Assembly: GCA_021777835.1 (NCBI GenBank) | Contig: JAJYDC010000004.1 | Location: 62,001 to 126,000 of the forward strand | DNA from: Bacteroidota bacterium | GTDB lineage: Bacteria; Bacteroidota; Ignavibacteria; Ignavibacteriales; Ignavibacteriaceae | Reading direction: 5' to 3' | DNA length: 64,000 nucleotides | Shown here: in pieces, positions 1 through 64,000 of the stretch | Layout of the letters: the number at the start of each line of letters is the position of its first letter | Position numbering within the stretch: position 1 is the first letter of the stretch | Position numbers and translations under genes: made by a program | Notes under the pieces: generated by a model | The model's database searches: none | What the model was told of the DNA's origin: nothing | What the model saw: the letters and a program-made list of their open reading frames with translations, nothing else

Positions 1-1
1 T

Positions 2-283
2 GCACGAACGATAGCAGTGAATCCTGAAGTAATTTTAATGGATGAACCTGCTAGTGCACTTGATCCGCTTTCTACTACGAAAATAGAAGAGCTTATTTTT
101 GAATTGAAAAAAGATTATACAATAGTTATTGTTACTCATAATATGCAGCAAGCCGCAAGAGTAAGTGACTTCACAGCATTTTTTTATATGGGCGAGTTAA
201 TAGAATATTCAGAAACAAAAAAAATGTTTGTGGCGCCAGTTAAAAAACAAACAGAGGATTATATCACGGGAAGGTTTGGATAA
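2..283 (+). CDS. pstB: Phosphate ABC transporter ATP-binding protein PstB, C-terminal part (5' end outside window)
   Basis: Open frame from base 2: [32 protein letters not shown]...[13 protein letters not shown]; Walker B/D-loop/H-loop typical of PstB; followed by phoU. Confidence 0.93.
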
Positions 284-391
284 AATATATATAATACTCG
301 TGAACTTATAGGGGGAGTGATTCTTTTAAGCGTAAGTTCAAGTTTAAGAATAAGACCAAGCCTAAGTTTAAGTTAAAGGAGATCAGGAAAT

Positions 392-1069
392 ATGGAAAGA
401 CATTTTGAAAAAGAGCTTGAAGAATTAATAACAACCATCAACAAAATGGCGTCGATAGTTGATGATCAAGTTGAAAATAGCTTTAGAGACATGGAAGACC
501 CGGGAGTTAGGTTGTATAAAGAAATCAAGCAAAGAGATAGGGAAGTAGATGCTTACGATAATCTAATTATGGCACAATGCGAAAATTTACTTGCATTATA
601 TCAACCTGTAGCTACAGATCTCCGTTTTATATTGACTGCTATCAAGATTGACAGCCAACTCGAAAGATGCGGTGATATTGCCGTAAATATAGCACAGCGT
701 GTAAAAAAGACAGATAACTTTAGGGATATAATAGTTCAAACAGATCTCCCGGAAATGTCTAAAATTGCTCGTGAAATGGTTAAAGATGCTATTACCTCAT
801 TTATAAATCGTGATAGTGAACTAGCAAAAACTATCTGGAAGAAAGATGATATTGTTGATGATTTCAATAAGAAAATATTCAAACAGCTAGTGGAGAAAAT
901 TCAATCAAACCCTGAAATTACAGAAGCATGTGCCCATCTTATTGTTCTATCAAGGCAAATTGAACGTCTAGCAGATCATGCTACTAATATATCCGAAGAT
1001 GTTATATTCTTAGTTGAGGCAGAAATTATTGCTCATCAAAAAAAATTAAGCGGATATCAATTCCCCTAA
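392..1069 (+). CDS. phoU: Phosphate signalling complex protein PhoU
   Basis: 225 aa, two PhoU repeats (ALYQPVATDLRFILTAIKIDSQLERCGDIAVNIA; LIVLSRQIERLADHATNISEDVIFLVEA); downstream of pstB. Confidence 0.95.
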   Translation: MERHFEKELEELITTINKMASIVDDQVENSFRDMEDPGVRLYKEIKQRDREVDAYDNLIMAQCENLLALYQPVATDLRFILTAIKIDSQLERCGDIAVNIAQRVKKTDNFRDIIVQTDLPEMSKIAREMVKDAITSFINRDSELAKTIWKKDDIVDDFNKKIFKQLVEKIQSNPEITEACAHLIVLSRQIERLADHATNISEDVIFLVEAEIIAHQKKLSGYQFP

Positions 1070-1151
1070 ATAACTTATAATAAATTGACAGATTTTCTGT
1101 AAATCGAAAGCGGGAAGCTTAGGTAAGTCTTAACATAATTAAATCATTAAT

Positions 1152-2621
1152 TTAGTGATCATCTTTTTTAATTTTATGCAATGCGGTTTTAATTCTCTTT
1201 ATTGATTCATTCTTACCAAGAATAAATAATATATCAAATACGCCCGGACCCACACTAAGTCCCGATACTGCTAATCTAAGAGGGTGAATCAATTTTCCTT
1301 TTCCTATATTTAAAGTTTCAGCAGTTATAGTCAAAGCCTTTTCAAAATCTTCTTTTGCCGGATCCATTAAAGCTGCAAAAGCTTCGCATAATTTATTTAA
1401 CTCGTCAGGGGTTTCAGATTTCCAGTTCTTATCTATTGCAGCTTGTTCGTATGCATTAGGAGCTTCAAAGAAAAATTTACTTTTAGTAAAATATTCGTTA
1501 ATAAAAATAACTCTTTCTTTCATGACATTAATAATTTTCAATAAATAATCGTCAGAAAAGTCTTGAAAGTTTATGTTCAGTTTTTGAGCTTCCTTTTTAA
1601 GGAATTGAAGAAGTTCTAAATCTGGTTTTTGACGGAGATGTTCAGAATTAAGCCAATTTAATTTTTCTAAATCGAATACTGCGCCTGATTTATTTACTCT
1701 TTCTAATGAAAACTTTTCAACCAATTCATCCATATTATAGAATTCTTTGTCGTCTCCTGCATTCCAGCCAAGCAATGCAACGAAATTAACCAATGCGTCG
1801 GGTAAAAATCCCTTTTTGCGATAATCTTCAACCGCAACATCTCCTTGGCGTTTACTTAGTTTAGTCCTATCGGGGTTAAGGAGCAACGGCAGATGTGCAA
1901 AAATTGGTTTTTCCCATTCAAAGAAATCATAGAGTAAAACATGCTTAGGAGTAGAAGAAAGCCATTCTTCACCGCGAATTACATGGGTAATCTGCATTAA
2001 ATGGTCATCAACAACATTGGCGAGATGATACGTAGGATAGCCGTCTCCTTTTATAAGAACCTGATCATCAACATTATTACTGTTAAACTCAACCTGCCCG
2101 CGCACTATATCATTAAAAATTATCTTTTTATCAGCTTCAACATTTAACCTTATTACATGCGATAATCCTTTATGAAGATTTTCATCAATTTCATTCTTAC
2201 TCAAATGAAGGCAATGCTTGTCATATTTGGCTTGCGGAAGTTTCAGGCGTTGTTGCTCTTCTCGAAGTTTATCTAACCGCTCAGGTGTACAAAAGCAGTA
2301 ATACGCTTTACCCTTTTCAATGAGTTCATCAGCAAAAGTTTTATAATAATGGAGTCTTTGAGATTGTAAATAAGGACCGAATTTATCGCTAGAACCGGGT
2401 CCTTCGTCATATTCAAGGCCACACCATTTTAACGATTCAACGAGATTATCTATAGCTCCTTCTACAAAACGGTTTCTGTCTGTATCTTCAATTCTAAGGA
2501 TGAACTTTCCATTATTATGTTTGGCAAATAAATAATTGTATAATGCAGTTCGTAAACCGCCTACATGCAAATACCCAGTGGGGCTTGGTGCAAATCTAAC
2601 TCTAGGTTTTTCGCTGATCAT
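1152..2621 (-). CDS. gltX: Glutamyl-tRNA synthetase
   Basis: 489 aa; RFAPSPTGYLHVGGLRTALYN HIGH region; KLSKRQGD KMSKS-like motif. Confidence 0.96.
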   Translation of the reverse strand: MISEKPRVRFAPSPTGYLHVGGLRTALYNYLFAKHNNGKFILRIEDTDRNRFVEGAIDNLVESLKWCGLEYDEGPGSSDKFGPYLQSQRLHYYKTFADELIEKGKAYYCFCTPERLDKLREEQQRLKLPQAKYDKHCLHLSKNEIDENLHKGLSHVIRLNVEADKKIIFNDIVRGQVEFNSNNVDDQVLIKGDGYPTYHLANVVDDHLMQITHVIRGEEWLSSTPKHVLLYDFFEWEKPIFAHLPLLLNPDRTKLSKRQGDVAVEDYRKKGFLPDALVNFVALLGWNAGDDKEFYNMDELVEKFSLERVNKSGAVFDLEKLNWLNSEHLRQKPDLELLQFLKKEAQKLNINFQDFSDDYLLKIINVMKERVIFINEYFTKSKFFFEAPNAYEQAAIDKNWKSETPDELNKLCEAFAALMDPAKEDFEKALTITAETLNIGKGKLIHPLRLAVSGLSVGPGVFDILFILGKNESIKRIKTALHKIKKDDH

Positions 2622-2702
2622 AAGTAACTCGAATTGAGATTAAAAAATAACGGAATTTACAGGGCGTGATTTTTAATAAAAATAAAGCAAAGAATGAAAA
2701 GA

Positions 2703-5060
2703 TTAAACAGCATTAACTTTGTCATCAGTATAGTATTTAACTTTTTCAATAAATTCCTGACTATCGATTGGTTTAGGAATATAATCGGTTGCTCCGGCTT
2801 CTAGGCACTTTTCTCTATCGCCTTTCATAGCAAATGCAGTTAGGGCAATAATTGGCACTTCCTTATAATCTTTCATCTGTCTAATTTTCTCGGTTGCTTC
2901 AAATCCATTCATTACCGGCATTTGCATATCCATAAGTATTAGATCAAATTTTTGCTTTTGTACTGCCTCAACAGCCTCAGCTCCATTTTCAACAACTACT
3001 ATCGATTCAAAATTATTTTTCTTAAGAAGTCTAGTAACAATTATTTGAGAATGCTTATAATCCTCAACCAAAAGAATTTTAATAGAATCCTTTTTGATAG
3101 CAATTTCTTCCGGTGTCGGCGGTTCATCAAACCGGTTAATCATCTGAGTAATAGCGTCAGAAAGTTGTTCTATATTTGTACTACTTTTCTTAAGGAGGTC
3201 CGAAAACATTCCATCAATCTTTTTTATATCTTCCTGATAATTTTCTTTACCAGTATAGATTATTATAGGCAGATTCGAAAATTTAGGGTTTGATTTTATT
3301 TGTTTAATCAAATCGAATCCGCTAATCTCAGGCATATCAAGGTCTATGATTGCAAGATCAAGAGTCAATGCCTCTATCATATTTGCTACTCGAGAAGAAT
3401 GAGACTCTGCAATTGCATTAAACCCCGCTTGTTCAATTGCTTCTTTAATTAAGCTTAAGGTAGGAATATCATCGTCAACAATTAAAATATTTGAGTCTTT
3501 TTTAAGTCTATAACTCGTCAAGACTTCTATAAGAAATTTATACTGGATAGGTTTTACAAAATACTCAACAGCGCCCATTAAAAAGGCTTTTTGCTGTTCA
3601 GCTTCGACAGAGCAAACTATTACAGGTGTATTTTTAGCGTTTTTATGTTCCCTAATTCTTTTGAGTAACTCAAAACCGTTAGCATCAGGTAAAACAATGT
3701 CCATAAGCACGGCAAGGAAAACTTCTTTATCAATCATTTTTATAGCTTGCTCTGCTGAGTTAACTATAGTCGGCTCATATCCCCACTTATTAAGGTAATT
3801 GCTTAGTAGCTTTGAGGTTGCATAATCATCTTCTACGACCAAAACTTTGTTTTTCTTTCCCGGTTTAGGTAGGGCGCTTATTTGTTTCTCAATTGTTGAA
3901 ACATTTTCGGAACCAATATTAAAATTGTAGGTAGTGCCTTTGCCCAATGAACTAGTGACCTCTATTTCTCCTTTTAAAAGTTCGATATATTTCTTTGCAA
4001 GAAGGAGGCTCAAACCTGTAGTGCTTCCTATCTTTGGATTTCCGAGTTCAATAAGGGAAAACGGTTTAAAAATTTCTTTTAGTTTATTTACAGAAATACC
4101 GGAACTAGTGTCGCTGATTCTAAAGTTAATCTTGTCTGATGATCCTTCAGATACCGATATTGATATTTTCCCTTTTTCAGTTAATCTTAAAGAATAAGTT
4201 ATTATGTTAGTAAAAATAAATCGAAGTTTTTGTACGTCAAGTCTAATGAAATCGGGTAATGTCTTTTCTATGCTAACTATAAACTCGATCTTATTCTTAT
4301 TTATCTTATCATTGAATGTTTTTATAACATCATCTACAAATGATTTGATATTAGTGTTTGACAATGCAGGCTTGCAGGATCCGTTATCAATTTTAGCAAG
4401 ATCGATTAAATCATTTAGTTCTGCAAGTAAATTGAAAGCGCTCTCTTTAAGAGTTGTTACATATTCTTTTTGAGTCTGGGTCAAATTATCTTCATACAAA
4501 AGGGAAGCAAAACCCATTATACTATTGACCGGAGTTCTAAGTTCCTGGGCTATATCAGAAATAAGCTCTGCTGTAGAAGTGGATGAAGACTTATCATTAC
4601 TTATCCAAATATTTACAATACTTGAAAGAATTTCGCCAACTGCTTCTATATTTTCTTTATCAGCTAAAGTAAATGCTGATTTCTTTGCAAGTTTTAATAA
4701 AATTGCGTTCTTAAGTGATGATTTTATTATTAAGCAAGATTCATATATTACATACTCCGAAATCTGAATTTCACAATCGCTCTGAGTATTTAATGATATT
4801 GCTTTAGATTTTTCTTTAAGTAGGCTACACGACTTACACTCAAAAACAGAATTTACCGAATATGATTTTTTTACATCACTTGATTTGCCGGTTAAGATGA
4901 TCCTATTTTGTTCATCAAATTTGAATAAAGCAGCGGATTGTAATTCATACTCATCTACTAAGAATTTGCATATTTCATTCTGGAAATCATGAGGAGATTT
5001 GGCTGCAAGGTTTAGCAGGTTGCTAATTTTGTTAAGAAATTCGGTCTTAGAATTTTGCAT
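2703..5060 (-). CDS. Hybrid sensor kinase-like protein: N-terminal GAF-like region, degenerate HisKA/HATPase, three receiver domains
   Basis: 785 aa; H-box region AQELRTPVNSIMGF, HATPase-like segment, then three receivers each with the conserved Asp (LMDIVLPD, IIDLDMPE, LMDMQMPV). Confidence 0.88.
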   Translation of the reverse strand: MQNSKTEFLNKISNLLNLAAKSPHDFQNEICKFLVDEYELQSAALFKFDEQNRIILTGKSSDVKKSYSVNSVFECKSCSLLKEKSKAISLNTQSDCEIQISEYVIYESCLIIKSSLKNAILLKLAKKSAFTLADKENIEAVGEILSSIVNIWISNDKSSSTSTAELISDIAQELRTPVNSIMGFASLLYEDNLTQTQKEYVTTLKESAFNLLAELNDLIDLAKIDNGSCKPALSNTNIKSFVDDVIKTFNDKINKNKIEFIVSIEKTLPDFIRLDVQKLRFIFTNIITYSLRLTEKGKISISVSEGSSDKINFRISDTSSGISVNKLKEIFKPFSLIELGNPKIGSTTGLSLLLAKKYIELLKGEIEVTSSLGKGTTYNFNIGSENVSTIEKQISALPKPGKKNKVLVVEDDYATSKLLSNYLNKWGYEPTIVNSAEQAIKMIDKEVFLAVLMDIVLPDANGFELLKRIREHKNAKNTPVIVCSVEAEQQKAFLMGAVEYFVKPIQYKFLIEVLTSYRLKKDSNILIVDDDIPTLSLIKEAIEQAGFNAIAESHSSRVANMIEALTLDLAIIDLDMPEISGFDLIKQIKSNPKFSNLPIIIYTGKENYQEDIKKIDGMFSDLLKKSSTNIEQLSDAITQMINRFDEPPTPEEIAIKKDSIKILLVEDYKHSQIIVTRLLKKNNFESIVVVENGAEAVEAVQKQKFDLILMDMQMPVMNGFEATEKIRQMKDYKEVPIIALTAFAMKGDREKCLEAGATDYIPKPIDSQEFIEKVKYYTDDKVNAV

Positions 5061-5307
5061 TTGATTCCTAAAAATTCTTGAGTGATAACTTTTAATACTC
5101 TCAAAATTATATTATCTGTAAATATAAATATTTAGAACTGAAAATGACAACAATTCTTATTATTGAGAAAACATTAGAATTAAGGAAAATTTTCAATAAT
5201 TAGATTTATAATAATATTATTTATTTATAACTGCAAAGTAAATTGTGTCTAAAATATATAAATTTGTTGTGATATTTCTCTTAATTTATTTTGGACAAAG
5301 GGATTAA

Positions 5308-6357
5308 ATGGTAACAAAGGCAAAAATACTAATTGCTGAAGATGAAAATATTATTGCAATTGATATTAGTAGAACATTGCAGAAATTAGGATATATTGTC
5401 CTTGGCTCTTCAAGAACCGGTAAAGAAATAATAAAAAAGTCTGAAGCGCTAAAACCTGATTTGGTTTTAATGGATATCATTCTTCATGAGGAGATGACTG
5501 GAATAGAGGCAGCGGAAAGTATTATGAAAGGTCTTGATATTCCTGTCGTATATTTAACAGCACTTGCAGATGATGAAACACTTCATCACGCAAAAATTAC
5601 AGAGCCATTTGGATATGTGCTAAAGCCGTTTGACGAGAGGACCTTACATTCGGCAATCGAAATAGCCTTGTATAAACATAAAATTAGTCGTCAGCTAAAG
5701 GAGAGAACCCTAGAATTAGAAGAGGAGAGAAACAAATCAAATGAGCTTCTTCATAATATTTTCCCAGCCGAAATAGTTAAGGAATTAAGAGAAAATGGTT
5801 TTATAAAACCTCGTGAGTTTTCAAATGTCACTCTTCTTTTTACTGATTTCCAAGGTTTTACCTCAATGGCTTCTAAAATGCCGCCGCAAATTCTTGTAAA
5901 TGAACTTAATGATATTTTCAAAAGTTTTGATACAATTTTGGAAAGCCACCAACTGGAAAAATTAAAAACGATGGGTGATTCATATATGGTTGCAGGCGGT
6001 TTACCAAAAGAAAATTCAGACCATGCTAAAAGGATAATCGATGCTGCACTTGAAATGCAGTCGTTCCTTAGCAATAGGAATCTAACTTCAGAATATAAAT
6101 GGGAAATGCGTTCCGGAGCCCACTCCGGTAATGTTGTTGCAGGAGTTGTGGGGTTGAAAAAATTCACATATGATGTTTGGGGAAACACTGTTAATATTGC
6201 AAACTTAATGGAGCGCTATAGTATGCCGGGAATGCTTACTGTAACTGAAGCTACTTATAATCTTGTTAAAGAAAATTACCATTTTAAATTTAAAGAGAAA
6301 GTTGATGTTATAGGCAACGGAGAGATAAACACTTATTTTGTACTAGGAGCCAAGTAG
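5308..6357 (+). CDS. Response regulator with class III adenylate/guanylate cyclase output domain
   Basis: 349 aa; receiver (AEDENII, LMDIIL, LKPF), coiled coil, cyclase motifs LFTDFQGFT, KLKTMGDSYM, FTYDVWGNTVNIAN. Confidence 0.93.
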   Translation: MVTKAKILIAEDENIIAIDISRTLQKLGYIVLGSSRTGKEIIKKSEALKPDLVLMDIILHEEMTGIEAAESIMKGLDIPVVYLTALADDETLHHAKITEPFGYVLKPFDERTLHSAIEIALYKHKISRQLKERTLELEEERNKSNELLHNIFPAEIVKELRENGFIKPREFSNVTLLFTDFQGFTSMASKMPPQILVNELNDIFKSFDTILESHQLEKLKTMGDSYMVAGGLPKENSDHAKRIIDAALEMQSFLSNRNLTSEYKWEMRSGAHSGNVVAGVVGLKKFTYDVWGNTVNIANLMERYSMPGMLTVTEATYNLVKENYHFKFKEKVDVIGNGEINTYFVLGAK

Positions 6358-6367
6358 AATTAGCTAA

Positions 6368-8383
6368 TTAGATCTTTACCTCAATCTGTAAACCAAGTCT
6401 ATTATCAAGATTTCCTTCAATAGTAGAATAACCGGTGCTAAGGCTTTTGACGTTTGGTTTTAATGTTTCTGAATATTTTAATGTAATATCTAAATAATTG
6501 GAAATATCATATTTGAATATAATATACCACCTTGAACCTTCGCCTAAATAAATGTTGCCTGAAAGGAATCCTGCCATATCATTTTCGTAATCATAAATTG
6601 CAGTATTTATGGATGCAGCACTAAAAAAAGACACGCGGGAAATTATATTTAGTTTCCCAAACATTGTATAATTAATCTCCTGGCTACTAAGAAAGCCGTC
6701 TTCGATCTTATTTGATTTCGGCTCATTGAAATTGCTATAAGTGAAAGACCCTCTTAATTGAAGTTGACTGGAAACCTTATATACAAGTTCAATTTTAGAT
6801 AAATATTTTATTCCAGTCATTATATAATACTGGCTAGCATTAGCCTCTGAATAGTCCTTCTTTTCTCTACGTATTCTGAGCTTAATTCTAATATTATTGG
6901 AGAGTTTAGAACTAATGCCGAAGAAGAATTCATCCCCTCTAGAAGGCAAGGGGTTATCGTATGATGCGTAAGGGAAGCTGAATTGATCGTAATAAAAATT
7001 TACTGTTCCCAATAATGTCCGCCATTTAAAGCCTGCATAAAAGCCGATTTCATTGTTAGTTGCCCCTGATCTTTCACCAAATCCGCTCCCGTGCAAATTG
7101 ACATAATTGTATGGATAATTCCGTATGGAAGACATAAAAATAAAGTCTCTGCTTGCAGCTATTTGTATAGTCGCAAAAGAAGAAATAGATCTACCGTTAA
7201 TTGCAGATTCTCCGGAAAGTGACATATTCTCAAAATATATGTTATAAAAAAAAGAATAGTAATCAAAATTATTTCCGGTTTTTTTATAAGTTGATGTTGG
7301 AGCAAATGGGTTTGAGAAATTTGAATGATAAAATAATATACCTCCGGTTATTGAATTATTGTAGCTATAACTTACGCTGCTCCCGAAGAGCATTTCGGAT
7401 GATTTATCGACCGCACTCAATTCAACTAAAGTTCTGTGCAATCCATCTAATGGGGTAGAAAGTATTGAACCACTAATCGAATCAATCTTAGCATCGAATT
7501 TATTTTTAGAAATAAAACCTGCAAAATTAAATCCATTAAATGAGATACTTCCTGTTATACCACGATAAAAGTTGTTTTCATTAGAGGATATATATGGTAC
7601 TGCTGTGTAGCATTTTTTTGCACCCGGAATAATTGCTTCAGAGCCTTTTGAAAATCCGTTACTCCCTCCGACTGCAATTCCGTACCCAAATTGAATTTGA
7701 TAATCTCCAATTATGAAATAATCTAATGGCTTTAAATTCTTTATATCAAAATAGAAAGAAGAAAAATCAGTGACTGAGGTTTCCCCGGCGTCCTTATCTA
7801 CAAGCGCTCCAGCTTGAAGGTTATTTCCGTATGATATTCCAAATTTATTGTAAAAATGATATGGTGAGCCTGTAAATTTATGCTCGCTGAACCCGCTCCT
7901 TGTTTGTAAATCTTCAGTCATTCTATTTTTCAAATAAAATCTTATATAATTCTTTTCCGGCAACGAAAAATATACATTCGCTTTAGTTTTATTACTTACA
8001 GAACTTTTTATTTCAACTTTGATAAATGGAAGAATTTTTTCAATTAACTCTGAAGGAATATTTTTAATGAAGAAAAGTTCAGCCTTTGAGAAAAAAGGGC
8101 CGAAAGAGTCGCGTTGCTTTATTATAGTCCGAGCGATTGATAAATCAACATAAGGGATTGCTTGAAGTTCTGCGATGCAGGCTTTATTTATATCGACTGG
8201 ATTGTTAATTAGGCTTTCAATCAAATCAATAGACGGATTTGGATCATTTTGATCGGCATTTTCCTTTACATAATCGTCAATAATATCTTCCATGTTATAA
8301 CTAACGGAATCACTTTGTCCATAAATATTAAGTGAAAACGAAAATAAAAGTAGAAATATTACCTTCAGTTTACTAACCCTCAT
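6368..8383 (-). CDS. Helix-hairpin-helix (ComEA-like) domain fused to outer-membrane beta-barrel
   Basis: 671 aa; signal peptide; NPVDINKACIAELQAIPYVDLSIARTIIKQRDSFGPFFSKAEL HhH repeats; C-terminal alternating aromatic/polar strands. Confidence 0.75.
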   Translation of the reverse strand: MRVSKLKVIFLLLFSFSLNIYGQSDSVSYNMEDIIDDYVKENADQNDPNPSIDLIESLINNPVDINKACIAELQAIPYVDLSIARTIIKQRDSFGPFFSKAELFFIKNIPSELIEKILPFIKVEIKSSVSNKTKANVYFSLPEKNYIRFYLKNRMTEDLQTRSGFSEHKFTGSPYHFYNKFGISYGNNLQAGALVDKDAGETSVTDFSSFYFDIKNLKPLDYFIIGDYQIQFGYGIAVGGSNGFSKGSEAIIPGAKKCYTAVPYISSNENNFYRGITGSISFNGFNFAGFISKNKFDAKIDSISGSILSTPLDGLHRTLVELSAVDKSSEMLFGSSVSYSYNNSITGGILFYHSNFSNPFAPTSTYKKTGNNFDYYSFFYNIYFENMSLSGESAINGRSISSFATIQIAASRDFIFMSSIRNYPYNYVNLHGSGFGERSGATNNEIGFYAGFKWRTLLGTVNFYYDQFSFPYASYDNPLPSRGDEFFFGISSKLSNNIRIKLRIRREKKDYSEANASQYYIMTGIKYLSKIELVYKVSSQLQLRGSFTYSNFNEPKSNKIEDGFLSSQEINYTMFGKLNIISRVSFFSAASINTAIYDYENDMAGFLSGNIYLGEGSRWYIIFKYDISNYLDITLKYSETLKPNVKSLSTGYSTIEGNLDNRLGLQIEVKI

Positions 8384-8405
8384 TAGTCTATAGATTTTTT
8401 AACGA

Positions 8406-9239
8406 TTATTCATATTTAAAATTTTGATTATTATTATCAAAACTTAATATAATACCAATCTGATGCGTTATCCCTAGTTCTTGATGAGTAAAGACCGCAT
8501 AATCAAACCTTAGGAAAGAATAATTAACACCAACACCCGCTGAATATTTAGAAGGCTCATTTGAAAAGCCAGTACGTATTGAAAAATATTTTACAAAATT
8601 GTACTCTATTCCGAATAATATAGAAGCATTCTGAATTATGTCTTTATTCATAGCCAGATGAATTGTTAATTTGTCAGTGACTATATAACTCAATCCCGTA
8701 TTGAGAATGATTGGGATTTGATTTGGTTCGCTTGTGAAGGAAGCACGGTTAACATTATGCAGGTAAAATCCCCAACGCAGTACATTAGTTAGAAAAGCAA
8801 TCCCGCCAATATTTATATATAAAGCTGAAGTTGAACCATAATTTCTTATTGATACGCCATGCAAATTTATTGCAGCGCCGCATAAGAATTTGTTTTGATA
8901 GTTGTATGAATAGCCAATTGACAATTTGTTCTCCTTATAGAGTTCAAAACCGTAGGTCATTCCGCCAACGGCAAATGAGCCAAACGAAAATGGTTCTTTG
9001 TAAGCAACATACCCATTTGCCATTTCGTATAACCCGAACGGAGCGGGGGAGTAATAAACACCAGCCTCACGCTTCATAAATTGTGATAAACCAGCTGGAT
9101 TATTAAACAAAGCAAAAACGTCGCCATTAGTCGAAGCGTCTGAATTGGAAAGAGAAACTTGTTTAGCCCCCGGACTTATTTGAGGAAAATTAATACTGCT
9201 GTAAAAAAGCATTATTAAAGTAATCAAGATGATGCGCAA
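8406..9239 (-). CDS. PorV/PorQ-like outer membrane protein
   Basis: 277 aa, signal peptide; FALFNNPAGLSQ motif typical of PorV/PorQ-like barrels. Confidence 0.6.
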   Translation of the reverse strand: MRIILITLIMLFYSSINFPQISPGAKQVSLSNSDASTNGDVFALFNNPAGLSQFMKREAGVYYSPAPFGLYEMANGYVAYKEPFSFGSFAVGGMTYGFELYKENKLSIGYSYNYQNKFLCGAAINLHGVSIRNYGSTSALYINIGGIAFLTNVLRWGFYLHNVNRASFTSEPNQIPIILNTGLSYIVTDKLTIHLAMNKDIIQNASILFGIEYNFVKYFSIRTGFSNEPSKYSAGVGVNYSFLRFDYAVFTHQELGITHQIGIILSFDNNNQNFKYE

Positions 9240-9321
9240 TTCCCAGGTACCCCTAAATTTGTTGTTAGATTATAGTTAAATTTATATATTAAATCAATAT
9301 TTATTTTGACCTTTAGGAAAA

Positions 9322-10209
9322 GTGATGAAAAAAATAATAGTTATCTTTTTTATATTAACGGCAGTTTCTTTTGCTCAGGAGCTTAATTGTAAAGTAACTG
9401 TAAATATGGATAATCTTACAAATGCTAGCCGAGATTTGCTTTCAGATTTTCAAAATACAATATCTGACTACTTAAATAAAACCAGGTTTACTTCACAAGA
9501 CTGGCAGGGCGATCGAATAAATTGCTCATTTACTATTTTATTTCTGACAGGTACAACAGATTTCAATTATACCGCTCAAGTGATAGTTACAAGCCAGCGC
9601 CCTGTTTACAGATCAGTTAAAAACACTTTGATGCTAAGCATAAACGATCCTATGTGGATATTTTCCTACCAAAAAGGTCAAGGGTTATTCTTAAATCAAA
9701 ATTCATTTAATCCGCTAACAAGTTTTCTTGATTACTATGCATATATGATAATAGGTTTCGATATGGAGTCAGACTATCAATTCGGAGGCACACCCTTTTT
9801 TAATAAGGCAATAAATATTGTTAACCTTGCTACAACATCTTCGTCATCAAAGGGGTGGATAAGAACGAGCGGTTCTTATAGCAGGCAAGCTTTGGTTGAG
9901 GATCTCTTGAATGACAAGTATAGACCTTTTCGTGAGGCATTCTATCAATATTACTATGGCATAGATATCTTTCCGATAAATCCCAAAATCGGTCAACAAA
10001 AAATTGTTTCTTTAATAAATACAATTTACTCGATGCGGGATAAAATTGATTTTTTAAGTATACTAATTAAAACTTTTTTTGATGCGCGAAGCGGAGAGAT
10101 TGTTGAGTATTTGAAAGGATATCCTGACAGTAATATTTATACTATTCTTAAGCGGATTGATCCGTCCCATACGTCAAGATATGATGCAGCAATAAATGCT
10201 ACCCCTTAA
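9322..10209 (+). CDS. DUF4835 family (PorD-like) T9SS-associated protein
   Basis: 295 aa; FAQELNCKVTVNMDNL...FQNTISDYLNKTRFTSQDW and FLDYYAYMIIGFDMESD patterns characteristic of the DUF4835/PorD family. Confidence 0.8.
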   Translation: MMKKIIVIFFILTAVSFAQELNCKVTVNMDNLTNASRDLLSDFQNTISDYLNKTRFTSQDWQGDRINCSFTILFLTGTTDFNYTAQVIVTSQRPVYRSVKNTLMLSINDPMWIFSYQKGQGLFLNQNSFNPLTSFLDYYAYMIIGFDMESDYQFGGTPFFNKAINIVNLATTSSSSKGWIRTSGSYSRQALVEDLLNDKYRPFREAFYQYYYGIDIFPINPKIGQQKIVSLINTIYSMRDKIDFLSILIKTFFDARSGEIVEYLKGYPDSNIYTILKRIDPSHTSRYDAAINATP

Positions 10210-10280
10210 TGTTCTAATGAATTATAATAATTAAAGTTGTCGCTAATTTCTATTTGACTTTCCGTTTATTACAATTAATA

Positions 10281-10307
10281 AAAAAAAGCCTCATAAGAGG
10301 CTTTTTT
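10281..10307. terminator. Bidirectional rho-independent terminator
   Basis: AAAAAAAGCCTCATAAGAGGCTTTTTT between convergent genes. Confidence 0.9.
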
Positions 10308-10314
10308 CAAAAGA

Positions 10315-11436
10315 TTAAATTTTCTTTTCATATATCCTGTATTTCTTGTAAAGCTCGCCATTCATTGCATGAGCACCGCGATTCATCATATCATTATCTT
10401 CAAGAATCCAGCTAGCTTCTCCAAGATCAATTCCTATATTATGTGCCCGGTTAACTATTTCCCAATAAAATACTGCATCAAGTCCCTTCTTTTGATATTC
10501 AGGAATTAAACCCAGAGTAATAATTCTACTCCATTTAATTTTTTTCTTCTCGGTAAATAATTTAATAAGTCCGAAGGGAAAAAGTCTTCCATTAATTTGC
10601 TTAAAAATATAATTATAGTCGGGCAGTACCAATGCAAATCCTACTAATTTATCGCCAATTTCTCCGAACAAAACAAGAGAAGGTTCAACAAGAGGTTTCA
10701 AATCCTTTGCCATTGCATCAAGCTCTTCATCTGTCATTGGTACAAATCCCCAATTCGGTGCCCATGCTTTATTGTATACTATTTTTACTTTCTCAACTTC
10801 GTTTTTGAAATCTTTTATGTTTAGCTGAGTAATTTTTATTCCCGACCGCTTTTTGGCAATCTCAGCAACACGTTTAATTTTGTCTGAGCCAACAACTTTT
10901 TTATTTTCAAGTTTGTAAGCATATAAGTCTTTTGCTTTAGCAAAACCATAATTGTCACAAAGCTTTAAATAATATTTAGGGTTGTATGTCATTAGTAATC
11001 GCGGCGGATCATCAAATCCTTCTAATAACATAGCATACTCGTCATTACTCGATGGATTTGCTGGTCCCCGCATTGAATTAAGCCCTTTACTCTTTAGCCA
11101 ATCTTTTGCCGTATCAAATAATTTATTTGCTACCTCCTGGTCATTAATGCATTCAAAGAAGCCAAAGAATCCTACTTTATCGTTGTGATATTTATTGTGT
11201 AAATCATTTTTAATAGCCGCTATTCTGCCGACCAATTCGCCGTCTCTTTCTGCAAGAAAATACTCTGCCTCAGCATGTTTGAAGAAGGGATTCTTTTCTT
11301 TACTTAATATTTTCTTTCTATCTATAATTAATGGAGGTACCCAATTAGCGTCCCCTTTATAAATTTTCCATTGAAATTTTATAAAGCGCATTAAATCTTG
11401 CTGTGTTTTTACGACCGAAATATTTATTGAACTCAT
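10315..11436 (-). CDS. GNAT-superfamily acyltransferase (YghO-like; candidate bacterial ceramide synthase by context)
   Basis: 373 aa; AERDGELVGRIAAI, RGPANPSSNDEYAMLLEGFDDPPRLLMTYNPKYY, TLGLIPEYQKKGLDAVFYWEI. Confidence 0.75.
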   Translation of the reverse strand: MSSINISVVKTQQDLMRFIKFQWKIYKGDANWVPPLIIDRKKILSKEKNPFFKHAEAEYFLAERDGELVGRIAAIKNDLHNKYHNDKVGFFGFFECINDQEVANKLFDTAKDWLKSKGLNSMRGPANPSSNDEYAMLLEGFDDPPRLLMTYNPKYYLKLCDNYGFAKAKDLYAYKLENKKVVGSDKIKRVAEIAKKRSGIKITQLNIKDFKNEVEKVKIVYNKAWAPNWGFVPMTDEELDAMAKDLKPLVEPSLVLFGEIGDKLVGFALVLPDYNYIFKQINGRLFPFGLIKLFTEKKKIKWSRIITLGLIPEYQKKGLDAVFYWEIVNRAHNIGIDLGEASWILEDNDMMNRGAHAMNGELYKKYRIYEKKI

Positions 11437-11465
11437 TTTATTCGACCCTTATATAGTTTAAAAAT

Positions 11466-11497
11466 GAAAAAGCATATCTAAGATAGATATGCTTTTG
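11466..11497. terminator. Hairpin terminator between spt-like and GNAT genes
   Basis: AAAAAGCATATCTAagaTAGATATGCTTTT, 10-bp stem with flanking A/T tracts. Confidence 0.75.
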
Positions 11498-11517
11498 TTG
11501 TTTACCAATGCTTAACA

Positions 11518-12711
11518 TCAAATTAACCCGAGCTTTTTGCCTGTATCAGTAAAAATCTCTAAAATCTCGTTTAGATGAGACTCTTCGTGGGTTGCCATGT
11601 AACTTGTTCGCATCATTTGTCTACCTGGAGGAACCCCGGGTGAAATAAACACATTTACGAATACCCCGGCATCATATAACATTTTCCACATTTTAAAAGC
11701 AATCTCATCATTACCAACAATAACCGGGACAATCGCTGTTCTACCTTCTAAGACTGTGAAGCCTGCTTTTTTTAAGCCCATTCTCATCTTATTTGCATTA
11801 CTGATTAGCTTAGTAACCCTTTCCGGTTCAGCTTCAAGAACCTCTAAAGCGGCAAGAGCAGCAGCTACAGAAGATGGAGTTGGAGATGCACTAAAGATTA
11901 ATGCAGGAGAATGATGTTTAATGTAATTAATAACCTTTGCTTCTCCGGATACAAATCCACCCAGGGATGCAAAAGTTTTACTAAATGTTCCCATCGTCAT
12001 ATCTATTTCAGATTCAAGTCCAAATTCGCTTGCACTGCCTCGTCCGCCTTTACCTATAACACCGACCGCATGAGCATCATCTATTAAAATTCTCGCACCG
12101 TACTTTTTAGCTATTGAATTCAGATGAATTAAATCCACTATCTCTCCACCAGTGCTAAAAACTCCGTCACTTACAACTAACTTTCCGGCATCAGCAGGAA
12201 GTTTTTTTATTACTCTTTCAAGGTCTTCCATATCGTTATGTTTGTAACGGACAAATTCGGCAGTAGCACCTTTAGCCATTAAGTTTCCCGCTATGATACA
12301 TGCATGATTATCCTTATCGGAAATTACATAATCACCCCTCTGAACTAATGTAGGTATAATCCCCTGTGCGGTTTGATAGCCAGTACTAAAAAGCAACACT
12401 GCTTCGCTTTTAAAGAACTTAGCTAATTTTTCTTCTAATTCAATATGAAGATCAAGGGTACCGGTTAGGTAACGTGAGCCGGAACAGCCAGTTCCATATT
12501 TCTCAACTGCCTTAATTGCGGCTTCCTTTACTTTTGGATGAGATGTAAGCCCTAAGTAATTATTAGAGCCTGCCATTATTACTTTTCTTCCTTCAATTTG
12601 TACAACCGGACCTTCGTTTGCTTCTATTGGTCTAAAATACGGATATAACCCTAATGCCTTTATTTCATCTGCCCTAGTAAAATCATAACATTTTCTAAAT
12701 AAATCCAACAC
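11518..12711 (-). CDS. Aminotransferase class I/II alpha-oxoamine synthase, serine palmitoyltransferase-like
   Basis: 397 aa; [36 protein letters not shown]-lysine motif [25 protein letters not shown]-terminus as in bacterial Spt. Confidence 0.88.
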
Positions 12712-12827
12712 TCCTCCTTGAAAGTTTTAAGTACTTTTCAAATTTTTAGTAAAAATATAGAATAATTTTCTTAAATTTAGCGATAAAATGTAAAATTAAA
12801 TACCCTTAAAATCAAATAAAGTATAAT

Positions 12828-13820
12828 ATGGAAAACAAATTGATAGCGTTAGTAACCGGCGCTTCAGGTTTCGTAGGAAGCCATTTAGTTGATTATCTTC
12901 TAAATAAAGGTTTTATCGTCAGATGTATTGTTAGAAAAACGAGCAGCTTAAAATGGCTGAATGGTAAGGAAGTAGAATTATTTTATTGCGGATTAAACGA
13001 CAAGGAAGGTTTAAAGAAAGCATTTGAAGGAGTTGACTATGTCTTTCACGTAGCCGGTGTTGTAAAATCAAAAAATCCTGAAGGCTATTTCTTAGGAAAC
13101 GTTGAAACCACAAGGAATCTTTTAGAAGTTGCAGTTGAATTTAGAGATAAAATAAAGAAATTTTTAGTCGTTAGTAGTCAAACAGTTTCAGGTCCGTCAT
13201 TAGATGGAAAACCGGTGGATGAGAATAAAGCCTGTAAGCCAATTACGACATACGGAAAGAGCAAACTTGCGGAAGAAGAATTAGCAAAGAAATATATGGC
13301 TCAACTACCGATTACTATATGCCGGGCTCCTGCTGTTTACGGTGAACGTGATACAGAAATATTAATTTTCTTTAAAACATTTAACAGCGGATTGATGACT
13401 ACCATTGGCTTTAGTAAAAAGTTAATCAGTTTAATCCATGTTCGTGACCTAGTAGAAGGATTTTACCTGGCTGCAATATCTGAAAAATCCGCAGGTCAAA
13501 TTTATTTTATTAGCTCAGAAAAATATTACACATGGCAGGAAATCGGGGAAATAACTTCTAAAGTTCTTAACAAGAAACCCTTTAGTGTAAAAGTCCCGCA
13601 TTCTATAGTTTTCGTTATTGCCGTCATTGCACAATTCTTTGCAATGTTCAGCAGCAAACCTGCTACATTAAATATTGAAAAGGCTAAGGACATAACACAG
13701 CAATTTTGGATTTGCAATACGGGCAAAGCGGTAAGAGATCTAGGCTATCATCAAAAAATATCAATACAGGAAGGGATTAAAAGAACCTGCGATTGGTACA
13801 AAAAAGAAGGTTGGATTTAA
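12828..13820 (+). CDS. NAD-dependent epimerase/dehydratase (candidate CerR-like reductase by context)
   Basis: 330 aa; TGASGFVGSHLV Rossmann motif, YGKSK (YxxxK) active site; divergent from the spt-like gene. Confidence 0.85.
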   Translation: MENKLIALVTGASGFVGSHLVDYLLNKGFIVRCIVRKTSSLKWLNGKEVELFYCGLNDKEGLKKAFEGVDYVFHVAGVVKSKNPEGYFLGNVETTRNLLEVAVEFRDKIKKFLVVSSQTVSGPSLDGKPVDENKACKPITTYGKSKLAEEELAKKYMAQLPITICRAPAVYGERDTEILIFFKTFNSGLMTTIGFSKKLISLIHVRDLVEGFYLAAISEKSAGQIYFISSEKYYTWQEIGEITSKVLNKKPFSVKVPHSIVFVIAVIAQFFAMFSSKPATLNIEKAKDITQQFWICNTGKAVRDLGYHQKISIQEGIKRTCDWYKKEGWI

Positions 13821-14134
13821 GGACTTTGAAGGTATTGGAAGACGAAGGCATTTTATTTTCTTATTTTAATGGGAATAAGATTATAATAATAAAAATAGTG
13901 GTCCGTTACTAAGCAGTAGTATTTAAAAATTGTCCTGTTATAATTTCACTTACCTTTTAGGTAGCCAAAATGCAGAAAATTTTCTATTCTAGGTAGAGAC
14001 ATAGAATATGTTGGAAATATAATGTAAAACAGGCATAGCGCATTGGAAATGACTAAACAATTGTTAATCGCTCTGCATTGGCGAAACAGATAAATCTCCA
14101 ATTGATTTAATTAAAGTAGAATCAGAGCTAGATA

Positions 14135-15925
14135 TTATACGGCTTTCGAAATTTCCTGGTCCTTATATTGAAGCTGATACAGTTTGTAATAAATTCCTTT
14201 TTTTGCAAGAAGCTGCTGATGATTTCCTGTCTCTCTAATTTCACCTTTGTGCATTACTATTATTTTATCTGCACTTTGGATTGTTGAAAGCCGGTGAGCT
14301 ATAACTATTGCAGTTCTTCCGACAAGGAGTTTTTCAATTGCTTTTTGAATTATAATTTCCGTTTCAGTATCGACACTTGAAGTTGCTTCATCCAGAATAA
14401 GAATATGGGGGTTGAATGCTAGTGCACGTGCAAATGAAATCAACTGTTTCTGTCCTACGCTCAAAGTTGAACCGCGTTCCTTTACAATTTCATCATACTT
14501 ATTCGGCAATTGTTCAATAAACCTATCAGCACCAACAAGACTGGCGGCTTCTTGTATCTTATCAATCGGTATGTCATTATTGTTCATACTTATGTTAGAT
14601 TTTATAGTGCCTGAAAAAAGATATACATCCTGAAGCACTATAGAAATATATTTTCTTAATTCCTTTTTATCCAAGGTTTTTATATCAATGCCATCTACAA
14701 AAATATTTCCTTTTTGAATATCATAAAACCTTGTAAGGATATTTATCAAGCTTGTCTTACCGGCTCCGGTATGTCCCACAATAGCAACAGTTTCGCCCGG
14801 ATTAATCTTAAATGAAATATCTTTCAGTATATATTCGTCATTATTATAAGCAAACCAGACATTTTTAAATTCTATTTCTCCATGAACGTCTTTTAAATCA
14901 TGCGGATGATCAGGGTTTTGCACAAAAGTCTTATTGTCAAGAAGCTTAAATATTCTCTCCGAAGAAGCCATAGCAGTTTGAAGAATATTGTACTTTTCAG
15001 AAAGATCTCTAATCGGTCTAAAAAACATTTCAGTGTATTGAACAAAGGCGACAAGAACACCTAGAGAAAGACTACTTCTTACAATCTCTCCGCCACCATA
15101 CCAAATAATAAGTGCTGTAGCTGTAGAGCTTAACAATTCCACGCTAGGATAAAATATTGAATAGTAAAGATTCGATTTAATGTTTGCTTCACGGTATTCT
15201 TTGTTTATATCGAGAAATTTATCTATTTCGTCTTTTTCTTTATGAAAAATCTGAACGACAGCCATCCCTGTGATATGTTCCTGCATATACGAATTTAGTC
15301 TTGCGAGATGAAGGCGTACATTACGATAAGAACTCCTTACTTTTCTTCGGAAAAGAAATGTTACATAGACTAAAATAGGAAGTACAGATAATGTAACAAG
15401 TGAAAGCTTGATATCCATAAAGAACATAAACACGAGGATCCAGATGACAATGAATACATCACTAAAGACCATAACGATTCCGGAAGAAAATAGATCATTC
15501 AACGACTCAATATCATTTGTAACCCTTGTAACAATCCTTCCTATAGGTGTTTTATCGAAGAATCTCAAAGCCAATTTTTGGGTGTGAGTGAAAATTTGTG
15601 TGCGCAAATCTAAAATAGTTTTTTGACCCAGATATTGAGTATAGTAGGTCAAGAAATATTGTATGAATGCCTGTAAAATCAAAGAGCCAAAGAGCATCAA
15701 ACTTATAAGAAAAAGTCCGTGGTAATTTGAATGAGCAATATATTTATCTATTGCTATTTTGGTTAAATAGGGTCTAAGAGGACCGAGTGCAGCAACAACA
15801 ACGTTTAGCAAAATTGCCGAGATAACGTATTTTCTGTATGGTTTTATGTAACCAAGCAGCCGCTGCATAAGTTTTGCATCATACGCTTTCCCTAAGATTT
15901 CATCTTCTATATTATCAGCTGCCAT
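14135..15925 (-). CDS. ABC exporter, fused TMD-NBD half-transporter with catalytic Glu (ILILDEATSSVD) and LSVGQ signature
   Basis: 596 aa; Walker A GHTGAGKTS, LSVGQKQ, Walker B LILDE. Confidence 0.93.
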   Translation of the reverse strand: MAADNIEDEILGKAYDAKLMQRLLGYIKPYRKYVISAILLNVVVAALGPLRPYLTKIAIDKYIAHSNYHGLFLISLMLFGSLILQAFIQYFLTYYTQYLGQKTILDLRTQIFTHTQKLALRFFDKTPIGRIVTRVTNDIESLNDLFSSGIVMVFSDVFIVIWILVFMFFMDIKLSLVTLSVLPILVYVTFLFRRKVRSSYRNVRLHLARLNSYMQEHITGMAVVQIFHKEKDEIDKFLDINKEYREANIKSNLYYSIFYPSVELLSSTATALIIWYGGGEIVRSSLSLGVLVAFVQYTEMFFRPIRDLSEKYNILQTAMASSERIFKLLDNKTFVQNPDHPHDLKDVHGEIEFKNVWFAYNNDEYILKDISFKINPGETVAIVGHTGAGKTSLINILTRFYDIQKGNIFVDGIDIKTLDKKELRKYISIVLQDVYLFSGTIKSNISMNNNDIPIDKIQEAASLVGADRFIEQLPNKYDEIVKERGSTLSVGQKQLISFARALAFNPHILILDEATSSVDTETEIIIQKAIEKLLVGRTAIVIAHRLSTIQSADKIIVMHKGEIRETGNHQQLLAKKGIYYKLYQLQYKDQEISKAV

Positions 15926-15928
15926 AAA

Positions 15929-16939
15929 CTAAATTACCTTATGATAATTCTTACCGGTTAAAAATGATTTTATGTTCTCAACTGTAGTATCCATAATTCT
16001 TTCTACTGCTTCAACTGAATCAAATGCCATGTGTGGTGTGATTATAACGTTTTCCCTACGTAACAGAATATTTCTTCTTAACAAAGCTTCAAGGTGTTCA
16101 ACGGCAACATTTTTTGTAAGCATTTGATTTTCTTCTTTAAGTAGTTCTTCGCCTTCAAATACATCAAGTCCAGCGCCGGCGAAAATATTATTATCAATTG
16201 CATAGTATAGTGCCTGAGGTTCAATTATTCCGCTTCTAGCAGTATTGATAAATAAAGTACCTTTCTTTATGAGTTGGATATTATTCATGTTAATCAGGTG
16301 GTGGGTGTGCTGATTGTACGGGCAGTGTATTGTTATTATATCCGAATTTGTCAGAAGTTCTTCTAGTGCGACATAACGAAAATCGAGTAGCTCAGTTAAG
16401 ATGTGATTTGGCTTTGGATCGTGAGTAATTACTTTCATTCCAAAACCTTTAGCAATTTTTATCACATGAACACCAATACTGCCAGCTCCAATTACGCCTA
16501 ATGTTTTACCTTTTAAATCAAATCCTTGCAAACCGGCTAATGCAAAGTCATTCCTAGTAGTTCTTACATAAGCCTTATGAATATTACGTGAGAGAGCTAA
16601 CATCAATGCAAAGGTATGCTCAGCTACTGTATTTTCGCCATAATAGGGAACAGTGGCAACCGAAATATTTCTTGACTGTGCTTTCTTAATATCAATGTGA
16701 TTGTACCCCGTACTGCGTGTTGCTATTAATTTAAGCTTCTTTGCTTTCTCCAAAACTTTAGAGTTTAAATTAGAATAAATAAAGGGAGACAAAATATTTA
16801 CTTTTGCAATTAAATTTGAATTAGTTTCATTTAATTCTTCAGGGTAAAAAAATAATTCGAAAGACTTATCAAATTTCTTCTTCAGATATTTTTTCTCTTT
16901 TTCAGTAGTTTCAAAAAAAGCAACGGATGTTTTTAGCAT
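15929..16939 (-). CDS. D-isomer-specific 2-hydroxyacid dehydrogenase
   Basis: 336 aa; GKTLGVIGAGSIGVHVIKIAKGFGMKV NAD motif, TARSGIIEPQAL, catalytic HMAFDS region. Confidence 0.92.
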   Translation of the reverse strand: MLKTSVAFFETTEKEKKYLKKKFDKSFELFFYPEELNETNSNLIAKVNILSPFIYSNLNSKVLEKAKKLKLIATRSTGYNHIDIKKAQSRNISVATVPYYGENTVAEHTFALMLALSRNIHKAYVRTTRNDFALAGLQGFDLKGKTLGVIGAGSIGVHVIKIAKGFGMKVITHDPKPNHILTELLDFRYVALEELLTNSDIITIHCPYNQHTHHLINMNNIQLIKKGTLFINTARSGIIEPQALYYAIDNNIFAGAGLDVFEGEELLKEENQMLTKNVAVEHLEALLRRNILLRRENVIITPHMAFDSVEAVERIMDTTVENIKSFLTGKNYHKVI

Positions 16940-16948
16940 TCTTTATCC

Positions 16949-18697
16949 TTAGTTTAATTCTTCCAGTTCTTTTTCAAGAAGCTGTTTATAATGAAGATCT
17001 GCATAGATTCCTCCGAGCGAGATTAGTTCGTCATGCGTCCCTTCCTCAAAGATAGCACCTTTGGAGAGAACGATAATTTTGTCTGCATTTTTAACTGTTG
17101 AAATTCTATGACTAATAATTATGCTTGTTCTATCTTTCATAAATTCTTTAAGGCTTTTTAATATTTCTTCTTCGGTGTTAGTATCAACGGCAGAGAAAGA
17201 ATCATCAAGTATCAGAATTTTAGGGTCAATAGCAATTGCACGGGCGAGACTTGCTCTCTGCTTTTGTCCGCCAGATAATGTTATTCCTCTTTCGCCCATT
17301 ACTGTTTCGTAGCCATTTGGAAAGGTTTCTACATCTTTATCAAAATGCGCTATCTTAGATGATTTCAAAACTTTTTCTTGGTCGTGTTTTCTTAACCCAT
17401 AGGTAATGTTATTAGAGATAGTATCCGAAAATAAAAACGATTCCTGTTGAACTATTCCAATTCTGGTTCTTAATAGTTCAAGCGGTATTGTCTTTACGTT
17501 TGCTCCATCAATTAGAACTTCTCCTTCTGTACAATCATAAAGACGAGGAATTAAATTAATTAAAGAAGTTTTACCCTCTCCTGTATATCCCATTATGGCA
17601 AGTGTAGAACCAGCCGGTATAGTAAGGTTAATGTTATTTAACACATTTGGAAGGTTTTCGTTATACTTAAATGAAACATTATTAAATTCAATCTTACCAG
17701 TTAAGTCTTTTATAGAATTATTTGTAGTATCATTGTCTTGAATTTCATAAGGCTCTGCAAAAATCTTATTTAGGCGTTTCATACTTGCCTCGGCTTGCTG
17801 AATCATGTTTATAACCCAGCCAAATGCAATCATAGGCCATGTTAGTATCCCAAGATAAGCAATGAATGCTGTTAGATCTCCGAGATTTAAGCTTCCGTTA
17901 ATGATCTTAACTCCACCAAGCCAGATTACTATAATTACCGAAAGTCCGGTCACTAAAAATAGTACAGGTTGGAGATATGCCTGGATTTTTATCATATCCA
18001 TATTGCGGTTTAAGAAATCTTTGCTGAGTTGTTTAAACTGGCTAATTTCATTTTCTTCGCGAACATATGATTTAATTACTCTAATGCCGGCAAAGTTTTC
18101 TTGAGCCTTGGTTGTTAATTCCGAGAATTTCTCTTGAATAAGGGTAAATTTCTCATGAATAAGTTTCCCGATTTTGTATACTAGTATAGAAAGAAGAGGC
18201 AAGGGGAGTAGAGAATAAAGAGTTAAGCTTGGATTAAGAGAGATCATTACGCCAATAACAATTACCAAACGAAACGCAGTATCAGTTGAATACATAACAG
18301 CCGGTCCAAGAAATGATCTTACTGCATTTATATCGTTTGTTGCATGGGCCATTACGTTGCCGGTAGAATTATTCTGAAAATATCTTAGCGGCAGTTTTTG
18401 GATATGTGACCAGAAATCTTCTCTTAAATCATATTCAATTTCCCTAGAGACGACAATTATCATTTGTCTAATTAGGTATCTAAAAAAGCCTGCAAACAAT
18501 GAAGCAAGTACAATTAAAATGGAATAATGGATTAGTTGTGCAACTGAAACTTTAACTGTTAACGCGTTGATTGCATTTTTAATAATTAATGGAATATAAA
18601 TAGAACCAACGTTTGATAATACTACAAACAAAGCTCCCAGAAGTAATTTCTTTTTATATCTAATAAAATATTTCTTAAGAGAAAATAGATTTTTCAT
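16949..18697 (-). CDS. ABC exporter, fused TMD-NBD half-transporter with non-canonical Walker B (ILILDDSFSAVD)
   Basis: 582 aa; Walker A GYTGEGKTS, LSGGQKQR, Walker B LILDD. Confidence 0.93.
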   Translation of the reverse strand: MKNLFSLKKYFIRYKKKLLLGALFVVLSNVGSIYIPLIIKNAINALTVKVSVAQLIHYSILIVLASLFAGFFRYLIRQMIIVVSREIEYDLREDFWSHIQKLPLRYFQNNSTGNVMAHATNDINAVRSFLGPAVMYSTDTAFRLVIVIGVMISLNPSLTLYSLLPLPLLSILVYKIGKLIHEKFTLIQEKFSELTTKAQENFAGIRVIKSYVREENEISQFKQLSKDFLNRNMDMIKIQAYLQPVLFLVTGLSVIIVIWLGGVKIINGSLNLGDLTAFIAYLGILTWPMIAFGWVINMIQQAEASMKRLNKIFAEPYEIQDNDTTNNSIKDLTGKIEFNNVSFKYNENLPNVLNNINLTIPAGSTLAIMGYTGEGKTSLINLIPRLYDCTEGEVLIDGANVKTIPLELLRTRIGIVQQESFLFSDTISNNITYGLRKHDQEKVLKSSKIAHFDKDVETFPNGYETVMGERGITLSGGQKQRASLARAIAIDPKILILDDSFSAVDTNTEEEILKSLKEFMKDRTSIIISHRISTVKNADKIIVLSKGAIFEEGTHDELISLGGIYADLHYKQLLEKELEELN

Positions 18698-18719
18698 ATA
18701 TTTTTTTAATATTAAATAA

Positions 18720-18739
18720 GTCCTGTCCGCGTACAGGAC
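18720..18739 (-). terminator. Hairpin downstream of serS
   Basis: GTCCTGTccgcgtACAGGAC 7-bp stem, T-rich on the minus strand beyond it. Confidence 0.5.
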
Positions 18740-18781
18740 AATTCAAAAATAAGGAAACAGAATGAAGCGTGCAATGGTGTC

Positions 18782-20059
18782 TTAGTCGACTACGTCAAAT
18801 CCGGTATATTTCTGCAGAACTTTCGGTACTATTATTTTTCCTTCCGGTGTCTGATAATTTTCGAGTATTGATACCATAAGTCTGCTGGTAGCTAAACCGG
18901 ATCCGTTTAAAGTATGTAAGAATTCCGGTTTCTTTGTGATCTCATTTCTATAACGAATATTGGCTCTGCGGGCCTGGAAATTCTCAAAGTTGCTGCATGA
19001 GGAGGCTTCCAACCAACGGTTTTCTGCTGGCGACCATGTCTCAATATCATAACACTTTGCCGCTGAGAAGCTTAGATCTCCGGTGCAAAGCAATAGAAGT
19101 CGGTATGGGATCTTCAATGCCTGCAATATATCTTCTGCATCCACCACTAACTTTTCCAGTTCGTCGTAGGAAGTCTCGGGTTTAACGAATTTTACCATTT
19201 CGACTTTATTGAATTGGTGTACGCGTAAGAATCCTTTTGATTCTTTGCCGTAGGATCCTGCTTCTCTTCTGAAGCAGGGAGAGTATCCTACGTATTTAAT
19301 AGGTAATTCTTTTTCAGTTAATATTTCTCCGCGATGAATATTAGTAATAGGAACTTCGGCCGTTGGAATCGGATATAATCCATCTTTTTCAATAAAGTAC
19401 ATATCCTCTTCCATTTTTGGGATTTGTCCAGTGCCTTCCATTGATTCTCGATTAACCAGAATAGGAGGAAGTACTTCTGAATATCCATGATGTTCCAAAT
19501 GGTAATCAAGCATAAAGTTCAATAATGCGCGTTCTAGTGTAGCGCCTTTTCCTATATAAAGAGGAAATCCGGAGCCTGATATTTTAGTCCCTCTTTCAAA
19601 GTCTAAAATTCTTAATTTCTTGCCTAGTTCAATGTGATCCAGAACTTTAAAGTCATACTTAAAGGAAAACTGTTCCGGAAGCCATTGCTTTGTCTCGACA
19701 TTATTGTCCGCTGACTTTCCCACAGGAACGGAGCTATGGGCTATGTTTGGTGTGTGGCGAAGTATTTTGTTTATATTTTCTTCAACTTTCCTCAGCTGTT
19801 CATCAAGCTGAGTAATTTGATCCGATACCAATTTCATTTCTGCCAGGATAGGAGTAGTATCTTCTTTCGCTTTTTTCATAATTGGTATTTGAGCGGAAAC
19901 CTGGTTCCGTTTAGATTTTAACTCGTCAGTCTGCATTATAAACTTTCGACGTTCTTCATCTAACGATATAACTTCGTCAACTACATCTTTAGAATTCTTA
20001 TTTATCAAGCCTTGTCTGACTAGTTCAGGGTTCTCACGAATATATTTTACATCTAACAT
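18782..20059 (-). CDS. serS: Seryl-tRNA synthetase
   Basis: 425 aa; [18 protein letters not shown], class II motifs [45 protein letters not shown]. Confidence 0.97.
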
Positions 20060-20113
20060 TTGTACCTCTGGTTTTTATGGGACGCAGATTCTATATGATC
20101 CAGTTAAGATTTT

Positions 20114-20521
20114 TTAAGATCGAATTGATGCGTTTGATTTTTTAAATTCGTTTGTTAATACTTTTCTTTTGAATTGCAGCTGTTTACCAAAATTGAGTAG
20201 GATACCAACTTCAAGATCAGTTCCTCTTAAATAATTTACTAATTGGGCTTCATTCTCTGCAATTAAATTTTCAGCTGCTTTAAGTTCGATAATGACTGCA
20301 TCATTAACTAATATATCCGTATATTCTCCGACTAAAATCTCATCGTAATGTATATCAATCTTTCTTTGCCTGTGGCAATTTAGTTCAAGTCTTTAAAGTT
20401 CAATCATCAAAGCATTTTCATAAACCTTTTCTAAAAATCCACTTCCTAATTTATTATAAACGTTAAAAAATCCCTTTATAATTCGCTCAGTCAGATCAGA
20501 ATATTTAAAATTCTCATTCAT
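20114..20521 (-). pseudogene. GxxExxY-family protein with one in-frame stop (not in supplied ORF track)
   Basis: Minus-strand reading: MNENFKYSDLTERIIKGFFNVYNKLGSGFLEKVYENALMIEL*RLELNCHRQRKIDIHYDEILVGEYTDILVNDAVIIELKAAENLIAENEAQLVNYLRGTDLEVGILLNFGKQLQFKRKVLTNEF...; contains G-FL-E-KV-Y, frame otherwise intact over 136 codons. Confidence 0.85.
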
Positions 20522-20560
20522 AATCAAAACCGATCATAAAATTTCTTCGTACAATTCCTT

Positions 20561-23032
20561 TTACCTTACAACTATGTTATAGATTTTATTCTTTACGAAG
20601 ATTTCTTTTACTATTTGCTTACCGTCGAGATTCTTAATTATCTTCTCATCCTGGAAGACTACTTCTTTGACCGAGCTTTGTTCGCTGTTTAGAGGTAATT
20701 CGATCGTGGTTCTTAGCTTACCATTGATTTGAACGGCAATATTTACGGAGTCTTTTATTAATGCTTCGGCATCAGGTTCAAACCAGACAGGATTCTTAAA
20801 GATAGATTCTTTCAGTCCGATAATCTCCATACACTCTTCTGCCAGGTGCGGTGCTATAGGACCAAGCATTACTCCAAATCTTACAAGTGCATAAGCTTGA
20901 ATATCAGCATTACATTTTTCTATATTCTTTGTGAGTTCATTCAAGAGCTCCATCATGGCAGCGATAGCAGTATTAAATCTGAAGTTATTTAATTCTTCAT
21001 CAAGTTTTTTAATTGTCTCATTTACTTTTCTGTAACAAGATTTCTCTTCTTCGAATAGCTGTGTTATTTCATACTTTGGTATTGGTGATACTCTTTCTAA
21101 GATTTTGGGGAAGCGATTGAACAGCTCATAGGTTCTTTGAACAAACCTATCTGATCCTGTTATTCCTTTGTCACTCCAGTCGCCGCCGAGTTCATAGGGA
21201 CCCATGAACATAAGGTAAAGCCGGAATACGTCTGAGCCATATTCTAACGTGAATTTATCAGGATTAACTACGTTTCCTTTAGACTTTGACATCTTAGCGC
21301 CCTGGTTTGTGATAGTTCCCTGATGTATCAAATTAGTAAAAGGTTCATCTGAATTTGCGTAACCAAGGTCTCTTAGAAATTTATGTATGAACCTTGCATA
21401 TAAAAGATGCATAGTTGCATGTTCAGCTCCGCCTACATACATATCTACAGGGGTCCATTTTTCAGCTAGATCAGTATCAAAGATGTTACTTGTAAAATCC
21501 GGGTTAAGATATCTGAAATAGTACCATGATGAGTCAACAAAGGTATCCATAGTATCCGGGTCACGCTTTGCTTCACTGCCACATTTAGGGCATTTAACAT
21601 TCATAAATGTTTTATTTGATGCAAGTGGGGATTCGCCCGAAGGATTAAACTCAACGTCATAAGGAAGCTCAAGCGGTAAATCCTTTTCATCAATAGGTAC
21701 TTCACCGCATTTAGGGCAATGAATAATTGGTATTGGGGTTCCCCAGTATCTCTGTCTAGAGATCAGCCAGTCCCTTAAACGGAAATTTGTTTTCCTTTTT
21801 CCAAGGTTATTTTGTTCAAGGAAATCACTTATGCTATCTATTCCATTGTTTGAAGCTAAACCATTGAAGCTGCCGGAGTTTATCATTGTGCCGCTTTCTG
21901 TATAGGCTGCGTCAAATTCATCTTCAGGTTTAGTGTTATCGCCACCTAATATGACTTTCCTAATCGGCAGATTGAATTTCTTTGCGAATACAAAGTCTCT
22001 TTCGTCATGGGCTGGTACTGCCATTACGCATCCTGTGCCATAGGTTAGCAGGGCATAATCAGCAATCCATATTGGTACCTTCTCTCCATTTACCGGGTTA
22101 ATTGCGTAAGAACCTATGGGCACGCCGGTTTTTTCCTTTACTGTTGAAGTTCTTTCGATTTCAGTTAAGGACTTTATTGAATCCTTATATGAAGCAACCT
22201 TCTCTTTGAATTCAGGTGTAGTCAGTTTGTCTACTAACGGATGTTCAGGGGCAATTACAACATAGGTAACGCCGAAAAGCGTATCAGGTCTTGTAGTGAA
22301 TACAGTAATAGTCTCATCGCTGTTATCTACCTTGAATTTTACTTCAGTACCAGTGCTTTTGCCGATCCAATTCCTCTGCATTGACTTTGTTTTATCAGGC
22401 CAATTGATTTCATTTAATCCTTTGAGGAGTTCTTCTGCATAGTCAGTTATTTTGAAGAACCACTGTGTTAGATTCTTTTGGATAACTAAGGTGCCGCATC
22501 TTTCGCAAGTCCCGTCAGATTGGACTTGTTCGTTTGCCAATACAGTTTGATCCTTCGGGCACCAATTGACAGGTGCATTTTTTCTGTAGGCTAAGCCTTT
22601 TTTATATAGCTGCAGGAATAGCCACTGATTCCACTTGTAATATTTTGGGACGCAAGTCATTAGTTCTGAGTCCCAATCATACATACATCCCATCTTCTTC
22701 AATTGTTCGCGTATGTCATTGATATTAGTTATTGTGCTATCGAAAGGATGAATGCCCGTTTTGATTGCATAGTTCTCAGCGGGCAGACCAAAGGCATCAT
22801 ATCCCATAGGTTCGAATACATTAAATCCTTTTAGCTTCTTATAGCGTGCCCAGGTATCTGTAGGACCGTAATTATACCAATGTCCGCAGTGAAGTTTAGC
22901 GCCTGAAGGATAAATGAACATAACCAAGGTATAAAGCTTTTTGTCAGTGTCTGAAAGATTGGTTCTATATATTTTATTATCTTCCCAATACTTTTGCCAT
23001 TTGGATTCTATTTCTGAGAAAGGGTAACGCAT
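20561..23032 (-). CDS. leuS: Leucyl-tRNA synthetase
   Basis: 823 aa; MFIYPSGAKLHCGHWYNY, editing domain GTGCVMAVPAHDERD, KMSKSKGNVVNPD. Confidence 0.97.
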   Translation of the reverse strand: MRYPFSEIESKWQKYWEDNKIYRTNLSDTDKKLYTLVMFIYPSGAKLHCGHWYNYGPTDTWARYKKLKGFNVFEPMGYDAFGLPAENYAIKTGIHPFDSTITNINDIREQLKKMGCMYDWDSELMTCVPKYYKWNQWLFLQLYKKGLAYRKNAPVNWCPKDQTVLANEQVQSDGTCERCGTLVIQKNLTQWFFKITDYAEELLKGLNEINWPDKTKSMQRNWIGKSTGTEVKFKVDNSDETITVFTTRPDTLFGVTYVVIAPEHPLVDKLTTPEFKEKVASYKDSIKSLTEIERTSTVKEKTGVPIGSYAINPVNGEKVPIWIADYALLTYGTGCVMAVPAHDERDFVFAKKFNLPIRKVILGGDNTKPEDEFDAAYTESGTMINSGSFNGLASNNGIDSISDFLEQNNLGKRKTNFRLRDWLISRQRYWGTPIPIIHCPKCGEVPIDEKDLPLELPYDVEFNPSGESPLASNKTFMNVKCPKCGSEAKRDPDTMDTFVDSSWYYFRYLNPDFTSNIFDTDLAEKWTPVDMYVGGAEHATMHLLYARFIHKFLRDLGYANSDEPFTNLIHQGTITNQGAKMSKSKGNVVNPDKFTLEYGSDVFRLYLMFMGPYELGGDWSDKGITGSDRFVQRTYELFNRFPKILERVSPIPKYEITQLFEEEKSCYRKVNETIKKLDEELNNFRFNTAIAAMMELLNELTKNIEKCNADIQAYALVRFGVMLGPIAPHLAEECMEIIGLKESIFKNPVWFEPDAEALIKDSVNIAVQINGKLRTTIELPLNSEQSSVKEVVFQDEKIIKNLDGKQIVKEIFVKNKIYNIVVR

Positions 23033-23123
23033 TATATATTTTCTTCTTTTTAAATTAACTACAAATTTACCGAAAATGGAAGGGAATTCAAATCTGAAGT
23101 GTGTGCAAAAAGTTGAATTAAGA

Positions 23124-23155
23124 GAAAAAAAAGAGCCGTTAATTGTAACAGCTCT
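23124..23155 (-). terminator. Rho-independent terminator for the 23187-24245 gene
   Basis: Minus strand: AGAGCtGTTAcaatTAACgGCTCT followed by TTTTTTT. Confidence 0.8.
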
Positions 23156-23186
23156 GAGTTGGAAAACATTTAAGAAATTTTGTGCT

Positions 23187-24245
23187 CTATATCCTAAATC
23201 CTAAACCAGCGCTTAGAGTGTTAAAACTCGCAAGACTGTAGTCCACGTTTAAGTTAATTATTCCCAGTCCGAAAGATGCTCCAAGAGTAAACCTGGTTTT
23301 ATTTTCACCTTTAAGATCAAAAGAAATGTTTACTTGCTGGGGACCTGCAGGGGAATCAATGTTTTGAGTATAGTTTACTGATATCGTTGAACTCTCAAAA
23401 CCGATGCCTGCGTACGGTGTAACGTTAAGGAAACTAGTACCGAACATTTTACTTGCATTTATATTTACCATAGTTGCGTGGCTAGTGAAAACACTGCCGA
23501 CTTTCATATTCTGGACGAAGAAGCCTACTGAGAAGTCAACAGGCAGGGGGACGTCAAACCAGCCCGCTGGATTATGCTGTATTCCGAAGCCGAAGTAGCT
23601 GAATTTGCCTAAGTCGGAGTTTAACTGAATATCTGGAAGGTATCTAAGTGAGACCGAAGTGCCATAGACGGTTCCGACAGTTAATTGGGGGGCGGCTAAA
23701 GGTAATGCGGGTAAGTTGCCAAGGAGGCCATTTACTTGAGTGACGATATCTTGTGTCGGTACAGTATACTGTTGACCATAGGAAGTAAATGTATGTCCCG
23801 GAAAATTAACTGACACGAATTGGTTCTTATCTCCGACGATAGTCGGGCCCGAAAGACCAACTGTAAAATCCTGACTTATAATTTGATTTTCAATATCATT
23901 GCGCGCGATCGGATTAACAATAGACTGTGTCATTGTGGCTGCTTGATCGCGATTAAACCTGAATGCAGATGATGTAGAGAAGGTTTGATTTTGGGTGGAG
24001 AAGAAGGTACCCATTGCAACAATTTTAAATTGGATATTTAAACCAAGCATTGATGAACTTGTAACACGATCAACCCAGCCCGAGTTTAAATCTGCTCCAA
24101 ATGCAGATACTACCGGACCTACGTAAGCTTGTGCTGCTCCTGATGAAAGCCTTGATAACGTTGAGCTTAAATCGTTCTGAGCTTTAAGTGAAGAAAAAAT
24201 GGTAATTGAGAAAAGAAGAGCAAGATAAAGTGAGGTTTTTTTCAT
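23187..24245 (-). CDS. Outer-membrane beta-barrel-like hypothetical protein with signal peptide
   Basis: 352 aa; MKKTSLYLALLFSITIFSSLKAQ signal peptide; C-terminal barrel-like strands ending in GLGFRI. Confidence 0.6.
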   Translation of the reverse strand: MKKTSLYLALLFSITIFSSLKAQNDLSSTLSRLSSGAAQAYVGPVVSAFGADLNSGWVDRVTSSSMLGLNIQFKIVAMGTFFSTQNQTFSTSSAFRFNRDQAATMTQSIVNPIARNDIENQIISQDFTVGLSGPTIVGDKNQFVSVNFPGHTFTSYGQQYTVPTQDIVTQVNGLLGNLPALPLAAPQLTVGTVYGTSVSLRYLPDIQLNSDLGKFSYFGFGIQHNPAGWFDVPLPVDFSVGFFVQNMKVGSVFTSHATMVNINASKMFGTSFLNVTPYAGIGFESSTISVNYTQNIDSPAGPQQVNISFDLKGENKTRFTLGASFGLGIINLNVDYSLASFNTLSAGLGFRI

Positions 24246-24849
24246 GGCAATTTCCCTAAATAGTTATTAGATGAGAAAATTGATAGTTACAATTACAAAA
24301 TAATAGAAAATATTTGAAAATAGAAATAGTAAATTATTAAAATGTTAATATGCGGTGAGAGAATTTTGGGCGGAGAAATTGATACGGTATTAAGTTTAGG
24401 TTCAAGAATTAAGACAGTGTCATGTATATTGGCTGGTGGAAGGGTAGTTGAAGCATATAGGAACGTTTTCATAACGTAAACAGATATAGCTTTTAGGTTA
24501 CTACTTATATTAGGAGTGATACGAAGTTATCGCCAGGAACACAGAAGCAATTGAAAACAACAGTCGTTTTTTTAAAAATCATATTAAATTTTAATTATCG
24601 AAACAAGGAAGATAAAATTTAGTTTTAGGGCTATTGATGTGATGTTGATACATCGATACTATAAATTGATATTAAACATATTTTGTTTTATCAAAACAAT
24701 TGATATATTTCTTAAAGCGGATTTACAGGGTTTAAGTACGATTATGAGTGAACTGATTTGATATAGAATAAGCATGATAGTTGTCACTTGACACTTATAA
24801 GATAAAGCACATATTTTAAAATAAATAAATAATATAAAGGAAAGACTAT

Positions 24850-25788
24850 ATGAAAAGAAGCATTTACATTTTTTTAATAATAGTAATTGCAAGTTTTGTA
24901 GGAGTAACAAAGGCTCAACATAAAATTGCGGTTGAATTTTGGGTACAAGCAAATGGTTATGGAGTAGCACAAATATATAATGATACATTAACTGAAGGTC
25001 AAGTTTACACAATTAAATCTGAGACCTTACCTACAGGATACTCAGCGGCTACGACTCTTTATGATGCGCTAGCCGGAAGCGAGTTTTATTTCCAGTCAGG
25101 TTCGCTTAACCATAACATTAAACTTCAGTTTGTAATTTCAAATATTGATTTAAGTGCGGGCAGTTATGGCATGACGAATGGTGCAAATCTATTCTTTAAT
25201 GTCAATTTTTTAGTTTATGATTCGACAGGGGCACTAGAGCCTGAACCATTTAATTTGAATCCTTCTACATATGCGGTAGTAAAGATCAATAAGTCAACGA
25301 TGTTTAATGCATTCCTTAGTGCATCAGGAATAAACCTTTCGGATGCATTAAAATTTGCCTATCAAGAAGTTACAGGTTCCGATACAAGTTTTGTATCATC
25401 GGGTATTACAACATATGATAGTACAAGCAGTGTGACTGCATACATTAGCCACTTTTCAAATGTTGTCGGTACAAAATCAACTGCAGTTACAGCAGTAAAA
25501 GAACAACCTGCTTCTAATATGCCGACACAATTTGTATTAAAGCAGAACTATCCAAATCCATTTAATCCAACAACAAACATAGTTTATGAATTGCCAAAGA
25601 CTGCTTTTGTACATTTAAATGTTTATAATATACTTGGTGAAAAGATTGCTACATTAGTTAACTCAGTGGTAGGGGCCGGGGTACACTCTGTAACATTTAA
25701 TCCGGGAAATATTTCTTCAGGATTATACATATATCAGTTGAAAACAGACGGCATTACATTGTCTCGTAAGATGCTACTCATGAAATAA
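24850..25788 (+). CDS. Secreted protein with T9SS type A C-terminal sorting domain
   Basis: 312 aa; signal peptide; FVLKQNYPNPFNPTTNIVYELPK...GLYIYQLKTDGITLSRKMLLMK. Confidence 0.9.
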   Translation: MKRSIYIFLIIVIASFVGVTKAQHKIAVEFWVQANGYGVAQIYNDTLTEGQVYTIKSETLPTGYSAATTLYDALAGSEFYFQSGSLNHNIKLQFVISNIDLSAGSYGMTNGANLFFNVNFLVYDSTGALEPEPFNLNPSTYAVVKINKSTMFNAFLSASGINLSDALKFAYQEVTGSDTSFVSSGITTYDSTSSVTAYISHFSNVVGTKSTAVTAVKEQPASNMPTQFVLKQNYPNPFNPTTNIVYELPKTAFVHLNVYNILGEKIATLVNSVVGAGVHSVTFNPGNISSGLYIYQLKTDGITLSRKMLLMK

Positions 25789-25805
25789 TCAATTTTAATT
25801 TTTAG

Positions 25806-25834
25806 ATGCGGCTGAAATTCAGCCGCATTTTTTT
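25806..25834 (+). terminator. Rho-independent terminator
   Basis: ATGCGGCTGAAaTTCAGCCGCAT followed by T tract. Confidence 0.9.
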
Positions 25835-25869
25835 AACATGCACACATTCAAACTTAATTGGGAGGATTC

Positions 25870-27441
25870 ATGCGAAGACCATTTTCATATTTGTTTATTC
25901 CTCTATTGATAATCGCGGCGTTTTTCAAGATGGGTTGCGTAAATTTACCTACGAAGCCTATAGTACCGCAATGGGATGTTTCTCTAAATATCCCTATTGT
26001 TAATAGAAGCTACGAGCTAAGTGATATTATTAAGAAACAAAACTACATTTCTATACAGGATTCAGGAACGCCTTCGGATATATACCTAATACAATCGGAT
26101 AGTTACTCGATTTCAAAAGATGTATCTACATTCGTCCAAGCATTAGGAAGTCAAAGTACTAATGATAATGTAATAAGCGGAGCCGGTACTAAAGAATTAT
26201 TTGTACAATTTCCTAACAATGTGAAAATTTACAGTGCTGTTTTCAGCAGCGGAAATTTATCATATTCATTTAGTAATCCATCAGTACAGACGGTAACAGT
26301 GACGCTGGCTATCCCGGGTATTTCAATCAACGGAACGTCATTTTCAACGACTATCCCATTAGCTCCAGGAGCTTCGGTAACTAATAGTGTTGACTTTAGC
26401 GGTGCTACATATTCACTTCCGGCGGATCAAGTAAATAATCCATTTTTTGACGCAAAGTATTTAGAGGTACAAGTTGGAGCAACCTCCGGGACTCCTGCTG
26501 TTATTGGAATTAACCTAACGACCTCTAATTTTTATTTTAGCAGTGCGACGGGTTATTTGCCGGCTAAATCGCTGGGAGTAAAATCAAGCTCATTTAGTTT
26601 GAACATAAATAACGCAAAAGATTATAGAGACAAGGTTACACTTAAGAACGCAGATTTGAAATTAAATGCAGTATATGTTCCTGCTGCATCGAACAATAAT
26701 CCATTTCCCATTGAAGTTAACAATTTAACTATTACCGGTGTTAGAAGTGACGGAAAGACGCTTCAGTTGACGATACCCGATAGTGCAAAAACATTTATAT
26801 TCAGCGGGACGGATAAGCATTTTGATTTTGACGCATCGAATAGCAATATAACAAGTTTCATATCATTTCTGCCGGACAGCATATCTGTATCAGCGGAATA
26901 TATAATGAATCCGAACAATGCCAACGGTACAGTTGCTGCTGGCGATTCAGTAAAGTTTTCAGCTAATTTTTCGACAACCAGCTTTTTAGCAATAAGCAGT
27001 TCGTCAATAACAGATACATCAAGCATAGGGAAAATCAGCAGTAATGATAGGACTAAAATTAAGGCATCTCAGAGTGCTTATATATCGGTTGGTTTACAAA
27101 ACAGTATTCCTCTTGATGCTACAGTTAGGGTAAATATTGTAGACTCACTTTATAGACCGTTATTCACGCTAGTTGATAATACTACGGGAGCTGATTCATT
27201 CTCAGTAGCTCCAGCAAGTGTAGATCAAAACGGTAATGTATCTGCACCCGGCAGTACTAACTTCACGGTTCAGTTGGACTCAAGTCAAACAAATCTCCTG
27301 TCGCAAGCTCAATATGCTATATATACGGTGAGTGTACAGACGCCGGGTTCATCGCCTGTGGCAATTCGCCCGAGTGATGTAATACTGATACAAGTTTACG
27401 GTGACGTGAAGTTTAGAATTAACAACGATAATCTAAAGTAG
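25870..27441 (+). CDS. Putative lipoprotein, hypothetical (start at ATG 25870 preferred over TTG 25858)
   Basis: GGAGGA ribosome-binding-like site at 25861-25866; MRRPFSYLFIPLLIIAAFFKMGCVNLP lipobox-like signal. Confidence 0.7.
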   Translation: MRRPFSYLFIPLLIIAAFFKMGCVNLPTKPIVPQWDVSLNIPIVNRSYELSDIIKKQNYISIQDSGTPSDIYLIQSDSYSISKDVSTFVQALGSQSTNDNVISGAGTKELFVQFPNNVKIYSAVFSSGNLSYSFSNPSVQTVTVTLAIPGISINGTSFSTTIPLAPGASVTNSVDFSGATYSLPADQVNNPFFDAKYLEVQVGATSGTPAVIGINLTTSNFYFSSATGYLPAKSLGVKSSSFSLNINNAKDYRDKVTLKNADLKLNAVYVPAASNNNPFPIEVNNLTITGVRSDGKTLQLTIPDSAKTFIFSGTDKHFDFDASNSNITSFISFLPDSISVSAEYIMNPNNANGTVAAGDSVKFSANFSTTSFLAISSSSITDTSSIGKISSNDRTKIKASQSAYISVGLQNSIPLDATVRVNIVDSLYRPLFTLVDNTTGADSFSVAPASVDQNGNVSAPGSTNFTVQLDSSQTNLLSQAQYAIYTVSVQTPGSSPVAIRPSDVILIQVYGDVKFRINNDNLK

Positions 27442-27455
27442 AAAGGAGGAACAAA

Positions 27456-28868
27456 ATGAAAAATTTAAAAGCTATAGTTATACTAGTAATTGTAACCTCT
27501 GCTACTTTATTCGCGCAATACGGTTCCAGCGGAGCAAGCGATGCTAGGAGAATGTCATTAGGAAATACTTCTAATGCAATTTCAAGAGGAATATATTCAA
27601 TCGGAATTAATCCGGCAAATCTCCTTAACACAGACCAGACGGTAAACTTCACAACCGTGATTCCAATACCGAATATATCTGTTACGGGAGGAACCAGTTT
27701 TATGACTCTAAATGATTTCAATTATTATTTCGGAGGAGTAAACGGTCAATCGCGGGTACTTACAGATAATGATGTACAAAATTTAAGCTCATTATTTTCA
27801 GGCGGGGGGCTGGTATTAGGAAATGCCAATGTTACTCTTTTCTCAATTGGGGTAAAGCTAGCTCCATCAATCGGAACATTTGGGTTTTCAATGAATGATG
27901 TTGTATCAACGAATGTTACAATTCCACAAGCGCTCTCTCAATTAATCGTTGACGGTAACACAACAAACTCAACTTTTAATTTTAACGACATGAGCGCAAG
28001 TGCATGGTGGTTGAGGGATTATTCTTTCACATATGCGAGAGAAATAACTGAAATACCTCAGAATATCTTTTCAAGAATTGCAGCGGGTATAACGTTTAAG
28101 ATGGTACAGGGCTTTGCATACGTTGGAACGCAGCAGGTTAACACATCACTTTCAACGGGTGCGCAAAATCAACTTACTGTAACTGCGAATAATAGTTTCT
28201 TATCTGCATTTTCAGATAATTTTCATGTAAAATATAGTTATAGTACAGACACCACCAAAGCTAATATGACCCCATTTCCGACGCCAGCAGGAACGGGACT
28301 TGGAATTGATTTCGGTTTGAGTGCTAGCATTGGTAGCAAATGGAATTTTGGTGTTTCAATAACAGATATCGGAAATATAAATTGGGATAAGAACGCGGCT
28401 ATTACGTCTTCGTCGGGACAATTTACTGCTACTGATTTACTTCAGCAGAGCCAGATGGATTCGCTGAAGAATAAATTTAAGGGAACAAGTGATAGTACTG
28501 GCAGTTTTTCAACAAGTTTACCTACCGCATTAAGGTTAGGAGCTGCTTATAAATTTGATTTTGGAGCAAACAGCTGGCCGGGTACATTGCTTGTTGCAAT
28601 GGATATTAACCAGGGCTTTAATGATGTACCAGGTAATTCTACAAAGACAAGAGTATCAATCGGAGCTGAATGGAAGCCAATGAATTGGATTCCTTATCTA
28701 AGAACCGGATTTTCATTTGGAGGATTAACGGGATTTCATTGGGGTTTAGGACTAGGAATTGAGGCAGGAGTACTGGAGTTCAACTTAAGTACGCTTGATA
28801 TGCAATCTCTAGTGAGCAACTCAGGGAAATATCTATCAGTTGCATTAAACTCGAGATGGCGATTCTGA
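27456..28868 (+). CDS. Outer-membrane protein of DUF5723-like type, hypothetical
   Basis: 470 aa; signal peptide, RRMSLGNTSNAISRGIYSIGINPANLL, C-terminal barrel strands; RBS AGGAGG upstream. Confidence 0.6.
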   Translation: MKNLKAIVILVIVTSATLFAQYGSSGASDARRMSLGNTSNAISRGIYSIGINPANLLNTDQTVNFTTVIPIPNISVTGGTSFMTLNDFNYYFGGVNGQSRVLTDNDVQNLSSLFSGGGLVLGNANVTLFSIGVKLAPSIGTFGFSMNDVVSTNVTIPQALSQLIVDGNTTNSTFNFNDMSASAWWLRDYSFTYAREITEIPQNIFSRIAAGITFKMVQGFAYVGTQQVNTSLSTGAQNQLTVTANNSFLSAFSDNFHVKYSYSTDTTKANMTPFPTPAGTGLGIDFGLSASIGSKWNFGVSITDIGNINWDKNAAITSSSGQFTATDLLQQSQMDSLKNKFKGTSDSTGSFSTSLPTALRLGAAYKFDFGANSWPGTLLVAMDINQGFNDVPGNSTKTRVSIGAEWKPMNWIPYLRTGFSFGGLTGFHWGLGLGIEAGVLEFNLSTLDMQSLVSNSGKYLSVALNSRWRF

Positions 28869-28900
28869 CAGGTAGAGTGTTCATGAAATAGATAATAAGG

Positions 28901-28928
28901 ACCCGGTTTCAGTGGAACCGGGTTTTTT
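28901..28928 (+). terminator. Rho-independent terminator
   Basis: ACCCGGTTtcagtggAACCGGGTTTTTT. Confidence 0.9.
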
Positions 28929-29118
28929 ATTTTTTAAAGGTGGTGATAATTATTTTTTTATATGATAGAATCAGTTGCTTTTAATATTACTTACCCGGCA
29001 TTAGTAGTAGACTAGATTTTTGAAAACTTGGTTACACACAACGTTTCAATAATTTTGTTAAGGGATTCAAATGGGAAAGAAAATGTATAAAGATTATGAA
29101 GTGTTCTATAATAAGTAT

Positions 29119-30369
29119 TTAGAAGAATAGCTGTCCTTCCAAATAATAGGATGAAGGATAATACCAGTATTCGCTTAAAGTAGCTCCGTAAGATTTTAGT
29201 CCTCCGATAGTAAGAGTTGCATTGTCGCTTAATGAATATACTCCGATAATATTTAAGTAGCCGCTCCCATCATTTAGGTTTTCGTTGTCTGAAACGGTTG
29301 CAGTAAATAGGGGAGTAATCTGATAACTTCCGCTTACGACTAAATAATTGCGGCTCAGATTTATTATGTTTCCATTGTATAACCCCAATATATCGTATTT
29401 AAGTTTATCGGCGCTACCCTGTCCGTTGAACTGGTATTCTAAAAGGGCATAAAGTTTTGAAGTAAATTGATTATCCAATCCGAATACTAATCTTATAAAA
29501 TTATTGTTGAAATTATTTTTATCCATTGAGATAATCCCTTCGCCGCGTATACCGGCTTCAAATAAGTTACCGGCAAAGTCTCCTCCGGCAAATACCCGTT
29601 GATCGAAATATCCGCCGACAACCGCGAAATCATACTTATCAAAGTTGGTTCTGAATCTAAAAGCCGCATTGCTTGTCTTTAATTTTCCCTGGGGGTTATA
29701 AACGACATTTAAATCTGTAAAGTTTCCGAAACTGTATGTTGCCGAGGCGGCGTCAACTCCGTCTTTTTCTATCTTACCGAAGTAAGCAGGATTGATGGGA
29801 TTAAACAAATCAGTCGGACTCCAAACCCTGCCGACACCCCAGGCAATTCTTTGTCTTCCAACAATAATATTTCCCCAGCCGAATCCCTGTCTTAAATAAA
29901 GACGATCAATGTAATGGGATACATCAATGTTATCCTTGTTAATTAAATCCCATTTCATATTTACAATCTGGCGGCGGCTGCTAGTCTGATTAATAAACAG
30001 AAACGGATTCTGTCTAGAGTATAACAAATCTGCTTCGTATTCGATATTCATTCTTGCTCCGCCCCAAAGATAGATTTCCGGTCTAAGTCTTAAGCGGGTT
30101 AAATTCAAAAATTGGTTTTGATCTATCGATAATAAATTTGAAAGCTCTTTGTTGCTTATGGAATAGACGGGAAGATCAACAACATAACCGGAAAAAGAAT
30201 AGTTCAACTGGGCAAAAGCAGTCCTTGAAAATGATAATATAACAAATATTAGCAGGAAAAGGCCAGCAGAATGCGACCAACGATGAGTCGACTGTTTCCG
30301 AGCATACCTATAGAAGTCCGGAGGGTTAACATTAAAAAGGTTATAATAAAATTTTCTCATAGTTTGCAT
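29119..30369 (-). CDS. Outer-membrane beta-barrel protein of the ABC/LolA-like cluster
   Basis: 416 aa; signal-like segment, RLRPEIYLWGGARMNIEYEADLLYS, GNIIVGRQRIAWGVGRVWSPTDLFNPINP, C-terminal QLFF. Confidence 0.7.
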   Translation of the reverse strand: MQTMRKFYYNLFNVNPPDFYRYARKQSTHRWSHSAGLFLLIFVILSFSRTAFAQLNYSFSGYVVDLPVYSISNKELSNLLSIDQNQFLNLTRLRLRPEIYLWGGARMNIEYEADLLYSRQNPFLFINQTSSRRQIVNMKWDLINKDNIDVSHYIDRLYLRQGFGWGNIIVGRQRIAWGVGRVWSPTDLFNPINPAYFGKIEKDGVDAASATYSFGNFTDLNVVYNPQGKLKTSNAAFRFRTNFDKYDFAVVGGYFDQRVFAGGDFAGNLFEAGIRGEGIISMDKNNFNNNFIRLVFGLDNQFTSKLYALLEYQFNGQGSADKLKYDILGLYNGNIINLSRNYLVVSGSYQITPLFTATVSDNENLNDGSGYLNIIGVYSLSDNATLTIGGLKSYGATLSEYWYYPSSYYLEGQLFF

Positions 30370-30395
30370 ATTAAAATATTATTTGTAAACATCTA

Positions 30396-31067
30396 CTAAC
30401 TCTCGATCAATCCATCCTTCAAAATAATTAATCTTTTAGCTCTATCGATTACCTGTCTATCGTGCGAGGAAAAAATAAAAGTAATATTTTTTTCCGCATT
30501 CATTCTTTCCATTAAGTCCAATAGATGTCCGGCAGTTACGGAGTCAAGATTTGCAGTCGGTTCGTCGGCAAGAACGAGAGACGGGTTGTTCACAATAGCA
30601 CGGGTAACGGCGACTCTTTGCTGCTGTCCGCCGCTCATCTCATTTGGGCGTTTGTCAGCCAGTTCCTTTATTCCCAGCTCATCCATCAGGGAAAGTGCTT
30701 TTTCTTTTCTTTCTTTTTCGGGAATTCCAAGCAGCATCATGCTGAATTCGATATTCTCAATGGCAGAAAGTACCGGAATCAAGTTATATGCCTGGAAAAT
30801 AAAACCGAGTTTATGAAGTCGAATTTTTGCAAGGTCACTTTTCTCTTTCAATGTAATGTCTTCGCCTTCAAAATATATTTTTCCTTTAGTAGGTTTATCT
30901 AATGCTCCGAGAAGATTTAGAAGAGTTGTTTTACCTGAGCCGGAGGGGCCTGCAATAACCACATACTCGCCTTTGGAAACAGATAGGTTTATCATTTTTA
31001 AAGCCTCAACAGGAACGCCGTTGTCCTGATAAATTTTCACCAAATTTTCTGTTTTTACAATTTCCAT
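30396..31067 (-). CDS. ABC transporter ATP-binding protein, LolD/MacB type
   Basis: 223 aa; GPSGSGKTTLLNLLGALDKPTKG, MSGGQQQRVAVTRAI, LADEPTANLDS. Confidence 0.94.
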   Translation of the reverse strand: MEIVKTENLVKIYQDNGVPVEALKMINLSVSKGEYVVIAGPSGSGKTTLLNLLGALDKPTKGKIYFEGEDITLKEKSDLAKIRLHKLGFIFQAYNLIPVLSAIENIEFSMMLLGIPEKERKEKALSLMDELGIKELADKRPNEMSGGQQQRVAVTRAIVNNPSLVLADEPTANLDSVTAGHLLDLMERMNAEKNITFIFSSHDRQVIDRAKRLIILKDGLIES

Positions 31068-31127
31068 AATTTTTTCTTCTTTCTATTAAGCCTTTAATTA
31101 GATTTATATCTTTAATAAAGTAATTTC

Positions 31128-32342
31128 TTACACATAATTTATTGCGTAAATGGGTTCGAGTTTTATTGCCCTATACGCAGGATAAAGAGCGCCAAGCACG
31201 GCAACAATAGGCATAAACAAAACCGCATTTATAATATTGCCAACAGATAGAACCGGATATATTACTGCTCCAATTCCGAAAGATTCGAGACCAGTAGCAA
31301 AGATGCTGAGATTTATTCCCGAATGAGCCAGTGGAATATCAAGCAGCAACCCAAAGACCAATCCTGCCAATGTACCGATTACACCGAGTATAAAAGCTTC
31401 AAACACAATCATAAGGTATAGGCGATTATTCTTCATTCCGATGGCCATGAGTACGCCGAATTCCTGAATTCTCTCAAATACGGACATGAGCATTGTGTTT
31501 ATTATTCCGAAAATCAGCGCCAATCCGATAATAACATTTAGGATCATCATTGATTCTTTATATAAATCCATCTGATAAATAAGCATAGGTAAAAGATCGC
31601 GGTATGTATATACTTCGTATCCGGTGCCCAGGCTCTTCTCAAAATTGTTTTGTATTGATGCGACCTTGTTGTAGTCTTTTGTAATAACAGCAAACTCATG
31701 ATAATTATCTCCTATGCCGAGCATATCCTGCTCGGTTGCAGCCTGCACATAAACAGTCATCTTATCATATTCGGAATTTGATGTCTGAAAAATTCCGATA
31801 ATTTTAAAAGCATCCGAAGCAATATCTCCTTTTGAGCTATTTGCCATTGCAACTACTTTATCGCCGACTTCAACACCGAGTTTATCGGCGAGCTTTTTGC
31901 CGATTATAATTTCTCTTTTCCCACTGCCGAGATACTTGCCGTCAATGATAGAACTTTTAATTATCGATACCTTTGCTTCTTCGGAGGGAACTATGCCATA
32001 GATAGTCACGCCGGAAGAATTATTGGCGCTGCTTAAAATTCCCGTCGCAAATACTCTTTTGCTGTAAGCCTCAACGCCGGGATTTTTTTGAAGAACAAAT
32101 TCAACATTTTTATAATCGGGAATAAAATTCTTTACAATCTTGTTGTTGTTAAAACCAGATTTGTGGATTTGAATATGAGATATGTCCAAATTTATCTGAT
32201 TAAACAGCATTTGTCTCATCATGCCGTTAGATAAACCGTCGGTTAAAACAATAGCGGTTAAACCGACAACAAGGGAAATAAGAACGATCAGGGAGCGTCT
32301 CTTATTTCTCCAAATATTCCGCCAGGCAAGTTTTAATAACAT
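31128..32342 (-). CDS. ABC transporter permease, FtsX/LolC/E type (paralogue 3)
   Basis: 404 aa; MLLKLAWRNIWRNKRRS N-terminus, MacB-like periplasmic region, FtsX-type C-terminal TM segments. Confidence 0.92.
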   Translation of the reverse strand: MLLKLAWRNIWRNKRRSLIVLISLVVGLTAIVLTDGLSNGMMRQMLFNQINLDISHIQIHKSGFNNNKIVKNFIPDYKNVEFVLQKNPGVEAYSKRVFATGILSSANNSSGVTIYGIVPSEEAKVSIIKSSIIDGKYLGSGKREIIIGKKLADKLGVEVGDKVVAMANSSKGDIASDAFKIIGIFQTSNSEYDKMTVYVQAATEQDMLGIGDNYHEFAVITKDYNKVASIQNNFEKSLGTGYEVYTYRDLLPMLIYQMDLYKESMMILNVIIGLALIFGIINTMLMSVFERIQEFGVLMAIGMKNNRLYLMIVFEAFILGVIGTLAGLVFGLLLDIPLAHSGINLSIFATGLESFGIGAVIYPVLSVGNIINAVLFMPIVAVLGALYPAYRAIKLEPIYAINYV

Positions 32343-32516
32343 AATAAATTATCTTTCATTTTTTCAAAATTCACTTTTTATTTTGTAATTAATACTGCTT
32401 AATGATTTTCATACAGTCATTAAATAATAAATTCATTTATTTCATCATAGAATCTCAAAAAACATCCAATTTAATTTAATTAGCCTTGGGCTTTTCTGCT
32501 TTACGCAGAAATTGGT

Positions 32517-33740
32517 TTATGTATGTCTTATTCCTTTCAGAGCCTCTAGCTTATAAACTTTATATGCCGGATACAAACACGAAAGAACGGAAATAATTAA
32601 AATCAAAAAAGAAACACTTATAAATATTGACGGATTCAGCGTAGACTTAAGCTGAGGCAGGAAATGGTAAATTTCATAAAGCTTTTTAATTTCACCACCG
32701 AAGGTTATCGGATAAACAATTAAATAGTAGTTAGCAATGCACCCTAGAATATTTCCCACAATCAGTCCGATTACAGTAATGATAAAGGTTTCAATGTAAA
32801 CGAGGTAAGTAAGGCTCAACTGAGGCATGCCTATAGCAAGCACGACTCCGAACTCGCGGAATCTTTCAACGACGGACATTAGTACCGTATTCAAAATTCC
32901 GAAGGCAACGATGACGATTAATATTCCGAGGAATAATATTCCGCTAACATTATCCAGTTGAATTGCCTGTTCAAGCTCAGGATTTATTTTATTCCATGAT
33001 AAAACATTGAGATTAGCATTCTCGATTTTCGCGGACAATGACCTATTTATTTCCGCAAGATGAGTTAGTCCATTAGTTTTAACAGCGACAACGCTGACCC
33101 GGCTGCCCATAGACAGCAAAGACTGCGCGGACTTCAATCCCATAAATATTACAGAGGATTCAAGTTCCTGCACGCCCAGTTTAACAGTTCCCACAACCTT
33201 ATACTTTTGATTTCCCAATGTTCCGTCGTAACACTGTGCCAGCAGAACAATTTCGTCGCCTATGTTTGCATCAAGATTTTTAAGCAGCTGCTCACCAACG
33301 ACAATTTGATTTGATGAATCAGAAATAAAGAACCTGCCGGAATTAATATTTTTTATAAAAGTAGTAACGTCTTTTTCTCTTTCAGGCTCAACACCGAAGA
33401 TTGCGACGCCGCGCGAGTTGTCCTTAAAACTTATTAAGCCGTCAGCATAAATTCGCGGGGCGTAGGCAAGGGCTCCTTTTGTAGTTTTTAATGCGCCAGT
33501 AATATTTTTATCAACTACAAAACTGGAGGCAAGGGAAGGGTTATCCAGGAAACGCTTATCTTGTATTTGAAGATAACCGGAAAATAATTCAACTACTGAA
33601 CGTATATTAAGAGTATACGTCCCAAGCTGAATACCGCGCATTGCAATTGCCATTACAGTAGCAAATACAATTGCCGCAAGCGTAATAATCGAGCGTCGTT
33701 TGTTTCTCCATGTATTGCGCCATGCCAACTTTAACAACAT
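32517..33740 (-). CDS. ABC transporter permease, FtsX/LolC/E type (paralogue 2)
   Basis: 407 aa; MLLKLAWRNTWRNKRRS; strong similarity along its length to 33860-35083. Confidence 0.92.
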   Translation of the reverse strand: MLLKLAWRNTWRNKRRSIITLAAIVFATVMAIAMRGIQLGTYTLNIRSVVELFSGYLQIQDKRFLDNPSLASSFVVDKNITGALKTTKGALAYAPRIYADGLISFKDNSRGVAIFGVEPEREKDVTTFIKNINSGRFFISDSSNQIVVGEQLLKNLDANIGDEIVLLAQCYDGTLGNQKYKVVGTVKLGVQELESSVIFMGLKSAQSLLSMGSRVSVVAVKTNGLTHLAEINRSLSAKIENANLNVLSWNKINPELEQAIQLDNVSGILFLGILIVIVAFGILNTVLMSVVERFREFGVVLAIGMPQLSLTYLVYIETFIITVIGLIVGNILGCIANYYLIVYPITFGGEIKKLYEIYHFLPQLKSTLNPSIFISVSFLILIISVLSCLYPAYKVYKLEALKGIRHT

Positions 33741-33859
33741 AACTACACATTTATAATTTAAAATTAAAAGTATTCATGTACATATAACTATATTATAAAG
33801 AAAAATATAATACTAGTCCAACAAATTAAAGGCTAGCTATATTTTTGAATTAAATTGGC

Positions 33860-35083
33860 TCAAGTATGTCTAATTCCTTTTAAAGGTTCCAACTTATAAA
33901 CTTTATGCGCCGGGTAAATACAAGCAAACAGCGAAATAAGTATTATTGCAAGCGAGACATAAAGAAAAATCTTAAAATCGGTAGATGACTGCGCCTGAGG
34001 GAGGAAATGGTATGACTCATACATTTTTTTCATTTCACCGCCAAACATTATAGGATGATCAACTATATATGAATTTAATACAAAGCCCAATAAATTTCCC
34101 AGCAACAATCCGAATAATGTCAGCAATAAGGTTTCTATATATACAAGATACGTAAGTTTTATTTGCGGCATACCGATTGATAAAACCACACCGAATTCTC
34201 TGAATCTTTCCGTAACCGACATTAATACGGTATTCAATATTCCAAAGGCGACAATCACGAATAAAATGCCTAGAAAAATAATTCCTCTCACGCTGCTGAA
34301 TTCAAGCATTTGCTGCAGTCCTGGGTTAACATTATTCCATAATAAGACCGACAAATTGGGATCATGAATTACTTGAATCAGGGATTTTTTTACTTTTTTC
34401 AATTGATTAATGTTATGTACTTTAATAGCTATAGCATTAACGCGATTTCCCATACCCAAAAGGGACTGTGCGGACTTAATTCCCATAAACACAGTGGCGG
34501 CTTCCATTCCTTGAACGCCTAGTTTTACCGTCCCAACAATTTTATATTTTTGATTTCCTAGGGTGCCGTCGAATCCCTGAGCGAGAATAATGACATTATC
34601 ACCGATCTTAGCTTTTAGATTTTCGAGCAATTGAGAACCAAGCACAACTTCGTGGGAGGAGTCGGAAGTAAAGAACTTTCCTCTGTCGACGTTTTGCATA
34701 AAATTAGTTACAAGGCTTTCCTTATCGGGATCGATAGCAAAGATAGCAGTGCCTCTTGATTCATTTTTATAACTAATTAGTCCGTCCGCATACAGTCTAG
34801 GTGCAAATCCCAGAATGCCTTTTGTATTTTGTAAAGACGAAATCATTGATTGGTCAACAATAAAACTTTTATTCAAAGACGGGTTATCATGGTAGCCATT
34901 TTCCTGTATTTGCATATATCCCGAGAAAAGTTCGACTACGGTTTTTATATTCAACGCAAAAGTGCCAAGTTGAATGCCGCGCATAGCAATTGCCATAAGG
35001 GAGGCAAAGACGACAGCAGCCAAGGTTAAAAGGGAGCGTCTCTTATTTCTCCATATATTCCGCCAGGCTAGCTTCAGTAACAT
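33860..35083 (-). CDS. ABC transporter permease, FtsX/LolC/E type (paralogue 1)
   Basis: 407 aa; MLLKLAWRNIWRNKRRS; FtsX-type fold. Confidence 0.92.
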   Translation of the reverse strand: MLLKLAWRNIWRNKRRSLLTLAAVVFASLMAIAMRGIQLGTFALNIKTVVELFSGYMQIQENGYHDNPSLNKSFIVDQSMISSLQNTKGILGFAPRLYADGLISYKNESRGTAIFAIDPDKESLVTNFMQNVDRGKFFTSDSSHEVVLGSQLLENLKAKIGDNVIILAQGFDGTLGNQKYKIVGTVKLGVQGMEAATVFMGIKSAQSLLGMGNRVNAIAIKVHNINQLKKVKKSLIQVIHDPNLSVLLWNNVNPGLQQMLEFSSVRGIIFLGILFVIVAFGILNTVLMSVTERFREFGVVLSIGMPQIKLTYLVYIETLLLTLFGLLLGNLLGFVLNSYIVDHPIMFGGEMKKMYESYHFLPQAQSSTDFKIFLYVSLAIILISLFACIYPAHKVYKLEPLKGIRHT

Positions 35084-35136
35084 ATATAAGCGATAAATAA
35101 TTTGTACATATACAATTAAATATTTCAGTAAAAAAA

Positions 35137-35892
35137 TTAGTTACCTTTTTCGAGCTCCTGGTATGAAAAAATACTGTTGGAGATTTTAGTATCGAAATGC
35201 ATATCATCAACAATTATTGATGTTGAATGACCTTTCTTAGCAACATTATACATAATCCATTTAGAGGGCATAATTCTTCCGTGAAAATCTTTTATATCAG
35301 AATAGGTCATATATCTTACCAATTTTCCTTTTTCATCAAGATATTGAACAACGGTCGGCAGATAATCGATTTTTCTAACCCAGTAATAAATTTTCCCCCA
35401 GACAACTGGCGCATCCGGTTTAGGAATCAACTGGATCTTCCAGCAGTCTACGTTATTAATTTTTTCTGTGGCTAAAATTCTCATGTCATAATCTTTAACA
35501 AGGTTTGACTCTCTTACGAGATCATCGTTTGTAAAATCGGAGCCATTCCATGACTGGAGCATCATTGACGGCGGGATCTTAATTGTTGTTTCGGTGTTTC
35601 TCAAGTAAGTCCAAACCTCCTCGCCGATTTTAAGAGTTTTATTGCCGGCTTCTTTGGCAGGTGCTTCGGTTACTATCAAAGCCTTTTCATTTCCGACCCA
35701 CCAAGATTTCATTGTGAGAGTACGTGTATAATCAGGCGTTGTAATAATCATCTCAATAGTGCCGTAAGATGATTTGCCCTTCACATCATTTTCGGCTTTA
35801 CTAACAATTTCTTCTGCTGTTTGGGAATAAGATTCAAAAGAAGTTAGTAATAACATCAACAGGGGAATAAGTATTTTTTTCATAATAATCAT
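35137..35892 (-). CDS. Outer membrane lipoprotein-sorting (LolA-like) protein
   Basis: 251 aa; signal peptide, MIITTPDYTRTLTMKSWWVGNEKALIVTEAPAKEAGNKTLKIGEEVWTYLRNTETTIKIPPSMMLQSWNGSDFTNDDLVRES characteristic of the LolA_like family. Confidence 0.88.
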   Translation of the reverse strand: MIIMKKILIPLLMLLLTSFESYSQTAEEIVSKAENDVKGKSSYGTIEMIITTPDYTRTLTMKSWWVGNEKALIVTEAPAKEAGNKTLKIGEEVWTYLRNTETTIKIPPSMMLQSWNGSDFTNDDLVRESNLVKDYDMRILATEKINNVDCWKIQLIPKPDAPVVWGKIYYWVRKIDYLPTVVQYLDEKGKLVRYMTYSDIKDFHGRIMPSKWIMYNVAKKGHSTSIIVDDMHFDTKISNSIFSYQELEKGN

Positions 35893-35906
35893 TGGTTATT
35901 TATAAT

Positions 35907-35924
35907 TGACTAAACGTTCAGTCA
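35907..35924. promoter_or_regulatory. Candidate TetR operator 1
   Basis: TGACTaAACGTTcAGTCA, 18-bp palindrome with one mismatched pair, in the divergent intergenic region. Confidence 0.65.
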
Positions 35925-36030
35925 AAAATAAATACTATAAGATAATTTGTCAAGACTGAAGATTAATTTATTATTTAAAAGTCAGTCAATTTCAAAATGC
36001 TTGATTTATAAAGTAATTACAAATATTTTA

Positions 36031-36048
36031 TGACTGAACATTTAATCA
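36031..36048. promoter_or_regulatory. Candidate TetR operator 2
   Basis: TGACTGAACATTTAATCA, degenerate copy of operator 1, just upstream of the tetR start. Confidence 0.6.
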
Positions 36049-36070
36049 ATAAAAATATTTTTAACCGGAA

Positions 36071-36673
36071 ATGCCAAGATCAAAAGAACAATTTGAAGAG
36101 ATAAGAAAGAAAACCAAAGAGAACATACTTAATACGTCTCTTAAGCTTTTTGCAGAGAAGGGATTTCAAGGAACTTCGATAAGTGATATTGCGAAGGCTG
36201 CAAAAATATCAAAAGGATTAGCATACAATTATTTTGAAAGCAAGCAAAAAATAATTGAGGCGATATTTGAGCAATTATTCAAAGAGGGAGAAAAATTTAT
36301 AAAAATAATGGATACTGTTGACGATCCTTATGAAAAACTAAAGCTCATCATAGAATTCACTTTTAAGTATTATGAAGAAAACGAAGAACTATGGATGCTA
36401 TACGCTTCGTTTATGTTTCAGCCTGCAGTTATGGAAGAAGGGAAGAAGCTTTCAACCGAATTCAATCAAAAGTACCTTTATAAGATGGAAGCAATATTTG
36501 AGGACCTCGGATTTAAGAATCCGCAGATGGAGATTAGATTTTTTGGAGGACTGCTTGACGGAATTGGATTTGATTATTTCTTCGATAAGACTCACTTTCC
36601 CTTAAGTGACATGAAAGAATTTCTGCTTAAAAGATATAGCAGAAGTGGAATTAAGAAGCTGAAAAATTTATAA
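36071..36673 (+). CDS. TetR/AcrR family transcriptional regulator
   Basis: 200 aa; TKENILNTSLKLFAEKGFQGTSISDIAKAAKISKGLAYNYFESKQKIIEAIF HTH. Confidence 0.94.
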   Translation: MPRSKEQFEEIRKKTKENILNTSLKLFAEKGFQGTSISDIAKAAKISKGLAYNYFESKQKIIEAIFEQLFKEGEKFIKIMDTVDDPYEKLKLIIEFTFKYYEENEELWMLYASFMFQPAVMEEGKKLSTEFNQKYLYKMEAIFEDLGFKNPQMEIRFFGGLLDGIGFDYFFDKTHFPLSDMKEFLLKRYSRSGIKKLKNL

Positions 36674-37089
36674 GCATGCCAGAGAATTCGTTGATATACT
36701 ATTTAGGACTTATTAAATATTGTTATTAGTATTTATAAATTGTCAATTCTCTATACACATAATTGAATTAAATTATTTTAATTATTTGGAGTTGAAAGTT
36801 TATCGAAACTTAGGAAAATCAGTTTAGAGGGAACTTTTTTAGAAAAAGGGTATAAATGGTCACCCAATTAGAAGAAAAGGGCTTATAAGCGAAAAAAAGG
36901 CTCGAAACCTACGCTATTTCGTATAGTTTTTGAGAGTCGAGGCTTTAAAAAGGAGTGCGAATTGCATAATGCATAATTTGTGAAAAAAAATAATTATAAA
37001 CTTCATCTATGAACAGATGACTTATTATTGACCTCTTTAGTTTTCGACTAATGTTATACTTATTGTGATTCTCTTTTAAGCTAACCTCT

Positions 37090-37530
37090 TTAGCTTTTAT
37101 CGAGAATGCCCTTGCCGTTAGTTATTAGTCTTGGCAGACTTTTTCCTACATATTCATTCCATCCTGATTCACAATCCTTGTAACATTCTATATTCGGTAC
37201 CAATCCTTTATGGGTCATTTCAATTGTGGCAATATTATTTTTCTCTGAAATATTCCAGACTATACTTGTGTCTTTCCATTCGGTTTTATTTTGGAGCCAA
37301 TCCAGATAGCAATCGGTAACCTGCCAGACCAATTTTTTATAAGGAACCGATTTGATCACTTTGAAGTCAACTGTAGTTTTTCCAAATGTAACATTGAATT
37401 CATCATTTAAATTTATTGCGCTGCCTTTAAAGCTGGATGCCCACCAGTCGGCAACTTTAGTAATATATTCAAATGCTTCTTTAGCTGTCACGCCTGAGCT
37501 AAAGCTTTTTTGATAATCTTGATTTTTCAT
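37090..37530 (-). CDS. SRPBCC (AHSA1-like) domain protein
   Basis: 146 aa; VADWWASSFKG, VWQVTDCYLDW, GLVPNIECYKDCESGW. Confidence 0.8.
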   Translation of the reverse strand: MKNQDYQKSFSSGVTAKEAFEYITKVADWWASSFKGSAINLNDEFNVTFGKTTVDFKVIKSVPYKKLVWQVTDCYLDWLQNKTEWKDTSIVWNISEKNNIATIEMTHKGLVPNIECYKDCESGWNEYVGKSLPRLITNGKGILDKS

Positions 37531-37561
37531 TTTTACTCCTTTGCAATTTGGTTAATTAAAA

Positions 37562-38059
37562 TTATATCTTATGATGATGTTTTAATGCCGCTTCACTCAT
37601 CGCTTTCTCCTTTAAAGCCTCGGCTTCTTTTTCTTTAGCAGTATTGGAGCCTTCTTCGGTTCCCTTATAATATGATTGATTCTCGTTAATTGGGAGAAGC
37701 TGGAAAACTAGTCCTCCCGGCGCTTGAAAATAAAGATATGGAACTGATTGAGGCAGTCCGGAAGGTATATCAAGCTTCATAGCGCCGAAATCGAGAATCT
37801 TTTGCTTCATTTCTTCAACGTTGTCGGATTTGATTTGCAACCAGAGGGTTCTTGGTGATCTTAAGAATTCACTTTCATCAGAGACATTGCCATACCTAAA
37901 CAGAATGTAGAATTCTTCTTCCAGATGAAAGATGTCCTTTTCGTTATCCTCTTTCACAATTTTGCCACCGAGGATATCACAATAGAATTTACGAATGCTG
38001 TCCCGGTCTTTCCGCGGAACCATAATAGCTGAAGCGTTTCCAATAATTACCTTTGCCAT
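37562..38059 (-). CDS. VOC (glyoxalase/bleomycin resistance) family protein
   Basis: 165 aa; DRDSIRKFYCDILGGKIVKE...YLYFQAPGGLVFQLL. Confidence 0.85.
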   Translation of the reverse strand: MAKVIIGNASAIMVPRKDRDSIRKFYCDILGGKIVKEDNEKDIFHLEEEFYILFRYGNVSDESEFLRSPRTLWLQIKSDNVEEMKQKILDFGAMKLDIPSGLPQSVPYLYFQAPGGLVFQLLPINENQSYYKGTEEGSNTAKEKEAEALKEKAMSEAALKHHHKI

Positions 38060-38092
38060 AATTTATATCTATTAAAATAGTTGGAAATGAGT

Positions 38093-38965
38093 TTAATCAT
38101 CATTGATAAAGTTGAAAAGCCACTCTTTTAATACCATCTCCCAAAACAGAACAGAGTGGTCATAACATTCCTTATCGGGAACAAGACCTAGATGAGTAAA
38201 ATTAAGCACAGTCTTGGCGGCTTGGGAAGTTAATTCAAAAATCATTTTTGTGCCTGTCCATTCAGACTTATCTTTCTTAATCCAGTTGAGTTTACTTTCG
38301 GTTACAAACCAAACAGTCTTTTTATCAGGTATAACTTCAATCAACTTTTGTTTTGAATAATGATTTTCGCCATGTTTAAAGACAAATTCATCATTAAGTT
38401 TTGTGCTTTGTCCTTCAAATTCGGTTTGTTTTCCATCTGCAATCTGTGTCCACCATTTTGAAACATCGTTGATGTGTTTGAAAACATCTTTCTGAGATTT
38501 TGAAAACTCAATCGTTGCCCTATAACTTTTATCTTTCGTTTCACCTTTTCCCGTAGTAAAATAAGATAATAAGCTTTTTGTGATCCAGTGAGTCCAACCT
38601 GTTTCACAGTCCTTATAGCACTCAACGTTAGGTGTAAGACCTTCATGAATAAAATTCAGCGTGGTCACTCCATTATTTTCAGAGAGGTCAAAAATTAATT
38701 TTGTGTCTGCCCATTCTTTTTTATCGGTATACCAGGGCAAATAACAATCTGTGACTAACCAAACAATTCTTTTTCCGGGGATTAATTCAAATACGGTAAA
38801 GTTAAAGAAAGAATCGCCACCCATCTTTACGATGAACTTATCGTTTTGTTTTTCGGAATTTCCACTAAAGGAAATTCCCCACCACTCAGATACATTACTA
38901 ATCCTTTTTATAGCCTTTCTTATGCTAATATTTGCAGAAATATTACAGTTAAAATCTTTTCCCAT
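38093..38965 (-). CDS. Tandem two-domain SRPBCC (AHSA1-like) protein
   Basis: 290 aa; duplicated pattern VSEWWGISF / VSKWWTQI, VTDCYLPWYTDKKEW / VTESKLNWIKKDKSEW, GLTPNVECYKDCETGW / GLVPDKECYDHSVLFW. Confidence 0.8.
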   Translation of the reverse strand: MGKDFNCNISANISIRKAIKRISNVSEWWGISFSGNSEKQNDKFIVKMGGDSFFNFTVFELIPGKRIVWLVTDCYLPWYTDKKEWADTKLIFDLSENNGVTTLNFIHEGLTPNVECYKDCETGWTHWITKSLLSYFTTGKGETKDKSYRATIEFSKSQKDVFKHINDVSKWWTQIADGKQTEFEGQSTKLNDEFVFKHGENHYSKQKLIEVIPDKKTVWFVTESKLNWIKKDKSEWTGTKMIFELTSQAAKTVLNFTHLGLVPDKECYDHSVLFWEMVLKEWLFNFINDD

Positions 38966-39073
38966 TATTGTGTATCTCTTAATTGTTCATTTTTTGATGT
39001 GATAAATTAATCTCGCAAAGCATCTTTATATCCTTTCCTTAATTTTTTAAATTTCCAAGTATTGCAAATTAAT

Positions 39074-39502
39074 TCAAACGTTCCGCTCATGTTTGGAGAG
39101 GTCTTCATTAATTTCAACAAGCCTGAATACCTGTCCGCCCGGAGCTTGAAAATAGAGGTGGGGATCGGGTACATTGAGTACTTTCACGCCGTAGGAGACA
39201 ATTCTCTGTCTCATTTCGTTTACGTTGTCAGTCTTAAGCTCCAAAAAGATCGACTTCAAAAAGTCGTCCTTACTTAAGGTACTTTCGGGGGAGTAATTCA
39301 CACCCTTATCGGCTCCTTGCCCGTTGCCGTCGCCATAAAGGAATGCAATGTAAAAGTTATCTCCGATTTGAATGTCATCCTTATCGTTGAACTCTCTTGT
39401 GAGTTTACAATCCAGAACATAGCAATAGAATTTACGTATACTATCCCTTTCGGTTCTGGGGACTCTTACTGCCGAATGGTTTCCAAAAATTACTTTAGTC
39501 AT
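39074..39502 (-). CDS. VOC family protein
   Basis: 142 aa; RTERDSIRKFYCYVLDCKLTRE...HLYFQAPGGQVFRLVEI. Confidence 0.85.
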   Translation of the reverse strand: MTKVIFGNHSAVRVPRTERDSIRKFYCYVLDCKLTREFNDKDDIQIGDNFYIAFLYGDGNGQGADKGVNYSPESTLSKDDFLKSIFLELKTDNVNEMRQRIVSYGVKVLNVPDPHLYFQAPGGQVFRLVEINEDLSKHERNV

Positions 39503-39733
39503 TTCATTTCTCGTTGTTGTTAATTTAAATTTTATTGAGGACGGTTAGGTGTCGATTATAATATTTACCCGGTCATTAACATTAGTGAGTTGAGAATATT
39601 ATACAGAGGCGGTTAATAATATATAATAAATTTTGATTCTTGAACAAGTTGACATATACATCTCCTATAAAATTATTTTTCTAAGGCTAATCTAAAGTCT
39701 CCCCGAATTAAAATATTGTAAAAATGCGAAGTG

Positions 39734-40579
39734 TTATTGTAGTGACAATCGCCGTCCGAACTCGTTTGAAACGTTTTGGGAAAAACTAAGGGGAGAAAAC
39801 CCAGTCATTCTTTTAAAATCTTTTATATAATGTGCTTGATCATAATAATATTCATTCAGCTCGTTTTTAATTTCGCTATAGAGGCGACCTTGTGCCCAAT
39901 TCTTATAGAATTTTTGAAAGCGGAATATTCCTGCAAGAACCTTCGGAGAGAAGCCGATATGATTCTTGAATAAGATTTCAAGGTATCGTTTTGAGTATCC
40001 AGTTTTATTTACTAAGACTGAAATTGGTATTAACCCGTTTGTAGATTTTAAGGAGTTGACGCAATAGTTTACCAAAAGATTATTTGAAATGGGGCGTTTT
40101 TGTTTAAGTTGATTTTGCCGAAGAATTTCAATCATTTGACGCTGGATTAAATCTATTTTGTCTTTTGCGCTATTTAGGCTGCAGACAGTATCATTTATTT
40201 CTCTGCCCCATTTCCCTAATAAATCATCGAAGTTCAAAAGCTGGTTTGTAGTTTCAGCCATTGGAATTCCAAATACAGGATATGCGCCATGAGGATAAAA
40301 CTCAATACCGATGAACGCGGTCTTTTTGTTAGGAGTACTTAGCTTTACGGGGATATCTCTACTACCGGCAAAGTATACTGTGTGTTCCTTACTATTCTGA
40401 AGGATTCCCCTGACTTCGGAAATGATTGAATTTTCACAATTAATTATGAGTTTAGAACAGCCGTTAGGTACAGCTAAATTGGAATCCGAGGGCGGCATTC
40501 CCACAGGGCTTTCGAACACCCAAATGTAATGTATGAAAGGCTTCAATCCGACATAAGGTTCGAAAAACGACAGCTTCAT
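39734..40579 (-). CDS. AraC family transcriptional regulator
   Basis: 281 aa; C-terminal GYSKRYLEILFKNHIGFSPKVLAGIFRFQKFYK ... YYDQAHYIKDFKRMTGFSPLSF. Confidence 0.92.
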   Translation of the reverse strand: MKLSFFEPYVGLKPFIHYIWVFESPVGMPPSDSNLAVPNGCSKLIINCENSIISEVRGILQNSKEHTVYFAGSRDIPVKLSTPNKKTAFIGIEFYPHGAYPVFGIPMAETTNQLLNFDDLLGKWGREINDTVCSLNSAKDKIDLIQRQMIEILRQNQLKQKRPISNNLLVNYCVNSLKSTNGLIPISVLVNKTGYSKRYLEILFKNHIGFSPKVLAGIFRFQKFYKNWAQGRLYSEIKNELNEYYYDQAHYIKDFKRMTGFSPLSFSQNVSNEFGRRLSLQ

Positions 40580-40718
40580 ATTAATAAAAAGTGTAATCCG
40601 TTACTAATGATGTGTTTGTTAGAAGCAACATCTAAAATATCTTTATAATTGTCAAGGGGAAATAGTGACGAGTGAAGCTTGTCTTGTCCTGAAATAGGTT
40701 GCCCAAATTTATTAATCT

Positions 40719-41608
40719 TTAATCAAATAAACATAGTTGATTTACATTTATAAGATCTTTCTCTTCGTTATCAATGGTGTACATATGTAAACCTTTTCTT
40801 TGTTCAATAGGCAGTTTTTTTTTATAATTTTCAAAGCTAAGCGGAGTCATTTTTCCTAGATTCCAATGAGGCCGTTCATTATTGTAAAGATAAACGACTA
40901 GCTTAAGCTTCTGTTTTAAGGATGGGTAATCATTGATTGTCCAATGATTCAGATATTCATTTTTAATAATTCCGTTTACTCGTTCAACAAATGCATTTTC
41001 ATAGACAGAGCTGCACATGATGATTTTAATATTCCGGCTTTCTAAAACTTTTACATACTCATTGCTTGTGTATTGAATTCCTCTGTCAGAATTGTGAATA
41101 AGCGATTGGTAATTGCTAATGCCCCTTGTTTTTAAGGCATTATTAACGCGTATAAATTTGCCTTTGCTTGAAGTGTTGGATAAGCAATACTTCCAATAAT
41201 TCTACGTGAATAAACATCCTCTATAAATTGTAAATAATAAAAAGTATCTCCCAATTCAAAGTATGTAATATCGCTGACCCAAACATTGTTTATATCATAT
41301 ACAACAAGTCCGTTAATAAGATTTTGATATTTATAAATCCTTGATGAATGAGTTGTCTTTTGAAAATTTCTTATTCTTTGAACACCATAGCCATTGGCAA
41401 CAGCAAAAGTAATGAATTTATATCTGCCGATATTCTCAGGACGCAGCAATTCGTACATCTTCTTTGCACCCATTTGTGGGTGCAAAACTCTTAGCCCGGC
41501 TATAGCAGATAAGATTAACATATTGTCCTGATCTTCTTTACTATGGCGGTCAATAAAGGAAAGATGCCCTTGTTTGGATATATTAACCATTTCATAAAGT
41601 TGTTTCAA
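40719..41608 (-). pseudogene. IS3 transposase orfB (DDE integrase), frameshifted
   Basis: 41132-41608 has first D (VWVSDITYF) then ends ...ANLYALIMP*; another frame continues RVNNALKTRGISNYQSLIHNSDRGIQYTSNEY...ENAFVERVNGIIKNEYLNHW to 40719; frame change near 41140-41175. Confidence 0.85.
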
Positions 41609-42048
41609 TCTCCAGTTGTGTTTTTCACGGTTGACTCTGAACCTTTCGAGTGTTTCGTGATAATATTTTTTTTAAAGTCTATACCTAACTTGTCACTGGC
41701 TAATTCTATTAGCTTGTTTAGATAGTCTATTTCAATCTGTTTTTGACCAACTATCTGTTCTAGTTCACAGACTTTCTTAAGGAGTCCTTCTGTCTTTTTT
41801 GATTCACTCTCAAGTTCCATGACTAACCTTGTTCCTTTTTTATAGCCCTTGGAATATTTATACAGCCACTTATATACTGTTGTTCTGGAAATACCGTACA
41901 AAGATACAAGTTTACCGATCGAGATTTGTTTCTCTTCGAGTTCCTTTACTTTACTTCGTTTAAAGTCTTCGCTAAAGCAACGATTATATTTACTCCTAGA
42001 ACTAAATTCATTGCTATTTTCTGTCATGTCCATCTCGTTTCCTTTCAT
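41605..42048 (-). CDS. IS3 transposase orfA (HTH)
   Basis: 147 aa; RCFSEDFKRSKVKELEEKQISIGKLVSLYGISRTTVYKWLYKYSKGYKKGTRLVMELESESKK + leucine-zipper-like region. Confidence 0.9.
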   Translation of the reverse strand: MKGNEMDMTENSNEFSSRSKYNRCFSEDFKRSKVKELEEKQISIGKLVSLYGISRTTVYKWLYKYSKGYKKGTRLVMELESESKKTEGLLKKVCELEQIVGQKQIEIDYLNKLIELASDKLGIDFKKNIITKHSKGSESTVKNTTGD

Positions 42049-42240
42049 TGTTTTTCAGGGCAACCTATTTCAGGACAGGACAAGAAGGAATTATAAATAT
42101 TCAATACCGGATGGTAAGTGTCGTGAGGGTTGATGATGGGGGGTAAGGGGGGGTAGAACAATTATATTCTTTCAATTAGGATATATGCTGCTGCATAATA
42201 GAATACATTTCATAAGTTATAGATTGAGCAAAGTCCAGGC

Positions 42241-42897
42241 TTACTGCGATAAAGTTATTTTACTTTTTAGTAAGTGACGATTTTTATTTGAAAAGATTAT
42301 TGAGTCAGAATGTGAAGCCGTTAATACAATTAAAATAGATTTAAGTATTATTTTAGCATCAAGGCGAAATGATTTTTGCTTTTCATAATTCTCATCAAGT
42401 CCGATTAAATTTTGAGAGCCTTTCGATCTGTCTCCATAGACTTGCCAGTAACCTGTTATACCGGGAAGTGATTCTATTTTTGTCCGTTTAATATAAAAGT
42501 CCGGCTCACATTTCTTCATTAAAAGAAGATCTCTTTCTAATAATGGGCGTGGACCAACTAGAGACATCTCACCTTTAATAACATTTATAAGCTGAAAGAT
42601 CTCATCCAGTCCTGTGCGCCTAAGCCATCTGCAAAACCGGGGAACATATTCAGCAAAGTCATTCTTGTAGTAGAAATTGTTTGAATTCGATTCTTGTCTA
42701 GAAAAATTTGTTGAGCTTTTTATTGTCCTTATTTTGTAGAGTTTAACCTTTTTCTTTTCCAGGGTTATAAATCTGTTTTGGACAATAAGGGGGAACTGTT
42801 TTGTCGCGTAGAAAGAAACAAACAGTATTATAAGAATAAATGGAGAAGACACAAGAATTATAATAAGAGATAAAATGATATCGGTAATTTTCTTCAA
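42241..42897 (-). CDS. Bacterial sugar transferase (WcaJ/PglC-like phosphoglycosyltransferase)
   Basis: 218 aa; one N-terminal membrane segment, KLYKIRTIK, RRTGLDEIFQLINVIKGEMSLVGPRPLLERD, PGITGYWQVYGD. Confidence 0.92.
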   Translation of the reverse strand: MKKITDIILSLIIILVSSPFILIILFVSFYATKQFPLIVQNRFITLEKKKVKLYKIRTIKSSTNFSRQESNSNNFYYKNDFAEYVPRFCRWLRRTGLDEIFQLINVIKGEMSLVGPRPLLERDLLLMKKCEPDFYIKRTKIESLPGITGYWQVYGDRSKGSQNLIGLDENYEKQKSFRLDAKIILKSILIVLTASHSDSIIFSNKNRHLLKSKITLSQ

Positions 42898-42973
42898 TAT
42901 TTTACTTTAATTTTAATGATAACACCCCAAGTAGAATTATCTTTACTTAAGGTGTCATCATTAGTATGAGGGA

Positions 42974-43145
42974 TAATTTCAATAGAATTAACTTCTTTTC
43001 TTCATTAAAGCTTCCTGCGCTTATCCTATAAAAATAAATTCCGCTGGCAAGATTAGAAGCATTGAATGTTACATTATAATGCGGGCTTCATAAATGAAGC
43101 CCCTACAATTTTGGAGTATTAGTTTGAGCCATAGTTATCTAACTG
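42974..43145 (-). pseudogene. Decayed T9SS sorting-domain gene remnant
   Basis: Minus-strand pieces [19 protein letters not shown] and, after a frame change, [35 protein letters not shown], matching the C-terminus of the 54269-55852 protein but lacking the NYPNPFNP part. Confidence 0.8.
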
Positions 43146-43276
43146 TTTTGAGCATCTGAATTTGCCGTCATTACTTTTGAGTACCCAAAGATTCCATCAT
43201 AATAGGGAGCAGTTTTGCCAAATTCAGCATGCATGAATAATACATTTTAGTGACAGTCTGAAATTTCAGGTATTAT

Positions 43277-46200
43277 TTATTTCAATAGAACAAATTTCTT
43301 TATAGCATTGTATTTACCAGCCTGTAGCCTGTATATATATACTCCGCTTGCAAGATGATATTTCTCTGAAGAAAGCTGAAAATTGTATATGCCAGCTTGC
43401 TGGTCAGTATTAAGAAGTGTAGCAACTTCCTGCCCTAGGACATCGTATAACTTTAGAACAACGCGGCTCTCTACAGGAAGATCGTATTTAATAGTTGTAG
43501 TCGGGTTAAACGGATTAGGGTAATTCTGATACAATTCAAACTGAGCTGGTATAAGTTTTAAGTCAACAACCTTTGAATATTTATATTGACCATTATTATC
43601 AATCTGCTTAATTCTATATTCAAAGTTATTTCCGCCTATAGGATTACTATCGATGAATGAATACTTCTTGGGAGAATTGCTGTTGCCGGAACCTTTTACA
43701 AATCCAATGTCATTCCAATTTTGAATTATTACTTTTGAATTTTGAATTGCTCTTTGAACTTCGAAGCCAAAATTATTCACTTCAGTTGCAGTATTCCAAC
43801 TAAGTTCTACTTTATCTCCAATGTTATTCGCGGTAAAAGTAACCATTTCTATAGGCAGAGCGCCGCTGCTAATATTATATTTGTTCGCTAGATATTGTTC
43901 AACTTTACTTCTATCTGAGGAGCTAAGTAATGAATCATAAATTATAATTTCAGCAATATCTCCATTAAAAGCATAAGTACTGTCCTGCCGTGTCCCAATA
44001 CTTATCGATACATCATTTGGATTTCTTAAATCTGTGGCTGAAGTTCCGCCATCCAAACCGTCTACACTTACAGCGCCTCCGGAGGATGATGCTCTAACTT
44101 CAAAAACATGTGCATTACCATCCGAATATTCACCGGCAGTACCTTCATCTATGTATGTAGTAGTAGTAAGCGGAATATATCTAACACCAACTCCGTTTAA
44201 CTGAATCTCATATTGCGCACCTGTTCCGCTGAAGAGAAACTCGGGTTGTGCTGTATAAGATGATTTTGCGACAATAAATATTTCATAATCTGAATTTTGA
44301 ATTCCGATTGCAGAAGATGACTGCAGATTAAGCCTGGAAGCAGAACCATTAAATACAAGAGCTGATTTACCATTTATTTGATTTGTCCGGTATAATGGCT
44401 TTGCTGCTGAATTGTACTCAGTAGCATTATCTAAATTTCCAGAGGCATCGTACCATGTACCTACATCGGTACTGTCTATAGTTCCCGTTACACCGTCATC
44501 AGCTCTCAGCCATAGCTTCAACGAAGTTTTTGTTATTGATGTATCAATGCCTACTTCTCCAACAGATGAGACAGAAGTTCCTCCGGTGTTAGTAGATTCC
44601 AGTTTATAATAATATATATTCCCGGTAATAAGCCCGGTCAATGTTGCACTAACATTAGCTGTAGTTGAGCCACTGCCCGCACTTAGAGAAGCTGTTGAGT
44701 CAATTAATGAATTTACATTTGTACCATAATAAAATTTATAGGTAGCTGCTGTGCCGCTTGGATTTACATCTCCGCGAAGAATAACCGATGTGCTGCTTAA
44801 TATTGAATCGGGTTGAAGTGTTACAACAGGGAAGGGAACAGTTGTTTGTTGACTTCCTGTTACCGGCGAAACTGTTAAATAATTCTGATCGGTGTTTGTT
44901 CCGTTGTACTCAAACACGCTGAAGTAATAAGTCGTAGAGCCGGATAAGCCTGAAATTGTAACAACGCTATCACTACCACTATAAACAACAAAATTCCCGG
45001 TACCTATTTGAGACCCCAATCCGAATATTGAATCGGCAGTATAGGCCTGCCCGTCTGTTGGTGCTGAATCTACCGCACTGCCACTTTTAGCTAAGATTAG
45101 CCGATAAGCGCCATTACCTTTATTTACTTTTACTGACATTGATACATCCTTCACATTGCTGAAGGAAACATTGCTTGCTTGAACTGTAGGTTCAGTTACT
45201 GTTGTAACCGGAATATTATATCTTTGAGATAGATATTGCGTAATAGACTGTCTTTGACTAAGGCTTAAGTTTGAATTATAAACAATTACTTCAGCAATAT
45301 CTCCATTGAAATATAAGGATGCATTTCCTCTTCGTCCTAAGTCTAATACACCTGCATCAGAGCTTTGAGTATTTGATAATACATATCCTCCTGCCGATCC
45401 GTCGACATGGATTACACCTTCTGATGAGGTTGCCTTTATATCAAAAATATGCGCCTGCCCATTCGTATAATCATTACTGTTTCCTTCATCTAAATAAATG
45501 CTTCCTGCAGGTATGAAGCGTGCTCCTTGGCCGCCATTAAGCTGTAATTCATAATTACCTGGAGTTCCGCCCGCAATAAACTGAGTATTTGTAGAGGATG
45601 ATTTGGCTACAATAAACATTTCGTAATCTGAGTTCTGAATACCCAGGCTTGTAGATATTGGAAGTGAAAGGTATGAACTAGAGCCGTCAAAACTTAGTGC
45701 CGGCTTAGAATCAATTCCGGAAGTCCTGTATAATGGTTCATCAGCTGGGGTAGACTGCTCAGCATTATTTAAATTTCCCGAGACATCATACCAGGTTGAA
45801 ACAGAAGTGCTGTCCTTTGTGCTTGATGTCGCTTCATCCGAGCGCAGCCATAACTTTAGATTTGTACTTGATAAGGAAGTATCAGTTATTGCCGCATATA
45901 CAGAAGAAGTAGATGTTCCTCCGGAATTAGTTGCAGTTAATTCTTCATAGTATACTGTGCCATATGCCAATCCCGTTATTTGCATTCTAACAGTATCCGC
46001 CGAGGAACCACTCCCCGCATTTTGAACTGATGTTGAATCAATTAATGAATCTGGGCTAGTTCCATAAGCAAATCTGTATGTCGAAGAAGCACCATTTGGA
46101 TTTACAATTCCACGAAAGTACATTGATGAGCCAGTGATTGCCGAATCCGATAAGATAGAATCAGTTGGTGGAGTATAATTTGTTGTAAAATTCCCGGTTG

Positions 46201-49200
46201 CTGGTGATGTGGTCAGATAATTCTGATCCGTGTTGGTTCCGTTAAATTCATATGCACTGAAGTAATAATCTGTATGGCTGCTAAGCCCGGTTACAGTAAC
46301 TACACTATCTGTTCCCTGGTAAACGACATAATTCCCAGTGCCGAGTTGGGAACCTGATCCGAATACTGAACTAGCTGTATACACCTGTCCGTTCGAAGGA
46401 GCCGTATCTACAGCACTCCCAGATTTCCCAATAATAATTCGCTGTGCACCGTTGCCTTTTGTTACCTGCAAGTTAATTGAATTATTTGTTACATTACTTA
46501 TCGTCATGTTGCTTGCTTGTATTGTTGGCGTACTTACTGTCGTGTATGTTATGTTATATTTTTGAGACAAATAATTTGCAACTGCCAGCCTTTGACTTGA
46601 AGTCAGATTTGCATTGTATATAATTATTTCTGCAATATCACCGTTAAAAAAGTAGCTGCCGTCTCCTCTTCTGCCAATAACAAGATTGCCTGCATCAGAG
46701 CTTTGAGTATTTGATAATACATATCCACCTGCTGATCCGTCAACGCGAATAATACCTTCCGATGAACTAGCTTTTAATTCGAAAATATGCGCTAGTCCAT
46801 TTGTATAATCGTTACTGTTTCCTTCATCTAAATAATTGCTTCCTGCAGGAATGAAGCGTGCTCCTGAACTTCCGTTTAACTGCAATTCGTAATTGCCTGC
46901 AGTACCTCCTTCTACAAACTGCAGACTACTAGAGGATGATTTAGCTACTATAAACATTTCATAATCCGAATTTTGTAATCCTAAACTAGCTGCTGATGGT
47001 AATGCAAGGTATGTACTCGTACCATCGAAGCTTAGTGCCGGCTTGGAGTTTATCACTGAGGCCTGGTATGAGGGTTCATCGGCTGATGTCGATTGCGTTG
47101 CATTATTACTATTTCCAGATTTATCAAACCATTCAGAAACCTTTCCTCCGGATGTGTCTACGCCACTATCAGATGCCAGCCATAATTTTAAGTTTGTACT
47201 GGAAATTGAAGTATCGTAGATAAATGAACCAAGTGAAGAGGTATCAGATCCATAAGAGTTTGATGTTAAAATCCTAAAATAATAAAATGTTCCGGCAGTA
47301 AGACTGGTTAGATTTGCACTCACATCTACAGTTCCGGAGCTTCCAGCACTTTGAGAGCCTAAAGTATCAGCTAATGCGGATGGATTAGTGCCGTAGATAA
47401 AACGATATGAAGTAGAAATATCATTAGTATTTACGCTACCATTGATAGTAGCCGAGCTTCCAGTTAGATTAGTTACAGGAAGAATTGAAGCGGTAGGCAA
47501 TACAATATTTCCTGAATAGATATAATAATCCGAGCTATTTGCAGAACTGTTTGCATTTGCACCTGTTCCGAAAGAATCATTACTAAAAAGATAACTGCCG
47601 GAATAGTTGAATACTGCACCGCCGTAGCTAGTTCCATTAGCAGATACACCCGTTCCACCAGCTGCAGTATCATTATTAAAGATACAGTTTTCTATAACCA
47701 TGGCGCCATTATTGTTAAAAATAGCTCCGCCTAATCCTGCACCACCACCTCCACCGCCGTAATTCGCGCCACCGTATCCTGCTCCAAACCCACCAGCACC
47801 CGCAAAGCCGCCTCCGCCCCAATCATTAGAGCCCGAACCTCCTCCACCTCCAAAACCTCCACTTCCGCCGTTTCCACCTCCGCCGTCAAAACCTTCACCA
47901 CCCCCGCCTCCAAATCCGCCAGGATAGCCATCAACATTATAAAGATCTCCACCATTTCCTCCTCCTATCCCTCCAAGAAGTCCACTGGATCCACCGCCTG
48001 ATACTATTGCGCTTCCGCCAAATCCGCCTCCGCCGCCCGTAACAGTTCCATAGTAGTTTCCACCGATTCCTCCAGCAGCTTTATTCCCGCTAAAAGTTAA
48101 ATTATTTACCAACACTGTTCCAGAGTTTATAAATAATGCTCCTCCCATTCCTGCAGCTCCGCCCCCACCGTTAATTCCGTTGCCTCCTACACCGTATCCG
48201 TTGCTTATTGTAAAATTCTGAAGTGTAACTTCCGGTGAGGCTGGAGCTGTAGAACTAAATGGGGAAACTCCGTCACCTATAAAGAATGGTCGATATAGAT
48301 TATTACCGTTGATTGTTAGACTACTTGGCCCCGGCCCGGTTAAAGTCGTATTGTAGTTAATTGCAGGAAGCGCACTAGTAAGGGTTATTGTTCCTGATAT
48401 TCCTGTCATATCGACATAAGCGGTATTTGATGATGCATTTGTGTTTATAGCATTAAGAACGTACCGGAGAGTACCGGTATTATAAGATCCGGTATCCGCA
48501 TCTGTGGTATTGGTTACAGCAAAATTAGAATAACTTATTCCATATTTCGATGCTAGATAAGACTCAACAAGTATCCTATCCGAAGCGGATAGTACTTTAT
48601 TATAAATAATTACTTCTGCAATGTCTCCGGTAAAAAAATAACTATTGACTGAAAGGCGCATTCCAAGAATAAGCGAACTATTAGAGGAACTTCTTACGTT
48701 AGTTAAAGTATTACCGCCATTGACACCGTCCACCCTAATTAAACCTTCAGTTGAAGAAGCCTGAGCATCGAAAATATGAGGTGAGTTATTTGCATATTCC
48801 CCGCTTGTGCCTTCATCAATGTAAGTTGAGCTTATAGGTATAAAGCGAGCTCCCGCAGCTCCGTTCAAATGCATTTCAAATTGTTCTAAATTTCCGGATA
48901 TTAAAAAACTTATATTGGTACTATCGGTTCTTGCCACAATAAACATCTCATAATCAGAATTTTGTATTCCCAGCGCCGAGTCCGTAGGCAATATTAGATA
49001 AGAATCATTAGCTGAAGTAAAATGAAGAGCCGGGTAACCGTTCAATGTGCTTGTAGTGTATGTAGGCTGGTTAGCTGCTGTAGGCTGCGTCGCGTTATTG
49101 CCGTTTCCTGACTGATCAGCCCAAGTAGACACAGATTGTCCGTTGGTAGTTGTCGAAGTTCCGGCATCGGCTTTAAGCCACAATTTTAAATTTGCTGAAG

Positions 49201-49270
49201 GTACCTGTGCATATAATTGTACGGCAATTAATATTAATAGGAAGCTAAAAATAATAGTAAATCTGTTCAC
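43277..49270 (-). CDS. 1997-aa secreted multi-domain protein: four LamG-like modules, Gly-rich pectin-lyase-like segment, inter-module FN3-like segments, T9SS C-terminal sorting domain
   Basis: Signal peptide; four copies of (L)KLWL(K/A/R)(A/S)D...SGN...NSDYEMFIVA...GDIAE(V/I)I(V/I)Y; terminal ELYQNYPNPFNPTTTIKYDLP...KFVLLK. Confidence 0.9.
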   Translation of the reverse strand: MNRFTIIFSFLLILIAVQLYAQVPSANLKLWLKADAGTSTTTNGQSVSTWADQSGNGNNATQPTAANQPTYTTSTLNGYPALHFTSANDSYLILPTDSALGIQNSDYEMFIVARTDSTNISFLISGNLEQFEMHLNGAAGARFIPISSTYIDEGTSGEYANNSPHIFDAQASSTEGLIRVDGVNGGNTLTNVRSSSNSSLILGMRLSVNSYFFTGDIAEVIIYNKVLSASDRILVESYLASKYGISYSNFAVTNTTDADTGSYNTGTLRYVLNAINTNASSNTAYVDMTGISGTITLTSALPAINYNTTLTGPGPSSLTINGNNLYRPFFIGDGVSPFSSTAPASPEVTLQNFTISNGYGVGGNGINGGGGAAGMGGALFINSGTVLVNNLTFSGNKAAGGIGGNYYGTVTGGGGGFGGSAIVSGGGSSGLLGGIGGGNGGDLYNVDGYPGGFGGGGGEGFDGGGGNGGSGGFGGGGGSGSNDWGGGGFAGAGGFGAGYGGANYGGGGGGAGLGGAIFNNNGAMVIENCIFNNDTAAGGTGVSANGTSYGGAVFNYSGSYLFSNDSFGTGANANSSANSSDYYIYSGNIVLPTASILPVTNLTGSSATINGSVNTNDISTSYRFIYGTNPSALADTLGSQSAGSSGTVDVSANLTSLTAGTFYYFRILTSNSYGSDTSSLGSFIYDTSISSTNLKLWLASDSGVDTSGGKVSEWFDKSGNSNNATQSTSADEPSYQASVINSKPALSFDGTSTYLALPSAASLGLQNSDYEMFIVAKSSSSSLQFVEGGTAGNYELQLNGSSGARFIPAGSNYLDEGNSNDYTNGLAHIFELKASSSEGIIRVDGSAGGYVLSNTQSSDAGNLVIGRRGDGSYFFNGDIAEIIIYNANLTSSQRLAVANYLSQKYNITYTTVSTPTIQASNMTISNVTNNSINLQVTKGNGAQRIIIGKSGSAVDTAPSNGQVYTASSVFGSGSQLGTGNYVVYQGTDSVVTVTGLSSHTDYYFSAYEFNGTNTDQNYLTTSPATGNFTTNYTPPTDSILSDSAITGSSMYFRGIVNPNGASSTYRFAYGTSPDSLIDSTSVQNAGSGSSADTVRMQITGLAYGTVYYEELTATNSGGTSTSSVYAAITDTSLSSTNLKLWLRSDEATSSTKDSTSVSTWYDVSGNLNNAEQSTPADEPLYRTSGIDSKPALSFDGSSSYLSLPISTSLGIQNSDYEMFIVAKSSSTNTQFIAGGTPGNYELQLNGGQGARFIPAGSIYLDEGNSNDYTNGQAHIFDIKATSSEGVIHVDGSAGGYVLSNTQSSDAGVLDLGRRGNASLYFNGDIAEVIVYNSNLSLSQRQSITQYLSQRYNIPVTTVTEPTVQASNVSFSNVKDVSMSVKVNKGNGAYRLILAKSGSAVDSAPTDGQAYTADSIFGLGSQIGTGNFVVYSGSDSVVTISGLSGSTTYYFSVFEYNGTNTDQNYLTVSPVTGSQQTTVPFPVVTLQPDSILSSTSVILRGDVNPSGTAATYKFYYGTNVNSLIDSTASLSAGSGSTTANVSATLTGLITGNIYYYKLESTNTGGTSVSSVGEVGIDTSITKTSLKLWLRADDGVTGTIDSTDVGTWYDASGNLDNATEYNSAAKPLYRTNQINGKSALVFNGSASRLNLQSSSAIGIQNSDYEIFIVAKSSYTAQPEFLFSGTGAQYEIQLNGVGVRYIPLTTTTYIDEGTAGEYSDGNAHVFEVRASSSGGAVSVDGLDGGTSATDLRNPNDVSISIGTRQDSTYAFNGDIAEIIIYDSLLSSSDRSKVEQYLANKYNISSGALPIEMVTFTANNIGDKVELSWNTATEVNNFGFEVQRAIQNSKVIIQNWNDIGFVKGSGNSNSPKKYSFIDSNPIGGNNFEYRIKQIDNNGQYKYSKVVDLKLIPAQFELYQNYPNPFNPTTTIKYDLPVESRVVLKLYDVLGQEVATLLNTDQQAGIYNFQLSSEKYHLASGVYIYRLQAGKYNAIKKFVLLK
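45353..45526. repeat. Intragenic DNA repeat, copy in LamG-like module 3
   Basis: Begins gcatcagagctttgagtatttgataatacatatcc, an exact 35-nt match to 46691-46725; strong similarity continues downstream. Confidence 0.8.
46691..46864. repeat. Intragenic DNA repeat, copy in LamG-like module 2
   Basis: Partner of 45353-45526; also shares tttccttcatctaaataa and gcttcctgcagg tracts. Confidence 0.8.
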
Positions 49271-49506
49271 TAGAACTCCTTATAATTATTTTTCAATATA
49301 TTTATGAAATTTTTATGATCGTTATTTAATGCAAATGGATTATTTTATTTTCCTGCCGGCATTCCGCAATGCTTGTACAGGGAAAGAAGAAAAAATTTAG
49401 TTTTAAATTCGAGTCACTAAATGAATTAAGAAAGTCAATTTAAATTTGTAGATATCTAATTATTATCGCCACTACTTATTTAGGGAGGTAAGAGGTTCTG
49501 TGTGTT

Positions 49507-50160
49507 TTAGAGCAAATTATCTTTGATGGCTTTAGAGACGGCACCATGTTTTGAATGTACATGAAGCTTATCATAAATATTTTTAAAATGAAACCGGACT
49601 GTTTCATGAGATATTGATAGTATGCCTGCAATTTCCTTATCGACTTTATCTGCAGCTGCAAGAGTTAATATCCTTTTTTCCTGTTCTGTAAGAGTATTTA
49701 TTTCATTCTTGGGTTTTTGAAAAGCTTGGACGACTTTTTTAGCAATCTCCGGGCTCATAGATGCACCGCCGTAATATGTTTGGCGGATTCCGGCAAGTAA
49801 TTCCTCAGGTGAAATATCTTTAGTCAAATAACCGCTCGCACCAGCACTTAGAGATTGAAATATATAGTCGTTGAAATCTTTATGAACCGTTAACATCAAT
49901 ATTTCTGTTTTAGGAAGTTTTTCTTTAAGAATTTTTACTGCCTCAATACCGCTCATTTTTCCTGATCCCAGATCAATATCCATTAAAATAATATCAGGAT
50001 TATCTTCAGGCAGGTTTATTAGCGCGGATTCACAATCAGCATAAGCACTTATACATTTCATATCTTCAGCGCCATCGATTATGAATTTAAATATATCTCT
50101 GAATCGATCAATATCTTCAACAATAGAAACGTAGATACTATTTAATTTTGTATTAGGCAT
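49507..50160 (-). CDS. NarL/LuxR-family response regulator
   Basis: 217 aa; receiver IILMDIDLGSGKMSG; HTH LTEQEKRILTLAAADKVDKEIAGILSISHETVRFHFKNIYDKLHVHSK. Confidence 0.93.
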   Translation of the reverse strand: MPNTKLNSIYVSIVEDIDRFRDIFKFIIDGAEDMKCISAYADCESALINLPEDNPDIILMDIDLGSGKMSGIEAVKILKEKLPKTEILMLTVHKDFNDYIFQSLSAGASGYLTKDISPEELLAGIRQTYYGGASMSPEIAKKVVQAFQKPKNEINTLTEQEKRILTLAAADKVDKEIAGILSISHETVRFHFKNIYDKLHVHSKHGAVSKAIKDNLL

Positions 50161-50343
50161 AATTCAAAATGAAGTTATTTCAATTTTAATTGATGAAAGT
50201 GAACTCATCCCGAAAGTTTTCGACTTAAGTAATATGTTAATATTTATATAAAAAGATGATTGAAAACTTAATGAATGATACAATCCGCTATATCCTTTTC
50301 TCAGTATACTAATATATTTTTTGTTATTTGCTTCCACAACTAC

Positions 50344-53300
50344 CTAATTAGGGAGGGTAGTATGAAAAATAATTCTTGTTCCTTTATTAGCTTCCGATTT
50401 GATAGAGAATTCACCTCCAATCTTTGAAGCTCTTCTCTTCATGTTTTTCAAGCCATTTCCTTCCGAAATCATTCCTTCATCAAATCCTATACCGTTATCG
50501 CAATAAGTTATCGTTAATAATGTTTTCTCAATTTCAAACTCAAGGCTAACATTTGAACAGTTACTATATTTTAAACTGTTATTCAGTGCCTCTTTGAAAA
50601 TAAAAAGAATATTTCTTTTCCAATCTAAAGAGAGCTTTATATCTTTGAAAGAGCTGTCTATACCCACGACACGAAAATCTACGTGTGTTTGGATCTTGCC
50701 AAAAAGATTGAAGCCCTGAGTTTTTAATTTTATACAAACGTCATAAAGAGAATTAACCTCAGAATCCAAAGTCCATAGAAAGTCTTCAGTCTCCGATTTT
50801 AATTTCTCAGATGCATCAACTATCCAGTTTACTGAGTTAGTAATTTCTTTAGATTGATCTCCAATATTGCTTTGTAAAAATTTGCTAAACATTAATATCT
50901 GTGCAAGTTTATCACCAGAACCGTCATGAAAATCTGCTGCCAACTCTTTGCGGATTACGTCTCTCTCTTCAAATTTTGCTTTCTCAATTCTTTTGGTATG
51001 GTAAATCTGATATTTAATAATGAAAGTAATCAGTCCAATAAAAATTATTATAAAAATAAGATAAGCCCACCAAGTTTTCCACCATGGAGGAACAATAATT
51101 ATACTAATTTGAACTCCATCTCTATTCCAAATCCCATCATTGTTCGAAGCAATAACGTGAAAAATATATGAACCCGGCGGTATATTTATGAAAGTAGCTG
51201 TTCGGTTTGAAGCTTCAGTATATAACCAATTTGCATTATAACCTTCTAATCTGTAGGCATATTTATTTGCTGAGGGATTTACAAAACTAAGAGATGCAAA
51301 TTTGAATGAGAATGTGTTATCATCATACTGTAGTTCGATTTTTGGCTGGCGGGATAATAAGCCTTTTGCAATTGAGGTGTCTGATAAATCCACAGGCTTA
51401 TTTAATATATTTAATCCGGTAATAAAGACATTTGGCTTAGTCTTATTGTATACAAAATTCTTTGGATTAAATAAGGTAATTCCATTAATTCCACCGAACA
51501 GAAGCTCACCCATACTATCCTTAAAATATGCATCTTCCGAAAATTCATTTTGTGCTAAACCATCACTTGTTGTATATACAACAGTTTTTTTTGACAGTGG
51601 ATTAAATTTTGTTATTCCATGATTTGTGCTTAGCCACAGATTACTTTTATTATCTTCAAGGATTCCATATACTTCATTACTTGACAGGCCGTTGAGCTCA
51701 GTATATTTTGTACAATTTCCTGTTTTACGATCAACTTTATATAAACCGGACCCGTACGTGCCTACCCAAAAATTCTTTCTGCTGTCAACAAACATTGAAA
51801 GTATTTCTTTATCAGACAGGCTATGTCCTTTCCCAATAGATTTTGCAAACTCAGAGAACTTTCCTGATTTCCTATCCATTTTATCCAAGCCTTGTTTGGT
51901 TGCTATCCAAAAGTTTCCTAGTTCATCCTCAAAAATTCCAGTTATAAAATTATTGATCAGGCTGTTTGGGTCTCGCGGATTATGTTTCCAGCTAATAAAT
52001 GTATTTGTTGCGCGATTAAATTTATTTAAGCCGCTGCCGTAAGTGCCAACCCATAAATCACCATTACTATCTTCATAAACGTCAGTAACAAAATTTCCTG
52101 AAATTGAACCTTTCGAACCGCTCTTGAATGTAGTAATATTTCCGGTTAACGGATCATATCGATCCAATCCATTATCACCCGTTGAAATCCAAATATATCT
52201 TTTTTTGCCTTTATAAAGGTGTGTGATAATATTACTGCTGATGTCATTTGAATTGTTAGATCTATAAAGAATTCTTTTGTTTAACTTCATATTATGATTA
52301 AATATATATATGCCGCCGCCAAATGTACCTACCCATAATTGTCGTTTTGAGTCTTCAAGAAAAGCATCAACATTTGTTCTGTCGCCAGTTATATTAGAAT
52401 TCAAATAATTTTCAAAATGATCCTGCGAAATATTTGTCTTATTCAATCCGCCGTTATGAGTTCCAACCCACAAAGATCCTTCGCGATCTTGATAAATAGT
52501 ATTCACAATATTGCTGCTAATGCTGAAAAAATTACTCGAATTATTTTTATATCTTACAAATTTCTTAGAAGAATAATCAAATTTATTTAAACCACTATAT
52601 GTTGCAATCCATAAAATATGCGAATTATCTTCAAAAATATCCATAATATTATTACCGCTTATAGAAGAATTATCACCAGGGATATTCTTATAATACGTAT
52701 AAGTATTTTTTTTAACATCATAGCATATTAATCCCTTATCGGAAGTTCCGATCCATAGAAGACCGCGCGAATCAACAAAAACTTTATGTACTTCTAGATG
52801 CTTTAGTAGAGGTGTATATATTCCAGTATTTGGATCAAATTGATATACGCCTCCCTTTTCAACTCCGATCCAATATTTGTTATTACCTGAGGGGCATACT
52901 GATGTAATATTATTCTGATTAGGATCATTATTCTTATAATAGGATATATTCTTAGTAGTTGTATTTATCAGATTTAATCCGTAATCGGTAGCCGCCCATA
53001 TTCCCCGTGAATCTTTTAATAGGGCATTAATATGCTGGTTGGATAATCTTTGCCTTAAGTTAGTGTCATTACCAAATCTTACGAACCGGTCTTTGATTCT
53101 GTTATAACGATATAATCCCCCGCCATCTGTCCCAACCCACAAACATCCTGAATTATCTTTCAGTAATGAAGTTATTTCGTTTGATTCCAATCCGCTTGAT
53201 GAAGGGATTTCATTTCCGTATACTTTGAAGTCATAACCATCAAATCTGTCTAAACCGGCATCCGTACCAATCCATAAGAATCCAAAATTATCCTGAAGTA

Positions 53301-53433
53301 TTGAATTTACGCTTTCGCTGGATAAGCCTTGATCATTACTATAATGTTCGAAATAAATTTGTTGGGAGAATGAAACCCCAGTATAAATTACTAAATATGA
53401 AGCTAAAAAAATGTAAGATAATAATTTATTCAA
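50344..53433 (-). CDS. Two-component sensor: periplasmic regulator-propeller repeats, Y_Y_Y domain, TM segment, HisKA_3-like kinase
   Basis: 1029 aa; many (L/I)W(I/V)GT...GL repeats, YRLEGYNANWLYTEASNRTATFINIPPGSYIFHVIASN, TM WWAYLIFIIIFIGLITFIIKY, H-box ADFHDGSGDKLAQ, HATPase ITYCDNGIGFDEGM. Confidence 0.93.
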   Translation of the reverse strand: MNKLLSYIFLASYLVIYTGVSFSQQIYFEHYSNDQGLSSESVNSILQDNFGFLWIGTDAGLDRFDGYDFKVYGNEIPSSSGLESNEITSLLKDNSGCLWVGTDGGGLYRYNRIKDRFVRFGNDTNLRQRLSNQHINALLKDSRGIWAATDYGLNLINTTTKNISYYKNNDPNQNNITSVCPSGNNKYWIGVEKGGVYQFDPNTGIYTPLLKHLEVHKVFVDSRGLLWIGTSDKGLICYDVKKNTYTYYKNIPGDNSSISGNNIMDIFEDNSHILWIATYSGLNKFDYSSKKFVRYKNNSSNFFSISSNIVNTIYQDREGSLWVGTHNGGLNKTNISQDHFENYLNSNITGDRTNVDAFLEDSKRQLWVGTFGGGIYIFNHNMKLNKRILYRSNNSNDISSNIITHLYKGKKRYIWISTGDNGLDRYDPLTGNITTFKSGSKGSISGNFVTDVYEDSNGDLWVGTYGSGLNKFNRATNTFISWKHNPRDPNSLINNFITGIFEDELGNFWIATKQGLDKMDRKSGKFSEFAKSIGKGHSLSDKEILSMFVDSRKNFWVGTYGSGLYKVDRKTGNCTKYTELNGLSSNEVYGILEDNKSNLWLSTNHGITKFNPLSKKTVVYTTSDGLAQNEFSEDAYFKDSMGELLFGGINGITLFNPKNFVYNKTKPNVFITGLNILNKPVDLSDTSIAKGLLSRQPKIELQYDDNTFSFKFASLSFVNPSANKYAYRLEGYNANWLYTEASNRTATFINIPPGSYIFHVIASNNDGIWNRDGVQISIIIVPPWWKTWWAYLIFIIIFIGLITFIIKYQIYHTKRIEKAKFEERDVIRKELAADFHDGSGDKLAQILMFSKFLQSNIGDQSKEITNSVNWIVDASEKLKSETEDFLWTLDSEVNSLYDVCIKLKTQGFNLFGKIQTHVDFRVVGIDSSFKDIKLSLDWKRNILFIFKEALNNSLKYSNCSNVSLEFEIEKTLLTITYCDNGIGFDEGMISEGNGLKNMKRRASKIGGEFSIKSEANKGTRIIFHTTLPN

Positions 53434-53724
53434 TGATACTATTTAAATTTTCTTGTTTCAATAATCTAATTGTGATTTCTTAAAGAATTATAAATAAAAT
53501 AATGATGGCAGATATTTACTTCACACTCAGTACATTTCAGTCTAATAATTATCCGGAATGAATCAAATTTAGAATTAAATATCATTCATACAAAAATATT
53601 TTATCCACATAATTATTATAATATCTTTAAACGTTTTAATCAAATTCGATTTCAAAAAGTTTAGTTATCAAATTATAGAATGGATAACTCTACATAACAT
53701 AAGAATAAAGTCACTCAAAACTTA

Positions 53725-53936
53725 TTAAGTATTGAGTGTCTTGTCCATCATTTCAATAGTAGTAATTTTTTTCTTTATTAAAGCTGACCCGTCCGATACT
53801 AGCCCAATAAATTCACCCGGCGTACCTCCAAATACATCTACATCCAAGCTGCTGCATTGGACAATTATTGATGCTATCCTTGCCCATCCAGCAAAACTGC
53901 CAACGGGACTTGGAGCACTTCCACCCAAATTAGATT
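53725..53936 (-). pseudogene. Fragment of a GLUG-motif paralogue of the 54269-55852 gene
   Basis: GGSAPSPVGSFAGWARIASIIVQCSSLDVDVFGGTPGEFIGLVSDGS parallels GEAAFSPAGSLVGQSRLGSIIDQCFSLNVDVLAGNSGEFIGAVGDGS; no intact N- or C-terminus. Confidence 0.8.
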
Positions 53937-54031
53937 AAAAGTAAGATTGCGATCAATACATAAGACTGATTCGTAACTTCACTAAATAATTATTTTGAAG
54001 AATCCGCATAGAGATATTATTAAAATAACTC

Positions 54032-54184
54032 GTTGTTCGAAATTAAAATTAAAACCGTTGAAACGGTTACAATGACGTTTTTTTACACCATTAACACCGG
54101 GATTAATCCCGGTGTTAATGGTACCAACATATACACTTCAAATGTTTCAACAGTTTATAAACTTTTTTATTCATTTCGAACAAC
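54032..54184. repeat. Nested palindromic element (MITE/REP-like candidate)
   Basis: Outer 12-bp inverted repeat gttgttcgaaat/atttcgaacaac (54032-54043, 54173-54184); near-complementary arms ccGTTGAAAC / GTTTCAACag; central perfect 36-nt palindrome ACCATTAACACCGGGATTAATCCCGGTGTTAATGGT (54087-54122); extra hairpin AACCGTTgaAACGGTT (54053-54068). Confidence 0.8.
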
Positions 54185-54268
54185 AGGTTAAAATATTTTC
54201 TTTTACACAAACACTTAAGAAACGCTTCTTATTAAATCAGTAATATACTTTAGGAATTAAGTCATTCT

Positions 54269-55852
54269 TTATTTCAGCAGTTGAAGCTTTTTTACTTCGT
54301 CAAAATTTCCAGCAACAATTCTATAATAATAAATTCCGCTAGCAAGACTGCTGCCGTTAAAAGTTACAATGTAGTGTCCGGCTTCTTTATTCTCATTTAC
54401 AAGTGTTGTTATTTCTCTTCCTAATTCATCATATACCTTAATTGTAACATGTTCAGCATTCGGAATAGTATATTGTATTGTAGTAGTTGGATTAAACGGG
54501 TTAGGATAATTCTGGGCTAGTGCAAAATTATCCGGCTTCATAAATGAAGCCTCTACAGTGCTAGAATATTTAAAACTTCCATCGTTATCTATTTGCTTTA
54601 ATCTATACTCGACTGTGCCGACTGGCGGGTTATCATCTATAAATGAATAATTTTTTGGTGAGTTACTGTTGCCACAGCCTTTAACAAAGCCGATATCATT
54701 CCAATTTTGAATATTCAATTTTGAATTTTGGATTGTTCTCTGAATCTCAAATCCATAGTTATTCACTTCCGTCGCTGTTTGCCATTGCAGTTCAACTTTA
54801 TTACTGAGAATTTTGGCTGTGAATGTTGATAGTTCTACCGGCAGAGGAGTACCGCCCGAATTCTGCCAGGCTAAATATGGGTAACCGCTATTTATATTGT
54901 TATCCATATACCAAATGTTAGGGTCCCATCCTGCATTTATATAAGTTGAATCCGATTTCATCTGTGCGGTGGTTATGCCGGATGATTGAGATGTGTCATT
55001 AGCAGTTTGTTCATTGTAAAAGCAATTGGTTATAGTTCCACTATTTGAGTAATAAAATGGCCCAAACCCTCCGTTATCGCCGTATACGGTAAAGCAATTT
55101 TTAACGGTTCCCCAATTGTCACATACAAATCCTGGTGTATTTTCAACCTTTGTGGTGTCTATACAGTAACAATTTGAAACTATTGTTGTACTCGATGGGT
55201 TACTCCCATCCCCAACTGCCCCAATAAATTCTCCAGAATTACCTGCCAATACATCTACATTTAAGCTGAAGCATTGGTCAATTATAGATCCTAGTCTTGA
55301 CTGACCAACAAGACTGCCAGCGGGACTAAAAGCAGCTTCACCCCAAACTGTGCCCCCTATAACAGAGCAATTTGACATGCTGCCTTGCTGCAAATATCCC
55401 GCAACTCCGCCGCCGCAAAAATCAGTTTTAATGCTTACATTTATTAAATGAACATTTTTTATTGTAGCGCCTAAACATCTTCCGAATAATCCCTCGTAGT
55501 GGTCGCTCAAAAAAGAATATAAACCAGTAATAGTGTGTCCGCCGCCGTCGTATGTCCCCGAAAAATATGTTGTGTAAGAGTTCCCTATGGGAGGGAATCC
55601 CTTGTAATAGTAATTACTCCCGCCGGCATTGTAATAAAACCAGGTACTAGTTGGTGATGCATCTATGTCAGCCGTCTGCAAAAAATATGAACCCCAGGAA
55701 CTTGTATCTTGGGTTATCCAGTAAAGATTTGCAAGTGAGTCTATTTGATAAGGATCATTCGCAGTGCCGCTGCCTGAGGGCATTGTTTCCGTCTGTGCAA
55801 ATAGATTTATAGATATAATGATTAGCATTATCATGGAGAGTAAGTTTTTCAT
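54269..55852 (-). CDS. Secreted GLUG-motif-containing protein with T9SS C-terminal sorting domain
   Basis: 527 aa; SGSGTANDPYQIDSLANLYWI, GLFGRCLGATIKNVHL, GGGVAGYLQQGSMSNCSVIGG; CTD ALAQNYPNPFNPTTTIQYTIPN...KKLQLLK. Confidence 0.9.
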   Translation of the reverse strand: MKNLLSMIMLIIISINLFAQTETMPSGSGTANDPYQIDSLANLYWITQDTSSWGSYFLQTADIDASPTSTWFYYNAGGSNYYYKGFPPIGNSYTTYFSGTYDGGGHTITGLYSFLSDHYEGLFGRCLGATIKNVHLINVSIKTDFCGGGVAGYLQQGSMSNCSVIGGTVWGEAAFSPAGSLVGQSRLGSIIDQCFSLNVDVLAGNSGEFIGAVGDGSNPSSTTIVSNCYCIDTTKVENTPGFVCDNWGTVKNCFTVYGDNGGFGPFYYSNSGTITNCFYNEQTANDTSQSSGITTAQMKSDSTYINAGWDPNIWYMDNNINSGYPYLAWQNSGGTPLPVELSTFTAKILSNKVELQWQTATEVNNYGFEIQRTIQNSKLNIQNWNDIGFVKGCGNSNSPKNYSFIDDNPPVGTVEYRLKQIDNDGSFKYSSTVEASFMKPDNFALAQNYPNPFNPTTTIQYTIPNAEHVTIKVYDELGREITTLVNENKEAGHYIVTFNGSSLASGIYYYRIVAGNFDEVKKLQLLK

Positions 55853-56488
55853 TTTTCTTTAACTCCACAATTGGTTTTTAAAAACATAATACATAAAAGA
55901 CGTGTCCGTTTTCGTGGTATGTTACAGAAAAGTATTGGGCGAGTGCTACAAAAAAAATATTATTATAAGTACATGTAGAATTATTCTCCAAACTAATTCT
56001 TTCTTCGAATAAAAATATACTTTGATCTTAGGTATTTAGATTAAGAATTCCGCGTTGAAATATTATAAAAGTTAAATCTTTTTCCAAGTTTGTTAAGTAA
56101 GTCGACTGACCTAAATCACATAATATCTTAAATCTGCTAAATTGTTTTCAGTAATAATTTCTTTAGTACTATTCTTTTTTAAAAATATTTAGTTATATGA
56201 CTATAACTGGATATGACATTCAGTTATATGGATTATGAGTGCTATTCTGCTTAGAATACGGTTGGACTTTACATGCTCTATTATTTTAATAACTCAATAG
56301 GATTAAAACTAGTTGGGGGAATAGAGATCTTTGTGAGGAATTGTTCTCTCTAAAATTTTTTAGACCATTTCTCAATGGAATGGTCGTCATTCTCTTAAAT
56401 AAGTCATAGCAAAAACTTATTTAGAAAACTCGCAATTACTAAGTTAATAAGCTGTCATAAATAGAGGTATTTAAGCAATGATGAACAA

Positions 56489-59341
56489 TTAATGGAATTC
56501 TTTTTTAAGAAATAATCCAGTCAAGCTTTTTTTATTTTGGATAATTTTCTCGGGTGTACCTTCAGCAATTATTTTACCGCCTTCGTCGCCGCCGCCAGGG
56601 CCAAGGTCAATAATCCAATCGGCAGTTTTTATAACATCGAGGTTATGCTCAACAACAACAACAGTGTTTCCCTTGTCAACAAGTTTATTCAATACATCCA
56701 ATAATATATTCACATCTTCAAAATGCAGCCCAGTTGTCGGCTCATCTAAAATGTAAAGAGTTTTACCTGTGCTTACTTTGCTTAGCTCTGTTGCAAGTTT
56801 TACTCGCTGAGCTTCGCCTCCTGAAAGTGTTGTTGCTTGCTGTCCAAGTTTAATATATCCTAAGCCGACGTCATTTATAGCTTTTATTTTTCGATTGATT
56901 CTAGGGAGGTCTTTAAAAAATTCAAGTGCATCGCTCACTCGCATTTCGAGAACATCGGCGATTGATTTTGTTTTGAACAAGACCTCAAGAGTTTCCCGGT
57001 TGTATCTTTTACCACGGCAGGACTCGCATTCGACATAAACATCGGGAAGGAAATTCATTTCTATTTTCTTTAAGCCGTCCCCTCCGCATTCTTCGCAGCG
57101 CCCGCCTTCTACATTAAAACTGAATCTGCCGGTGCTGTAACCCCGCATTTTGGATTCGGGAAGTTGTGCAAATAAATCTCTAATATGTGTAAATAATCCT
57201 GTGTAAGTAGCCGGATTAGAACGGGGTGTCCTACCGATAGGGGATTGGTCGATTTCAATTATCTTGTCAATATTTTCAAGTCCTTCTATTGAATCATAGG
57301 GAAGCGGAACTGTTTTTGATTTATAAATTTTATTCATCAAAATTTTAACTAGCGTTTCATTAACAAGTGATGATTTCCCTGAACCGCTTACTCCTGTAAT
57401 TAAAGTCAATGTACCTAAAGGAATTTTTAGCTCTACTTTTTTAAGATTATTTCCACGAGCGCCTTTTAGAATAATAAAATAACCATTACCATTTCGTCTT
57501 TCTTTTGGAACCGGTATTTCTTTTCTATTTGTAAGATATTGCAGCGTTAACGAATTTGAACCGTTTGGCGAATTTATTAACTCATACGTATTACCTGCAA
57601 GACAGACCTCGCCGCCATGTTCGCCCGCACCCGGACCAAGGTCTATCATGTAATCGGAGCTTTCCATCGTTTCTCTGTCATGTTCTACAACGATAACGGT
57701 ATTACCAATATCCCGTAAATGTTTTAAGGAGTTAATTAATTTAATATTATCGCTTTGATGAAGTCCGATGCTGGGTTCATCAAGGACATAAAGCACTCCG
57801 GCAAGCTGTGAACCGATCTGAGTTGCAAGTCGGATTCTTTGAGACTCGCCGCCGGAAAGCGTTCTTGCGGAGCGGTTTAAAGTTAAGTAGTCTAAGCCAA
57901 CATTTAAAAGGAATTTAAGTCTCTCAATAATTTCTTTCAAAATTGGTTTAGCAATAATTGAATTCTTACCCTGCATTTTCAGGTTTCCGAAAAATTCAGC
58001 AGAGCCTTTTATTGAAAGGGAAGTAACTTCACTAATATTCAAACCTTGAAATTTTACTGCAAGTGATTCTTTCTTTAGCCGCCCACCTCCGCAAGTTTGG
58101 CATAATACGGTATTCATATATGACTCAACCCAATCACGAATATTATTTGAGCTGGTTGTGGAATAATAATTTTTTAAATAATTAAATAAGCCTGAGAATC
58201 GATGTAAATAAGTGACGGGTTTTGTGTTACCGTATGAATACGAGAATGCAATTTTCTCTTGCGTTCCATTGAGCAAAACATCTTTTTGTGCTGGAGTTAA
58301 GTCTTTTAATTTTGTGTCGAAAGTGAAGTTGTACTTTTCCGCTATAGCAGTTAGTTGATTAAAAAACCATATCGAGCGCGGCTTACCGAGGGGGGCAAGG
58401 GCTTCTTCATTTATTGATTTATCCCAATTTGGAATCATTAAGTTTATATCCAGCTCTTTTTTTTCACCTAATCCTTCGCAATCAGGACAAGAACCGTAAG
58501 GAGAGTTGAACGAAAAGGAGTTAGGTGCTAATTCTCGGTAACTTATTCCGCAATCAAGGCAAGCAAGGTGGCGGCTATAAAGATGATCTTCGATAGAGTC
58601 GTTGACTATGACAATTCCGTTACCATAATTTAAACTTACATCTATAGATTCGGTTAATCTTGTCCTAGAAGTTTCATTAACAACTAAGCGGTCAATTACA
58701 ATTTCAATATTATGAATTTTATAACGGTCAAGATGGAAGCCTTTCGTAAGTTCAAAATATTCTCCATCTGCCCTTATGCGCAGGAAACCGTCAGAGGATA
58801 TTTCTTCAAATAATTCCCTATAATGTCCTTTCCTTCCACGTATTACCGGAGCTAAAACAGATATCCTTTTCCCTTTAAATGATGTTAAAACGGTATCTAT
58901 AATTTGAGACGAAGATTGTTTCACAACAGGTTTGCTGCAATTGTAGCAGTACGGGGTTCCGAGTCTTGCATATAGTAATCTTAAATAGTCGTAAATTTCG
59001 GTAACAGTTCCGACTGTAGATCGGGGATTACCTGAAGCAGCTTTTTGTTCGATTGAAATGGCAGGGCTAAGACCTTCGATCAAATCGACATCAGGTTTTT
59101 CAAGCATATCAAGAAATTGACGCGCGTAGGCAGAAAGAGATTCAATATAGCGTCTCTGACCTTCGGCATAAATTGTATCGAATGCTAAAGAAGACTTTCC
59201 TGAGCCTGAAAGGCCAGTTATTACGGTTAATGAATCACGTGGAATTTCGAGGTCAATATTTTTTAAGTTATGTTGCCTCGCACCTTTAATGATAATAGTT
59301 TCTTTTTCCAATGCTAACTTTAATATTAAATTTGTAAACAT
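56489..59341 (-). CDS. uvrA: Excinuclease ABC subunit A
   Basis: 950 aa; GLSGSGKSSLAFDTIYAEGQRRYIESLSAYARQFL, zinc-finger CxxC pairs, two ABC signature regions (RTLSGGESQRIRLATQIG; TTLSGGEAQRVKLATEL). Confidence 0.97.
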   Translation of the reverse strand: MFTNLILKLALEKETIIIKGARQHNLKNIDLEIPRDSLTVITGLSGSGKSSLAFDTIYAEGQRRYIESLSAYARQFLDMLEKPDVDLIEGLSPAISIEQKAASGNPRSTVGTVTEIYDYLRLLYARLGTPYCYNCSKPVVKQSSSQIIDTVLTSFKGKRISVLAPVIRGRKGHYRELFEEISSDGFLRIRADGEYFELTKGFHLDRYKIHNIEIVIDRLVVNETSRTRLTESIDVSLNYGNGIVIVNDSIEDHLYSRHLACLDCGISYRELAPNSFSFNSPYGSCPDCEGLGEKKELDINLMIPNWDKSINEEALAPLGKPRSIWFFNQLTAIAEKYNFTFDTKLKDLTPAQKDVLLNGTQEKIAFSYSYGNTKPVTYLHRFSGLFNYLKNYYSTTSSNNIRDWVESYMNTVLCQTCGGGRLKKESLAVKFQGLNISEVTSLSIKGSAEFFGNLKMQGKNSIIAKPILKEIIERLKFLLNVGLDYLTLNRSARTLSGGESQRIRLATQIGSQLAGVLYVLDEPSIGLHQSDNIKLINSLKHLRDIGNTVIVVEHDRETMESSDYMIDLGPGAGEHGGEVCLAGNTYELINSPNGSNSLTLQYLTNRKEIPVPKERRNGNGYFIILKGARGNNLKKVELKIPLGTLTLITGVSGSGKSSLVNETLVKILMNKIYKSKTVPLPYDSIEGLENIDKIIEIDQSPIGRTPRSNPATYTGLFTHIRDLFAQLPESKMRGYSTGRFSFNVEGGRCEECGGDGLKKIEMNFLPDVYVECESCRGKRYNRETLEVLFKTKSIADVLEMRVSDALEFFKDLPRINRKIKAINDVGLGYIKLGQQATTLSGGEAQRVKLATELSKVSTGKTLYILDEPTTGLHFEDVNILLDVLNKLVDKGNTVVVVEHNLDVIKTADWIIDLGPGGGDEGGKIIAEGTPEKIIQNKKSLTGLFLKKEFH

Positions 59342-59411
59342 TCATTTTAGTTATACCGTATTAGAAATGCAATTTAAATAGAAGTGCACTTATGAATTAA
59401 TCGAGAAAATC

Positions 59412-60035
59412 ATGAACGGCATTATTCAAATAAAGACTATACTTTCATATTCAGAAGTAAAATTTAAGGAAAAAAGTTCAATTTTCTTAGGATTTGCATA
59501 CCCAATTAAGTCAATTGAAGATGTTACAGTAAAATTAGCCTTACTTCGTAAGAAATACTTTGATGCAACTCATCATTGTTATGCTTATAAGTTAGCAAGC
59601 AATTTATTAAAATACTCAGATGACGGGGAACCCAGCGGCACAGCGGGTATTCGTATATTAAATGTAATAGAACATTTCGATTTAGTTAATGTACTCTTGG
59701 TCGTTGTCAGGTATTACGGGGGAACGAAACTTGGGGTAGGTCCACTCGGAAAAGCTTACTATAATTCAGCGTTACAAGTGATTGAGTCAGAGAACATTAT
59801 TATTCAAAAGCCTTACTATAAGATTACAATTGAGTCCAATTATTTGCTGATCAATCAAGTAAAGAAACTTTTATTAAAGTATGAAGCAATAAATGATGAG
59901 GTAAAATTCGGAGAGGGAGTTAAGTTTAGTTACTTTATTGATCCAGGGAAAGTGAAATTAGTTTCAGATGAATTATATGAATTATCGAGGGGGGAAATAG
60001 GTATTTCGATAGAGAATATAGTAGTTTATAAGTGA
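59412..60035 (+). CDS. YigZ/IMPACT family protein
   Basis: 207 aa; KKYFDATHHCYAYKL...SDDGEPSGTAGIRIL...VLLVVVRYYGGTKLGVGPLGKAYYNSA. Confidence 0.93.
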   Translation: MNGIIQIKTILSYSEVKFKEKSSIFLGFAYPIKSIEDVTVKLALLRKKYFDATHHCYAYKLASNLLKYSDDGEPSGTAGIRILNVIEHFDLVNVLLVVVRYYGGTKLGVGPLGKAYYNSALQVIESENIIIQKPYYKITIESNYLLINQVKKLLLKYEAINDEVKFGEGVKFSYFIDPGKVKLVSDELYELSRGEIGISIENIVVYK

Positions 60036-60122
60036 TAAATATCGGTTTTGAATGAATACCTTGACTAATTTGAAAACTTTGCACATATTTGCTTAAAGCA
60101 ATAATTATTAAAAGGAAGGTTT

Positions 60123-60575
60123 GTGAAAAACAATTATAATGTTACCGCAAATAGATTAGCCGAATTGACATTCACTCTGCTTGGAAGCTGTCAGGAAAAA
60201 GAGCTTCGGTTAGCTCAATCTTACGGATTAACTTCAGTAGAATTCCGCTGCTTAAGGTTATTTGGTTTGAATGAGCCTATGAATAATAAGAGCATTGCGG
60301 AGAAAATGAATTTAAGTCCGAGTCGTTTAACGCGTATAATTGACGGATTGGTCAATAAGGGATACGTAGTAAGGAATATCAATAAAATTGATCGACGCAA
60401 CATGCAGCTTGATTTATCTGAAAAGGGTAAGCAACTTGTCGGGCAATTAAACAAAGCTTATGTTGAGGTTCACAAGGAGATTTTGGAAAATATTGATGAG
60501 TCGCAACATCAGCCTCTGTTAAATGCAATGTCAGACATGATGGAAGCATTAGAGAAATGGATATCTAAAGGCTGA
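60123..60575 (+). CDS. MarR family transcriptional regulator (GTG start)
   Basis: 150 aa; MNNKSIAEKMNLSPSRLTRIIDGLVNKGYVVRNINKIDRRNMQLDLSEKGKQL winged HTH; AAGGAAGG upstream of GTG. Confidence 0.9.
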   Translation: MKNNYNVTANRLAELTFTLLGSCQEKELRLAQSYGLTSVEFRCLRLFGLNEPMNNKSIAEKMNLSPSRLTRIIDGLVNKGYVVRNINKIDRRNMQLDLSEKGKQLVGQLNKAYVEVHKEILENIDESQHQPLLNAMSDMMEALEKWISKG

Positions 60576-60577
60576 TA

Positions 60578-61018
60578 TTATCCAGCTTGGCTTCTTTTGA
60601 AATCATTCAGATACATTTTTGTTAATTCCAGATCTGAAATAAGATCCGTTAGATTGGAAAAACTTTGCTGATTAAGTTGAAAGAAATTCTCCTCAAAGTG
60701 TTTCTTTAAGTCTGTGTCGGATTTCTGAATTATTTGGCCTAATTGCAAAGTTATTTTTTCCATTGTTGAAGAGAAATCTCTTCTTATATCTTCAAAGTTT
60801 TTAATTTCGGAATTTCCTGAGTGATTCTTAATTATACGCATTAAGCCCATTGCGTATTTTGCCGAGAATAATAAATCCTCAAATCCTCTTTGATTGGAAT
60901 TATCAACCGCAAGTTGGAAAATTCTTAAAACTTCAATTTTTCTTTTTAATTTTGATTTTGAAAATCTTTCTATTTCATTAACAAAATCTTCAGGCTTTAT
61001 TAAATAAACATCATTCAT
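60578..61018 (-). CDS. Hypothetical, predicted all-helical protein
   Basis: 146 aa complete ORF; no recognised family motif. Confidence 0.65.
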   Translation of the reverse strand: MNDVYLIKPEDFVNEIERFSKSKLKRKIEVLRIFQLAVDNSNQRGFEDLLFSAKYAMGLMRIIKNHSGNSEIKNFEDIRRDFSSTMEKITLQLGQIIQKSDTDLKKHFEENFFQLNQQSFSNLTDLISDLELTKMYLNDFKRSQAG

Positions 61019-61043
61019 ATCGTCTTTTAAATTTTCTGTAAAC

Positions 61044-61685
61044 TTATGATTTTACTCCAAGGCCAATACCGTCACCTATTGGAATTATAGTTGAGTTTAA
61101 GGTTTTTTGTGAAGTGAATAATTGGTTAAACTCACGAATATATTTTGTAGATGTTTTATACTCAGCAGGAACTTTTTGAGATGCAGTAAATCCTTTCCAC
61201 AGAAGATTATCTACAAAGATTATCCCATTCTTTTTCAAAAGGATTAAGCAATAATCAAACAACTGTTTATAGTCATTCTTGTCCGCATCAAGAAAGATGA
61301 AGTCGTATTTTTTTTTGAGTCCCGGCATAATATCAAATGCATTTCCCTCCATTATAACAATTTTATCATTAAGGCCGGCCTTGAGGATATTCTCTTTTGC
61401 TAATTTTATATTATCACTACTTTTTTCAATAGTATGCAGGATACTTTTTTTCTTTAGATTTCTAGCAATTCTAATAGAAGAATAAGCAATGGCAGTACCC
61501 AGTTCAAGAACTCGTTTAGGTGCAGCCATTGAGATCAGGATTTCTAAAAACTTAGCGGAGTCTTTTGATAAAATAGGCACATTATTATTTTTTGCAAACT
61601 CTTCAAGCTTAATAATAAGAGGGTCATTTTCCGATTGAAAACTTTGCAAATATTTTAACTGAGAAGGGAGAATAATATTATTCAT
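61044..61685 (-). CDS. Class I SAM-dependent O-methyltransferase (caffeoyl-CoA OMT-like)
   Basis: 213 aa; RVLELGTAIAYSSIRIA, YDFIFLDADKNDYKQLFDYCLILLKKNGIIFVDNLLWKG. Confidence 0.92.
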   Translation of the reverse strand: MNNIILPSQLKYLQSFQSENDPLIIKLEEFAKNNNVPILSKDSAKFLEILISMAAPKRVLELGTAIAYSSIRIARNLKKKSILHTIEKSSDNIKLAKENILKAGLNDKIVIMEGNAFDIMPGLKKKYDFIFLDADKNDYKQLFDYCLILLKKNGIIFVDNLLWKGFTASQKVPAEYKTSTKYIREFNQLFTSQKTLNSTIIPIGDGIGLGVKS

Positions 61686-61707
61686 ATTAAGACCTCTTAT
61701 ATAATAT

Positions 61708-63702
61708 TTATTTCAATAATAATAATTTATTGCTGTAGTTATGCCCTCCAATTGAAAGCATATAAAAATAGACACCACTTGAACAAGGCATCCCATTATC
61801 TGATTTCCCATTCCATGAAACTGTATTTGATCCTGATTGAGCCATACCGTTGAAGAGAGTTTTAACTTTTTGGCCTAATCCATTCATAATTATAATTCTT
61901 GCGCTTTGAGCATTTTGCGAATAAAATTCTATCGTCATTTTCTGGTGTATTGGATAGAAAGGATTGGGATAGCTATTACTTAATATATCTTGTGAAGAAG
62001 TTGGTAAAGTATCGCTTACCGAATTTACAATATTCGTTCCTCCACTAAAAGAGTAATAACCGGTCGCGGGTTCCTGCACCTGGCTTCCTAGACTATCGTT
62101 ATACGTGAAGTAAAACTTTACACTATCACCGGAAGGTACAAACGGAAGTACATAAGAATATTTTAGTGTGCCGTCATAACCAAGGTTTGCTGCAAGATAG
62201 TTTGATGAGTTAACCGAATAATGAAGGACTGCAGATGAGGGTTGAATTCCCTTACTGGGGAAGAATATTTTGTTAAGAGTATATTGATTTTGAGTTGAAT
62301 CATAATACAAATTTGGATAGCCGATAGCTTTTTCAGCAGAGACAAGACCGTAACCTCTATCATCATTTGGCTGTGAATAATTATCGGCTGTATGAATTAA
62401 AATTTGCCTGATCTGGACATTTGTTAATTTTGGATATGTAGAAAGCAACAAAGCCGCAACACCGGCAGCAATAGGAGTAGCAAAGGAAGTACCGCTGCCT
62501 ATTCCATAAGAACTAAATCCACTAGCCACGTCAGCGCCGTAATTATTTGCACCCAAAGCAACCAATTCAGGTTTTATTCTGCCATCGAAAGTAGGTCCCC
62601 AGGAACTGAAAGGTGTGACCTGGTTATTATCATTGACGGCGCCAATTGTAAGAGCGTTTATTCCGTCGCCGGGAGTATCGATATAATGCCAGGTATTATC
62701 GCCCTCATTACCGGCGGCAGTAACTGTTACAACGCCTCGTTGAAAAGCGAGGGCAATAGCTTTAGCGCAAATGGTAGTTTTACCATCCATGTCTTTGTAG
62801 GTATATGAATAAGTAGTATCATCAAAAATATTGTAACCAAGAGAACTTGTAGTAATATCAACGCCCATTCCTTCCATCCATTCAAGTGCGGCGGCATAAT
62901 TATCCTCTTCGATATGGCTTTCGCTTCTATCATCTTCAGTTTTAGCAAGAATAAAATGAGCACCATTAGCAACGCCGATTATGTTTCCGGGTTTATATCC
63001 ACCAATCAAAGAAAAGACGAAGGTTCCATGATCACCGGAACTTGGATCGTCACCGGGCTGCGGGGCTGTAGAGGTAACATGAAAAACATAATTATATTCT
63101 GCAATGACGCTATCGTTTACAAGAGATTCGTGCTGTTTCCATATAAAACCGTCGTCAAGAATTCCTATAATTACACCTTTACCTGTAATTCCTCTTGCGT
63201 AGACTTCAGGAATATCAGACAAATTAAATTCCTGGAAAGAAGGTCCATATAAGGTATCTGAAGCTGTGCCCATTATTTTTTGAGGAAATATTTTTTCAAT
63301 GGAATTTGAATTTTTAAATTTAAGGATCTTTACCGTATCAATTTTATTTACGAATGGTAATGCTGAAATTTGCTTTACTTGATCGTTTGTAAGATATGCC
63401 GAAACTGCATTAAACCAGTTTAATTTGTTTTCAATCTTAACGCCCAGATTTTCTAATGAAGTAACATAGCTTTGTTCAATTGGAAGGTCCTGATAGGTTA
63501 TTATATTTTTTCCCATTACTTTTTCGCGTCTTGCAATACTTCTAGCGGATAATAATTTTAAAGCACTTTGGTAAACGGCTTCCGTCTTATACAAAGCTTT
63601 TCCGGGTGCTATTCCTTTATCCTTAAAATAAATTAGATATTTAGTCTGTGAATAGGTTAGCGAAATTGTAACCAATAAAAAGAATAGTATTAGTTTTCTC
63701 AT
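61708..63702 (-). CDS. S8 family (subtilisin-like) serine peptidase with T9SS sorting domain
   Basis: 664 aa; catalytic Asp GVIIGILDDGF, His GDHGTFVFSLIGG, Ser GTSFATPIAAGVAALL; CTD SNSYPNPFYPIHQKMTIEFY...NKLLLLK. Confidence 0.95.
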   Translation of the reverse strand: MRKLILFFLLVTISLTYSQTKYLIYFKDKGIAPGKALYKTEAVYQSALKLLSARSIARREKVMGKNIITYQDLPIEQSYVTSLENLGVKIENKLNWFNAVSAYLTNDQVKQISALPFVNKIDTVKILKFKNSNSIEKIFPQKIMGTASDTLYGPSFQEFNLSDIPEVYARGITGKGVIIGILDDGFIWKQHESLVNDSVIAEYNYVFHVTSTAPQPGDDPSSGDHGTFVFSLIGGYKPGNIIGVANGAHFILAKTEDDRSESHIEEDNYAAALEWMEGMGVDITTSSLGYNIFDDTTYSYTYKDMDGKTTICAKAIALAFQRGVVTVTAAGNEGDNTWHYIDTPGDGINALTIGAVNDNNQVTPFSSWGPTFDGRIKPELVALGANNYGADVASGFSSYGIGSGTSFATPIAAGVAALLLSTYPKLTNVQIRQILIHTADNYSQPNDDRGYGLVSAEKAIGYPNLYYDSTQNQYTLNKIFFPSKGIQPSSAVLHYSVNSSNYLAANLGYDGTLKYSYVLPFVPSGDSVKFYFTYNDSLGSQVQEPATGYYSFSGGTNIVNSVSDTLPTSSQDILSNSYPNPFYPIHQKMTIEFYSQNAQSARIIIMNGLGQKVKTLFNGMAQSGSNTVSWNGKSDNGMPCSSGVYFYMLSIGGHNYSNKLLLLK

Positions 63703-63799
63703 CTTTAAATTTTCAAAGTTAATTTATTAAAGTTTATAATTCTTCATGATTGAAATATATCCCTCATACATTAAAGTAAAAAATCAAATAATTATATAC

Positions 63800-64000
63800 C
63801 TAATGAATAACAGAAAAGATTCGTTTTATTCTAATTGGATTAAGTAATTCACTTAACTTGGAAGATGACGCAGACTCATTCCAAGACCAATATATCATAA
63901 TAGCTTTCCCAACTATAAGATCCGAAGGTACAAATCCCCAAAACCGGCTATCCATGCTATCGTCTCGATTATCGCCTAATACAAAATAATAATTTTTTTT
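63800..64000 (-). CDS. lepB: Signal peptidase I, C-terminal part (5' end outside window; not in supplied ORF track)
   Basis: Minus-strand reading [43 protein letters not shown]...VIH*; GDNRDDSxDSRxWG is the signal peptidase I signature. Confidence 0.93.

Follow-up and report, generated by a model that had tools for sequence, protein, structure and literature searches.

What remains of a hybrid histidine kinase once its kinase chemistry is gone? The question is raised by a reverse-strand gene at positions 2703 to 5060 of the window, the whole 64,000-nucleotide stretch of DNA that was analyzed. Its reading frame is intact and encodes 785 aa, in which Pfam detected, above cut-off, a HisKA domain (residues 165 to 227, 51.8 bits), an HATPase_c domain (residues 275 to 381, 58.2 bits), and three Response_reg domains C-terminal to the latter. 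This is the architecture of a hybrid histidine kinase in a single chain, and Pfam found no output domain beyond the three receivers. All features of the protein lie on the same strand. The pseudo-DHp (HisKA) domain (residues 163 to 227, positions 4380 to 4574) has SDIAQELRTPVNSI as its H-box, with Gln172 (CAG, positions 4545 to 4547) at the phospho-acceptor His position, and the pseudo-ATPase (CA) domain (residues 275 to 381, positions 3918 to 4238) has the N-box NIITYSLRLT, with Tyr289 (TAT, positions 4194 to 4196) at the Mg-coordinating Asn. The G1 box is degenerate (DTSSGI, positions 4095 to 4112), as is the G2 box (TTGLSL, positions 4005 to 4022), and both fall short of the glycines of an active kinase. 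Only four histidines occur in the protein, at residues 24, 472, 554, and 670, and none of them is in the DHp or ATPase domains. E173 and T176, at His+1 and His+4, read as a HisKA-type phosphatase motif.

A sequence-only reading of this DNA had reported the His-to-Gln and Asn-to-Tyr replacements and the two altered glycine boxes, and the letters agree with it throughout. It had also stated that each receiver keeps its phospho-acceptor Asp, as is the case for receiver 1 (positions 3516 to 3854; D454 at 3699 to 3701), receiver 2 (positions 3141 to 3494; D573 at 3342 to 3344), and receiver 3 (positions 2736 to 3083; D711 at 2928 to 2930). The acid pair, Asp, Thr/Ser, and Lys of a phosphate-accepting receiver are present in all three and in nearly all orthologues.

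The window's own genome yielded 52 HisKA matches. Among the approximately 50 of these domains that could be read at the His column, only three lacked His, which makes the lesion more than chance. Both His and the N-box Asn were missing only from the window protein and from L231 (G000:C54:14588-14764), another degenerate kinase. A further degenerate kinase of this genome, L221 (G000:C58:3078-3266), has its His and a broken ATPase domain.

Distribution of the family was analyzed in 59 related genomes and in a separate class-wide draw (Ignavibacteria) that included 59 genomes of the same order. Full-length relatives of 42 to 87% identity were found among the 59 related genomes, and in the class-wide draw 58 of the 59 genomes of the order carried one copy. 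Outside the order, a weak match (~33 to 36% identity over kinase and receivers) was obtained in five genomes only. All five of these proteins have intact catalytic boxes, and the one scanned with Pfam, L178, combines PAS, three receivers, and Hpt in a canonical hybrid kinase. The named records with a match likewise belong to Ignavibacteria (Ignavibacteriaceae, Ignavibacterium, and Melioribacteraceae). Within the taxonomic family of genome G058, matches were present in 70 of 79 genomes, and in 54 of 56 among those with good completeness. Two genomes (G006 and G025) lack both this gene and its neighbor gltX, probably through assembly gaps. Judged by orthology and domain layout, the window protein is a member of an order-restricted, single-copy family with the arrangement GAF(4 Cys), pseudo-DHp, pseudo-ATPase, REC1, REC2, REC3. 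In the open-access papers searched, neither triple-receiver pseudokinases nor this Ignavibacteria gene were found to be described.

Nine catalytic residues (H172, N285, N289, D317, G319, G321, G347, G349, and G351) were scored in 80 orthologues. None has all nine, seven being the highest number retained. All 80 lack the first G2 Gly and about half lack the second G1 residue, also a Gly, so these lesions appear to be old; loss of the first G2 Gly is probably ancestral in the order. At the His column, 19 orthologues have His, 23 Asn, 16 Gln, and 7 Ser, and the remainder have ten further residues among them; the Mg-coordinating Asn is retained in 10 and lost in 70. His and Mg-Asn occur together in L031 and L145 only. 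These two, with L023 and L025, retain six or seven of the nine residues and might have weak residual activity. At the other extreme are L046 and L177, in which Pfam detects no kinase, yet three receivers.

On a tree of the receivers, no fewer than six changes are needed to explain the presence or absence of His, and no fewer than 26 to explain the residue letters. The CAG codon is shared by the window species and two sister species (L010 and L011), and other sister species in the same genus (L012 and others) have CAC or CAT, a pattern from which the window's Gln arose in its own small clade and is recent. The divergent outgroup attaches by a very long branch, and the ancestral state was therefore inferred mainly from within the order. 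Because the ATP-lid lesion is common to all members, kinase catalysis would have been lost early in the family. Simple decay or a sequencing error was ruled out, since L010 and L011 have the same Gln codon, the frame is unbroken, and purifying selection acts on the kinase core. A strain-specific mutation of an active kinase was ruled out as well, because the His-bearing relatives are without the first G2 Gly and, in nearly every case, without the Mg-Asn.

The sequence-only reading had proposed a pseudokinase, and the order-wide catalytic lesions bear this out. It had named orthologues with His at this column as evidence to the contrary; such orthologues exist in the same genus, yet they too lack the Mg-Asn, and the pseudokinase reading stands. 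What did not survive comparison is any special status of Gln and Tyr themselves, whose conservation it had suggested checking. Among the 71 columns of the DHp domain, N179 ranked first in conservation and E173 eleventh, with the His column 64th, and the Mg-Asn column ranked 101st among the 124 columns of the ATPase domain. Thus, the catalytic positions drift while those that bear the fold hold.

That the protein is not simply decaying, as also suggested earlier, was confirmed by a median dN/dS of ~0.08 for the kinase core. By domain, median dN/dS over 16 close pairs was 0.12 for GAF, 0.08 for DHp, 0.07 for ATPase, 0.01 for REC1, 0.03 for REC2, and 0.01 for REC3, values that are rough because synonymous sites are saturated in many pairs. 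Across the order, invariant columns numbered 18 in REC1, 30 in REC2, and 50 in REC3, and the GAF, DHp, and ATPase domains had none. REC3 is the most conserved part of the protein, and its invariant columns (50 of 116) extend beyond the active site and include the EDYKHSQIIVTRLL stretch. The phospho-acceptor Asp is retained in 76/82 members for D454, 81/81 for D573, and 79/80 for D711. The six members without it in REC1, the receiver that adjoins the kinase, have Asn instead, and their kinases score 1, 1, 1, 1, 1, and 3 of the nine residues versus a median of 4. With catalytic residues lost across orthologues of a gene that stays under selection, the protein can be classed with pseudo-histidine kinases in the general, DivL-type sense. 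Comparison of the orthologues shows His and Asn drifting away many times after an apparently early loss of catalysis, and receivers, above all REC3, that are strongly constrained.

One species has lost the kinase half altogether. In G058, a 394-aa gene with its own start codon (L142:5992-7191) lies between clpP and gltX and encodes only REC-REC-REC, with the whole GAF and kinase half missing. Nothing resembling the N-terminal or kinase half was found upstream of it, and no relative of the N-terminal half was seen in the G058 genome, which elsewhere had only generic kinases. Two congeneric species carry the gene at full length. The receiver-only form is one event, in one assembly of a single species.

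The N-terminal 155 residues (positions 4596 to 5060) belong to no Pfam family; Pfam gave only chance matches for this domain, and a profile search against solved structures gave no match. An AlphaFold model of residues 1 to 155 (pLDDT 85.8, pTM 0.82) had GAF domains as its best Foldseek matches (E ~5e-5), which points to a GAF fold. Within it lies a stretch with C75, C78, C96, and C109 (positions 4734 to 4838). All four are kept by 67 of the 78 orthologues, and a joint loss of most or all of them is seen in four members. As a guess, the four Cys may form a metal, Fe-S, or thiol redox site. In the full-length model (mean pLDDT 78.9, pTM 0.40), the domains are good and their arrangement is uncertain. 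Structural matches of the modeled kinase half include active kinases along with DivL (4q20) and RetS (6dk7/6dk8), and as modeled the kinase fold is kept though the chemistry is gone.

The gene is followed on the same strand by gltX, encoding glutamyl-tRNA synthetase (positions 1152 to 2621), identified by reading its translation and by orthologues 60 to 82% identical at the same place. This order was found at 72 of the 79 informative loci; gltX was absent at ten loci, three of which are contig ends and hence uninformative. The gap to gltX is 3 to 281 bp in 68 of the 72 loci and 81 bp in the window, where no terminator-like site was found in it. Co-transcription with gltX is plausible from this arrangement, and the stability of the link suggests shared expression or a housekeeping role. 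Upstream, the genes vary among loci. The window's divergent neighbor (positions 5308 to 6357, forward strand), a receiver fused to an adenylate/guanylate cyclase domain, adjoins the gene in only five loci, including this one. The gltX of G035 (L185, G035:C78) was not counted as a gltX locus of the order, as it lies on a GC-rich contig next to a MoxR-like frame. That genome is otherwise without the family, and L185 may reflect contamination or a divergent genome.

DivL is not known to carry receivers; RetS has two of them, along with a sensor region in the membrane. The sensor domains of DivL are PAS domains, and its His position is occupied by a conserved Tyr or, rarely, Ala, whereas the family described here has a GAF fold, three receivers in cis, and Gln, Asn, Ser, His, or another residue at that column, and is thus not a set of DivL orthologues. 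The two are alike in that DivL of Caulobacter keeps the HisKA/HATPase fold with its His replaced (PMC4211667). RetS of Pseudomonas is likewise a hybrid kinase with receivers, and it acts on another kinase rather than via its own pathway (PMC12189002); the present family differs in having a GAF domain and three receivers, in its loss of catalysis across the order, and in its link to gltX. Canonical hybrid kinases of the same class that also have three receivers (the f13 family, with a frame of ~1066 aa, and, within the order, paralogues of ~1180 aa) share the order DHp, ATPase, REC, REC, REC, but their boxes are intact (HELRTP, N-box Asn, DTGIGI, and GTGLGL) and identity is only ~30 to 35%; f13 differs further in its PAS input and C-terminal Hpt. 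The canonical ~1180-aa three-receiver membrane kinase was seen at L238:5545-9066 and L245:4099-7647 with neighbors that look like genes for type IV pilus assembly and secretin, and in L245 its second receiver seems to lack the Asp (VINLTSPSS). For the Cys-rich GAF domain, a precedent is the Fe-S GAF domain of the histidine kinase Hik2/chloroplast sensor kinase, which binds [3Fe-4S] (PMC13421787). Hik2 differs in having no triple receiver, and the cofactor of the window GAF domain is a candidate only.

We consider it probable, though well short of certain, that the protein is a kinase-dead triple-receiver platform that is phosphorylated and read in trans. The receivers would be charged and read by one or more separate proteins, either kinases or phosphotransfer proteins, with a specific partner for the read-out; no partner kinase or HPt for the window protein was identified among the genomes examined. 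The pseudokinase half would keep its fold as a dimerization and docking element, through which the GAF domain, possibly redox- or metal-sensing, could bias the receivers. Dephosphorylation of a receiver may still be possible through the E-x-x-T/N motif retained beside the lost His. This weaker suggestion is made because E/D at His+1 occurs with T/N at His+4 in 46 of the 61 members without His, and because in EnvZ the His enhances phosphatase activity but is not required for it (PMC3510030). The sequence-only reading had offered receivers phosphorylated in trans on a pseudokinase scaffold as one of two options; the pseudokinase and the conserved receivers fit this. A bolder and rather doubtful extension would make the protein an order-wide hub, an ex-kinase turned receiver-only receptor supplied with phosphate by other kinases, in which phosphate would be erased under sensor control by the four-Cys GAF domain and the E-x-x-T/N motif of the pseudo-DHp domain, and the receivers would give a graded read-out tied to a gltX housekeeping unit.

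Information could instead flow in reverse, with the pseudo-DHp and ATPase domains binding a phosphorylated partner regulator, or the protein's own receiver, and informing another kinase. DivL, a broken kinase with Tyr at the His position, can sense a phosphorylated receiver in this way without being active as a kinase (PMC4211667), DivL 4q20 is among the structures that the model matches, and the DHp domain is kept save for the His column. This reading is nevertheless unlikely, as the kinase half is the fast-evolving part with no invariant column, is wholly deleted in L142, and varies at the residue that in DivL is a conserved Tyr. The same conserved DHp positions would suit a heterodimer with a canonical kinase, e.g., the ~1180-aa three-receiver membrane kinase of the order, that inhibits the partner or drains its phosphate. 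RetS siphons phosphate from and dephosphorylates GacS (PMC12189002), and both the order and the window's own genome contain a canonical relative with three receivers. DHp-DHp pairing, however, is impossible for the receiver-only L142 protein, the two genes are not neighbors, and the candidate partner was picked by architecture only, which leaves such pairing quite unlikely.

Three intact receivers with no output domain would also be expected of a phosphate sink or buffer, the other option raised earlier, in which the receivers merely take up phosphate that other kinases supply and have no specific output. In sequence, such a sink and a scaffold would look alike. A sink needs only a phosphorylatable Asp, whereas the invariance of REC3 beyond its active site points to a specific partner, and we regard this option as highly improbable. 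Almost no credence is given to a kinase that is still active in cis, by autophosphorylation on another residue or through a non-canonical ATP site. The fold is kept, and some relatives have His and most boxes, but residues 25 to 471 of the window protein contain zero His, and the Mg-Asn and first G2 Gly are lost from 70/80 and 80/80 orthologues, respectively.

The platform phosphorylated and read in trans thus remains our preferred reading of a protein that domain annotation would label a hybrid sensor kinase, and that is not one in the usual sense. Pseudo-histidine kinases are a known kind, and what is new here is best called a pseudokinase with three receivers whose gene belongs to the core set of an order and in which many stages of kinase loss are preserved. 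Such proteins are known from few cases, whereas this one order shows every stage, from nearly complete motifs through scattered losses and an unrecognizable kinase to removal of the kinase in one species. These natural variants make it testable what a hybrid kinase keeps when its kinase part can be dispensed with.
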